From the NCBI RefSeq assembly GCF_022808715.1, contig NZ_JAKZKX010000013.1:1-42996 (forward strand): a stretch of 42,996 bases of DNA, written 5' to 3'. Both the position numbers and the translations under genes were made by a program. The notes under the pieces were generated by a model, which saw only the letters and a list, made by a program, of their open reading frames with translations, was not told the origin of the DNA and made no database searches. Within the stretch, counting starts at the first letter, position 1. Each line of letters starts with the position of its first letter. Source of the stretch: Fundidesulfovibrio agrisoli. GTDB taxonomy: Bacteria > Desulfobacterota > Desulfovibrionia > Desulfovibrionales > Desulfovibrionaceae. This document shows, piece by piece, positions 1-42,996 of this stretch.

Positions 1-30
1 GTTCGAGCCCGAGACTCGTTTTCTGAGCCA

Positions 31-84
31 ACGCGAAGCGGAATGGGAGTCCAGAGGGCCGAAGGCCCTTTGGCCGCCGGAGGC
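31..84 (+). repeat. REP-like intergenic repeat, copy A
   Basis: GC-rich intergenic element. It has a short CGCGAAGCG module, a GGGAGTCCAGAGGG module, an inverted repeat (AGGGCC-GAAGGCCCT), and ends in the signature TGGCCGCCGGAGGC. The same layout occurs at 26691-26746, 26925-26986 (inverted) and 28791-28846. It lies just downstream of the uppS terminator. The first 30 bases of the window contain no gene I can support. Confidence 0.7.
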
Positions 85-100
85 ATATTGTGACGATCCA

Positions 101-129
101 ATGAAAAACGCCCGCTTGCGCGGGCGTTT
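101..129 (-). terminator. Intrinsic terminator of uppS
   Basis: Read on the minus strand, a 10-bp stem (AAACGCCCGC with its complement, loop of 4) is followed by a T-rich tail (TTTTTCAT). It starts 11 bases after the uppS stop codon, so the pyrH-frr-uppS transcript appears to end here. Confidence 0.8.
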
Positions 130-139
130 CGTTATTCTG

Positions 140-868
140 CTAATTCCCGGCCTCTTCGGCCTGGGCTCCGGTGAGCCCGTAGCGCCGCTGTCTGGCGGCG
201 TAGGACTCCAGGGCCTTGTCCAGTTCGGCTGCGTCGAAGTCCGGCCAGGGCACGTCCGTGAAGTAGTACTCCGCGTAGGCGCTCTGCCAGAGCAGGTAGT
301 TGCTGATGCGCACCTCTCCGCTGGTGCGGATCACCAGGTCGGGGTCGGGCTGGCCCGCGGTGTACAGCTCCGCGGAGAAGCTCTCCTCGGTGACGCCCTT
401 GGGCCCCACGCCGCGCTCCATGAGCCTGCGGCAGGCCCGCAGGATCTCCTCCCGGCCGGAGTAGTTCAGGGCCAGGTTGAGCGACATGGAGGCGCACTTC
501 TCGGTCTTCTTGATGACGTGCTTGAGCACCTGGCGCATGGTGAACGGAAACTGGTCCATCTCGCCGAACACGCGCAGCCTGATGTCCTGCTCCACAAGGG
601 AGGAGAGCTCGTTGTTCAGGAAGCGCACGATGAGGTCGAACAGGAAGTTCACCTCGTCCTTGGGCCGCCCCCAGTTCTCTGTGGAGAACGTGTAGAGCGT
701 CAGGTGGCCGATGCCCAGTTCCCGGCAGCGCGTCACCAGGGCCTTGGCGTTGCGGGTGCCCGCGTCGTGGCCCTCGCTGCGCGTGAGGCCCTGGCGCTGG
801 GCCCAGCGGCCGTTGCCGTCCATGATGACGGCCAGGTGGCGCGGCAGCGCCGAAGCCGGGGCCGTCAT
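140..868 (-). CDS. uppS: Isoprenyl transferase (undecaprenyl diphosphate synthase)
   Basis: Cis-prenyltransferase that condenses isopentenyl diphosphate onto farnesyl diphosphate to make the C55 carrier lipid for peptidoglycan and surface polysaccharides. The 242-residue length is typical. The N-terminal MDGNGRW motif is present with catalytic Asp17. The TFSTENW motif follows, and near the C-terminus RTSGE leads into NYLLWQSAYAEYYF, which forms the diphosphate-binding and dimer region. The start codon overlaps the frr stop (TAATG), so the two are probably translationally coupled. It is the last gene of the rpsB-tsf-pyrH-frr-uppS array. In many bacteria cdsA and dxr come next, but here a terminator and a repeat element follow. 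Confidence 0.96.
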   Translation of the reverse strand: MTAPASALPRHLAVIMDGNGRWAQRQGLTRSEGHDAGTRNAKALVTRCRELGIGHLTLYTFSTENWGRPKDEVNFLFDLIVRFLNNELSSLVEQDIRLRVFGEMDQFPFTMRQVLKHVIKKTEKCASMSLNLALNYSGREEILRACRRLMERGVGPKGVTEESFSAELYTAGQPDPDLVIRTSGEVRISNYLLWQSAYAEYYFTDVPWPDFDAAELDKALESYAARQRRYGLTGAQAEEAGN

Positions 869-1422
869 TAGATCTCCATGATTTCCTTCTCCTTCTTGGC
901 GAGCTGCTGGTCGAGCTTGGCCACGAAGGAGTCGGTGATCTTCTGGATTTCAGCCTCGCCCTTGCGCACGTCGTCCTCGGAGAGGGACTTGTCCTTGAGC
1001 TTCTTCTTCAGGGCGTCGTTGGCGTCGCGGCGGATGTTGCGCACGGCCACCTTGCCTTCCTCGGTGTACTTCTTGGCCACCTTGACCAGCTCCTTGCGGC
1101 GGTCCTCGGTGAGGGGAGGCATGCCGATGCGGATGATCTTGCCGTCGTTGACCGGGTTGAGGCCCAGGTCGGACTTCTGGATGGCCTTCTCGATCAGGCC
1201 GAAGGCGGCGCGGTCCCAGGGCTGGATGGTGATGGTGCGGCTGTCCGGCGTGGAGACGGAAGCCAACTGGTCGATGGGCGTGGGTGTGCCGTAGTAGTCC
1301 ACCTTGATGCCGTCGAGCAGGGCAACGGAGGCCCGGCCGGTGCGCAGGTGGGAGAATTCCTTGTCCAGGGCCGCGGAGGCCTTTTCCATGCGGGTCTTGA
1401 CGTCAGCGATCACGGCGTCCAT
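868..1422 (-). CDS. frr: Ribosome recycling factor
   Basis: RRF splits the post-termination ribosome together with EF-G. The 184-residue length matches the family. The N-terminal region holds [11 protein letters not shown], the tip of the three-helix bundle, and the middle holds the [16 protein letters not shown] segment leading into [21 protein letters not shown], which is highly conserved. The C-terminus is a Lys/Glu-rich helix. It lies 10 bases after pyrH with an AGGAGAG ribosome-binding site, and its stop overlaps the uppS start. The neighbourhood (pyrH, frr, uppS) is the conserved bacterial order. Confidence 0.97.
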
Positions 1423-1432
1423 GCGTCTCTCC

Positions 1433-2146
1433 TTATTCCACGATGGTGCCGGCCTTCTGGCCGGTGACCACCTTTTTCAGGTTGCCGGGCACGAACATGT
1501 TGAAGACCACGATGGGCATGCTGTTGTCCATGGCCAGGGTCACGGCGGTGGAGTCCATGACCTTGAGCTGCTTCTCCAGCACGTCCATGTAGGTGAGGCG
1601 GTCGAACATGACCGCGTCGGGGTTGGTCTTGGGGTCCTTGTCGTAGACGCCGTCCACCTTGGTGCCCTTGATGATGACCTGGGTCTTGAGCTCCATGGCG
1701 CGCAGGGCGGCGGCGGTGTCGGTGGTGAAGTAGGGGTTGCCGGTGCCGGCGGCGCAGATGACCACGCGGCCCTTCTCCAGGTGGTGGATGGCCCGGCGGC
1801 GGATGTAGGGCTCGCAGACCTCGCGCATGGTGATGGCGGAGAGCACCCTGGTGGAGAGCCCGAGCTTCTCCAGGGCGTCCTGCACGGCCACGGCGTTCAT
1901 CACGGTGGCGAGCATGCCCATGTAGTCGGCGCTGGCGCGGTCCATGCCCGAAGCGGAGGCGGACATGCCCCTGAAGATGTTGCCGCCGCCGATGACCATG
2001 GACAGCTGCACGCCCATCTCGGCGGCTTCGACGATCTGGCCGCAGAAGGCGGAGACGGTTTCAGGGTCGATGCCGAAGCCCTTGGTTCCGGCGAGGGCTT
2101 CGCCGGAGAGCTTGAAGAGGACGCGCTTGAAACGAAGGTTTTCCAT
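1433..2146 (-). CDS. pyrH: UMP kinase
   Basis: Hexameric bacterial UMP kinase of the amino-acid-kinase fold, converting UMP and ATP to UDP for pyrimidine nucleotide supply. At 237 residues it has the family length. Visible motifs are LFKLSGEAL near the N-terminus (ATP phosphate loop), [10 protein letters not shown] (UMP site), and [17 protein letters not shown] in the middle. These are followed by [13 protein letters not shown]. An AGGATGAA Shine-Dalgarno precedes the ATG. It starts a second transcription block: a terminator and a large hairpin separate it from tsf, so it probably has its own promoter or depends on read-through. Confidence 0.97.
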
Positions 2147-2305
2147 ATGAATTCATCCTGGGGAGGGCGCGAAGGGCCGCCGGCCGCGGGCCAGGCCGCG
2201 CGGCGCGGGTGCGCGGCGCCCACCCCGAATCCCGGCTGGCCGGGGCAGGGGGGTGCTACAAAAATGACGCGATCGACGCGAAGCTACGTAATGGTTTTCT
2301 TGAAG

Positions 2306-2351
2306 AAGCGCGAGGGGAAACTTTCCTGAAAAAAGTTTCCGCCCCGCGCTT
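2306..2351. other. Large imperfect hairpin in the tsf-pyrH spacer
   Basis: Inverted repeat with arms AAGCGCG and CGCGCTT (7 bp), continuing inward as GGGGAAACTT against AAGTTTCCGCCC, with an A-rich loop. It sits between the tsf terminator (2358-2388) and the pyrH start, so on the minus strand it could be in the pyrH leader. Its function is unknown. Confidence 0.55.
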
Positions 2352-2357
2352 GAGATC

Positions 2358-2388
2358 AAAAAAAACGGGCCTTGCGGCCCGTTTTTTC
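2358..2388 (-). terminator. Intrinsic terminator after tsf
   Basis: Perfect 7-bp stem ACGGGCC/GGCCCGT with loop TTGC, flanked by eight A on one side and six T on the other. It can therefore terminate on both strands. On the minus strand it lies just after the tsf stop and separates rpsB-tsf from pyrH-frr-uppS. Confidence 0.85.
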
Positions 2389-2393
2389 GGCAG

Positions 2394-3002
2394 TTATTCG
2401 GCTGCGTCTTCGCCCAGCTGCATGCGGACGAAGCGGCCGATCTGGATGTTTTCACCCAGGGTGGCCACCAGGTCGTTCAGCAGGGTCTGAACGGTGAGCT
2501 TGTCGTCCTTGATGTAGGGCTGCTCGAGCAGGCAGACTTCCTTGTAGTACTTCTTGACGCGGCCATCGACGATCTTGTCGATGATGTTGTCGGGCTTGCC
2601 CTCGGCCTTGGTCTGGGCGACGTAGATGTCCCTCTCCTTGGCGAGCACATCGGCGGGCACCTGCTCGGAGGAGACGCAGATGGGGTTAGCCGCGGCGATC
2701 TGCATGGCCACGTTCCTGGCGAACTCCTGGAACTTCTCGCCGCGGGCGACGAAGTCGGTCTCGCACTTGACTTCCACCAGCACGGCGATCTTGCCGTTGG
2801 AGTGGATGTAGGAGCCGATGACGCCTTCGGAGGTGGAGCGGCCGGCCTTCTTGGCGGCCTTGGCCAGGCCCTTTTCACGCAGCCAGGCAATGGCCTTTTC
2901 AGGATCGCAGTTGCAGGCCTCCAGGGCCTTCTTGCAGTCCATCATGCCCGCGCTGGTACGGTCGCGCAGTTCCTTGACAACACTGGCGCTGATCTGAGCC
3001 AT
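2394..3002 (-). CDS. tsf: Translation elongation factor Ts (short form)
   Basis: Guanine-nucleotide exchange factor for EF-Tu. The N-terminal UBA-like domain has TSAGMMDCKKAL. The core exchange motif TDFVAR is at residues 82-87, following VEVKCE. The protein is 202 residues, shorter than the roughly 280-residue E. coli form. It lacks most of the second core subdomain, as the short Thermus-type EF-Ts does. It starts two bases after the rpsB stop, so the two are co-transcribed, and it is followed by a strong terminator. Confidence 0.95.
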   Translation of the reverse strand: MAQISASVVKELRDRTSAGMMDCKKALEACNCDPEKAIAWLREKGLAKAAKKAGRSTSEGVIGSYIHSNGKIAVLVEVKCETDFVARGEKFQEFARNVAMQIAAANPICVSSEQVPADVLAKERDIYVAQTKAEGKPDNIIDKIVDGRVKKYYKEVCLLEQPYIKDDKLTVQTLLNDLVATLGENIQIGRFVRMQLGEDAAE

Positions 3003-3004
3003 GG

Positions 3005-3778
3005 CTATTGCTCCTCCTGCTCCGCGGCGGCTTCGGCCACCGGAGCGGCTTCGGGTTTCACTTCATCCTTACCGGCGGCAACCTCTTCCTTGGAAGCGGC
3101 CTGGCCTTCGAGGCAGGCGTCGGCCACGCAGGTGACGAAGAGCTTGATGGCGCGGATGGCGTCGTCGTTGCCGGGGATGATGTAGTCGATCAGGTCGGGA
3201 TCGCAGTTGGTGTCGACCACGGCCACGACGGGGATGCCCAGCTTGCGGCACTCCTGCACGGCGATCTCTTCACGCTTGGGGTCGATGATGAACGCGGCGG
3301 CGGGCAGGCCGTCCATGTCCTTGATGCCGCCCAGGGTGGCGTTGAGCTTGGTCACTTCGCGGCCGTACATGGAGATTTCTTTCTTGTGGTAGCGCTTGTG
3401 GATGGAGCCGTCCTCGAAGGCGGTCTCCAGCTTCTTCAGGCGGTCGATGGAGCCGCGGATGGTCTGGAAGTTGGTGAGCATGCCGCCCATCCAGCGGTGG
3501 GTCACGAAGTACTGGCCGGAGCGCTCGGCTTCCTTGCGGACGGCCTCCTGGGCCTGGCGCTTGGTGCCGACGAAGATGATGCGTCCGCCCTTGACCACGG
3601 TGTCGACCAGGAAGTCGTGGGCCTTCTGGAACAGCTTCACGGTCTGCTGGAGGTCGATGATATGGATGCCGTTGCGGGCGCCGAAGATGAAGGGGCGCAT
3701 TTTGGGGTTCCAACGGCGGGTCTGGTGTCCGAAGTGGACGCCGGTCTCGAGCAACTGCTTCATGGTGACGTAAGCCAT
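3005..3778 (-). CDS. rpsB: 30S ribosomal protein S2
   Basis: Small-subunit protein S2. The N-terminus ([20 protein letters not shown]) and the segments [19 protein letters not shown] and [10 protein letters not shown] are diagnostic. Near residue 200 there is the [21 protein letters not shown] segment. The 257-residue protein ends in an acidic Ala/Glu/Val-rich tail of about 30 residues, probably disordered. It is the first gene of the cluster, with an AAAGGAGAGA ribosome-binding site and a leader of about 100 bases behind a promoter at 3881-3909. S2 often autoregulates its operon through its leader, but I did not resolve a specific structure here. Confidence 0.97.
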
Positions 3779-3880
3779 GAGTCTCTCCTTTGGGTTTTTC
3801 CTCCACGCCGGGCCCCGCTGCCAGCCCGGAAGGGCACCCGTGGCGGCGATGACGGCGTGTGTGATGTTGTGAAGCAGGGA

Positions 3881-3909
3881 TAGCTACTACGCAATGCGCG
3901 TGTTGGCAA
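3881..3909 (-). promoter_or_regulatory. Putative sigma-70 promoter for rpsB-tsf
   Basis: On the minus strand TTGCCA (3904-3909) and TAGCTA (3881-3886) are separated by exactly 17 bases, about 100 bases upstream of the rpsB start. Prediction from consensus only. Confidence 0.55.
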
Positions 3910-3957
3910 GGGGGTAGGGGCCGGAGCGTGCGATTTTCGGCTCCGTGCAGGGCTGTT

Positions 3958-3994
3958 GTGCAAGGCCTTGCACTGGCATGTGCAGGCATGTGCA
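3958..3994. promoter_or_regulatory. Perfect 16-bp palindrome plus tandem repeats
   Basis: GTGCAAGGCCTTGCAC (3958-3973) is a perfect palindrome. It is followed at once by two direct copies of GGCATGTGCA (3975-3984, 3985-3994), the second running into AGGG. It lies in the 337-base divergent spacer between rpsB and the Met-rich protein gene. It looks like a regulator-binding array; the regulator is unknown. Confidence 0.45.
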
Positions 3995-4064
3995 AGGGCG
4001 GGTGCGCCGCATCGGCGATCTTTTTCATGAAAATCAGTCATTTCGAGCTGTTCTCCGTTGGCAC

Positions 4065-4096
4065 GCTCAATGCTACCGGGTCGGTAGGCATTGAGC
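4065..4096 (+). promoter_or_regulatory. Leader hairpin before the Met-rich protein
   Basis: GCTCAATGC-TACCG pairs with CGGTA-G-GCATTGAGC: 14 bp with one bulged G and a 3-base loop. It ends 19 bases before the start codon, just upstream of the AAAAGGAG ribosome-binding site. It could be an operator or a 5'-UTR structure stabilising the mRNA. Confidence 0.5.
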
Positions 4097-4115
4097 CCCA
4101 AAAGGAGTACAGAAT

Positions 4116-4799
4116 ATGTCCAAGACTTCCCGTTACCTGCAGGCCGTTGGCGGCATGTCCCTGGCTTTCCTCATCGGCCTGAGCGCCATGGCCGCCCAGG
4201 ACGCCGCCACCGCACCCAAGGCCGCCCCGCAGGCCCAAGCCCAGGCTCAGACCTCCGCCGCGTCCGCGCCCGCGAAGCCCCAGACCTTCGCCCCGGGCAT
4301 GCCCGGCTGGATGATGCACCTGCCCGCCGAGCAGCAGGAGACCGCCCGCAAGATCTGGCTCACGGAAGGCCGCACCGTCCTGGCCCTCAAGGAGATGCTC
4401 AAGGCCAAGCGTCATGAGCTCAACGCCATGATGGCCATGCCGAACGCGGACGACAAGGCCGTGGCCGCCCTGGTCAAGGAAGTCGCCTCCCAGGAGGAGA
4501 AGCTGCTCGGGGCCGAGGTCGCCCTGCGCCGCAAGCTGGAAAAGGAAGGCATTCCCACCTGGGGCCGCATGGACGGCATGATGGACGGCATGGGCGGCAA
4601 GGAAGGCTGCATGTCCGGCATGATGGACAAGATGGGCGGCATGATGATGGGCGGCAAGATGGATAAGATGGGCCAGATGGGCGGCATGATGGGCGGCATG
4701 GACCACTCCTCGGGCCATGACGCCGGTCAGGGCGGCATGGGCAAGCCCGCCGCTGCGGCCGCCACGCCGGCCGCCGGTCACGGCGCCCACAACGGATAA
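4116..4799 (+). CDS. Met/His-rich periplasmic protein, heavy-metal-resistance/Spy-like
   Basis: Exported 227-residue protein. Residues 1-28 form a signal peptide with a likely cut after SAMA. An Ala/Gln/Pro-rich linker follows, then a helical stretch (about 60-150) reminiscent of ZraP/CpxP/Spy periplasmic chaperone-sensors (PAEQQETARKIW, then a KEMLKAKRHELNAMMAMP segment). The region from about 150 to 200 is extremely rich in Met and Gly (repeats such as GMMDGMGG and GGMMMGG), and the tail carries several His (DHSSGHD, GHGAHNG). Such Met/His runs are typical of copper or silver binding, so a metal-buffering or envelope-stress role is inferred. The start has a good AAGGAG site. It is monocistronic: leader hairpin before it, terminator after it. 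Confidence 0.7.
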   Translation: MSKTSRYLQAVGGMSLAFLIGLSAMAAQDAATAPKAAPQAQAQAQTSAASAPAKPQTFAPGMPGWMMHLPAEQQETARKIWLTEGRTVLALKEMLKAKRHELNAMMAMPNADDKAVAALVKEVASQEEKLLGAEVALRRKLEKEGIPTWGRMDGMMDGMGGKEGCMSGMMDKMGGMMMGGKMDKMGQMGGMMGGMDHSSGHDAGQGGMGKPAAAAATPAAGHGAHNG

Positions 4800-4827
4800 C
4801 GGATTTCCCTCCATCCCTCGCATGGGC

Positions 4828-4862
4828 GGGCCACGGCGCGGCGTCGTGGCCCGTCTTACTTT
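4828..4862 (+). terminator. Probable terminator after the Met-rich protein
   Basis: Stem GGGCCACG/CGTGGCCC with a 9-base loop, followed by GTCTTACTTTTC. The T-run is interrupted, so efficiency is uncertain. Confidence 0.5.
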
Positions 4863-4993
4863 TCGGCGCGCAGCCCCGATCCGGATGCCCCCGGAAATGT
4901 TAGACTTGGCCGGGCGGAGCATGTACCGTGCCTCGCGGCGGACCGGGCGTTGCCCGCCGCCGCGAACCACATCCAGTTGCGCAGCGGTACACG

Positions 4994-6877
4994 ATGGGAC
5001 ATCACGAATCATCCGTCGCCACGCCGGGGAACATCCCGGCGCAAGCGCCATCCGCCTGGGCGCAGGCCGCCGTGCTGGCGCTGCCGCTGCTGTTCTACTG
5101 CGCCGCCTGCCTCTACCGCCTGGGTGACAAGTCCCTCTGGGTGGACGAGGTGCTGGTGCCGCTCACCGCGCGCTACCCCGTGGAGTACATCCTCCAGCGC
5201 AGCCTGGTCACCGATTTCCATCCCCCCGGCTACTACCTGATCGTCAAGTTCTGGTCCGCCCTCTCGGATGCGGACGCCTTCCTGCGCGGCTTCTCCGTGC
5301 TCTGCGGGGGGCTGGCCGTGCTCGTCTGCCAGCGGCTGGGGCGCGAGGCCCTGGGCGCCGGGGCGGGCCTGGCCGCGGCCTCGGCCCTGGCGGTGAGCCC
5401 CCTGTTCATCTCCCTGGCGCGGCAGGTGCGCCCCTACACCCTGATCGTGCTGCTGTGCGCCTTGCTGCTGCTGGGCCTGTGGCGGGAGGTGCGCCTGCGC
5501 CGCGACGGCGAGGGGCGGGGCGGGGCCTGGCCACTGGCCGTGGCGCTCTGCCTGGGGCCGCTGGTGCATTACACCTTCCTGTTCGTGATCCTGGCCGGGG
5601 GGATCTGCCTGCTCACGGAGCCCGCCGCCCTGGCGGGCATGCTGCGCCGCCGCAAGGCCCTGCTGGCCGCGGGCGCGGCGAGCCTGGGCTGCTCCGGGTA
5701 TTTCCTGCTGCACCGCATGGGCGAGGCCGGGCAGCCCGGCACGGTGCTGGCCACGCTCAGCAACATCGGCTCCAACATGGTCTACCTGCTCTCCTACCAG
5801 TGGGGGATGAACACCCTGGCCGCCGCCATGGGCGCGGCCTGCCTGTTCGGGCTGTGGGCGGCCTTCGGGCGCTCCCGGCGGATGGGCCGGATGCTGGCCG
5901 TTTACGTGCTCTCGCCCTGGGTCGCGCTGGCCGCGCTGCGCTACGCCTCCTACTCCAACCCCTGGCACTACGCCTACACGCTGCCCGCCCTGGCCCTGTG
6001 CCTGGGGGCCGCTGCGGACAGGCTCTGCCGGGGGCGCATCCTGCCCCTGGCGCTTGTGGGCGCGTTGTTCTGCGCCGGTGCGGCCCTGCAGTTGGCCCCG
6101 CGCTGGGAGGCCCTGTACGCGGACGACTCCGAGAACTTCGCGGCGGTTGCCCAGGCCCTGGAGCGCGCGGGCACTGCCGGGCGGGCCTTCGTGGTGCCGG
6201 AGCGGCTGCACCAGAACGCGGTGGCGCGCTACCTCTCCCCCCAGGCCCGCAAGGACTTCCTGACCCAGCGCATCGGGCCGGAGTCCGGTGAACTGGAGCT
6301 GCTCTGCGTGGGGCCGGAGTGCGGCTCCGTGCTGGGCGACAGCTTCCCGGCTGGCTCCGGCGGGGTCTCCAGGCCCCTGAAGATCGCCAGATCCACCGCG
6401 CTGGACATCTCCGGCGAGCCGGAATCGATGGAGCTTTCCTTCAGGCCGGGCGCGTTCTACTCCCAGGTGTACGAGGCCGAGAACGTGCAGCTCGACACGG
6501 GCTTCGGGGGCAGGATCATGCCCACGGACAACAACGTCAGCGCCGGATTCGTATACCGCTTCGTGAACCGGGGGCCCAAGTTCCCCTACGCCTCGGCCAT
6601 CGTGCTGCGCTACGCCAACCTGGGCCTGGGCAACGCGCTCAGGGTCTCCGTGAAGTTCGACGACGAGGCCCCCCAACTGCTCTTCGCCACCGGCGGCATC
6701 GACGCGCGCCGGGCCAAGGCCATCCCCGTATTCCGGGAGAAGCCCTTCGCCTCCATGCTGGTCATGGTGGAGATGCTCTGCGCCCCGCGCACCCCGGCCT
6801 TCCCGGGCGGCAACCAGCAAACCATCCGGGTGGAGGGGCTCTCCATGCTCTTCTCCTGCTACAAGAGCCATGAGTAG
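4994..6877 (+). CDS. GT-C superfamily (family 39-like) membrane glycosyltransferase
   Basis: Large polytopic membrane protein, 627 residues from the chosen ATG. A GTG 22 codons upstream is also in frame. After the first membrane helix comes the WVDE motif with Asp51-Glu52, then DFHPPGYY (His76) and SLARQVRPYTL. This layout is typical of the PMT_2/ArnT superfamily, which moves sugars from polyprenyl-phosphate donors on the outer face of the inner membrane. About ten hydrophobic segments cover residues 20-390. The last 190 residues or so are soluble and probably periplasmic. The stop overlaps the following lipoprotein gene by 8 bases, so the two probably act together on an extracytoplasmic glycan or lipid. 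Donor and acceptor cannot be told from sequence. Confidence 0.75.
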   Translation: MGHHESSVATPGNIPAQAPSAWAQAAVLALPLLFYCAACLYRLGDKSLWVDEVLVPLTARYPVEYILQRSLVTDFHPPGYYLIVKFWSALSDADAFLRGFSVLCGGLAVLVCQRLGREALGAGAGLAAASALAVSPLFISLARQVRPYTLIVLLCALLLLGLWREVRLRRDGEGRGGAWPLAVALCLGPLVHYTFLFVILAGGICLLTEPAALAGMLRRRKALLAAGAASLGCSGYFLLHRMGEAGQPGTVLATLSNIGSNMVYLLSYQWGMNTLAAAMGAACLFGLWAAFGRSRRMGRMLAVYVLSPWVALAALRYASYSNPWHYAYTLPALALCLGAAADRLCRGRILPLALVGALFCAGAALQLAPRWEALYADDSENFAAVAQALERAGTAGRAFVVPERLHQNAVARYLSPQARKDFLTQRIGPESGELELLCVGPECGSVLGDSFPAGSGGVSRPLKIARSTALDISGEPESMELSFRPGAFYSQVYEAENVQLDTGFGGRIMPTDNNVSAGFVYRFVNRGPKFPYASAIVLRYANLGLGNALRVSVKFDDEAPQLLFATGGIDARRAKAIPVFREKPFASMLVMVEMLCAPRTPAFPGGNQQTIRVEGLSMLFSCYKSHE

Positions 6878-7379
6878 CATGCTGCGCGCCATTGTCCTCA
6901 TTGGCCTCCTGCTGGGCCTGCTCCTGGCGGCCGGGTGCGGCCAGGGCGGAGACGCCTTCGTGGCCGACGCCGTGCTGGAGGCCCCCGGGGGCGTGGTGCG
7001 GCAGGTGTACGGCCTGGGCAAGCCGAGCCTGCTGGGCTGTTCGGGAATCTACGCGCGGCTGGGGCAGTTCCCGCTGACCAGCCTGGCCTTCCACTCGCCC
7101 AAGGCCCGCGACGGCCGCCTGGTGCTGAGTTTCGTGAACATGGTGCCGGGCCAGTACGTGGGGCTCTCCATGAACTACGCCCCACTCAAGGATTGGAAAC
7201 TGCCGATGGAACTGGACCTTGAGCGCCGGGTGGAGCTGACCATGCCCGTGCGCATCGAGGCCGGGCTCAACGTGGTCACGCTCTCCTACCTGAACACGGA
7301 CGCGACCCCCCAGGGCTACGGCTACGAGTTCGGCTCCCGGAGGGCCATGATCGTGGATATGCGGGTGGAGGCGGACTGA
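6870..7379 (+). CDS. Lipoprotein of unknown function
   Basis: 169 residues. The N-terminus is a lipoprotein signal: a hydrophobic run ends in LLAAGC (lipobox), so mature protein begins at Cys23 or so. The rest looks beta-rich, with no motif I recognise. It begins inside the last codons of the glycosyltransferase gene (8-base overlap), which implies translational coupling and a shared role. The C-terminal soluble part of that upstream enzyme is also beta-rich, so both may be carbohydrate-binding-like modules; that is speculation. Gene structure is secure, function is not. Confidence 0.75.
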   Translation: MSSMLRAIVLIGLLLGLLLAAGCGQGGDAFVADAVLEAPGGVVRQVYGLGKPSLLGCSGIYARLGQFPLTSLAFHSPKARDGRLVLSFVNMVPGQYVGLSMNYAPLKDWKLPMELDLERRVELTMPVRIEAGLNVVTLSYLNTDATPQGYGYEFGSRRAMIVDMRVEAD

Positions 7380-7387
7380 GGCTGGGG

Positions 7388-7445
7388 CCGCCGAACTATC
7401 GGCGGTCCGGTTTTCGCGGCAACGCAGCCCGCGAGGATTTGAGGC
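7388..7445. repeat. Convergent-gene spacer: hairpin plus half copy of a palindromic repeat
   Basis: A 6-bp stem CCGCCG/CGGCGG (7388-7405) is followed by sequence (about 7410-7442) that matches the right half of the 125-bp palindrome at 12478-12602. The longest identical block is GCGGCAACGCAGCC. It fills the spacer between the convergent lipoprotein and RNase J genes and may act as a terminator. Confidence 0.5.
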
Positions 7446-7451
7446 GGGCCG

Positions 7452-9104
7452 CTAGAGCGAGATGACCACCGGCACCACCACGGGGTCGCGCTCCAGCACC
7501 TTGCGGAAGAAGCGCCGCAGGGAGGAGCGGATGCGCTCCTTGAGCTTGTCCGTGTTGCCGGGGGGCACGTTGTCGATGGTGTCCAGGATGACGCACTTGG
7601 CGTCCTCCAGCACGTGTGAATACTGCTGCTCGAACACGAAGCCCTTGGAGATCAGGTTGGGGCCGATCATCACTTCGCCGGTCTTCTCGTCCATGACCAG
7701 CATCACCACCACCATGCCTTCGCCCGCCAGGAGCTGGCGCTCCTTGAGCACGCTCTGGCCCACGTCGCCCACGCCCTTGCCGTCCACGTAGACCTGCTCC
7801 ACGAGGATGGGGTCCTCCAGGCGGATGCCGCCCTCACCCAGGAAGGTGATGGGCTGGCCGTCCTCGATGATGATGGCCCGCTCCGGGGCCACGCCGTGCT
7901 CCAAGGCCAGGCGGCGGTGCTTGACCAGGTGGCGGTACTCGCCGTGCACGGGGATGAAGAACTTGGGGCGCACGGTGTCCAGCATGATGGCCAGCTCTTC
8001 CTGGTGGGCGTGCCCGGAGGCGTGGATGCCCTGGACGCGCTCGTAGAGCACCTCCGCGCCCTGGCGGTAGAGCTTGTCGATGAGCTTGTGGATGGCCCGG
8101 ATGTTGCCGGGGATGAAGCGCGAGCTCATGAGCACCAGGTCGCCCGGGTGCACGCGCAGCTGGCGGTGCTCGCCCGTGGCCAGGCGCGACAGCGCGGAGA
8201 GCGGCTCGCCCTGGGAGCCGGTGACCAGCAGCACGGACTTGTCCAGGGGCATGGCGGGCAGCTCGTCCATGTCGGCCCAGACCCCGGCGGGCATGCGCAG
8301 GTAGCCCAGGTCGCGGGCCAGCTCGATGTTGGTGGCCAGGCTCCTGCCGGAAACCGCCACGCGCTTGCCCGTGTCGTGCGCCAGGTCGAAGATCTCCTGC
8401 ATGCGCTGGATGTGGCTGGAGAACAGCGTGACCACGATGCGGCCCGTGGCCTTGCGGAAAATCTCGCCCAGGCTCTGCTTGATCTCCATCTCGGTGAGGG
8501 CGAAGCCGTCGCGCTCCACGTTGGTGGAGTCCGACATCATGCACAGCACGCCGGGTTCGGCGAAGCTGCGGAAGGCGTCCAGGTCGGTCTGGTGGCCGTC
8601 CAGCGGGTAGCGGTCGATCTTGAAGTCCCCGGTGTGCACGATGCGCCCGGCCGGGGTCTCGATGCCCAGGCCGTAGCTGTGCACGATGGAGTGGCAGACC
8701 TGGAAGAAATTGAAGGCGAAGGGGCCTATCTCCACGCGCTCGTTCTTCTGCACGGGGCGCAGGTCCGCGTGCTTGAGCAGGCCGTGCTCCTCGAGCTTCT
8801 TGGCAACCAGGGCCAGGGTGAAGGGCGAGCCGTAGATGGGGGCGTCGATGTAGGGCATCAGCCAGGGCAGGGCGCCGATGTGGTCCTCGTGGCCGTGGGT
8901 GAGCACGATGGCCTTGAGCTGCTCCTTGCGGGCCAGGATGAAATCGAAGCGGGGGATGACCACGTCCACGCCGAAGAGGTAGTCCTCGGGGAACATGAGG
9001 CCGCAGTCCACCATGACCAGGCTGCCGTCGCAGCTCAGGCCCATGCAGTTCATGCCGATCTCCCCCAGGCCGCCCAGGGGATAGATGGTCACTGCGGCGG
9101 ACAT
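7452..9104 (-). CDS. rnj: Ribonuclease J (metallo-beta-lactamase / beta-CASP)
   Basis: Endo- and 5'-3' exoribonuclease for mRNA decay and rRNA maturation. It is 550 residues from MSAAVTIYPLGG, which has an AGGAGGT site; a longer in-frame extension to 9308 was rejected. The zinc motif HGHEDH is at residues 70-75. Downstream come MMSDSTNVE, the beta-CASP signature SGRSLATN, TGSQGEPLSAL, and HASGHAHQEEL followed by FIPVHGEYRHL. The C-terminal helical domain is complete. The start lies 16 bases inside the end of the PlsC-like gene, so the two are coupled. Confidence 0.95.
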   Translation of the reverse strand: MSAAVTIYPLGGLGEIGMNCMGLSCDGSLVMVDCGLMFPEDYLFGVDVVIPRFDFILARKEQLKAIVLTHGHEDHIGALPWLMPYIDAPIYGSPFTLALVAKKLEEHGLLKHADLRPVQKNERVEIGPFAFNFFQVCHSIVHSYGLGIETPAGRIVHTGDFKIDRYPLDGHQTDLDAFRSFAEPGVLCMMSDSTNVERDGFALTEMEIKQSLGEIFRKATGRIVVTLFSSHIQRMQEIFDLAHDTGKRVAVSGRSLATNIELARDLGYLRMPAGVWADMDELPAMPLDKSVLLVTGSQGEPLSALSRLATGEHRQLRVHPGDLVLMSSRFIPGNIRAIHKLIDKLYRQGAEVLYERVQGIHASGHAHQEELAIMLDTVRPKFFIPVHGEYRHLVKHRRLALEHGVAPERAIIIEDGQPITFLGEGGIRLEDPILVEQVYVDGKGVGDVGQSVLKERQLLAGEGMVVVMLVMDEKTGEVMIGPNLISKGFVFEQQYSHVLEDAKCVILDTIDNVPPGNTDKLKERIRSSLRRFFRKVLERDPVVVPVVISL

Positions 9105-9823
9105 TGGCGAACCTCCTGGTATGCTGCCCCCATGTAGTCCTGCAGCCAGGCGCGGAAGGCTTCGCGCTCGCGGATGGTGAAGCGCTCGGCCGGGTCGAAG
9201 GCGGGCAGGGCCTTCACGTGCACCACGCCGGGCTTGGGAACCCACTTGCCTCTGGGCAGCACCTCGCCAGAGCCGGAGACGATCACCGGGGCCACGGGGA
9301 TGCCGCACTTGAGGGCCATGATCATGCCGCCGATCTTGAATTCGCCCAGGCGGCTGAAGTCATGGCTGCGGGTGCCCTCGGGGAAGACCACCACGGAGAT
9401 GCCCTTCTTGGCGGCGGCCACCGCGTCGTCGATGGACTTCATGGCCTTGCGCGAGTTCTCCCGCAGGATGGGGATGTGCCCGGTGCGGCGCATGGCCGGC
9501 CCGAAAACGGGTATCTTGAACAGGCTCTCCTTGGCCACGAAGCGCACGTTCCAGCCGCGCAGGGCGTGCACCAGCACCAGGATGTCGAACTGGCTCTGGT
9601 GGTTGGCCAGGAACACGCAGGGCTGCCCCGGCTTCAGGGCGGAGAGGTCCGCGCGGACCTCAACGCCTGAAACGGCCAGGGAAAGCCGGGCCCACAGGCA
9701 CATGAACCAGTGGGCCACGGGGGCGTTCTCCCCGATCCCGGCCGTGAGCCAGCACAGGCAGGAAACGGCGACGAGCAGGGGCAGGAAGAACGCCAGGTAC
9801 GTGATGCGGTACAGAATCGTCAT
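9089..9823 (-). CDS. plsC: 1-acyl-sn-glycerol-3-phosphate acyltransferase (PlsC-like)
   Basis: Inner-membrane acyltransferase that makes phosphatidic acid from lysophosphatidic acid. In 244 residues it shows an N-terminal membrane helix (about 5-30), the catalytic motif H75-Q-S-Q-F-D80 (HX4D), and the glycerol-phosphate motif FPEGTRS at 147-153. A further conserved block is GIPVAPVIVSGSGEVLP. It sits 9 bases after the 71-residue gene and overlaps RNase J by 16 bases. The phospholipid partner plsY is also in this window, at 23899-24495, but in a different operon. Acyl-chain or acceptor variants of the family cannot be excluded. Confidence 0.88.
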   Translation of the reverse strand: MTILYRITYLAFFLPLLVAVSCLCWLTAGIGENAPVAHWFMCLWARLSLAVSGVEVRADLSALKPGQPCVFLANHQSQFDILVLVHALRGWNVRFVAKESLFKIPVFGPAMRRTGHIPILRENSRKAMKSIDDAVAAAKKGISVVVFPEGTRSHDFSRLGEFKIGGMIMALKCGIPVAPVIVSGSGEVLPRGKWVPKPGVVHVKALPAFDPAERFTIREREAFRAWLQDYMGAAYQEVRQCPPQ

Positions 9824-9832
9824 CGTGCTACG

Positions 9833-10048
9833 CTACGCGACGTCCCCTTCGTGGTCGTGGTCGCAGCCGCAGGCGCTCTCGATGGTCACGACGATCTCGG
9901 TGGCGTCACGCAGGGCGCCGGAGAGGTCCTTGAGCTGGGCGGGGGTCAGGTCGTCGGCGTCGAGCAGCTCGGCGGCCTTGAAGACGACGCGCATGGCGTT
10001 TTCCAGCAGCAGGTCCTGGGGATCGATCTCGAAGGTTTCTTCTTCCAC
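9833..10048 (-). CDS. Small protein of unknown function with Cys/His/Asp tail
   Basis: 71 residues, GTG start with an AGGAGA site five bases upstream. The body is acidic and helical (QDLLLENAMRVVFKAAELLD). The C-terminus reads ACGCDHDHEGD, with two Cys and two His close together, so a metal site is possible. It lies 9 bases before the PlsC-like gene and is surely in that operon. I do not recognise a family. Confidence 0.65.
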   Translation of the reverse strand: MEEETFEIDPQDLLLENAMRVVFKAAELLDADDLTPAQLKDLSGALRDATEIVVTIESACGCDHDHEGDVA

Positions 10049-10119
10049 GGTATTCTCCTTGCGATTGGGTGCGGATTTGGTGCGAACAACGGGTCTGTAC
10101 CCTCCGCACGGGCAAAAAG

Positions 10120-10356
10120 CTAGGCCTCGGGAGCCAGATGCCGCATGATGATCTCGAGGTCCGCCGGGCGGGACTTGAGGTTCAGCGACACCGAGTGCCC
10201 GTGCACATGCAGGCTGCCGCCCGCGAACTCCACATATCCGGCCGAGAGCACGGACGAATAGGGGACCAGTTCGCGCATCTCGCCATGGCTGACTCGGCCG
10301 GGGAAGAGGATCGGGGCCGGATGCCCCGCGAAATCCTCGAAGATGATGTACTTCAT
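10120..10356 (-). CDS. Small protein of unknown function
   Basis: 78 residues beginning MKYIIFEDFAGHPAPILFPG, with a strong CGGAGGA site just before the ATG. No signal peptide or membrane segment is seen. The sequence looks like a small beta-rich soluble domain (FAGGSLHVHGHSVSLNL), with an HVHGH cluster in the middle. It is the first of a possible minus-strand unit (this gene, the 71-residue protein, PlsC-like, RNase J), although 71 bases separate it from the next gene. Function unknown. Confidence 0.6.
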   Translation of the reverse strand: MKYIIFEDFAGHPAPILFPGRVSHGEMRELVPYSSVLSAGYVEFAGGSLHVHGHSVSLNLKSRPADLEIIMRHLAPEA

Positions 10357-10456
10357 GGTCGTCCTCCGAGGCTATTGGTAGAGTTTTTCCGGGCTGTTGT
10401 CACGAGGCAGGGCTGCGGTGGGCCCCGGCCGCCGCACGAATGTCACTGCGATGACC

Positions 10457-10522
10457 TTTACAATGCATCAAAAAGTGCATAATAACCGCTGGCTGAACAA
10501 CGCATGTAAAGCCAATTTACAT
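10457..10522 (+). promoter_or_regulatory. Promoter with two dyads, putative operators
   Basis: TTTACA (10457-10462) and an AT-rich -10 region (ATAATA, about 10479-10484) form a plausible promoter. An imperfect dyad ATGCAT-N6-GTGCAT (10463-10480) occupies its spacer. A perfect dyad ATGTAAA-N5-TTTACAT (10504-10522) lies 20 bases before the start codon of the unknown protein at 10542. This is the AT-richest stretch in its neighbourhood and looks like a repressor-controlled promoter. Confidence 0.55.
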
Positions 10523-10541
10523 ATATATCAGGTTGATAGCA

Positions 10542-11075
10542 ATGAACCAAGTCCCCATGAACCTTCGCCGCCTGGTGGCCGACGTGCTGCCCAAGGGTTT
10601 CGAGGTCGCCCGCGCAGGCGAGGACGAACCCGCTGGCGGCTACGCCTACTTCTACGTCACCGACCCGGACCAGCGCCGCCGCACCTTCTCCCACGCGACG
10701 CCCACCCTGGACGAGCTCTACGGCGAGATCCGCAAGCTGGCCGTGGAAGTGCGCCGCCTGGACTACTGGAAGCGCAAGTCCGAGATCTCCGACGCGGACA
10801 TCGACGCCCTGGTGGAGAGCGTGTGCACCAACATGCCCAAGTTCAAGGGCCAGCGCTGGGGCTACGCCGCCAAGGACATGACCACCCCCTGCTGCGGCAC
10901 CAAGATTCCGGCGGGCAAATGGTGGATCCACGAGGACGCCGGAATGCTCGGCCAGTTCGCGCCCATCGCCGCCAATGCGGGCTCCCCCGACGTGGTGTTC
11001 ATGGACGCCCAGGACTTCGCCCGCTACCTCATCGAGCGCAAGGAGTCGCGCTTCGAGAGGTCCGTGCGCCAGTAA
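10542..11075 (+). CDS. Protein of unknown function with a CCGTKIPAGKWW motif
   Basis: 177 residues starting MNQVPMNLRRLVADVLP. A TTG three codons upstream is in frame but less likely. The first half is helical and charged. The second half carries a compact Cys/Trp motif, TPCCGTKIPAGKWWIHED, followed by a hydrophobic stretch (GMLGQFAPIAANAG). No signal peptide or membrane helix is seen. The gene is monocistronic, with an operator-like dyad just upstream and a strong terminator after it. The family is not recognised; a regulated cytoplasmic protein, perhaps metal-binding, is a guess. Confidence 0.7.
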   Translation: MNQVPMNLRRLVADVLPKGFEVARAGEDEPAGGYAYFYVTDPDQRRRTFSHATPTLDELYGEIRKLAVEVRRLDYWKRKSEISDADIDALVESVCTNMPKFKGQRWGYAAKDMTTPCCGTKIPAGKWWIHEDAGMLGQFAPIAANAGSPDVVFMDAQDFARYLIERKESRFERSVRQ

Positions 11076-11099
11076 CGGCCGCATCGCTTCGATTTTCAA

Positions 11100-11132
11100 G
11101 CCGCCGCGGGGGTGACCCCGCGGCGGCTTTTC
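11100..11132 (+). terminator. Intrinsic terminator after the 177-residue protein
   Basis: Perfect 12-bp stem GCCGCCGCGGGG/CCCCGCGGCGGC, loop GTGA, then TTTTCATT. It lies 24 bases after the stop codon. Confidence 0.85.
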
Positions 11133-11192
11133 ATTGTCGGCCCAATGGATTGTTCCGGGCCCGTCAGCGGGCGGCCCCTTCAACATGCGAAG

Positions 11193-11228
11193 AAAGCCCC
11201 GCGCCGAGGTTTCGGCGCGGGGCTTTTT
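11193..11228. terminator. Bidirectional terminator between convergent genes
   Basis: Perfect 15-bp stem AAAGCCCCGCGCCGA with its complement and loop GGTT, with five T on the plus side and TTTCTT on the minus side. It lies 27 bases past the end of the minus-strand epimerase gene and probably ends that transcript. Confidence 0.8.
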
Positions 11229-11254
11229 ATTGCGGGCGATTGGGCCGCCGGGCG

Positions 11255-12334
11255 CTACATCTTCCCCAGCAGCTCCAACTCCTTCTCGTGCTCCTGGACC
11301 CACACGAACAGGTCCTCCAGGATGTTGCGGGCGCTCTTCTTGGGCGTCCAGCCGAAGGTCTCGCGCACCTTGGCGGTGTCCGTGAGGTAGATGGCCATGT
11401 CCGCCGGGCGGTTTTCGGTTTCGCGCAGCACCTCGATGCGGTTGCCGGTGATCTCCTCGCAGAGCATGGTGGTCTCCAGAAGCGAGAGGCTGACTTCCAG
11501 GCCGCCGCCCACGTTGAAGATGCCGCCGTCGGCCTTGCCCCAATCCGCCAGCTGCAATTCGAGCAGATCGAACAGGTCCGCCGGGTGGAACAGGTCGCGC
11601 ACCTGTTTTCCCGAGCCGCCGAAGCCGATGTACTTGAGCTTGCGCTTGAAATAGTGGGCCTGCATCCACAGCGAGAACACGCCCTGGTCCACCTTGCCGA
11701 ACTGCCAGGGTCCCGCGATCACGCCGCAGCGGTTGACCACGCCGCGCACGCCGTACATGGCGCGGTACTCCTCCAGCACGAACTCCGAGCAGAGCTTGGT
11801 GGCCCCGTACATGGACTTGGCCCCGTAGATGGGGAAGTTCTCGGCCACGCCGCGCGGGCTCCAGCCTTGGGGGCCGTCCTCGGTGGACCACACCAGGCGC
11901 GTGGCCCCTTCGGTCACGGGCACGGCGTTCAGCGGATCATAGGCGTAGACCCGGCTGGTGGAGAGGAACACCACGTCCGCCTTGTGCTTGCGGCAGACCT
12001 CCAGGCAGTTGATGGTGCCGGTGAGGTTGGTGTTGATGAGGTATTCGGGGCTGCCGCCGAACCCGGCCAGCACGGAGGGCTCGGCCGAGCACTCCAGCAG
12101 CAGGTCGATCTTGGACTCGAAGCTCAAGTCCTCGGTGTTGCGGATGTCGCCGTGCACGAAGCGGATGCCCGCGTCGGCCAGACGGCTCAGGTTGAACTCA
12201 GAGCCCCGGCGCTTCAGGTTGTCCAGGACGATGATCTCCTGCTCCGGGTAGCGGGCCTTGAAGGCCATGGCCAGGTTGGAGCCCACGAAGCCGGCCCCGC
12301 CGGTGACCAGGATGGCGCCGTCGTACTTTTTCAT
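11255..12334 (-). CDS. NAD-dependent sugar epimerase, CDP-paratose 2-epimerase-like
   Basis: Extended short-chain dehydrogenase of 359 residues. The Rossmann motif TGGAGFVG is at residues 11-18, then LDNLKRRGSEFN and FVHGDIRN, both characteristic of the CDP-paratose/tyvelose epimerase branch. The catalytic Y176-G-A-T-K180 is present. The later segments NRCGVIAGPWQFGKVDQGV and FGGSGKQVRDLFH also fit. Product: a nucleotide-linked deoxysugar for surface polysaccharide, but the exact substrate is inferred. The start at MKKYDGA is chosen from the Rossmann fold position; an upstream extension to 12523 lies in repeat DNA. No other sugar genes adjoin it, so it seems to be a stand-alone unit behind its own promoter. 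Confidence 0.82.
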   Translation of the reverse strand: MKKYDGAILVTGGAGFVGSNLAMAFKARYPEQEIIVLDNLKRRGSEFNLSRLADAGIRFVHGDIRNTEDLSFESKIDLLLECSAEPSVLAGFGGSPEYLINTNLTGTINCLEVCRKHKADVVFLSTSRVYAYDPLNAVPVTEGATRLVWSTEDGPQGWSPRGVAENFPIYGAKSMYGATKLCSEFVLEEYRAMYGVRGVVNRCGVIAGPWQFGKVDQGVFSLWMQAHYFKRKLKYIGFGGSGKQVRDLFHPADLFDLLELQLADWGKADGGIFNVGGGLEVSLSLLETTMLCEEITGNRIEVLRETENRPADMAIYLTDTAKVRETFGWTPKKSARNILEDLFVWVQEHEKELELLGKM

Positions 12335-12461
12335 GTTTCCCTCTGGGTGGAGCCGACCTGCATGCAGCGGGCCGGACGTGCGGCTGTGTTTCGTGGGCCG
12401 CGTATCAGGTGAAGGCCGGGAAGGGAAGACCCGCCGGTGAACGCAGACCGGGTGGCCTGTC

Positions 12462-12490
12462 AATAAAGCGCATTGTAACAGCCTGTTCAA
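12462..12490 (-). promoter_or_regulatory. Possible promoter of the epimerase gene
   Basis: On the minus strand TTGAAC (12485-12490) and TTTATT (12462-12467) are 17 bases apart. The -35 lies inside the edge of the 125-bp palindrome, so the repeat may supply part of the promoter. Confidence 0.4.
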
Positions 12491-12602
12491 GAAACCCGCT
12501 GGCAAGGCGCAAGGGAAAGTCAAGGCCGAAGCGTAGCTGGCCTACGCGAGGGTTTGACTTTTCCGCGGCAACGCAGCCAGCGGGGATTCTGGGGCAGGCT
12601 GT
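12478..12602. repeat. 125-bp nested palindromic element
   Basis: Five nested arm pairs are visible: ACAGCCTG/CAGGCTGT at the ends, CCGCTGGC/GCCAGCGG, GGAAAGTCAA/TTGACTTTTCC (one extra base), and a central GCGTAG-CTGGC-CTACGC. The outer right arm touches the stop codon of the MFS gene. It is too long for an ordinary terminator. It resembles a miniature palindromic mobile element or cruciform-forming repeat. A degenerate half copy lies at about 7410-7442. Confidence 0.75.
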
Positions 12603-13735
12603 CAGGCCCTCTCGGTGCGCACCAGCTGGGCCAGGCCCAGGGAGGCCACGGCCAGGGCCGCGCCCGTGAGGAATGGGATGCGGTAGTTGAAGGTCCAGAG
12701 CCAGCCGCCCAGGGCCGGGATGAACACCGCGGCCACGTGGTTGATGGTGAAGCCCACGGCCGAGGAGGGCGCGATGTCGGGCTTGTCCGCGATCTTCTGC
12801 AAGTAGGTGCGGATGCAGACCACGAAATTGAAGGCCAGGCTGTCCAGGATGAACATGGCTCCGGCCACCAGGTGCGACTCGGTGTAGGCGTAGGTGACGA
12901 AAACCAGGATGGCGCAGACGTACTCGATGCTCATGAGCGCCCGCTCGCCGAAGCGGTTGATCATGCGCCCGATCACAGGGTTGGCCACCCAGGCCACCAG
13001 GTTGTTGACCACGAACAGGGCGCTCATGGTGGACAGGGAGTATTCGAACTTCTTCACCAGCAGGTAGGCCGCGAAGACCATGAAGATCTGGCGGCGCGCC
13101 CCGGAGAGGAAGGTCAGGGCGTAGTAGATCCAGTAGCGGGCGCGCAGGACCATCTTCTTGTGCTGGGGGGGCATGTCCTTGTCGGAGGGGTCCTGGAACA
13201 GGGCCCAGAAGCCCAGCAGGGCCACGAAGCCGCCCACCAGCCCGAACAGGGTGGGGTAGCCCAGGCGGCCAGCCAGCAGGTAGATGAACACGCCCACCGC
13301 GATGTTGGCGATGGCCGAGGCGGCCCGGAGCCTCCCCAGAATCACCGGGGCCATCTCCAGGCTGAAGTATTGCAGAGAGAGCGACTGGTTGAGCGGCTCG
13401 AAGAAATGGAAACCCGTGGACATGAGCAGCGTGGTGAACACCACGCCCCAGAAACTCGGCGCCAGCCCCGAGACCGAGACGCCCACCCCCAGCACCAGCA
13501 CGGAGAGCGCGGCCGCGCGGTGCTCGCTCATGATGAGCAGCAGGTAGATGACCAGCAGGGAGAGGAAGCCCGGAACCTCGCGCACGGAGTGCACCAGGCC
13601 CATCTCGAACGGCCCGAGCCCGGCGGCCTCCACCGCGAAGTTGTTGATGAGCGTCACCCAGCCCTGCATGCCAATCTGGGAGGCCACCGCGGTTACGAGA
13701 AGAAACAGATACATCCTGCGCTGGGGTATGGACAT
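12602..13735 (-). CDS. Major facilitator superfamily transporter
   Basis: 377-residue inner-membrane protein with about 11-12 hydrophobic segments. The N-terminus reads MYLFLLVTAVASQIGMQGW. A charged cytoplasmic loop (DPSDKDMPPQHKKM) splits the two six-helix halves near residue 190. A second-half loop has NPVIGRMINRFGERALM, which matches the MFS A-like motif (G-x-x-x-D/R-R-x-G-R-x). No substrate can be inferred. The ribosome-binding site is weak. It is transcribed alone. The palindromic element begins at its stop codon and separates it from the epimerase. Confidence 0.8.
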   Translation of the reverse strand: MSIPQRRMYLFLLVTAVASQIGMQGWVTLINNFAVEAAGLGPFEMGLVHSVREVPGFLSLLVIYLLLIMSEHRAAALSVLVLGVGVSVSGLAPSFWGVVFTTLLMSTGFHFFEPLNQSLSLQYFSLEMAPVILGRLRAASAIANIAVGVFIYLLAGRLGYPTLFGLVGGFVALLGFWALFQDPSDKDMPPQHKKMVLRARYWIYYALTFLSGARRQIFMVFAAYLLVKKFEYSLSTMSALFVVNNLVAWVANPVIGRMINRFGERALMSIEYVCAILVFVTYAYTESHLVAGAMFILDSLAFNFVVCIRTYLQKIADKPDIAPSSAVGFTINHVAAVFIPALGGWLWTFNYRIPFLTGAALAVASLGLAQLVRTERA

Positions 13736-13839
13736 GGGGCCGCCTGTTGGTCGAAAACTGCGTCTAGGCCGATGATTCCTGCCAGAAAACTCCCCTCCGG
13801 TCGAGCCTCAAGGCGCTCCCGCCCGCCGGGAGGGTGTTG

Positions 13840-13868
13840 TTGACAGCGCGCGGCTGGGGTTTTAGACG
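13840..13868 (+). promoter_or_regulatory. Possible promoter of the diguanylate cyclase gene
   Basis: TTGACA (13840-13845), 17-base spacer, TAGACG (13863-13868). This would give a leader of about 130 bases to the ATG at 14006. The 270-base spacer holds nothing else I can support. Confidence 0.4.
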
Positions 13869-14005
13869 CCATACATGGAAAGCGCATCCCGTGTTGCTTC
13901 CGCCTTTACGGATGCGGACCGTCATCAGGAGGTTTCCGGCGTAGCGCGCCGTGCGGCTTCCGGACGCCCCCTGCGCGCCGGACCCCCAGCCTCCGTCCTC
14001 CGCAG

Positions 14006-15193
14006 ATGATCGACCTGAACACCGCCCTGCTGCTGGGCTTCCTGCTGCAATTCGCCATGGGCATGGTCATGGTGCTGGCCTACACCCTGCGCGCGGCCTA
14101 TCCCGGGTTCCGCTCCTGGACCTTCGCCCTGATCTGCTGGGTCTTCGCCGGGGGGAGCTTCTACGCCCGGAGCGTGCTGGGCGAGATGCCTTCGGTGGTG
14201 CTTACCAACGGGCTCTATTTCACCAGCATCCTGCTGTTCTACAGCGGGCTGGCCCGTTTCTACGGTTTCGACAGGGACCGCTCCCGGCAGCGCCAGAATT
14301 TCTTCGTCGCTTTGAGCATGTACGCGGTGGTGCTCTGCTTCCTATTCGTGAAGAACGACCTCCACGTGCGCGTGCTGCTCAACAGCCTGACCATGGGCGT
14401 GCTCATGGTGCGCACGGGACTGGACGCCCTGCGGGGCTCGCGCGGGCGTTGCCTCCCGATCCAGAGGCTGCTCTCCTGGTGTTTCTTCGTGCTTGCCGCG
14501 CTTCTGGTGTGCAGGGGCCTCATGGTCTGGTTCATGAGCCCGGAGGCGGACATCCTGCGCCAGGGCTCGGGCCTTCTGCCCTTGCTGGTGGGGAACATCC
14601 TGAGCATCGTGGTGATGGTCTTTTGCCTCATCACGCTCACCAGCTGCCGCCTGGAGGAGGAGCTGCTCCAGGCGCAGGAGCGTCTGCGCGAGCAGGCCCA
14701 GCACGACGGCCTGACGGGCCTGTTCAACCGCCGGCATTTCTCCGAGCTGGCCGCTCAGGCCGCCCGGCAGGCGAAGCGTTACAAACAGCCCCTGAGCGTG
14801 ATCCTCTTCGACATGGACGGGTTCAAGAACATCAACGACACTTTCGGCCACGCCATCGGGGACGACGTGCTTCGCACGGCGGCCGCAACCTGCCGCAAGG
14901 TGCTGCGACAGGCGGACGTTGCCGCCCGCTGGGGCGGCGAGGAATTCGCGGTGCTGTTGCCCCAGACCGGTCTGGCCGGGGCCCTGGAGACGGCGGAGAG
15001 GCTGCGTGAATGCCTGGAGGGCCAGAGGGCCGGGCAGGCCGGGGAACTGGCGGCCACGGCCAGCTTCGGCGTGGCCTCCCTGACCGGAGACGAGGACGTG
15101 GAGGGGCTGCTGCTGCGCGCCGACGCCTACCTCTACGAGGCCAAGCGCGACGGCCGCAACCGGGTGAAGGCCCAGACGCCCGGGCGGGGCTGA
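14006..15193 (+). CDS. Membrane-bound diguanylate cyclase (GGDEF)
   Basis: Makes cyclic di-GMP from two GTP. The 395-residue protein begins with six or seven membrane helices (residues 5-210) of an uncharacterised sensor type. A short coiled-coil linker (about 214-232) leads into a full GGDEF domain: HDGLTGLFNRRHF, ILFDMDGFKNINDTFGH, and the active-site loop GGEEF at 310-314. The inhibitory site RxxD (R301-Q-A-D304) stands exactly five residues before it, so product feedback is expected. No EAL or HD-GYP domain is attached. The stimulus is unknown. The gene is alone on its strand, convergent with the aldehyde dehydrogenase. Confidence 0.92.
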   Translation: MIDLNTALLLGFLLQFAMGMVMVLAYTLRAAYPGFRSWTFALICWVFAGGSFYARSVLGEMPSVVLTNGLYFTSILLFYSGLARFYGFDRDRSRQRQNFFVALSMYAVVLCFLFVKNDLHVRVLLNSLTMGVLMVRTGLDALRGSRGRCLPIQRLLSWCFFVLAALLVCRGLMVWFMSPEADILRQGSGLLPLLVGNILSIVVMVFCLITLTSCRLEEELLQAQERLREQAQHDGLTGLFNRRHFSELAAQAARQAKRYKQPLSVILFDMDGFKNINDTFGHAIGDDVLRTAAATCRKVLRQADVAARWGGEEFAVLLPQTGLAGALETAERLRECLEGQRAGQAGELAATASFGVASLTGDEDVEGLLLRADAYLYEAKRDGRNRVKAQTPGRG

Positions 15194-15200
15194 CAGCGGC

Positions 15201-16571
15201 CTAGGGAATCCGCAGCACCTTCACGTTGACGAACTCAAGCAATCCCTGCCTTCCCAGCTCCCTGCCGAACCCCGAATTCTTCACCCCGCCGAAAGGCAAA
15301 CGCGGGTCCGATTTCACCAGCGCGTTCACCGCCACGGTCCCGGCCTCGATGAAGCTGGCCAGCTTGCGGCCCAGGGCGGCGTTGGCCGTCCAGACGCTGC
15401 CGCCCAGGCCGTAGGGCGTCTGGTTGGCCAGGCGCAGGGCGTCCTCCGGGGTCGCGAAGCTGGTGATGCTGGCCACTGGGCCGAAGACCTCCTGCTCGAA
15501 CACGGGCATGCCGGGGCGCACGTCGCCCAGCACCACAGGGCTGTAGAAGAACCCGGGCCCCTCCACGGGGCCGCCATCCAGCAGCGTCTTCGCGCCCATC
15601 TCCACGGAGCGGCTCACCTGGGCGTGCAGGGTGTCGCGCAGGTCCGCCCGGGCCATGGGGCCCACTCGGGTGGCCGCGTCGCACGGGTCGCCCATCTTGA
15701 GCAGGCCCACGGCGTGCACCATCCTCTCCTCGAACTCCCGCACCACCTTGCGCGCGACCAGGAAGCGCTTGGCCGAGACGCAGGTCTGCCCCGCGTTGTA
15801 GAAGCGCGCGGCCACGGCCGTGGTGGCCGCCAGGTGCAGGTCGGCGTCCTCCAGCACCACGAACGGGTCCGACCCGCCCAGCTCCAGCACGCACTTCTTG
15901 ATGGCCCGCCCGGCCACGGCCGCCACGGCGGACCCGGCCCGGCAGGAGCCGGTGAGGCTCACGGCGCGCACGCGCCTGTCCTCGATGACGGAGGCCACGC
16001 GCTCCTCGCTGATGCGCAGCACGCGCAGCAGGCCTTCCGGAGCGCCGCAGCGGGTGAAGAGATCCTCGATGGCCAGGGCGCAGCCCGTGACGCTGGGCGC
16101 GTGCTTGAGCAGGAAGCTGTTGCCCGCCATGAGCACGGGCGCGGCGCAGCGCAGGGCCTGCCAGAAGGGGAAGTTCCAGGGCATGATGCCGAGCACAACG
16201 CCGATGGGGTCGTAGACGATCTGGGCGTCCTCGGGAGCGCCGGGGGGCGTCTCGGGGGCCAGCATCTCCGGGGCGTGGTCGGCGTAGAAGCGGCAGCCCG
16301 AGGCGCAGCGCTTGATCTCGGCCCTGGCCTCGCCCACGGGCTTGCCCATCTCGGCGGTGATGAGCGCGGCCAGTTCGTCCGTCCCTGCCTCCAGCATGTC
16401 GGCCAGCTTGTGCAGGCAGGCCGCGCGTTCGTCCATGCGGAACTTGCGCCAGCAGCGCAGCGCGCCGTGGCTCTGGGCGAGTATGGCCTCCAGCTCCTGG
16501 TCCGTGTGCTCGCCGTAGGCGGCGATCACGGCCCCGGTGGCCGGGTTGACGCTGGTGAATGACTTGTCCAT
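15201..16571 (-). CDS. NAD(P)-dependent aldehyde dehydrogenase (succinate-semialdehyde type)
   Basis: 456 residues from MDKSFTSVNP, which has a GGAGGT site eight bases upstream. Landmarks are PWNFPFWQ at 131-138 (Asn133 oxyanion hole), the cofactor lysine in LLKHAPS (Lys156), and SLTGSCRAGSAVA for the Rossmann turn. The general base Glu230 is in ELGGSDPF and catalytic Cys264 in GQTCVSAKRF. The length and sequence style resemble the Sad/YneI succinate-semialdehyde dehydrogenases, but substrate is inferred. Its stop lies 7 bases from the stop of the convergent cyclase gene. It has no metabolic partners beside it. Confidence 0.9.
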   Translation of the reverse strand: MDKSFTSVNPATGAVIAAYGEHTDQELEAILAQSHGALRCWRKFRMDERAACLHKLADMLEAGTDELAALITAEMGKPVGEARAEIKRCASGCRFYADHAPEMLAPETPPGAPEDAQIVYDPIGVVLGIMPWNFPFWQALRCAAPVLMAGNSFLLKHAPSVTGCALAIEDLFTRCGAPEGLLRVLRISEERVASVIEDRRVRAVSLTGSCRAGSAVAAVAGRAIKKCVLELGGSDPFVVLEDADLHLAATTAVAARFYNAGQTCVSAKRFLVARKVVREFEERMVHAVGLLKMGDPCDAATRVGPMARADLRDTLHAQVSRSVEMGAKTLLDGGPVEGPGFFYSPVVLGDVRPGMPVFEQEVFGPVASITSFATPEDALRLANQTPYGLGGSVWTANAALGRKLASFIEAGTVAVNALVKSDPRLPFGGVKNSGFGRELGRQGLLEFVNVKVLRIP

Positions 16572-16699
16572 GGGGAAAACCTCCAACCCGCAGGCCGGGC
16601 GCTCCGGTTACTGCGTATCGGGGCGGACGTCCAGCGCCGCGTGATGCGGCGCGCTTCGTCGTATGGCGGGTATGCGCGCCCGGGCGGGCGCGGGGTGCG

Positions 16700-17824
16700 C
16701 TATTGGGGGGTGCTTGCGCCGGGGTTCATGGCCACGTGCTTGACCTCGAGCTGCTTCTGGGCCGCCACGATCTTGAAGCCTTCCTCGATCAGGCGGGTGG
16801 CTTCGCGCTCGCGGATGCGGCGGTTCTTGGCCCCGAGCACCACGGCCACCAGGCGGGTGTCGCCGCGCCGGGCCGTGACCACGATGTTGAAGCCCGAGGC
16901 GCAGACGAAGCCGGTCTTGAGGCCGTCCACGCCCTCCACCTTGCCCAGCAGGCTGTTGGAGTTGTGGCGCACGCGGTTGTTGTGGGTGAACTCGGTCATG
17001 GAGTGCACGGCCAGGGTCTGCGGGAAGCGCTTGAGGTAGGCCTGGGCCAGCAGGGCCATGTCGCGCGCGGTGGTCACCTGGCCGTCGGCGGGCAGTCCGT
17101 TGGGGTTGAAGAACTGGGAGTTGGCCATGCCGATTTCCTTGGCCTTGCTGTTCATGGCCTCCACGAAGGGGTGGGTGTCGCCCTTGCCCAGGTATTCGGC
17201 CACGGCCACGCAGCCGTCGTTGGCGGAGGCCACGGCGATGCCCTTCATCAGTTCGTCCAGCGTGACCTGCTCGCCGGTGCGCAGGCGCATGGTGGAGCCG
17301 CCCGCGTGGCTGGCCTCCTGGCTGACGGAGATGACCTGCTCGGGCTTGATGCTGCCAGACTGGATGAGTTCGTTGAGAATATAGAGCGTGAGAACCTTGG
17401 TCAGGGAGGCGGGGGGGATGGTCAGGTCGGGTTCCTGGGCGAAGAGGATGTGCCCGGTCTCGATATCCATGACCAGGGCGGCTTTGGTGTCCACCCCGAA
17501 CTCGCCCTTGTTGGAATCTGGCTGCGCTATCGTCTTGACCGGAGCCTTGAGCTCGGGGGCCTGGGCCTTGGAGTGCTTGGCTTCCTTCCTGGTGGATTTC
17601 TTGCCGCCGTGCTTGGCTTTGGAATCGGAGGATTTGGCGGGGGTGGACTGTTTCGCGCCGCCGCTCTTGGCCTGCTTGGCGGTGGCGGAGCCTTTCTTGG
17701 TCTGCGTCTGCGATTGAGCGGTGTTCTTCTTGCCGTCTTTGGATGATGCAGCCAGGGTGATGTCTGCTGGCAGGATCAGGGCCAGGATGGTCAAGAGGGT
17801 TGCGAACGCCTTCCAAATGCGCAT
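16700..17824 (-). CDS. dacA: D-alanyl-D-alanine carboxypeptidase (PBP5/6 family) with Lys-rich linker
   Basis: Periplasmic S11 serine peptidase trimming peptidoglycan pentapeptides. It is 374 residues from MRIWKAFATL; residues 1-26 form the signal peptide. The triad of motifs is complete: S140-L-T-K143, S200-A-N202 and K303-T-G305. Unusual is the stretch from about 28 to 105, a low-complexity Lys/Ser/Ala/Gln region between signal peptide and catalytic domain, perhaps binding wall polymers or nucleic acid. The second (beta-rich) domain and C-terminal amphipathic anchor of classic PBP5 are reduced or absent, so it may be soluble. It has a long 5' spacer with two GCAAT-containing dyads. Confidence 0.9.
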   Translation of the reverse strand: MRIWKAFATLLTILALILPADITLAASSKDGKKNTAQSQTQTKKGSATAKQAKSGGAKQSTPAKSSDSKAKHGGKKSTRKEAKHSKAQAPELKAPVKTIAQPDSNKGEFGVDTKAALVMDIETGHILFAQEPDLTIPPASLTKVLTLYILNELIQSGSIKPEQVISVSQEASHAGGSTMRLRTGEQVTLDELMKGIAVASANDGCVAVAEYLGKGDTHPFVEAMNSKAKEIGMANSQFFNPNGLPADGQVTTARDMALLAQAYLKRFPQTLAVHSMTEFTHNNRVRHNSNSLLGKVEGVDGLKTGFVCASGFNIVVTARRGDTRLVAVVLGAKNRRIREREATRLIEEGFKIVAAQKQLEVKHVAMNPGASTPQ

Positions 17825-17997
17825 TCCGTCGGTCTCCATGTCGGCTTGTGGCCGGTTTACGTCGCTTCAAGTACGGCGGTGCGGCGTTTCCGGAAACCGG
17901 GCGCTTCGCCGTGCGGCCCGGTGGAGGGATGCGCCCGCCCCCGATCAACGGACTGGGGATTTCCTAGCGCAAACGCAACGCACCGCGCAACCACTTT

Positions 17998-18044
17998 CTG
18001 TGCTGCTGCAATTGCTGCACAGGCGGATTGCGAGCGTTGCAATC
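17998..18044. promoter_or_regulatory. Two adjacent dyads in the dacA / CsgG-like spacer
   Basis: CTGTGC...GCACAG around a GCAATTGC core (17998-18022), then GATTGC-N7-GCAATC (18026-18044). They lie upstream of dacA and just downstream of the CsgG-like gene. They may be operators or RNA hairpins; no consensus was recognised. Confidence 0.35.
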
Positions 18045-18077
18045 GTTACTACATGCGAAGGATCAGTTGTAAGCCCC

Positions 18078-18773
18078 TCACTGCGGGGCGGCGGGCGCAG
18101 TCTGCTCCCCTTGGGGGAGGACGCTGCGGCCCTGGTCTTCCTGGGGCTTGGCCTCGGCCTGCTTCTCATCCGCCCTAGCTTCCGGCTTTGCTTCCGGCTT
18201 GGCTTCGGGCTTGGCCTCCGCTTTCACCTCGGGCTCCGGCTTGGGGGCCGGAGGGGTCAGGCGGGAGAGGTCGCCCTCCAACTGGTTCACCAGCAGCTCC
18301 GCCGCGGTGGCGATGGAGCGCAGGTCCGCCTTGGCGTAGGCGTTGCGCGCGGCCACGATGTTGCCGGTGGCCACGTCCACGAGCCGGGCGTCCAGGCGCA
18401 CGGAGGAGCCGTTTTTGGCCACGGAGCCGGTGAGCACGCCCTGCGCGCCCACCATGGAGCCGATGGCCTGGGCCACGGTGCCGGGGGCGTTGCTGCCCTG
18501 GCCGAACTGCATCTCGTCCAGCACCTTCTTGAGCGCGGCGCGCTCAACGACGCTGAATGAGCCGGAGTTCACCGCGCTGGTGATGAGGAACTCCGCCGTG
18601 ACACGGCCGAGGTTCTCCTTGAGGGCCTCGTCGGTGACGGCGTCGAACTCCAGAATGGCGATCTTGAAGGGCTTGGCCTGCGGGGGCTGCTGCGCGGCGG
18701 CGGGACCGCCGATCACGGATACGGCCAAGGCCAGAACGAGAACGAATGTGAGCGTGAGGACACGTATGGGCAT
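18078..18773 (-). CDS. CsgG-like periplasmic/outer-membrane protein
   Basis: 231 residues from MPIRVLTLTF, with a signal peptide ending near PAAAQ. Residues 35-165 fit the CsgG/FlgO alpha-beta pattern: KIAILEFDAVTDEAL, SFSVVERAALKKVLDEMQFGQ, GSMVGAQGVLTGSV, VRLDARLVDVATGNIV. The last 65 residues are low-complexity Lys/Glu/Ala/Pro repeats (KPEAKPEAKPEA), likely a flexible spacer across the periplasm or through the wall. There is no lipobox Cys, unlike true CsgG. It is probably part of envelope or secretion machinery, but no curli or flagellar genes adjoin. The next plus-strand genes include a FlgO-like lipoprotein of related fold. Confidence 0.7.
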   Translation of the reverse strand: MPIRVLTLTFVLVLALAVSVIGGPAAAQQPPQAKPFKIAILEFDAVTDEALKENLGRVTAEFLITSAVNSGSFSVVERAALKKVLDEMQFGQGSNAPGTVAQAIGSMVGAQGVLTGSVAKNGSSVRLDARLVDVATGNIVAARNAYAKADLRSIATAAELLVNQLEGDLSRLTPPAPKPEPEVKAEAKPEAKPEAKPEARADEKQAEAKPQEDQGRSVLPQGEQTAPAAPQ

Positions 18774-18948
18774 AGGGGCCTCCAAACCGCGCGGACCATA
18801 CAGCGATACGGAGCGGGACGCAAGGCGGGGGCGGAGGGGCTCTGCCGTGCGGGTTTTGGAGGGGGTGTGTTCATTATATGCCGGATCGCTTCACTTCTGG
18901 CTGATCCCCACCGGCAACCTCTCAAAGGTGGATTTTCGGCGTGGCTTG

Positions 18949-19110
18949 ATGTGCCTAGGCATTACGGAGTTGGTTGGACATAAGCTCCATGATAATAGGG
19001 TGTTGAACAGCGTCAGATGGCGGATGTTCGTTTTACCAGTGGGAGTCGCCCCCATTGTGTTCTTTTGTTGGCAGTTAGGCCTGATTCTAGGCGCATTTGG
19101 TGGCACATAA
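18949..19110 (+). CDS. Possible 53-residue membrane protein (low confidence)
   Basis: Short frame MCLGITELVGHKLHDNRVLN..., ending in a hydrophobic helix (MFVLPVGVAPIVFFCWQL). It lies at the left end of the AT-rich island, 76 bases before the lipoprotein start. There is no clear ribosome-binding site. The frame is open far upstream into high-GC DNA, so it could be chance or the remnant of a broken gene. The rest of the 18774-19186 spacer shows nothing else coding. Confidence 0.25.
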   Translation: MCLGITELVGHKLHDNRVLNSVRWRMFVLPVGVAPIVFFCWQLGLILGAFGGT

Positions 19111-19156
19111 AAGTAGGGAACCCCTACTTGACTACGGCTTGCCGCTAAAAGAAATA
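19111..19156 (+). promoter_or_regulatory. Promoter with overlapping operator dyad
   Basis: A perfect dyad AAGTAGGG-AAC-CCCTACTT (19111-19129) overlaps the -35 TTGACT (19128-19133). GAAATA (19151-19156) stands 17 bases further on as a -10. This would drive the two lipoprotein genes and be blocked by a protein on the dyad. Alternatively the dyad is an RNA hairpin. Confidence 0.45.
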
Positions 19157-19186
19157 AATGAGGAAACTGTCAAGGGGGAAACTAAC

Positions 19187-19951
19187 GTGAACACGTTGAG
19201 GACCATCTCTTTGTTGTCCTTACTGGCATTGTTTGGCTGTAGTTCTGTCCCCATTGGTCAAAAAATGATAACCGCACCCCAGAAAAAGATGCAAGCTGCC
19301 AAACACTGGGATGTACTGGCGCAGCACATAGCAAACAAGATTAGGAACATGACTGTCGGCGACCGTGATCTTGCCTACAGGAGCGTGTATTTAGACTCTG
19401 ACGACATGTCTGAGTTTGGTTCTACACTCAAAGAATTGATCCGGTATCATTTATTCAAATCCGGTGTGAGTGTTGCCGATTATCAGGATGGGGCAATTGT
19501 CCTGACGTATAAAACCAAAATTTTGAACCACAATGCCGACAGAGTTTCCGGCGACTGGATCTATCAAGATCAACTAGCACTCGGTGCAGCGTATCTCGGT
19601 ACAGGTGCCGCATTTGGTATCGCAGCTGTTTACAACGCCGCGGATTATTCATCCCGCACAGTTGCTCAAGGCGCGCTTGTCGGGCCGGCCATCGGGTTCG
19701 GAGTGGCTGGTCTGCTCAACACAGCCATTTATTCACAGTTCACGGGAATCACCAACACGGAGATGATTTTTGCGGCAGAAATGCATGCCGATGGGAAGCT
19801 GCGGGATATGTATGTTGACGTTTATTATATAAACCCGGAAGACGTTCAGCAGTATATCGCTAGGGCTCAAAGGAAGTATCTGGAGGGGAGCCCTCCGCTT
19901 AAAGGCAAGAATTTCAAGATCGTGGGCGAAGGTCAGCGCCGGACCAAATAA
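19187..19951 (+). CDS. Outer-membrane-type lipoprotein, TraT-like layout
   Basis: 254 residues from a GTG with an AAGGGGGAA site; the frame upstream is open but has no better start. The lipoprotein signal ends in LALFGC with Cys18 as the lipid-modified residue. The middle holds a Gly/Ala-rich hydrophobic stretch (about 130-185, with GAAYLGTGAAFGIAA and GPAIGFGVAGLL). The ends are mixed alpha-beta. This order (lipid anchor, alpha-beta part, Gly-rich hairpin, NTEMIFAAEM strand) recalls TraT surface-exclusion lipoproteins, but I cannot show homology. Base composition is far more AT-rich than its neighbours, suggesting transfer. It is followed after 24 bases by the FlgO-like gene. Confidence 0.75.
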   Translation: MNTLRTISLLSLLALFGCSSVPIGQKMITAPQKKMQAAKHWDVLAQHIANKIRNMTVGDRDLAYRSVYLDSDDMSEFGSTLKELIRYHLFKSGVSVADYQDGAIVLTYKTKILNHNADRVSGDWIYQDQLALGAAYLGTGAAFGIAAVYNAADYSSRTVAQGALVGPAIGFGVAGLLNTAIYSQFTGITNTEMIFAAEMHADGKLRDMYVDVYYINPEDVQQYIARAQRKYLEGSPPLKGKNFKIVGEGQRRTK

Positions 19952-19975
19952 TCAACTACAAGCACGGGGAATCCT

Positions 19976-20518
19976 ATGTTTAAAATATTTTGTGCCTTCG
20001 TGGTTACGGCTGTCCTGTGTTCATGTGCCGGTTACGCGCCAACTGAACAGCGCATAGTAGCAGTGAACAATGAACAGAATCTGATAGACTACAGTTATAA
20101 GGCGTGCGAACTGCTCATGCTGCGTTCGTCTCGGAATATAACCGCATCAGACGGTATTCTCGTGGCCAGTTTTGTTAACACGGATAAGCTTGAAGAGTCA
20201 TCCACATTTGGTCGAGCGGTTGCGGAGCAGTACATCACAGGCCTTACCCTGCAAGGTTGCAAGGTTTCTGAGATCAAATTGCGAGGCAGCTTGTTGGTTA
20301 AGCAGAATGCCGGAGAGTTCATGCTGTCACGCGAACTGAAAAACATCGTGTCGAATTATAAGGCGCACGTTGTTCTGGTCGGGACGTATGCCAAGGGTGT
20401 CGACAACGTGTACGTGACTGCAAAGTTTGTCGACCCGACGGATAGCTCGATAATAGCCGCCGTTGATTATAAAGTGAAAATGACTCCAGACGTCAGGAAG
20501 ATGACTGAGGCACAATAG
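19976..20518 (+). CDS. FlgO-family outer-membrane lipoprotein
   Basis: 180 residues. The signal peptide ends in VLCSC, so Cys17 is probably lipidated. The body matches the FlgO domain: ILVASFVNTDKLEESSTFGR, then AVAEQYITGLTLQGCKVSEI, GEFMLSRELK, and VVLVGTYAKGVDNVYVTAKFVD with a final SSIIAAVDYKV strand. FlgO in Vibrio helps hold the flagellum in the outer membrane; related domains also occur outside flagellar loci. No flagellar genes are nearby, so its partner is unclear. It is the second gene of an AT-rich two-gene unit closed by a strong terminator. Confidence 0.82.
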   Translation: MFKIFCAFVVTAVLCSCAGYAPTEQRIVAVNNEQNLIDYSYKACELLMLRSSRNITASDGILVASFVNTDKLEESSTFGRAVAEQYITGLTLQGCKVSEIKLRGSLLVKQNAGEFMLSRELKNIVSNYKAHVVLVGTYAKGVDNVYVTAKFVDPTDSSIIAAVDYKVKMTPDVRKMTEAQ

Positions 20519-20540
20519 CCCAGGCTGCGCAACTAAAGAA

Positions 20541-20567
20541 AAGGCCCCTCCAGTGAGGGGCCTTTTT
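20541..20567 (+). terminator. Intrinsic terminator after the FlgO-like gene
   Basis: Perfect 10-bp stem AAGGCCCCTC/GAGGGGCCTT, loop CAGT, then a T-run. It marks the right end of the AT-rich island. Confidence 0.9.
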
Positions 20568-20634
20568 GCATGTCGGCATCAATATCACAGCCGCCCTCGC
20601 GGGCGGCCCTCTGCGTTCTTTCGTCACTCTCCGC

Positions 20635-22722
20635 CTACGCGGTCTCTTCCCTCTTCTGCGCGGCAACCTCGGCCTCGCACACGCCCTGGTACGTCACCCT
20701 GTCCGCGTACTCGGCCTGCTTGCCCTTGTTCCAGCGCGACACCGGGCGGTAGTACCCCACCACCCTGGTGAACACCTCGGCATCCTTGCCGCAGCTCGGG
20801 CAGAAGTGGTGCTCGCCGGAGATGTAGCCGTGCTCCTTGCACACGCTGAAGGTGGGCGTGATGGAGAGGTAGGGGATCTTGGTCATCTTGAAGGCGCGGA
20901 TGATGAAGTTCTTGAGCGCCTCGTGGTCGGCCACGGCCTCGCCCAGGAAGGTGTGGAACACGGTGCCGCCGGTGTAGAGCGGCTGCAGCTTGTTCTGATG
21001 CTCGAGCGAGGCGATGACGTCCTGGCTGAGGCCCACGGGCAGGTTGGTGGAGTTGGTGTAGTAGGGGGTGCCGTTGCCCGAGGCCTGGATGTCGGCGTAG
21101 AGCGACTTGTCGATCTTGGCCAGGCGGTAGCTGGTGCCCTCGGCCGGGGTGGCCTCCAGGTTGTAGAGGTTGCCGGTCTCCTCCTGGAAGCGGGAGGTCA
21201 GCTCGCGCAGGTGGTTCAGCGCCCGGGTCATCAGGCGCACGCCCGCATCGGTCTCGATGCCCTTGCCCAGGATGTTCAGGCAGGCCTCGTGCCCGCCCAC
21301 CAGGCCGATGGTGGCGAAGTGCCCCTTGTAGCCGTTCTTGAGGTAGCGGGCGCTCCAGGGGAACATCTTGCGGTCAAGGTGCTCCTGGATCATCTTGCGT
21401 TTGAACTCCAGGGCGTCCTTGGCCATGGTGGCGTACTCGGTGAGCAGGTCCAGGAAGTCCTCCTCGCCGTGGGAGAGGTAGGCCAGCTTGGGCAGGTTCA
21501 GCGTGACCACGCCGATGGAGCCGGTGAGGTCGCCCGCGCCGAACAGGCCGCCCACCTTGTTGCGCAGCTCGCGCAGGTCCATCTGGAGGCGGCAGCACAT
21601 GGAGCGCACGTCCTCGGGGGAGAGGTCGGAGTTGATGAAGTTCTGGAAGTAGGGCGCGCCGTAGCGGGCGGTGAGGTCCAGCAGCTTGGCCCCGATCTCG
21701 GAATCCCAGGGGAAGTCCTCGGTGACGTTGTAGGTGGGGATGGGGAAGGAGAAGATCTGCCCGGCGTAGTCGCCCTCGCCCATGACCTCCAGGAAGGCCC
21801 GGTTGAACATGTCCATCTCGGCCTGGAACTCGCCGTAGGTGGCGTCCTGCAGCTTGCCGCCGATGATGACGGCCTCCTTGGCGATGTGCTTGGGGGGCGT
21901 GAGGTCGAAGCTCAGGTTGGTGAAGGGGGTCTGGCCGCCCCAGCGCGAGGTGGTGTTCAGGTTGAACACGAATTTCTGCACGGCCTGGCGCACCTGGCGG
22001 TAGTCCAGCCCGTCGTGGCGGATGAAGGGCGCCAGGTAGGTGTCCACGTTGTTGAAGGCCTGGGCCCCGGCCCACTCGTTCTGCAGCGTGCCCAGGAAGT
22101 TGACCATCTGCCCCAGGGCGGAGTCGAAGTGGCGGGCCGGGCCGGCGGAGGAGCGGCCCTCCAGGTTGAAGCCCTCCAGCAGCAGGTCGCGCAGGCTCCA
22201 GCCCGCGCAGTAGCCCGCCAGGCCGAAGGAGAGGTCGTGGATGTGGAAATACCCGTGGTCGTGGGCGGAGCGCACCTCCTCGGGGTATTTCTCAAGGGCG
22301 TAGCGGGCCTGCACCGTGCCGGAGAGGTGCAGCATCAGCCCCTGGAAGGAGTGGCTCATGTTGGCGTTCTCGGCCACGCGCCAGTCCGCCTTGGAGATGT
22401 AGTTGTCGATGGTCTCCGCGATGTCCAGGAAGGCGGCCTTCTGCTCGCGCAGGGAGCGGCGCTTCTCGCGGTAGATGATGAAGCGCTTGGCCACGTCGAA
22501 CAGGCGCGAGTCCATGAGCACGCGCTCGACCATGTCCTGCACGTGCTCCTGCACGGGCACGTCCACGCCCTCGAGCTTCTCCTCCACCTTGCGGGCCAGG
22601 CGCTTGGCCAGAAGCGGGTCCTGCACGCCGCTGGCGCGCAGGGCCTTGAGGATGGCCTGGGCGATGCGCTCCAGGGACCAGGTTTCCAAGCATCCGTCGC
22701 GCTTCATTATCTGCTGGGGCAT
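20635..22722 (-). CDS. nrdD: Anaerobic (class III) ribonucleoside-triphosphate reductase
   Basis: Glycyl-radical enzyme reducing NTPs to dNTPs without oxygen. It is 695 residues from MPQQIMKRDG; an upstream extension runs through nrdG and was rejected. An N-terminal ATP-cone (about 5-90) gives allosteric control of activity. The C-terminal domain has the zinc cysteines (C628, C641 and C644 visible) and the radical motif RVVGYYRPVSRWN with Gly656. GGTVFHTFLGE and TPTFSVCKEHGYI are also typical. It starts one base after the nrdG stop, so the two are coupled. A cobalamin riboswitch heads the operon. The radical form is destroyed by oxygen. Confidence 0.96.
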   Translation of the reverse strand: MPQQIMKRDGCLETWSLERIAQAILKALRASGVQDPLLAKRLARKVEEKLEGVDVPVQEHVQDMVERVLMDSRLFDVAKRFIIYREKRRSLREQKAAFLDIAETIDNYISKADWRVAENANMSHSFQGLMLHLSGTVQARYALEKYPEEVRSAHDHGYFHIHDLSFGLAGYCAGWSLRDLLLEGFNLEGRSSAGPARHFDSALGQMVNFLGTLQNEWAGAQAFNNVDTYLAPFIRHDGLDYRQVRQAVQKFVFNLNTTSRWGGQTPFTNLSFDLTPPKHIAKEAVIIGGKLQDATYGEFQAEMDMFNRAFLEVMGEGDYAGQIFSFPIPTYNVTEDFPWDSEIGAKLLDLTARYGAPYFQNFINSDLSPEDVRSMCCRLQMDLRELRNKVGGLFGAGDLTGSIGVVTLNLPKLAYLSHGEEDFLDLLTEYATMAKDALEFKRKMIQEHLDRKMFPWSARYLKNGYKGHFATIGLVGGHEACLNILGKGIETDAGVRLMTRALNHLRELTSRFQEETGNLYNLEATPAEGTSYRLAKIDKSLYADIQASGNGTPYYTNSTNLPVGLSQDVIASLEHQNKLQPLYTGGTVFHTFLGEAVADHEALKNFIIRAFKMTKIPYLSITPTFSVCKEHGYISGEHHFCPSCGKDAEVFTRVVGYYRPVSRWNKGKQAEYADRVTYQGVCEAEVAAQKREETA

Positions 22723-22723
22723 T

Positions 22724-23401
22724 TCAGGCTCCCTTCCCCTCGGACTTCGGGGGGATGTATGTTTGTTCCGTAAGCTCGTGGCCGGGGGGCAGGCATTCGC
22801 GCACCCGCCGGACATCCTCCGGGGCGAGCCCCGGAACGAGCGTGGTTCTGAAGAAAAACGACCCGGGCCGGGCCTCGGCCAGGGCGAAAATCCGTTTCAG
22901 GGCGGCGCGCGCCGCCTCCGGGCTTGTGGCGCCGCCGGTGAGCTCGGGATAGCGCTCCCAGGGGCCCTTGACGTCCACGGCGAAGATGGTGCCGGGGTGC
23001 AGGGCCAGAATGTGCTCCACCACCCCGGGCAGCATGCCGTTGGTGTCCACCTTTACCGGCAGGCCCAGGCCGGTGAGCCTGCCCACGAGGTTCGGCAGGC
23101 CGTGGTCCAGCGTGGGCTCCCCGCCGCAGACCACCACGCCGTCAAGCCAGCGCGAACGTTGCGTCAACGTGCGCATGACGTTGTTGCGGTCCAGTTCGGG
23201 GTGCTTTTCCGGGGTGAAGGCCAGGCTCTGGTTGTGGCAGGTGGGGCAGCGCAGGTTGCACCCGCCCAGATAGATCACGCTCACGCTGCGCCCCGGCCAG
23301 TCGCACAGGGAGAAGGGCGTGAAGGCCCTGAGCCGGGCCTCGGTCGCGGTGGGCGCGCTGGGGCTCGGGGCCGTGGTCAGGGTGCGGGCGAGATTTTCCA
23401 T
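22724..23401 (-). CDS. nrdG: Radical-SAM activating enzyme for class III RNR
   Basis: Installs the glycyl radical on NrdD using S-adenosylmethionine and a [4Fe-4S] cluster. It is 225 residues from MENLARTL, with a GAGGAA site. The cluster motif C48-NLR-C52-PT-C55 has the expected CX3CX2C spacing. Next come VVCGGEPTLDHG (SAM-binding GGE) and PVKVDTNGMLPG. Unusually it precedes nrdD; the common order is nrdD-nrdG. The stop is followed after one base by the nrdD ATG. Within the family it resembles the longer NrdG-type activases (AnrSAM) rather than the 155-residue E. coli NrdG. Confidence 0.93.
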   Translation of the reverse strand: MENLARTLTTAPSPSAPTATEARLRAFTPFSLCDWPGRSVSVIYLGGCNLRCPTCHNQSLAFTPEKHPELDRNNVMRTLTQRSRWLDGVVVCGGEPTLDHGLPNLVGRLTGLGLPVKVDTNGMLPGVVEHILALHPGTIFAVDVKGPWERYPELTGGATSPEAARAALKRIFALAEARPGSFFFRTTLVPGLAPEDVRRVRECLPPGHELTEQTYIPPKSEGKGA

Positions 23402-23501
23402 AGGCAATGATTCCTCTACCGCTAGCATATCGGCGCGGCCCAATGAAGAGAAAAATGCCACGTGATATGCAACAGTTACGACACAAGGGCTGCAACGGCT
23501 C

Positions 23502-23519
23502 GACAATAAAGGAATTGTC
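23502..23519. promoter_or_regulatory. Dyad GACAAT-N6-ATTGTC in the nrdG leader
   Basis: Perfect 6-bp inverted repeat, 100 bases before the nrdG start and after the riboswitch. It could be an operator or an RNA hairpin. It does not match the NrdR box well. Confidence 0.3.
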
Positions 23520-23629
23520 AAAATGAGAAAAACAGCACGCCCGGAGCGAGGTGGTGGACGCCCGCCGAAGCAATTCCGGCTGGCGATTCGCGGGAGCCCG
23601 TGCCCGTTTCGCGGGGCATGGCCTGATCT

Positions 23630-23766
23630 CCCCAGGGACGTCTTCTGGCTTCCGGCGGGGTGGTGCCCGGAGGCCTTCCCAGGTTTTCACCCAGTGGCCT
23701 CCGCCCATGTGCCGGTTACAGCAGCGCGCCTGCGACGGACTTGCACCGTCTTCCGTTTCCCGGGGC
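23630..23766 (-). ncRNA. Cobalamin (B12) riboswitch
   Basis: Minus-strand landmarks in order: GGTGCAAGTCC, GCGCTGCTGTAACC, GCCACTGG, ACCTGGGAAGGC, and GCCAGAAGAC (the B12-box region). Closing arms GCCCCGGG and CCCTGGGG form a P1-like stem. This is the conserved order of cobalamin riboswitches. It lies in the roughly 370-base leader of nrdG-nrdD. I could not identify the expression platform; it may act on transcription further downstream. Confidence 0.85.
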
Positions 23767-23778
23767 GTACAGGAATGA

Positions 23779-23808
23779 TTCTTACAGATTATCCGTGAAG
23801 GCTGTCAA
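23779..23808 (-). promoter_or_regulatory. Promoter of the riboswitch-nrdG-nrdD operon
   Basis: TTGACA (23803-23808) and TAAGAA (23779-23784) with an 18-base spacer, placed so that transcription would start a few bases before the riboswitch. The 23809-23898 spacer also holds a strong hairpin (about 23853-23890, arms GCGGGCTGCGG/CCGCAGCCCGC) after plsY, without a proper T-run. Confidence 0.6.
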
Positions 23809-23898
23809 GCGACGAATTACAACCCTTTGATACGGCAGGGCTTTTTTTTGCGCGGGCTGCGGCTGGGCCGATACAGGCTCCGCAGCCCGCGTTGCGGC

Positions 23899-24495
23899 TC
23901 AGTCGTCTTTTTTCTTTTTCCAAGGTTTTTCAGTGCCTTGGCGCAGGCGCTCGATGTTCTCCCGATGCTTCCAGACCACCAGGCCCGCGATCACGAAGGC
24001 CACGGGCACCACGCTGCCCGGCCCGAACCACCAGACCGTGAAGGGCAGGCTCACCGCCAGCAGCAGCGACCCCAGGGAGACGAAGCCCGAGATGGCGATG
24101 GCGGCCACGCACAGGCCCACGGAGACAAGCGTGGCGGGCGCCGACAGCGCCAGGAACGCGCCGATGGTGGTGGCCACGCCCTTGCCGCCCTTGTAGCGCA
24201 GGAACACCGGGAAGATGTGCCCGGCCACGGCGGCCAGGGCCACCAGGGAGGGGTAGAAGCCCTCGCAGCTCATCTGCCAGGCCACGGCGACGGGGATGAG
24301 GCCCTTGAGGGCGTCCAGCACCAGGGTCAGCACGCCGAGCTTCGTGCCGCACAGGCGCGAGACGTTGGTGGCCCCGATGTTGCGGCTGCCCGCGGTGCGC
24401 GGGTCGATGCCCCGGGCGGCCTGGGCGATGAACAATCCGAAGGGGAACGAGCCGGCCAGATAGGCCAGGGCCAGCCAGGCGATCTTGGCGAACAT
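23899..24495 (-). CDS. plsY: Acyl-phosphate:glycerol-3-phosphate acyltransferase
   Basis: Inner-membrane enzyme that puts the first acyl chain on glycerol-3-phosphate using acyl phosphate. It is 198 residues with about five membrane helices. The three active-site loops are visible: GSFPFG near residue 16, GSRNIGATNVSR near 37, and KGGKGVATTIG near 104. The last residues are a Lys-rich cytoplasmic tail. It starts three bases after the RNB ribonuclease gene and so shares its transcript. The next acylation step could be done by the PlsC-like protein at 9089-9823. Confidence 0.95.
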   Translation of the reverse strand: MFAKIAWLALAYLAGSFPFGLFIAQAARGIDPRTAGSRNIGATNVSRLCGTKLGVLTLVLDALKGLIPVAVAWQMSCEGFYPSLVALAAVAGHIFPVFLRYKGGKGVATTIGAFLALSAPATLVSVGLCVAAIAISGFVSLGSLLLAVSLPFTVWWFGPGSVVPVAFVIAGLVVWKHRENIERLRQGTEKPWKKKKDD

Positions 24496-24498
24496 GGT

Positions 24499-26634
24499 CT
24501 ACTCCTTGCCGTCCAGGGGGAACCAGTCCCCCACGTCGGGCTTTTCTTCTTCCTCGCGCGCGCTCATCACGCGGAATTCGTTGGTCAGCGGGTCCACCTT
24601 GCCGAGTTTGACCCAGAAGCGCTGGCCGGGCTGGGCGTTGCCGCCGAGCATCTCGCGGCCCACCCGCACGTACATCTGCAGCTCCGTGAGGCTCAAGGCC
24701 GTCAATTGCCCGCACTCCTCGACCACCACGGCCTCGAACTCGCGTTCGCGGGCGTTCTGCTGCATGAACAGGAGCTTCCAGTAACGCGGCCGGAAGCGCT
24801 GCACCTGGCCCACGGCGTCCAGGCGCGCCGCGATGCGCGGCAAGAGCTCCGTCAGGGCCTCGCGGCCGTACAGCGGGGCGCCGGATTCAAGAAAGTGCTG
24901 CACCTGGGCCATGTTCACCAGGTCGCTCAGGCGGCGCAGGGGCGAGGTGATGGGCGCGTAGGCCTCGGCCGCGATGGAGGCGTGCCTGCCGGGGCGGGCC
25001 TCCAGGGTGGCCCCGCTGAGCTGCTTCACGGCGCGGTGCATGTCCACCGGGCTGGTCCAGACACCGGCGTAGCCGTGGGGGATGGAGACGTCCTGCACGC
25101 GGTGCAGCAGGGGGATATCCCGCTCCTTGGCCCAGGCCGCGATGGAGGCGTTGGCCAGGATCATCAGCTCGCTCACGGTCATCTGGGCCTTGGGGTGCTC
25201 CTCCTGCCTGCACAGCTCCACGCGCAGGGCCTCGGGCGGGCCGCACAGGGCCAGCTTGGGCTCGGGCCTGTCCAGGATCACGGCCCCGCGCTCGATGCGC
25301 GCGGCGCGCAGAGCCTGGGCCACCTGATGGGCCACGGCTACGGTCGGGCCATGTTCGTCCGTCGTTTCTCCGGACTCCAGCCAGCGCTCCACGGACTCGT
25401 AGGTCAGGTTGGCCTCCACGCTCACCCAGCCCAGCCGGGGCTCGAAGCTCCGCGGCGCGGCCTGGGCGTCCAGCTCCCAGTCCAGCAGCAGGGCCGGAGT
25501 GGGCTGGCCGGCGTTGAGGCTCAGCAGGCCGCAGCCCAGGGCCTCGGGCAGCATGTGGCTGGTCTGTTCCGGCAGGTAGAGGCTGGTGGCGCGGTCGCTG
25601 ACGGCCTGGCCCAGCGGGCTCTCGAAATTCCAGGCGGCGGTGGGCCGCGCCAGGGCCATGCGCACCTTCCAGCCCCCGCCGGGCAGGGGCTCCACGCGGA
25701 AGGCGTCGTCGATGTCGCGGGTGGTGGGAGAGTCCACGCTCAGGAAGCGGGCCGGGTCCGGCTCGCCGCGCATGGCTTCGAGCCGGGCGCGCAGGGCCTC
25801 GATCTCTGCGGAGAATGCCGCGCTCCAGGCGTCGCCGGGCTCGTACCCGGCCTGATCCAGCAGGAAATTGTAGTGCGGGGGGATGAGGCCCCACTCCTGG
25901 GCCAGGATCAGCGGCTGCTGCGGGTGCTCGGGCAGGCCCTTGCGCAGTTGCTGCCACAGGGGGGCCCACTGGGGGCTCTCCTGGTCGGCAAGCAGGGCCT
26001 TGAGCATCTCCCTGAGCTTGGCTGCGGCCTCCGGGTCCAGCTGGGCGGCCAGCTTGGCGGCGTCCTTGCGCCTGCCCGAGGCCCAGCCGGTCCACAACTC
26101 GTGGAAAAATGTCTGCCCGGCCGTGACCACCAGTTCCCGCTCGCGCGCGGCGGCCTGCTCGGCCAAGCGGCGCTCCACCACCTCGGCGGGGTAGACCTCG
26201 AAATTGGGCGGCTGGAACTTGAAGTGGGTCTTCACGGCCAGGAGCGCGCGGCCCATGGCGGCCACGCGGTCCACATCGGGGTTCTCGAAGCTCAGGCCCG
26301 CGAACCAGGCCGGGGAGGACACCGTGACCTCGCCCTGGGCCAGCTCCCAGATCTCCAGCGGGTCGATGCCGGCGGCCAGCTCCTCGCGCAGGCGGGAGTG
26401 CTCGCGCAGCTTCTCCAGGATGGCTTCGCGGTTGTGCGCGCCCTCGAAGCGGGGGCCGATCCAGGGCAGGATGCGCGAGGCCGCCAGCTTGCTCTCGCGC
26501 TTGTTCAGGGTGAACAGATGCAGCTTGTCCCCGGTGGCCTGCTCAACCCAGGCGAGCTGGGGCTCGTTGCCCTGGAGGAACTCCACGATGCAGCCTGCGC
26601 TGGCCATGGACTGTATGGACGGATGCTTGGTCAA
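24499..26634 (-). CDS. RNB-domain ribonuclease (RNase II/R family)
   Basis: Processive 3'-5' exoribonuclease family member, about 711 residues. The catalytic aspartates sit in SVDSPTTRDIDDAF (Asp303, 309, 311 and 312 counted from the ATG at 26640). The RNB domain spans about 295-600, ending with YAPITSPLRRLSDLVN. The N-terminal part has a diverged cold-shock/helical region, and the C-terminus a short S1-like segment (about 630-700). The TTG at 26634 is preferred because GGAG stands seven bases before it; the ATG at 26640 would leave only a base or so. Such proteins in deltaproteobacteria and cyanobacteria are shorter and more diverged than RNase R. It is coupled to plsY. Confidence 0.85.
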   Translation of the reverse strand: MTKHPSIQSMASAGCIVEFLQGNEPQLAWVEQATGDKLHLFTLNKRESKLAASRILPWIGPRFEGAHNREAILEKLREHSRLREELAAGIDPLEIWELAQGEVTVSSPAWFAGLSFENPDVDRVAAMGRALLAVKTHFKFQPPNFEVYPAEVVERRLAEQAAARERELVVTAGQTFFHELWTGWASGRRKDAAKLAAQLDPEAAAKLREMLKALLADQESPQWAPLWQQLRKGLPEHPQQPLILAQEWGLIPPHYNFLLDQAGYEPGDAWSAAFSAEIEALRARLEAMRGEPDPARFLSVDSPTTRDIDDAFRVEPLPGGGWKVRMALARPTAAWNFESPLGQAVSDRATSLYLPEQTSHMLPEALGCGLLSLNAGQPTPALLLDWELDAQAAPRSFEPRLGWVSVEANLTYESVERWLESGETTDEHGPTVAVAHQVAQALRAARIERGAVILDRPEPKLALCGPPEALRVELCRQEEHPKAQMTVSELMILANASIAAWAKERDIPLLHRVQDVSIPHGYAGVWTSPVDMHRAVKQLSGATLEARPGRHASIAAEAYAPITSPLRRLSDLVNMAQVQHFLESGAPLYGREALTELLPRIAARLDAVGQVQRFRPRYWKLLFMQQNAREREFEAVVVEECGQLTALSLTELQMYVRVGREMLGGNAQPGQRFWVKLGKVDPLTNEFRVMSAREEEEKPDVGDWFPLDGKE

Positions 26635-26690
26635 AAACATTCTCCGGCGGCCGGGACGGGCCGCCCGTCATAAGCTGTATTCACCGCGCA

Positions 26691-26746
26691 CGGCGCGAAG
26701 CCGGAGGGGATTCCAAAGGGAGGAACTCCCTTTGGCCGCCGGAGGC
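26691..26746 (+). repeat. REP-like intergenic repeat, copy B
   Basis: Nearly identical (55 of 56 bases) to copy D at 28791-28846: CGGCGCGAAGCCGG module, GATTCCAAAGGGAGG, inverted repeat AAAGGGAG/CTCCCTTT, end TGGCCGCCGGAGGC. Copies B and C face each other. The 178 bases between them hold further hairpins (GAACCG/CGGTTC) and no gene. Together they fill the 346-base gap between the RNB ribonuclease and purH. Confidence 0.75.
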
Positions 26747-26924
26747 TTCCGTATGTCTCGGCCCCAGCCGTGGCCTCCGCGCCGCCGAACCGACCGCTGT
26801 ATTTGAAGAACATCGGCCGGTTCGACGCGCGGGAGGCGCCGGCAGGAGCCAGCGCGGTTCGCCGCGTTTGAAACGTGGCGAACATACAAGGCTTCTCGCC
26901 AATCGCAAGGCTGGATGCCGAAAA

Positions 26925-26986
26925 GCCTCCGGCGGCCAGAGGGGCTTCGCCCCTCTGGACTCCGAAACGGCTTCGCGGCAAGCGCC
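26925..26986 (-). repeat. REP-like intergenic repeat, copy C
   Basis: Minus-strand copy: GGAGTCCAGAGGGGCGAAG, inverted repeat AGAGGGGC/GCCCCTCT, and the signature TGGCCGCCGGAGGC. It abuts the purH stop codon. Copy A is its closest relative in the first module. Confidence 0.75.
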
Positions 26987-28264
26987 TTAGTGCTTGAAGG
27001 AGCGCTGCCCCGTGAAGACCATGGCCACCTGCGGGGAGGCCTCGTTCACGGCCTGCACCACCTCCCAGTCGCGGATGGAGCCGCCGGGCTGGGCGATGGC
27101 CGTGACGCCCTGGGCCAGGGCCAGGTCCACGCCGTCGCGGAAGGGGAAGAAGCCGTCCGAGACCAGCACGGAGCCGGGCAGGCCGCCCCTGTCCGCCCTG
27201 GTCTGGGCTTCGATGCCCTCCAGAACCTTGCCCAGGGAGGTGTCCGTGGCGGCCTTCTCGCGCAGCTCGTGGATGGAGAGCTGGTGGCGCTCCCAGGCCA
27301 GCAGGTCGGCGTACTTGGTGTAGGCCTTGTGGATGGTCAGCTGGACCACGCCCACGCGGTCCTGCTCGCCGGTGCCGATGCCCACGGTGGCCCCGTCGCG
27401 CGCGAAGATCACGGAGTTGGAGGTCACGCCCGCCTCCACGGCCCAGGCGAAGAGCAGGTCGTCGGCCTCGCGCGGGCTGGGGGCGCGGGCGATGAAGGTC
27501 TTGCCGTCCTTGGTGGAGCCCTGGGCCGGGATGAAGTCGTCCGCGCTCAGGATGCGGTTGCGGAAGGAGAACTGCATGACCATGCCGCCGTCCGTGAGCG
27601 ACTTGATGTCCAGGAAGGGCTGGCCCACCATCTCGGACAGGCGGGCGATGCCGGGCAGGGCGATGATGCGCAGGTTCTTCTTGGTGGTGAGCACTTCCAG
27701 GGCTGCGGGCTCGTAGTCGGGGGCGGCGACCACCTCGAAATAGTTGGCCGCGATGCGCTCGGCCGTGGCCTTGTCCAGGGTGCGGTTGACCACGATGGCC
27801 CCGCCGAAGGCGGCGATGCGGTCGGAGAGGTTGGCGCGCTCGAAGGCGGTGGCCAGGCCCTCGTCGGTCCAGGCGGCGCCGCAGGGGTTGTTGTGCTTGA
27901 GGATCACGGCGGCGGGCTTGGCCGAGAGGTACTGGAGGATGTTCAAGCCGTTGTCCACGTCGGTGAGGTTGGTCTTGCCCGGGTGCTTGCCGGACTGGAT
28001 CAGGTGCTCCTCGGTGATGGCCGAGACCAGGCCCTGGCCCGCGCCCCTGAAGCGCACCCCGCCCAGCTCCAGCGCGCCGGAGGCGAGCTGATAGAGCGCG
28101 GCTGGCTGGTCCGGGTTCTCGCCGTAGCGCAGGCCCTTGGCCTCGCCGTCGATGGTCCAGCTGCGTTTGGTGAAGGTCAGGGTCTGCCCGCCCATGGTGA
28201 TGGTCATGTCCTGCGGGAAGGGGTCCTCGGAAATGGTGGTGTACATCTTCTTGAGATCGCTCAT
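26987..28264 (-). CDS. purH: AICAR formyltransferase (PurH C-terminal half only)
   Basis: Transfers a formyl group from 10-formyl-THF to AICAR late in purine synthesis. The 425-residue protein, starting MSDLKKMYTT, aligns by motifs only to the AICARFT half of PurH: LRYGENPDQPAALY near the N-terminus, then ILKHNNPCGAA, which carries the catalytic Lys-His pair. Further segments are FGGAIVVNRTLD, QGSTKDGKTF and FFPFRDGVDLA, and the end PGGSIRDWEVVQAVNE. The roughly 200-residue IMP cyclohydrolase (MGS-fold) domain of standard bifunctional PurH is missing, and no such gene adjoins. So IMP cyclisation must be done by a separate protein. The purine partner purA lies 6 kb away in another operon. Confidence 0.9.
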   Translation of the reverse strand: MSDLKKMYTTISEDPFPQDMTITMGGQTLTFTKRSWTIDGEAKGLRYGENPDQPAALYQLASGALELGGVRFRGAGQGLVSAITEEHLIQSGKHPGKTNLTDVDNGLNILQYLSAKPAAVILKHNNPCGAAWTDEGLATAFERANLSDRIAAFGGAIVVNRTLDKATAERIAANYFEVVAAPDYEPAALEVLTTKKNLRIIALPGIARLSEMVGQPFLDIKSLTDGGMVMQFSFRNRILSADDFIPAQGSTKDGKTFIARAPSPREADDLLFAWAVEAGVTSNSVIFARDGATVGIGTGEQDRVGVVQLTIHKAYTKYADLLAWERHQLSIHELREKAATDTSLGKVLEGIEAQTRADRGGLPGSVLVSDGFFPFRDGVDLALAQGVTAIAQPGGSIRDWEVVQAVNEASPQVAMVFTGQRSFKH

Positions 28265-28386
28265 GGTCTGCTCCGGTATGGCGTGCTGAGAAGGGCACCC
28301 TAGCACAGCGGGGAGTGGGCGGCAAACGGGCATTGGCCGCGCGGGTTTTTCGTGCTAGGCGGTGCGGGTACGATCGTGGAGGCCGT

Positions 28387-28770
28387 GTGGAAAAAGTGCT
28401 CGTGAAGCTGGCCAAGCAGCTCAACAACTACGACGAGGCGTCGCTCATCAACCTGTGGGAGAAGTACGCCGAGCAGGTCAAACGCTTCGAGCCTTCGCGC
28501 CGCTGGGAGGAGTCCGTGCTGATCCTCTCCATGATCCAGGCCGTGCGCTTCAAGAACCAGCTTTTCAACCTGCACTGGTCCGAGGGCCGCGCCCCGGGCG
28601 AGGTTCAGCCGGAAAAATCCCTCATCGAGGCCGTGCACCAGCCCGGCCAGGCCCCCCAGCCGCATGCCCCGGCCAAGCCCAAGGGCAGGGTGCTCTCCTT
28701 CAAGCACAAGGAGGACGCCATGAGCGAGACCGTCATCACCCGCGACGAATCCGAGGACGACGGCCAGTAG
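28387..28770 (+). CDS. Small charged protein of unknown function
   Basis: 127 residues from a GTG four bases after a GGAGG site. Residues 1-70 are helical and basic-acidic (VKLAKQLNNYDEASLINLWE, then KYAEQVKRFEPSRRWEESVL). A Pro/Ala/Gln linker with APAKPKGRVL follows, then a short acidic tail (ITRDESEDDGQ). There is no signal peptide. It is divergent from purH and followed by a REP element. The pattern of a folded helical head and disordered tail fits a small adaptor or nucleic-acid-associated protein, but no family is recognised. Codon usage is like the surrounding genes, so it is probably real. Confidence 0.6.
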   Translation: MEKVLVKLAKQLNNYDEASLINLWEKYAEQVKRFEPSRRWEESVLILSMIQAVRFKNQLFNLHWSEGRAPGEVQPEKSLIEAVHQPGQAPQPHAPAKPKGRVLSFKHKEDAMSETVITRDESEDDGQ

Positions 28771-28790
28771 CCCGCCCGTATTCCCGCTCC

Positions 28791-28846
28791 CGGCGCGAAG
28801 CCGGGAGGGATTCCAAAGGGAGGAACTCCCTTTGGCCGCCGGAGGC
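28791..28846 (+). repeat. REP-like intergenic repeat, copy D
   Basis: 55 of 56 bases identical to copy B, same orientation. Both flank the purH region (2.1 kb apart). The remaining spacer up to 29021 carries an inverted repeat GGATGCCG/CGGCATCC (28931-28968) and nothing coding that I can support. Confidence 0.75.
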
Positions 28847-29021
28847 CTCTTCGCCCACCCTCTGCCCCGTAAATCAAAACAACTTTCCATAACCTTGGCC
28901 GTTTTCACGCGGCGCGCGCCGGTTCCCTTGGGATGCCGCGCAGCAGGCTTGCACCGCGCCCGGCATCCTGCCAAGCGGGCGTGTTGCGCACTGCGCCATG
29001 TCAGCCACCTGGAGATGGTCT

Positions 29022-29059
29022 GAAAACAAAAAGGGCCCGCGTCACGAGCGCGAGCCCTT
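29022..29059 (-). terminator. Intrinsic terminator of the PstS/PstS/TAXI operon
   Basis: Stem AAGGGCCCGCG/CGCGAGCCCTT (one mismatch, 7-base loop). On the minus strand it is followed by TTTTTGTTTTC. It lies 25 bases after the TAXI stop codon. Confidence 0.85.
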
Positions 29060-29083
29060 CTTCGTTTCGTTCTCCCGAGTTCC

Positions 29084-30439
29084 CTAGCCTGCGGTCTTGT
29101 GCTCCTGAAGCTCCCGCGTGCGCTCGATGCGGCCGCGCGTCTCCTGCATGGCCAGCAGGAAGCGCGTCATCAGGTTGGGGTCGCCCATCTTCATCTTGGT
29201 GTAGCGCTCGATGCCGGTGGCGTAGAGCGCGTCCGCCTTTTCGGCCAGCTTGGCCAGCGCCTCGGCGTCCGCGCCTCCGGCCGCCTCCAGGCGGGAAAGC
29301 TCGCGTTCCAGCGCGGCCACCTCGCCCAGGTAGCGCTTGAACTCGCGGTCCGCCTCCTCCCTGGTGGAGCCCGCGCCCATGAGCCAGCGCGTGATGACCA
29401 GGAAGCCGGAGGCCAGGCTCATCACCAGGCCGAAGATCCCCTGGACCTTCTTCCAGGTCTTCTCCGAGAACACGGGGTCCTGGCGCTTGAGGTAGGCGGT
29501 GGTGCCCTCCGAGATGGGGAAGCCGGAGGGGGTGGTGACCAGCTTGGGGTCGAGCTTCTGGCGCAGGGAGGTCTCCATGCCCACGCTGAAGAGCACCTCC
29601 AGCAGGTCGGCCACGGCCCCGGGCGGAACCTTGGCGTTGGCGACCATGAACATGTTCACGCCCAGGGCCTTGATGTCCTTGGCGGGTATGGGCGGGTTGA
29701 CGCTGTAGGTGTAGCTGAGGATCGTGGCGTTGGCGACCCAGCCGTAGCGCAGGGAGAGCGAGGCCGGGAAGGGCAGCTCCATCATCTGGTAGCCGTTGTG
29801 CTTGATGAGGTGCTCCACCAGGAAGGAGGGCAGGGTGGAGAGCACGAAGATGGCGTCGGGCATCTTGCGCGGGGGCAGGGCGGTGAGCTTCTCGGAGGAG
29901 AAGTTGGTCTCGGCGTAGTCCACCCCGTGTTCCAGCTGCGAGAAGTTGAGCACGGTCTGGGCCACGATGCGGGTGCCGCCCTCCTTGGAGCCCATGTTGA
30001 TGACCTTGCCCTTGAGGTCCTTGATGTCCTTGATCTCGGGGCGCACCAGCAGGTGGACGACCTCCGGCATGATGGCCGTGACGTGGCGGACGTTGGGCAG
30101 GTGCACGTCCAGGCCGCCCTGGATGATGGCCAGGTCCAGCTCGCCCTTGTCCAGGGCGTCGAGCGCCGCGAAGGAGCCGGAAATCGGCTCGATCACCAGG
30201 TTTATCGAGCGTTTGGCGGCCTCCTGGCGCAGCACGGTGGCCAGCTTGTGCCGGTTGCCCAGGATGTCGCCGCCGGTGATGCGCAGGGTGTAGCTGCGCG
30301 GCCAGAGCTCCCAGACGGAGTAGCCGCACCAGCCCGCCAGGGCGAGCACGATGAGCCCGCCCACCACACGCCTGAACCAGACGTTCTTCTGCAGCCTGAC
30401 GAGATATTTGTTGAGTACGTCTTGAGCTTCTGACGCCAT
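29084..30439 (-). CDS. Membrane-anchored TAXI-family solute-binding protein
   Basis: 451 residues; TAXI proteins normally are about 320 residues with a cleaved signal. Here one helix at about 24-44 anchors the N-terminus. The binding-protein fold follows (LRITGGDILGNRHKLATVLR, LDLAIIQGGLDVHLP, LKGKVINMGSKEGGTRIVAQ). A second helix (about 334-354, IFGLVMSLASGFLVI) then leads to a 95-residue tail rich in Glu/Arg coiled coil (REFKRYLGEVAALERELSRL). So the binding domain sits in the periplasm with a cytoplasmic tail, a sensor-like topology. No TRAP permease gene is next to it. It is the last gene of an operon with two PstS-type proteins, with an AGGAGC ribosome-binding site. Confidence 0.82.
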   Translation of the reverse strand: MASEAQDVLNKYLVRLQKNVWFRRVVGGLIVLALAGWCGYSVWELWPRSYTLRITGGDILGNRHKLATVLRQEAAKRSINLVIEPISGSFAALDALDKGELDLAIIQGGLDVHLPNVRHVTAIMPEVVHLLVRPEIKDIKDLKGKVINMGSKEGGTRIVAQTVLNFSQLEHGVDYAETNFSSEKLTALPPRKMPDAIFVLSTLPSFLVEHLIKHNGYQMMELPFPASLSLRYGWVANATILSYTYSVNPPIPAKDIKALGVNMFMVANAKVPPGAVADLLEVLFSVGMETSLRQKLDPKLVTTPSGFPISEGTTAYLKRQDPVFSEKTWKKVQGIFGLVMSLASGFLVITRWLMGAGSTREEADREFKRYLGEVAALERELSRLEAAGGADAEALAKLAEKADALYATGIERYTKMKMGDPNLMTRFLLAMQETRGRIERTRELQEHKTAG

Positions 30440-30494
30440 GATCGCTCCTTGAGAAGCTTGGGTTGGGCGTGGTCCGGCGTTGCGTTCCGGGCTG

Positions 30495-31346
30495 TTAGTA
30501 GACGCGGACGAGCTGCTCTTTCTCGAGCAGGGCCTGGCCCTCGCCGCTGATGGCGAACTCGACGAACCGCTTGGCCCAGGGGGTGGCGGTCTGGCCGATG
30601 GCGAAATAGTAGGTTCTGGCCAGGGGGTAGCGGCCCGAGAGCACGGTCTCCCGGTTGAGGTCCACCGTGTCGATGGTCAGCACCTTGACCTCCCCGCCCA
30701 GGTCGGGCAGCGCGGCGTAGCCCACGGCCCAAGGGTTGGCCTGGATCTCGCCGGCCATCATCTTGCCGCTTTCGAGCTGCTTGGCGCCCTTGGCGATGTC
30801 CTCGCCTTCCAGGGCCGCCTCCTCAAGCCCGCGCCGGGTGGTGGAGGAGGACTTGCGCGAAAGCAGCGCGATGGGCTGGTCCGGCCCGCCGAGCTCGCTC
30901 CAGTTGGTGACCGCCCCGGAGAACACGTCCTTCACCTGCTTCATGCTCAGGTTGGAGACGGGGTTGGAGGGGTTCACCACGACGGCGATGGCGTTCTTGG
31001 CCAGGATGAAGTTGCGGACGCTGTCGCTGTCTTCGCTGCGGCTCATATCGCGGGAAAGGCCCGCCACGTCGATGGCTCCGGTCTTCACGGCCAGGAGCCC
31101 CGCGGTGGAGCCGCCGCCGTCGCAGACCACGCGCAGGCCCTCGGTCTTGGCGGCGAAGGCCTCCCCGAGGTGCTTGGCGAAGGGCAGGACCGTCGAGGAA
31201 CCGGCGATGAGGAGGGACTTGTCGGCCTTCTCCCGCTGGCAGCCCAACCCCGACAGCGAGAGCAGAAGCGCGCAGAGCAGGCACAACTGGAAGGCGGCCT
31301 TCGCGGTGCGGCCGGTACGGCGACGCGGTGAATTGTGTGCGGACAT
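30495..31346 (-). CDS. PstS-like substrate-binding lipoprotein
   Basis: 283 residues. A lipoprotein signal ends in LSGLGC (Cys36). The mature part shows the phosphate-type binding fold: LLIAGSSTVLPFAKHLGEAF, VVCDGGGSTAGLLAVKTGAID, AIAVVVNPSNPVSNLSMKQV and KDVFSGAVTNWSELGG. The hinge-region SSSTTRRGLEE replaces the usual SGT loop, so phosphate binding is not assured. It starts 12 bases after the first PstS-like gene with an AGGAGG site. No pstC, pstA, pstB or phoU gene is present, so a sensing rather than transport role is possible. Confidence 0.85.
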   Translation of the reverse strand: MSAHNSPRRRTGRTAKAAFQLCLLCALLLSLSGLGCQREKADKSLLIAGSSTVLPFAKHLGEAFAAKTEGLRVVCDGGGSTAGLLAVKTGAIDVAGLSRDMSRSEDSDSVRNFILAKNAIAVVVNPSNPVSNLSMKQVKDVFSGAVTNWSELGGPDQPIALLSRKSSSTTRRGLEEAALEGEDIAKGAKQLESGKMMAGEIQANPWAVGYAALPDLGGEVKVLTIDTVDLNRETVLSGRYPLARTYYFAIGQTATPWAKRFVEFAISGEGQALLEKEQLVRVY

Positions 31347-31358
31347 TGCTGCGGCCTC

Positions 31359-32243
31359 CTACGGAGCGGGGTTGGTGCTGATCGGGAGCATCTTGAGCTT
31401 CTTGGCCAGCTCCTGGCCCTTGTCCGGGGCTTGCAGAAAGCGGACGAAGGCCTGCGAGGCTTCGGAGGGGTTCTCCTTGACCACCACGGCCAGGACGCGC
31501 GTCAGCGGATAGCCGCCGTTCAGGATGTTCTCCCTGTCGGCCGCGACGCCTTCCACGGTGAGCGCCTTGATGCTCTCGCTCAGCAGGCTCCAGGCCACGT
31601 AGCCGATGGCGTTCCTGTCGGCGGCTACGGCGCGCAGCATGGGCTGCATCTCCATGGTCCTGGCCTGGGGGGTGATGGCCGCGTCCGCGCCCAGGACCTT
31701 GTCCTTCCAGAGCTCGTAGGTGCCGGAGACACCGTCGTGCGTGGTGACCACGATGGGGGCGTCGCTGCCGCCCACGTCCTTCCAGTTGGTGATCTTGCCG
31801 GAATAGATCTTCTTGAGCTGCTCCAGCGAGAGGGCGGACACGGGGTTCTGCGGGTTGACCACCGGAACCACGGCGTCGTTGCAGAGGGGGATGGTCTTGA
31901 GGTGGACCTTCTCGGACTTGGCCTTGCGCTCCAGCTCTTCGGGAATCTCGGAGGAGATCATGGCGATCTCGGAGGTCCCGTCGATCAGGGCCTTCACCCC
32001 GCGCGCCGTGCCGCCGCCCGAAACAGTGACGATGGTGCCGGGGTTCTCCCGCATGTACTGCTCGGCGGCCAGTTGGGTGAAGAGCCGCAAGGTGTTGGAG
32101 CCCGCGACGTGGACGCTCTGCGAGCCTCCGGCAGCCTTGGCCTGCATGGCCGAGGGGAGGATGAGGGCGGCGGCCAGGGCGAAGAGGATCAGCCTCCGCC
32201 ACAGGCCCGGACGGACTTCGCGCCTTGTGAGCTGGTGGACCAT
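31359..32243 (-). CDS. PstS-type phosphate-binding protein
   Basis: 294 residues from MVHQLTRREV with a GAGGTT site; a longer in-frame form to 32327 is less likely. The signal peptide ends near MQAKAAGG. The ligand loops are present: VAGSNTLRLFTQLAAEQYM, VSGGGTARGVKALIDGTSEI, AVVPVVNPQNPVSALSLEQ, KIYSGKITNWKDVGG and GVSGTYELWKD (the SGT phosphate loop). It is more canonical than the next gene. It is first in the operon, behind a near-perfect promoter. Ligand is probably phosphate or a related oxyanion (inferred). Confidence 0.88.
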   Translation of the reverse strand: MVHQLTRREVRPGLWRRLILFALAAALILPSAMQAKAAGGSQSVHVAGSNTLRLFTQLAAEQYMRENPGTIVTVSGGGTARGVKALIDGTSEIAMISSEIPEELERKAKSEKVHLKTIPLCNDAVVPVVNPQNPVSALSLEQLKKIYSGKITNWKDVGGSDAPIVVTTHDGVSGTYELWKDKVLGADAAITPQARTMEMQPMLRAVAADRNAIGYVAWSLLSESIKALTVEGVAADRENILNGGYPLTRVLAVVVKENPSEASQAFVRFLQAPDKGQELAKKLKMLPISTNPAP

Positions 32244-32375
32244 TGGGACAACCTCGGGTGCGGTGGGTTGGTGAACGACGCTGGTTCCGACGGCCGGGGA
32301 GGGCGACATCCGAAAGCGTAGGGACACAGCTTAGTATGAAAGTGCCGTTCCGGGGAAGGCGAAATCTTATAGGGA

Positions 32376-32403
32376 ATTATATAGACGCCTAAGCATTGTG
32401 CAA
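32376..32403 (-). promoter_or_regulatory. Strong promoter of the PstS/PstS/TAXI operon
   Basis: TTGCAC (32398-32403), 16-base spacer, perfect TATAAT (32376-32381) on the minus strand, in an AT-rich patch about 130 bases before the first start codon. No convincing Pho box is seen. Confidence 0.7.
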
Positions 32404-32536
32404 CCATGCGGAATCACGGAGCACAGACGCGGAATGGGGGGGGCTGGCGTCGCTGCTGTGCGTCCGGTCGCACGGGGCGACAGTCGTTGTGGAGGGCTTG
32501 GGGGGATGGCCGGGGCGCGGCGGCCCGGAACGCAAG

Positions 32537-32582
32537 CCCCCGTCCGGCCGTGGCGGATGGTTCCGCCATGGCCGGACGGGGG
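32537..32582. other. Very stable 21-bp hairpin
   Basis: Arm CCCCCGTCCGGCCGTGGCGG plus A pairs with its complement over 21 bp with a single G-T wobble and a 4-base loop TGGT. It ends 14 bases from the RNA methyltransferase stop codon. There is no T-run on either side, so it is not a classic terminator. It might block 3' exonucleases or be a mobile palindrome. Confidence 0.75.
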
Positions 32583-32596
32583 AAGATGTTGGCTGT

Positions 32597-34048
32597 TTAT
32601 TTGCTGTCGCCGCCAGTCGGCGGGGCGGGCTTGCGATCCTCTGCTTCGGCGTCGCCGGGGGCGGCCGGGGCTTCCGATGCGGCCACGAGTGCCGCTTCCG
32701 GCTGGCCATTCGGCCCAGGCTTGTCCTCCGTGCCGGGTGCGACGGGTGTTTCGGGGCTGCCGCCAGGTTCTCCGGAAGTAAGGGCTGCGGTTTCGCCCTC
32801 GGGGATCAGGGCGCTCCCGGCCGGAGTAACCGTTTCGGCGACCGTTTCCGTGCCGGCGACCGTTTTCGGGGATGATTCAGCCGGGGTCTCGGAAGCTGCG
32901 CCGGATTGTCCGGCCGATTCGCTCTCGGAAGGCCCGTCCCCCTGGGCTTCGCTTCCGGTCGTGGCCGCGGGGGCCTCACCTGAGTCCCCGTCCGGTCCGG
33001 CCTCGCCCATCCGCGCCTCGGGGGCGGAACCCTCATCGCCTTCCTGCGGGGGCGGCGGGGTGTCCATGGTCACCGGGTTGTCGCTGGGGGCCACGAAGGG
33101 GCTGGCCAGCGGGGTGCGGTTGTCGGGCGGGGCGAAGTCCGGGTACTCTTCGGGGTCCAGGTAGACCCAGGTCAACTCGTGCTTGTTGTTGTAGAGGTGC
33201 ACCAGGCGCGAGCCGGGGAAGCCCCAGAATTTCGCGGCGGTCTCGTGGTCCGTGGGGTTCTGGAACTTGAGCGTGCACACGAAGTTGCGGGCCTTGCCGA
33301 AGTTCTGCCAGCGCTCCACCAGACGCCAGAGCCTGTCCGGGTAGCAGATCACGTCGCTGAAGAGCCAGTCCACCGGGCCAACCTCGCGCGGGTCGAGGGC
33401 GAAGGCGGAGAGCATGCGGTACTCCACGCCGGGCATGGCTTCGATGCGCGGCTCCAGCGGGGCCTTGTCCACGCTGAGCACCTTGCAGCCCAGGCTGGCA
33501 AGCACCCAGGTCCAGCCGCCGGGGCTGCCGCCCAGATCCAGGCAGAAGCTGCCGGGCTTGGGCGCGGTCTCCAGCAGGGTGAACAGCTCCCAGAGCTTGA
33601 GATAGGCCCGGTTGGGCGGATCGACCTTGTTCTCCAGGAATTCCACCTCCCCGTGGGGGAAAGGGCTGGAACAGGCCGGGGAGGCGATGATGGTGTCGCG
33701 GTCCAGCATGGTCCAGGAGCCAAGGGGCGAACGGGGCGGTTGCGTGCCGATGGCCACGGGCTTGGGGCGCACGGCGGGCAGTTGCTCCTCGATGAGCTTG
33801 GCCCGGCGGTGGTGCCGCACGGACCACAAGGCCCAGTTGCGCTGCAGGGACTTGAGCTTGGCCACGCCGTCCCCGATGGAGGTGATGGGGATGCGCCTGG
33901 GGTTGAGCCAGATGTTCTGGGCCCAGGCCACGCGGCGCGGCGGCCCGGGCGCGAAGACCAGGCGGTCCACCACCTCGGAGACGTCGCCCAGCTCGTAGAC
34001 GAGCTCGTTCACGAAGCCCTTGGGGGCGAGATAAACTGTGAAATCCAT
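32597..34048 (-). CDS. FtsJ/RlmM-type RNA 2'-O-methyltransferase with disordered tail
   Basis: 483 residues from [10 protein letters not shown], with a GGGAGG site; the longer frame was rejected. Residues 1-130 are a THUMP-like or other N-terminal module. The Rossmann methyltransferase domain has [11 protein letters not shown] at 171-181 (SAM binding). The K-D-K-E tetrad of 2'-O-ribose methylases is visible as Lys151, Asp232 (FSDVICYP), Lys261 (CTLKFQNP) and Glu291 (HELTWVYL). From about residue 325 to the end the protein is a Glu/Ser/Ala/Pro/Gly-rich low-complexity tail of roughly 155 residues, unusual for this family. The domain order resembles RlmM (23S rRNA C2498). Divergent from purA. 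Confidence 0.8.
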
Positions 34049-34081
34049 ATGTGTCGGCCTCCCGGCGGCCAAGGTATTTCG

Positions 34082-34110
34082 TTGACAACGCTGGTGCGGT
34101 TTTTTACGCA
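34082..34110 (+). promoter_or_regulatory. Putative promoter of purA
   Basis: TTGACA (34082-34087), 17-base spacer, TACGCA (34105-34110), about 145 bases before the purA ATG. Confidence 0.5.
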
Positions 34111-34254
34111 AAAAAGCCTTTTGTGAAAGTGCTAACTTCCCGCCCCGGCCCGGGCAAGCCGGGGCAACAATATCATCCGAGGTCCGGGGGCGTCCTGCGA
34201 ACCCCGGCGGCCGCGCGGAGAAGGCTTTCGCGCGGCCACACTCCTGGAGGAGCA

Positions 34255-35535
<1,281 letters not shown>

Positions 35536-35554
35536 GCCCACGGGCGGTCGGCGC

Positions 35555-36433
35555 ATGGACGCAGCGTTCTTCGGGCTCGGCCCCAGGCAGGACCGCGCCC
35601 GCCGGCAGCTTGACCGGCTGGCGGCGAATCCCCCGCAAGTGCTCGTACTGGAGGGCGGACTGGCTCCCGAAAGGGAGGCGGCCGCCCTCTATTTCGCCGC
35701 GGCCTGCAACTGCGCCGGTTCCGGGGCGAATCCGGGCGGCGGCGCGTGCGGGGCCTGCCCGGCCTGCGTGCAGATACGCGACAAGATCTTCATGGACCTC
35801 ATCTTCCTGGATGGGGTGGAGCAGTCCATCAAGGTGGACGACGTGCGCGAGGTGCGCCAGAAGGTGGGCGAGCCCCCGCGCGGCTCCGGCCACCGGGTGG
35901 TGGTGTTCACCGAGGCCCAGTCCCTCACTCCGTCGGCGGCCAACGCCCTGCTCAAGTCCATGGAGGAGCCGCGCCCCGGCAACTGCTTCCTGCTCCTGGC
36001 GCCGCAGCGCGAGCGCCTGCTGCCCACCCTGGTATCCCGCTCCTGGACGCTCACCCTGGCCTGGCCCGAGGCCGGGGGCTCCCTGGCCTGCCCGGCGGAC
36101 GCCGAGGCCTGCGACAACGCCGTCTGGCTCGAGGCCCTGGAGCGCTTCTGGCGCACCGGACAGGGCCTCTTCGGCCTGACCTCCGCCAAGACCCGCCTGA
36201 CGCGCAACGTGGCCCTGGCCGTGGTGCTGGCCCTCTCCAAGGAACTTGCCGACGTGCTGGCCGGCCGGGAATGCTCCCGCCTGGGGCGGTTCCTGGGCGA
36301 GCGCCTGGGCCTGCAGGGCCTGCGCAGCCTGGACCTGCTGCTGGAGACCACCCAGGAGGCCCTGGTGGGCATGGCGAACCCGGCCCTGTCCATCGAGTGG
36401 ATGGCCACCCGCGTGGCCCTCTGGGTGCGCTGA
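35555..36433 (+). CDS. holB: DNA polymerase III delta' subunit
   Basis: Clamp-loader subunit, 292 residues. The AAA+-like fold is recognisable by the zinc-binding cysteines (CGACPACVQI), VDDVREVRQKVGEPP, and VVVFTEAQSLTPSAANALLK leading to SMEEPRPGNCFLL. The arginine-finger motif (SRC in E. coli) appears as VSRSW. As usual for delta', the Walker A is degenerate (EGGLAPEREAA). The C-terminal third is poorly conserved helix. It follows purA closely and has a weak ribosome-binding site. Confidence 0.88.
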   Translation: MDAAFFGLGPRQDRARRQLDRLAANPPQVLVLEGGLAPEREAAALYFAAACNCAGSGANPGGGACGACPACVQIRDKIFMDLIFLDGVEQSIKVDDVREVRQKVGEPPRGSGHRVVVFTEAQSLTPSAANALLKSMEEPRPGNCFLLLAPQRERLLPTLVSRSWTLTLAWPEAGGSLACPADAEACDNAVWLEALERFWRTGQGLFGLTSAKTRLTRNVALAVVLALSKELADVLAGRECSRLGRFLGERLGLQGLRSLDLLLETTQEALVGMANPALSIEWMATRVALWVR

Positions 36434-36685
36434 ACCCACCCGGAGCTGCTTCCGCCCGCCTCCAACCCTCCAGCACTGTTGCACAATACCCTCTGCAATG
36501 CAGCAAGTTCGCGCTTAATCGGATTCCCTCTTGTCTTTTTTCATCCGCTTGGGGTAGAGCAAATACAACCGTCTCCGGCGAGTATCGCGCACGCGCCAAG
36601 AAATGTGGCCCCGGCCCCGCACATGAACGCGGTTCAGGGCTGCCCAGGGCGAAATCCATTTGACGCGCCGGAGGGGAGACATTCT

Positions 36686-39004
<2,319 letters not shown>

Positions 39005-39041
39005 CCTGGAGCAACCTCGCCCGCCCCCATCCGGGCCAACC

Positions 39042-41273
39042 ATGCGCAAGCACCTCTGCATCCACGGCCATTTCTACCAACCCCCCCGCGAAGACCCCTG
39101 GCTGGGCGCCATCCTGCCCGAAGGCAGCGCCGCCCCGAGCCTGAACTGGAACCAGCGCATCACCGGGGAATCCTACGCGCCAATGGCCCGGGCCAGGCGG
39201 CTGGACGGCTCCGGTCGCATCACCGCGCTGCTCAACTGCTACGAGTGGATGTCCTTCAATGCGGGGCCCACGCTGCTCTCCTGGATGAGCGGGGCCGACC
39301 CGGACACGGTGCGCCTCATGCGCGAGGCCGACGCGGCCAGCATCCGCAGGCTGGGCAAGGGCAACGCCATGGCCCAGGTCTACCACCACCAGATCCTGCC
39401 TCTGGCCAGCGAACTGGACAAGGAGCTGGAGGTGGCCTGGGCCGTTGACGACTTCACGGCCCGCTTCGGCCGCGCCCCCGAGGGCATGTGGCTGGCCGAA
39501 ACCGCCGTGGACACCGCCTCGCTGGAGGCGCTGGCCCGGCACGGCGTGCGCTTCACCGTGCTGGCCCCGGGCCAGGTCAAGGCCGTGGCCGCGCTGGACC
39601 ACCCTGAATGGAAGCCCGTGGACGCCTCCAGCCTGGACATCCGCCAGCCCTACCTGGTGAAACTGCCCTCCGGGCGCAGCGTGAGCGTGTTCTTCTACGA
39701 CGGCCCGCTCTCGCAGGCGGTTGCCTTCGAGGGGCTGCTCGCGGACGGCGAGAACTTCTGGCGGCGGCTCTCCGGAGCCTGCTGCCCGGGCCTGCTGGCC
39801 CTGGCCACCGACGGCGAGACCTACGGCCACCACTTCAAGTTCGGGGAGATGGCCCTGGCCTTCGTGCTGGACCAGGCCCGCCAGGAGCGCGACGGCGTGG
39901 CCCTGACCAATTTCGCGGCCTATCTGGAGGCCAATCCGCCCACCATGCAGGCGCGGCTGCACGAGCCCTCGGCCTGGAGCTGCGCCCACGGCGTGGAGCG
40001 CTGGCGCTCGGACTGCGGCTGCACCACGGGCGAGCACCCCGGCTGGCACCAACGCTGGCGCGGCCCCCTGCGCCAGGCCCTGCAGGGCGTGAAGGACGCG
40101 GCGGATGCGCACTTCTTCCAGCGCGGGGCCGAATGCTTCAAGGACCCGCGCTCAGCCCTGACAGCCTATGGCAAGGTGCTGGCCGGGCTCTCGACCCAGG
40201 ACGGTTACGCCAAGGCCCATTTCCGCGCGGGGCTGTCCGCCGCGCAGCAGGCCACGGCCTGGAGGCTGCTCTCCATGCAGCAGTGGGGGCTGGCCTCCCT
40301 GGCCAGCTGCGCCTGGTTCTTCGACGAGGTCTCCCGCATCGAGCCCGTGAACGCCCTGACCTTCGCCCTGCGCTCCATGGAGCTGGCCCGGCGCACCGGC
40401 GGGCCGGACATGGAGCCCGGGCTGCTGCCCATCCTGCGCCAGGCCGAGTCGAACCTGCCGGAGTACGGCAACGCCGAGGTGGTCTGGCGGACCATGGTAG
40501 CGCCCAGGCGCGAATCCGAGGCATCCCTTACGGCACAGGCGCTTTTGACCCTGCACCTGGAGGAGCGCTTCCCCGAGCCGGAGCGCAGCGCCTGCGTGTC
40601 CTGGCCGGGTGTCGGGGTCGAGGTGGCGGCGCAGAGCCCCTCCAGCGGGACGGTGCGCATCTCCTGGGCATTGGAGAGCGGCGCGGACGAGGCCCGCTGG
40701 GAGTGGCGGAGGCCCTCCGGCGGGGAGGATCCGCTGCTGCGGCCCATAAGCGTGGAGGCGGCCTCCGGGCCGGAGGATTTCCTCCCGGCCGTGCTGCCGG
40801 TGAACAAGCGGCAGGCCCTGGCCGACGCCTGGGCGCTCCATGCCTCGGAGAAGGCCTGGGAGTGCGTTCTCGCGCGCATGGGCCAGGGCGCGCACCTGGT
40901 GGCCGAACTGCAACAGGCCCAGACCACCCTGACCCTGGCGCCCCTCTGGGCCGGGATGTGGCAGCAGCTGGCCTGGGCCTACCTGTGGGGGCTTGACCTT
41001 TCGCCCAAACAGGGTGAACTTTTGCGGGTGTTCCTGGCCCAGGCCTCGGGCTCGGGCTGGGAGCGCGACGGTCTGATGGAGCGGGTGAGGCGGCGCGCGC
41101 TCCAGGAAATCTGCACCGGTCTTCCCGACTGGGAGGCGCTTTGCCGTATGGTGCTGCGCGTCAGGGAGCTGGGCCTGCCGGAAAACTGGTGGAAGGTCCA
41201 GAACGTCCTCTGGGAGGGCTCCCTGCATGCCGGCGCGGGGCGCGCCTTCGCTCAACTCATCGGATTTGCGTAA
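39042..41273 (+). CDS. Glycoside hydrolase family 57 (DUF3536-type) protein
   Basis: 743 residues. The GH57 barrel shows HGHFYQPPRED (H8, H10) at the start, NCYEWMSFNAGPTLL, GMWLAETAVD with the expected nucleophile Glu153, FFYDGPLSQAVAFEGLL, and ATDGETYGHHFKFGEMA with Asp257 as likely acid/base. The C-terminal 350 residues fit the DUF3536 extension, helical then beta. GH57 enzymes act on alpha-glucans (amylase, branching, transferase types), so a glycogen-related role is inferred. No secretion signal, so cytoplasmic. Its stop overlaps the pyrF start (TAATG). Confidence 0.85.
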   Translation: MRKHLCIHGHFYQPPREDPWLGAILPEGSAAPSLNWNQRITGESYAPMARARRLDGSGRITALLNCYEWMSFNAGPTLLSWMSGADPDTVRLMREADAASIRRLGKGNAMAQVYHHQILPLASELDKELEVAWAVDDFTARFGRAPEGMWLAETAVDTASLEALARHGVRFTVLAPGQVKAVAALDHPEWKPVDASSLDIRQPYLVKLPSGRSVSVFFYDGPLSQAVAFEGLLADGENFWRRLSGACCPGLLALATDGETYGHHFKFGEMALAFVLDQARQERDGVALTNFAAYLEANPPTMQARLHEPSAWSCAHGVERWRSDCGCTTGEHPGWHQRWRGPLRQALQGVKDAADAHFFQRGAECFKDPRSALTAYGKVLAGLSTQDGYAKAHFRAGLSAAQQATAWRLLSMQQWGLASLASCAWFFDEVSRIEPVNALTFALRSMELARRTGGPDMEPGLLPILRQAESNLPEYGNAEVVWRTMVAPRRESEASLTAQALLTLHLEERFPEPERSACVSWPGVGVEVAAQSPSSGTVRISWALESGADEARWEWRRPSGGEDPLLRPISVEAASGPEDFLPAVLPVNKRQALADAWALHASEKAWECVLARMGQGAHLVAELQQAQTTLTLAPLWAGMWQQLAWAYLWGLDLSPKQGELLRVFLAQASGSGWERDGLMERVRRRALQEICTGLPDWEALCRMVLRVRELGLPENWWKVQNVLWEGSLHAGAGRAFAQLIGFA

Positions 41274-41992
41274 TGACCAAAGATATCCCCCTGCGCGAAA
41301 GGATCATCTTCGCGCTCGACGTGCCCGACGCGGCCCGTGCGCTGCATTGGGTGGACCGGCTCGAGGGCGGCCTGGGCTACTTCAAGGTGGGGCTGCAGCT
41401 CTTCCTGGCCGAGGGCTTCCCCCTGGTGGAGCGCATCCTGGAGCGCGGGCACAAGCTCATGCTCGACCTCAAATTCCTGGACATCCCCCAGACCACGGGC
41501 CTGGCCATGCGCGAGGCCGCACTGCGCGGCGTGCACCTGGCCACCATCCACGCCCACGTCTCCAGCGTGGCCCGGGCGGCCGTGGCCGAGGCCGGGAGCG
41601 TCGGCGTGCTCGGCGTCACGGTGCTCACCAGCTACGGGCAGGAGGAACTCGCCGAGCTAGGCTACCCCGGCAGCGTGGAAAGCCTGGTGGAAGCCCGTGC
41701 CGGCATCGCCCTGGGCGCGGGCTGCGCCGGGGTGGTGGCCTCCGCCAGGGAGGCCTCACTGCTGCGCAAGGCCTACGGGCCGGACTTTCTGATCGTGACC
41801 CCTGGCATCCGCCCGGCCCAGCACGGCAAGGACGACCAGCGCCGGGTCATGACGCCCGGGCGGGCCATCGCCGCGGGCGCGGACCACCTGGTGGTGGGGC
41901 GGCCCATCAGCCAGTCGGACGCCCCCGTGGAAACCGCGAAGCGGATGCTGGAGGAAGTGGGCGAGACGTTGGAGTCCATGCCCCACGCATAG
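41273..41992 (+). CDS. pyrF: Orotidine 5'-phosphate decarboxylase
   Basis: Decarboxylates OMP to UMP, the last step of pyrimidine synthesis; UMP is then used by pyrH at the left of the window. It is 239 residues from MTKDIPLRER. The start ATG overlaps the stop of the GH57 gene. The active-site array D65-LK67-FL-D70 (DLKFLDIPQT) is complete, with FKVG (Lys38) before it. The phosphate-binding VTPGIRP and VVGRPI motifs are near the C-terminus. Confidence 0.96.
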   Translation: MTKDIPLRERIIFALDVPDAARALHWVDRLEGGLGYFKVGLQLFLAEGFPLVERILERGHKLMLDLKFLDIPQTTGLAMREAALRGVHLATIHAHVSSVARAAVAEAGSVGVLGVTVLTSYGQEELAELGYPGSVESLVEARAGIALGAGCAGVVASAREASLLRKAYGPDFLIVTPGIRPAQHGKDDQRRVMTPGRAIAAGADHLVVGRPISQSDAPVETAKRMLEEVGETLESMPHA

Positions 41993-42006
41993 GACGGGCT
42001 TCAGCG

Positions 42007-42795
42007 ATGAGATGCTCCATGGCCCCGAACCGTCTGCTCATGGTCACGCTGGGTGTCTGGGCCGCCCTGCTGGCGGCCTGCGGCCCCTGCCTGGCCGGGC
42101 AGACCGTGGTGTTAGACACCGGGGAGTGGCCGCCCTACACCTCCCAGACCCTCCCCGGGGGAGGGTTCATGACGGAAATAGTGGCATCCGTTTGCGCCGA
42201 GGCAGGCATCGAGCCCCGCTTCGAGTTTCTGCCCTGGGCCAGGGCAGAGGCGGGCGTGAGCTCCGGCGAGGCCTTCGCGGCGTTCCCCTACGCGATCACC
42301 CCGAAGAGGAAGGAGCATTACGACTTCTCCGAGCCGATGTTTTACGGGTTGTCGGTGCTCATGATCCGGGAGGGCAACGAGAAAGTGAAGCATCTGGCCG
42401 ACGGGGCGTCTGCCGCGGACATGAAGGACATCGTCATCGGGGCGATGGTCGGCGGCTACCAGGCCCACGTCCTGGAGTCTGCCGGGCTTCGGGTGGAGCG
42501 AATCCCCAAGACGGAGCAGCTGGCTGACATGTTGCGGAACGGGCGGCTGGACGGCATCGTGGACGACAAGGAGGTCCTGCTGCACACGGTGCGGACGAAA
42601 TTCCCCGGAGACCACGGGTTCAGGATCGTCCACATCCAAACTTTCCGCAAACAGCCCAACGGGCTGATGGTTTCCAGAAGCTATCCGGGCGCGAAGGCCC
42701 TGCTGGAACGGTTCAACGAGGCCCTGCGCAGGATGCGGGCCTCGGGCGAGTACGAGGCCCTGGCCGTGCGCTACGGCCTGGAAGTCGATCCCTGA
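42007..42795 (+). CDS. Periplasmic solute-binding protein, family 3
   Basis: 262 residues from MRCSMAPNRL (ATG 42019 also possible). The signal region has LLAACGPCLAG, so either a lipoprotein at LLAAC or a cleaved Sec signal. The mature part follows family 3 binding proteins: LDTGEWPPYTSQ at the start, MTEIVASVCAEAGIEPRFEF, AAFPYAITPKRKEHYDFSEP, GIVDDKEVLL. These usually bind amino acids or feed a histidine kinase or diguanylate cyclase. No permease or ATPase gene follows within the window, so its partner is not known. Confidence 0.82.
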   Translation: MRCSMAPNRLLMVTLGVWAALLAACGPCLAGQTVVLDTGEWPPYTSQTLPGGGFMTEIVASVCAEAGIEPRFEFLPWARAEAGVSSGEAFAAFPYAITPKRKEHYDFSEPMFYGLSVLMIREGNEKVKHLADGASAADMKDIVIGAMVGGYQAHVLESAGLRVERIPKTEQLADMLRNGRLDGIVDDKEVLLHTVRTKFPGDHGFRIVHIQTFRKQPNGLMVSRSYPGAKALLERFNEALRRMRASGEYEALAVRYGLEVDP

Positions 42796-42805
42796 GTCTA
42801 TTCCG

Positions 42806-42941
42806 TCCCCATCGCCGGGGATAGCCAGACACCCGGGACAGTTTGGAGTATCTGCTCGATTGTCGGCCTGCCCGGGCTTCCCCATCGCCGGGGTCCGGGG
42901 GGAGGCCCTCCCCCCGGCGGGGTTCGGGGCAGCGCCCCGCG
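42806..42941. repeat. GC-rich repeats downstream of the binding-protein gene
   Basis: TCCCCATCGCCGGGG occurs twice (42806-42820 and 42879-42893). From 42890 the sequence becomes a compound hairpin (GGGGGGAGG/CCTCCCCCC, then GGGGCAGCGCCCC), similar in layout to the REP-like copies. Probably intergenic repeats and a terminator zone. Confidence 0.5.
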
Positions 42942-42942
42942 C

Positions 42943-42996
42943 GTCTCTTCCTGCTTCTCTCCCTACTTCTCTTCCAGCTTCTCTTCCGATTCTTTC
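42943..42996 (-). other. 12-bp tandem repeat; possible C-terminus of a minus-strand gene
   Basis: Four copies of a 12-base unit close to GCTTCTCTTCCN run to the window edge. Read on the minus strand, one frame gives KESEEKLEEK then TAG (stop at 42963-42965), like the end of a charged coiled-coil protein. The rest of it would lie outside the window. Confidence 0.3.

Follow-up and report, generated by a model that had tools for sequence, protein, structure and literature searches.

In Streptomyces, a B12 riboswitch lies on the class Ia genes nrdABS, which encode a B12-free reductase beside NrdJ; that system is of class I and from an unrelated lineage, whereas the reductase considered here is of class III. 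Closer to it are the B12-elements reported 5′ of nrdDG in Desulfovibrio vulgaris and Desulfuromonas (Rodionov et al., 2004; PMC545781). The idea that B12 switches cells between class II and class III reductases dates from 2003-2004 (PMC545781), and repression of B12-free isozymes by a cobalamin riboswitch has published precedent (PMC545781; PMC9600662). The locus described here lies in a window (the whole stretch of DNA analysed) of 42,996 nucleotides from Fundidesulfovibrio agrisoli. As in D. vulgaris, a Desulfovibrio relative that has NrdJ carries a cobalamin riboswitch 5′ of its class III reductase genes, and the proposed logic is the same (PMC545781). It appears to differ from the D. vulgaris and Desulfuromonas cases in its clade A nrdG-nrdD operon, which has no riboswitch in most sampled relatives, and in its metE-type aptamer. 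The arrangement and its logic have been known since 2004 (PMC545781), and what appears to differ is the metE-type RNA and an operon that is seldom switched.

A metE cobalamin riboswitch has also been reported for Oleidesulfovibrio alaskensis G20 (PMC11124144). Our aptamer shares with the metE riboswitches of Desulfovibrionaceae its lineage, an L5 with CGCGC and a P13 hairpin with a CGCG loop; it differs from them in its target gene, and a script detected strong terminators in 4 of 13 metE leaders, those of some genera, whereas the nrdG leader has none. The metE corrinoid riboswitch of Priestia megaterium represses a B12-free isozyme, as predicted here, and has a P13 and an L5-L13 kissing loop of which ours is a candidate counterpart; however, its L5 is UCCCG and it has an antiterminator between P13 and the terminator, which is unsupported here (PMC9600662; PMC10653944). 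A literature search that covered mainly open-access papers recognised no description of a metE-type riboswitch on nrdG-nrdD and found no published measurement of B12 repression of these genes.

A cobalamin riboswitch upstream of nrdG-nrdD

The initial annotation had placed conserved blocks of a cobalamin riboswitch in the nrdG-nrdD leader and had proposed a check against the Rfam model. All of these blocks lie inside a full-length match to the RF00174 covariance model (75 bits, E 7.8e-17, gathering score 31.5; model positions 1-189 of 189), which is the sole match above the gathering score within the window. The RF00174 alignment contains the core GCCACTG ... GGGAAGG ... GCCAGAAGAC, and this core is kept in 6/6 genomes of the genus, with GCCAG replaced by GTCAG in three of the six. 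The B12-sensing riboswitch upstream of the class III reductase genes is thus real, and its ligand is predicted to be a corrinoid. Within the genus, it stands 5′ of nrdG-nrdD in six of seven genomes; the remaining genome, which is 66% complete, gave no match to nrdD. The L5 segment reads CCCGC in 58 of the 64 other aptamers of the family, vs CGCGC in the metE/nrdG type (Table 1). The stem of P13 varies in its letters among species while base pairing is retained. L5 and the P13 loop have four complementary bases, which is non-discriminating since a CGCG hairpin also lies 3′ of 35/64 other aptamers; a kissing loop between L5 and L13 is a candidate here by analogy with published riboswitches (PMC10653944).

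The initially annotated gene order on the minus strand, with nrdG ahead of nrdD, agrees with the coordinates in Table 1. The product of nrdG matched TIGR02495 (NrdG2; E 1.8e-37) with 128.6 bits, just below the cut-off of 131.15, and its ATG start was picked by the ribosome binding site. NrdD scored 1028 bits with NF006126 (cut-off 548) and 532 bits with TIGR02487 (cut-off 326). The two genes are adjacent, with the junction TGA-A-ATG. The nrdG-first order, earlier taken for an oddity, is not one: nrdG is upstream in all 69 nrdD genes of clade A.

Table 1. Features of the nrdG-nrdD locus, in window coordinates
Feature	Position	Strand	Basis or remark
Promoter P1: TTGACA (23803-23808) and weak -10 region up to first aptamer base	23779..23808	-	conservation
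Cobalamin riboswitch aptamer	23618..23779	-	RF00174, full length
Loop L5 segment GGCGCGC	23724..23730	-	CGCGC in 18/18 metE/nrdG-type aptamers
Hairpin P13, loop CGCG, could kiss L5	23601..23618	-	covarying stem; kissing by analogy
Strong hairpin H1, 3′ of P13	23559..23585	-	-15.3 kcal/mol
Run of five T with weak hairpins only before it; possible early-termination site	23528..23532	-	inference
Dyad GACAAT/ATTGTC	23502..23519	-	sequence; folding test mixed
P2, promoter-like bipartite motif CTT-N16-TNTGYTA	23423..23448	-	21 bases 5′ of nrdG
Ribosome binding site AGAGGAA of nrdG	23411..23417	-	sequence
nrdG, class III reductase activase, 225 aa	22724..23401	-	TIGR02495 best NCBIfam match
nrdD, class III (anaerobic) ribonucleotide reductase, 695 aa	20635..22722	-	NF006126, TIGR02487
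Terminator-like hairpin with T-rich tail, 3′ of nrdD	20535..20567	-	seen in sequence

Distribution among nrdD clades and pairing with NrdJ

The riboswitch search covered 119 whole genomes and was run in three parts (265 rows); 3 of the 150 listed nrdD matches, fragments without a locus (G099, and G113 twice), were left out. Among the nrdD matches listed, a riboswitch was present on 9 of 69 clade A genes vs 29/29 and 16/17 in two other clades. Clade A is the clade where a riboswitch is unusual and its operon seldom carries one; in relatives, most nrdD genes linked to a riboswitch belong to clades B, C and D. Within clade A by itself, riboswitch-bearing operons occur in genera g1, g16, g32 and g36, and class III reductases thus seem to have gained riboswitches repeatedly, from different riboswitch lineages. 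The link between riboswitch and nrdD is not fixed, as the switch sits on different nrdD lineages depending on the genus and its RNA parts do not share one origin. An Rfam scan of 17 of the 80 named nrdD loci of near relatives gave no cobalamin match; these loci are weaker evidence than whole genomes because several of the contigs begin 0.4-1.5 kb from nrdD.

The initial annotation had also suggested that the B12 level may decide whether the class II or the class III reductase is used, with a search for nrdJ as a check. The genome of F. agrisoli has exactly one PF02867 gene (G000:C14), an NrdJ (NF006417, 1215 bits, cut-off 961), and no class I small subunit was found in it. Given this combination, it is plausible that the B12 level sets the choice between NrdJ and NrdD. 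Across the genomes of the family, nrdD was riboswitch-linked in 64 of 97 with NrdJ vs 2 of 11 without it (Fisher p 0.003, kinship ignored). In genera g42, g19, g12 and g7, the genomes lacking NrdJ also lack an nrdD riboswitch, and a congener with NrdJ has one. Two genomes (G048, G101) keep the riboswitch despite having no NrdJ match. In addition, 22 of the 24 genomes that have only clade A nrdD, unswitched, possess NrdJ, and genus g8 has cobalamin-riboswitch-like leaders 5′ of both nrdD and an NrdJ of the B12-dependent type; these two observations weaken the pairing as a general rule. The suggested switch is thus favored by the reductase content of this genome and by the association with NrdJ, but it does not extend to a rule for all. 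The whole genomes would bear out what was predicted 20 years ago for sulfate reducers, namely that B12 settles which of two ribonucleotide reductases is used. The genus is suited to a simple test, because it presumably has a single reductase each of class II and class III.

Promoters, leader and mode of control

A good promoter had been noted before the riboswitch. Its TTGACA is present directly 5′ of the aptamer in 6/6 genomes of the genus, but the second hexamer is poor, and a simple promoter scan therefore missed P1 (0 called at the site vs 0.2 expected). The P2 motif was found in all six leaders of the genus vs 0/63 other clade A leaders, and with both strands scanned it has a single match in the whole window. 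It may let transcription of nrdG-nrdD bypass the riboswitch and, if real, would blunt its control. Inspection of the leaders by eye gave no convincing pair of NrdR boxes and no sigma-54 element.

The earlier remark that the expression platform is not obvious holds, because no terminator-like site was found in the minus-strand interval 23350-23950, such as the intrinsic terminator of a terminating riboswitch. The T run 3′ of the aptamer has only weak hairpins before it. H1 outperformed roughly 98% or more of its shuffles in four of the six genomes of the genus, but not in the other two. The dyad pointed out earlier is present; as RNA, 1% of shuffles folded as low in F. agrisoli, compared with 8, 28, 16, 68 and 31% in the other five leaders, so that its folding beats shuffles here and weakly or not at all elsewhere. 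An antiterminator of the P. megaterium metE type was rejected, as duplexes of the P13 3′ arm with the stretch 3′ of it were matched by 36-96% of shuffles in all six leaders. Applied to metE leaders, a check of this kind likewise did not beat shuffles (21-92%, in the five leaders where it ran), and for this reason we claim no antiterminator for them. The RNAalifold consensus of the six leaders was weak, with a covariation term of -0.86.

We consider it probable that a metE-type cobalamin riboswitch of metE origin controls this B12-independent class III operon, repressing it by attenuation with some leak from P2. Transcription from P1 would let the leader fold into the aptamer, and upon binding of the B12 coenzyme L5 would pair with L13 of hairpin P13. 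In the bound state, transcription would stop early, within about 100 bases 3′ of P13; nrdG-nrdD expression would then be low and the class II NrdJ would supply deoxynucleotides. Under B12 scarcity, read-through of the leader would let NrdD take over, while P2, as a second promoter, would probably provide some B12-independent transcription. Both the repressive sign and control at the level of transcription are predicted from sequence. Attenuation is favored over translational control because a gap of 216 bases separates the end of the aptamer from the start codon of nrdG.

That same gap makes it rather unlikely that B12 refolds the long leader so as to hide the nrdG ribosome binding site, and the six-species consensus has no conserved stem sequestering that site, even though no canonical terminator was found, in some species the minimum-energy fold pairs the leader end with far-off regions, and in the clade A operons of g16 and g32 the aptamer ends about 20 bases 5′ of the chosen nrdG start. 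An aptamer that is an effectless relic, the operon being driven by P2, would fit the occurrence of the P2-like motif in 6/6 leaders and the inconspicuous expression platform; we regard this as improbable, since conservation of the aptamer core, of the P1 TTGACA and of P13 extends across genomes whose NrdD proteins differ by 10% and whose leaders otherwise have little in common. Activation of nrdG-nrdD upon corrinoid binding appears very improbable. One activating corrinoid riboswitch is known, that of cobT in Alkalihalobacillus halodurans (PMC10653944), and in the window leader CGTGC, directly 5′ of the T run, is a complement to the P13 3′ arm GGGCACG; however, the other species do not retain this pairing and it does not outdo shuffles, and it would be physiologically senseless for B12 to switch on a B12-free isozyme beside NrdJ.

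Probable kinship of the aptamer with metE riboswitches

The aptamer tree was built from 82 rows of 114 aptamers, 28 without the trimming motif and 4 too short being left out; 3 of 15 metE aptamers were lost in this trimming and length selection. A branch with 99/99 support separated 12 metE and 6 nrdG rows from the 64 others, which groups the nrdG riboswitch of the genus with the metE riboswitches of related genera. That the aptamer is instead a within-genus copy of the cobT riboswitch, resembling metE through convergence or long-branch attraction, is unlikely. Long branches meet between the metE/nrdG and cobT groups in a tree of few columns, and a clade joining the nrdG aptamers to the cobT aptamers of the same genus was not rejected by the AU test (p 0.159, log-likelihood 15.8 lower); against this stand the free tree, which joins metE and nrdG, and the motifs CGGAAGACGGTG and L5 CGCGC that these two have in common.

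The best reading is that nrdG-nrdD re-uses a metE-type riboswitch, the direction being inferred: the source would most likely be a metE leader, and the recipient an operon whose relatives mostly lack a riboswitch. The genus lacks a full-length metE. It is possible, at somewhat less than an even chance, that the metE riboswitch moved to a target governed by the same logic when or before the genus lost metE and was set 5′ of an existing promoter-like element, creating a two-promoter switch. If the transfer is true, this would be a clear case of riboswitch re-use on another B12-free isozyme. A clade of metE aptamers alone gave an AU p of 0.65, and the nrdG aptamers may therefore be either a sister group or an offshoot of those of metE. 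Placing the nrdG aptamers with those of nrdD clades B, C and D gave AU p values of 0.035, 1e-9 and 0.0002, clade B being rejected only narrowly, and placing them with the cbiK type and a third type gave 0.024 and 0.014, respectively; these alternatives lose likelihood in their own right, because the constrained groups are not all clades themselves.

Cobalamin riboswitch and reductase complement

The initial annotation had placed a cobalamin riboswitch ahead of the nrdG-nrdD operon, and this was borne out by a match to the RF00174 model (75 bits) that covers a full aptamer. The two genes meet in a TGA-A-ATG junction, and plsY and an RNase-II-family gene lie upstream on the same strand. The class II reductase that the annotation had invoked as the B12-dependent counterpart is also present: the single PF02867 gene of the genome (3.94 Mb, 52 contigs, completeness estimate 100%) is NrdJ (NF006417, 1215 bits), and a search of the same genome for a class I small subunit found none. 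The genome carries three cobalamin riboswitches, one being that of nrdG-nrdD; the second precedes a gene resembling cbiK (188.8 bits, below the family cut-off of 400) and the third precedes cobT (434.6 bits, above cut-off). In PMC545781, B12-elements are described ahead of nrdDG in D. vulgaris and Desulfuromonas, NrdJ is reported in the delta-proteobacteria studied and B12 repression of the B12-free isozyme is proposed; thus the arrangement belongs to a published kind. The riboswitch before nrdG-nrdD is real and sensible.

Features of the locus and of related loci (L, loci of relatives)
Feature	Position	Strand	Remarks
TTGACA	23803-23808	-	first of the minus-strand elements, ahead of the aptamer
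Cobalamin aptamer, full	23618-23779	-	RF00174, E 7.8e-17
Further leader, aptamer to nrdG start	216 bases	-	
GACAAT/ATTGTC dyad	23502-23519		
nrdG	ATG at 23401, end 22724	-	best match TIGR02495, two bits under its cut-off
nrdD	ATG at 22722, end 20635	-	above curated cut-offs
Terminator-like hairpin 3' of nrdD	20535-20567		seen in sequence
MetH-like match, own genome	G000:C12:47365-49761		one in-frame TAG
Short leader, clade-A nrdG-nrdD of G036	L135:1397-1556		
Riboswitch-nrdD and riboswitch-metE units, G032	L098:763-942 and 3474-3680		
Riboswitch before metE, G048 (genus g8)	L089:3290-3419		
Short leaders and NrdJ, g8	L085:5142-5286 and 2223-4907; L087:2176-2321; L088:4570-4704		
Short leaders and NrdJ, g8 (continued)	L263:3016-3158; L264:2986-3128; L086:1021-1165		
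Back-to-back riboswitches, G098	L099:2088-2277; 2516-2717	-; +	one faces nrdD
c-di-AMP riboswitches, Solidesulfovibrio	L005:637-771; L007:585-720		91 and 89 bits

Distribution among nrdD clades and association with NrdJ

Positions of nrdD, NrdJ and riboswitches were joined across 119 genomes of the family, and 147 nrdD were classified among the 150 matches listed. A FastTree phylogeny of 116 of these, with 31 more distant sequences (group D) left out, gave clade A (69 rows, SH 98, nrdG upstream in 69/69), to which the operon studied here belongs, clade B (29 rows), in which nrdD stands alone, clade C (17 rows), in which nrdG, wherever it was found, lies downstream, and one long row apart from them. 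When any same-strand RF00174 match no more than 2.6 kb upstream was counted as linked, a riboswitch preceded 8/69 A, 28/29 B (the matches of G057 and G108 being below the gathering score), 16/17 C and 15/31 D nrdD among the matches listed. A second model, R1, built from short-form leaders of clade B and nrdJ, added the one B still without a match (G093, 108 bits) as well as one A, that of G036, whose short-form cobalamin-riboswitch-like leader RF00174 had missed (48 bits); on the 61 unswitched A loci it found nothing beyond G036, giving totals of 9/69 A and 29/29 B. R1 does not detect metE-type aptamers (the one studied here scores 12 bits with it), and for these RF00174 is the sole evidence. 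The riboswitch-bearing clade-A genera are g1, g16, g32 and g36, with the aptamers of g16 and g32 together in the aptamer trees (support 91; 97/35); several independent gains on clade A are the simpler reading, not a proof, as tree counts cannot separate gains from losses.

Among genomes with a classified nrdD, a riboswitch-linked nrdD occurred in 64 of the 97 with NrdJ (65 once G093 is added) versus 2 of the 11 without (Fisher p 0.003, kinship uncorrected), and in genomes at least 90% complete in 59/83 versus 2/10 (p 0.003, likewise uncorrected). In genera g42, g19, g12 and g7 the members without NrdJ, including G076 (73% complete), also lack a riboswitch before nrdD. Against the link, however, G101 (g39) and G048 (g8) retain the riboswitch without a NrdJ match, and against a strict rule, 24 of the 31 genomes having only clade-A nrdD show no riboswitch there although 22 of these 24 have NrdJ.

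Relationship to metE aptamers

When 82 trimmed aptamers were placed in a tree, a 99/99 branch separated the genus's six nrdG aptamers, together with 12 metE aptamers of other genera, from the 64 others, and the aptamer loop L5 reads CGCGC in 18/18 of the former and CCCGC in 58/64 of the latter. By plain alignment score, the metE aptamers of g41 and g25 are nearest to the aptamer studied here outside the genus; for the nrdG aptamer of G075, one of these metE aptamers scores no better than a riboswitch of the third type from the G075 genome itself (176 and 176). AU tests rejected joining the nrdG aptamers with those of C (p 1e-9) or D (p 0.0002), weakly rejected joining them with B (p 0.035), the cbiK type (p 0.024) or the third type of the genus (p 0.014), and did not reject joining them with the cobT type of the genus (p 0.16). 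The metE aptamers alone as a clade were not rejected (p 0.65); therefore, the direction is not shown by the aptamer tree.

Full-length metE scored above cut-off in 17 of the 40 genomes searched, among them 3/3 of g41 and 3/5 of g25, with a riboswitch directly upstream in 15/17 (positions joined by eye), and in 0/7 genomes of the genus, six of which hold a partial match, under cut-off, to the catalytic part. A MetH-like match under cut-off was found in 16/16 genomes searched. In 7/7 genomes of the genus this match holds one in-frame TAG at matching places, which is probably just the normal stop codon close to the end of a short MetH. G032 has a riboswitch-metE unit immediately after a riboswitch-nrdD unit, so that two B12-free isozymes, each with its own switch, are neighbours. 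The metE of G048 is likewise preceded by a cobalamin riboswitch.

Leader downstream of the aptamer and switches in relatives

Directly 3' of the aptamer lies a hairpin, P13, whose stem is kept through sequence changes and whose loop is able to pair with L5; it is followed by a further hairpin (H1, good in 4/6 genomes), then by a segment rich in C, a run of T and the GACAAT/ATTGTC dyad. A scan of the leader found no canonical terminator, and the pairings checked there supported no antiterminator. We favor a mechanism in which transcription would stop early, before nrdG, because 216 bases separate the aptamer from the start codon; such termination would perhaps be Rho-dependent. Just before nrdG, the motif CTT-N16-TNTGYTA is present in 6/6 genomes of the genus, with unlike spacers, and in 0/63 other clade-A leaders. 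We read it as a candidate second promoter; it fits the sigma-70 consensus poorly and the promoter scan made no call there. PMC3766115 includes isozymes of B12-dependent enzymes among cobalamin-riboswitch target classes, and nrd is absent from its main text. Within the literature searched, four points are new: the targeting of a clade-A operon, an aptamer of metE type, the absence of metE and the candidate second promoter.

Of six g8 genomes, five have a short leader resembling a cobalamin riboswitch (36-46 bits) ahead of a class-II-type NrdJ (~900 aa; best solved relative the B12-dependent reductase 1xje), and all six have such a leader ahead of nrdD. This leader lacks the GCCACTG/GGGAAGG arm and has GCCAGNNNNCC instead of GCCAGAAGAC; it is possibly the class II form of the cobalamin riboswitch. 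The two short leaders of G007 are alike even beyond the aptamer. The same switch on a B12-dependent and a B12-free enzyme does not fit simple B12 repression. G098 has a back-to-back pair of strong cobalamin riboswitches, and in two Solidesulfovibrio records c-di-AMP riboswitches lie ~3 kb upstream of nrdD.
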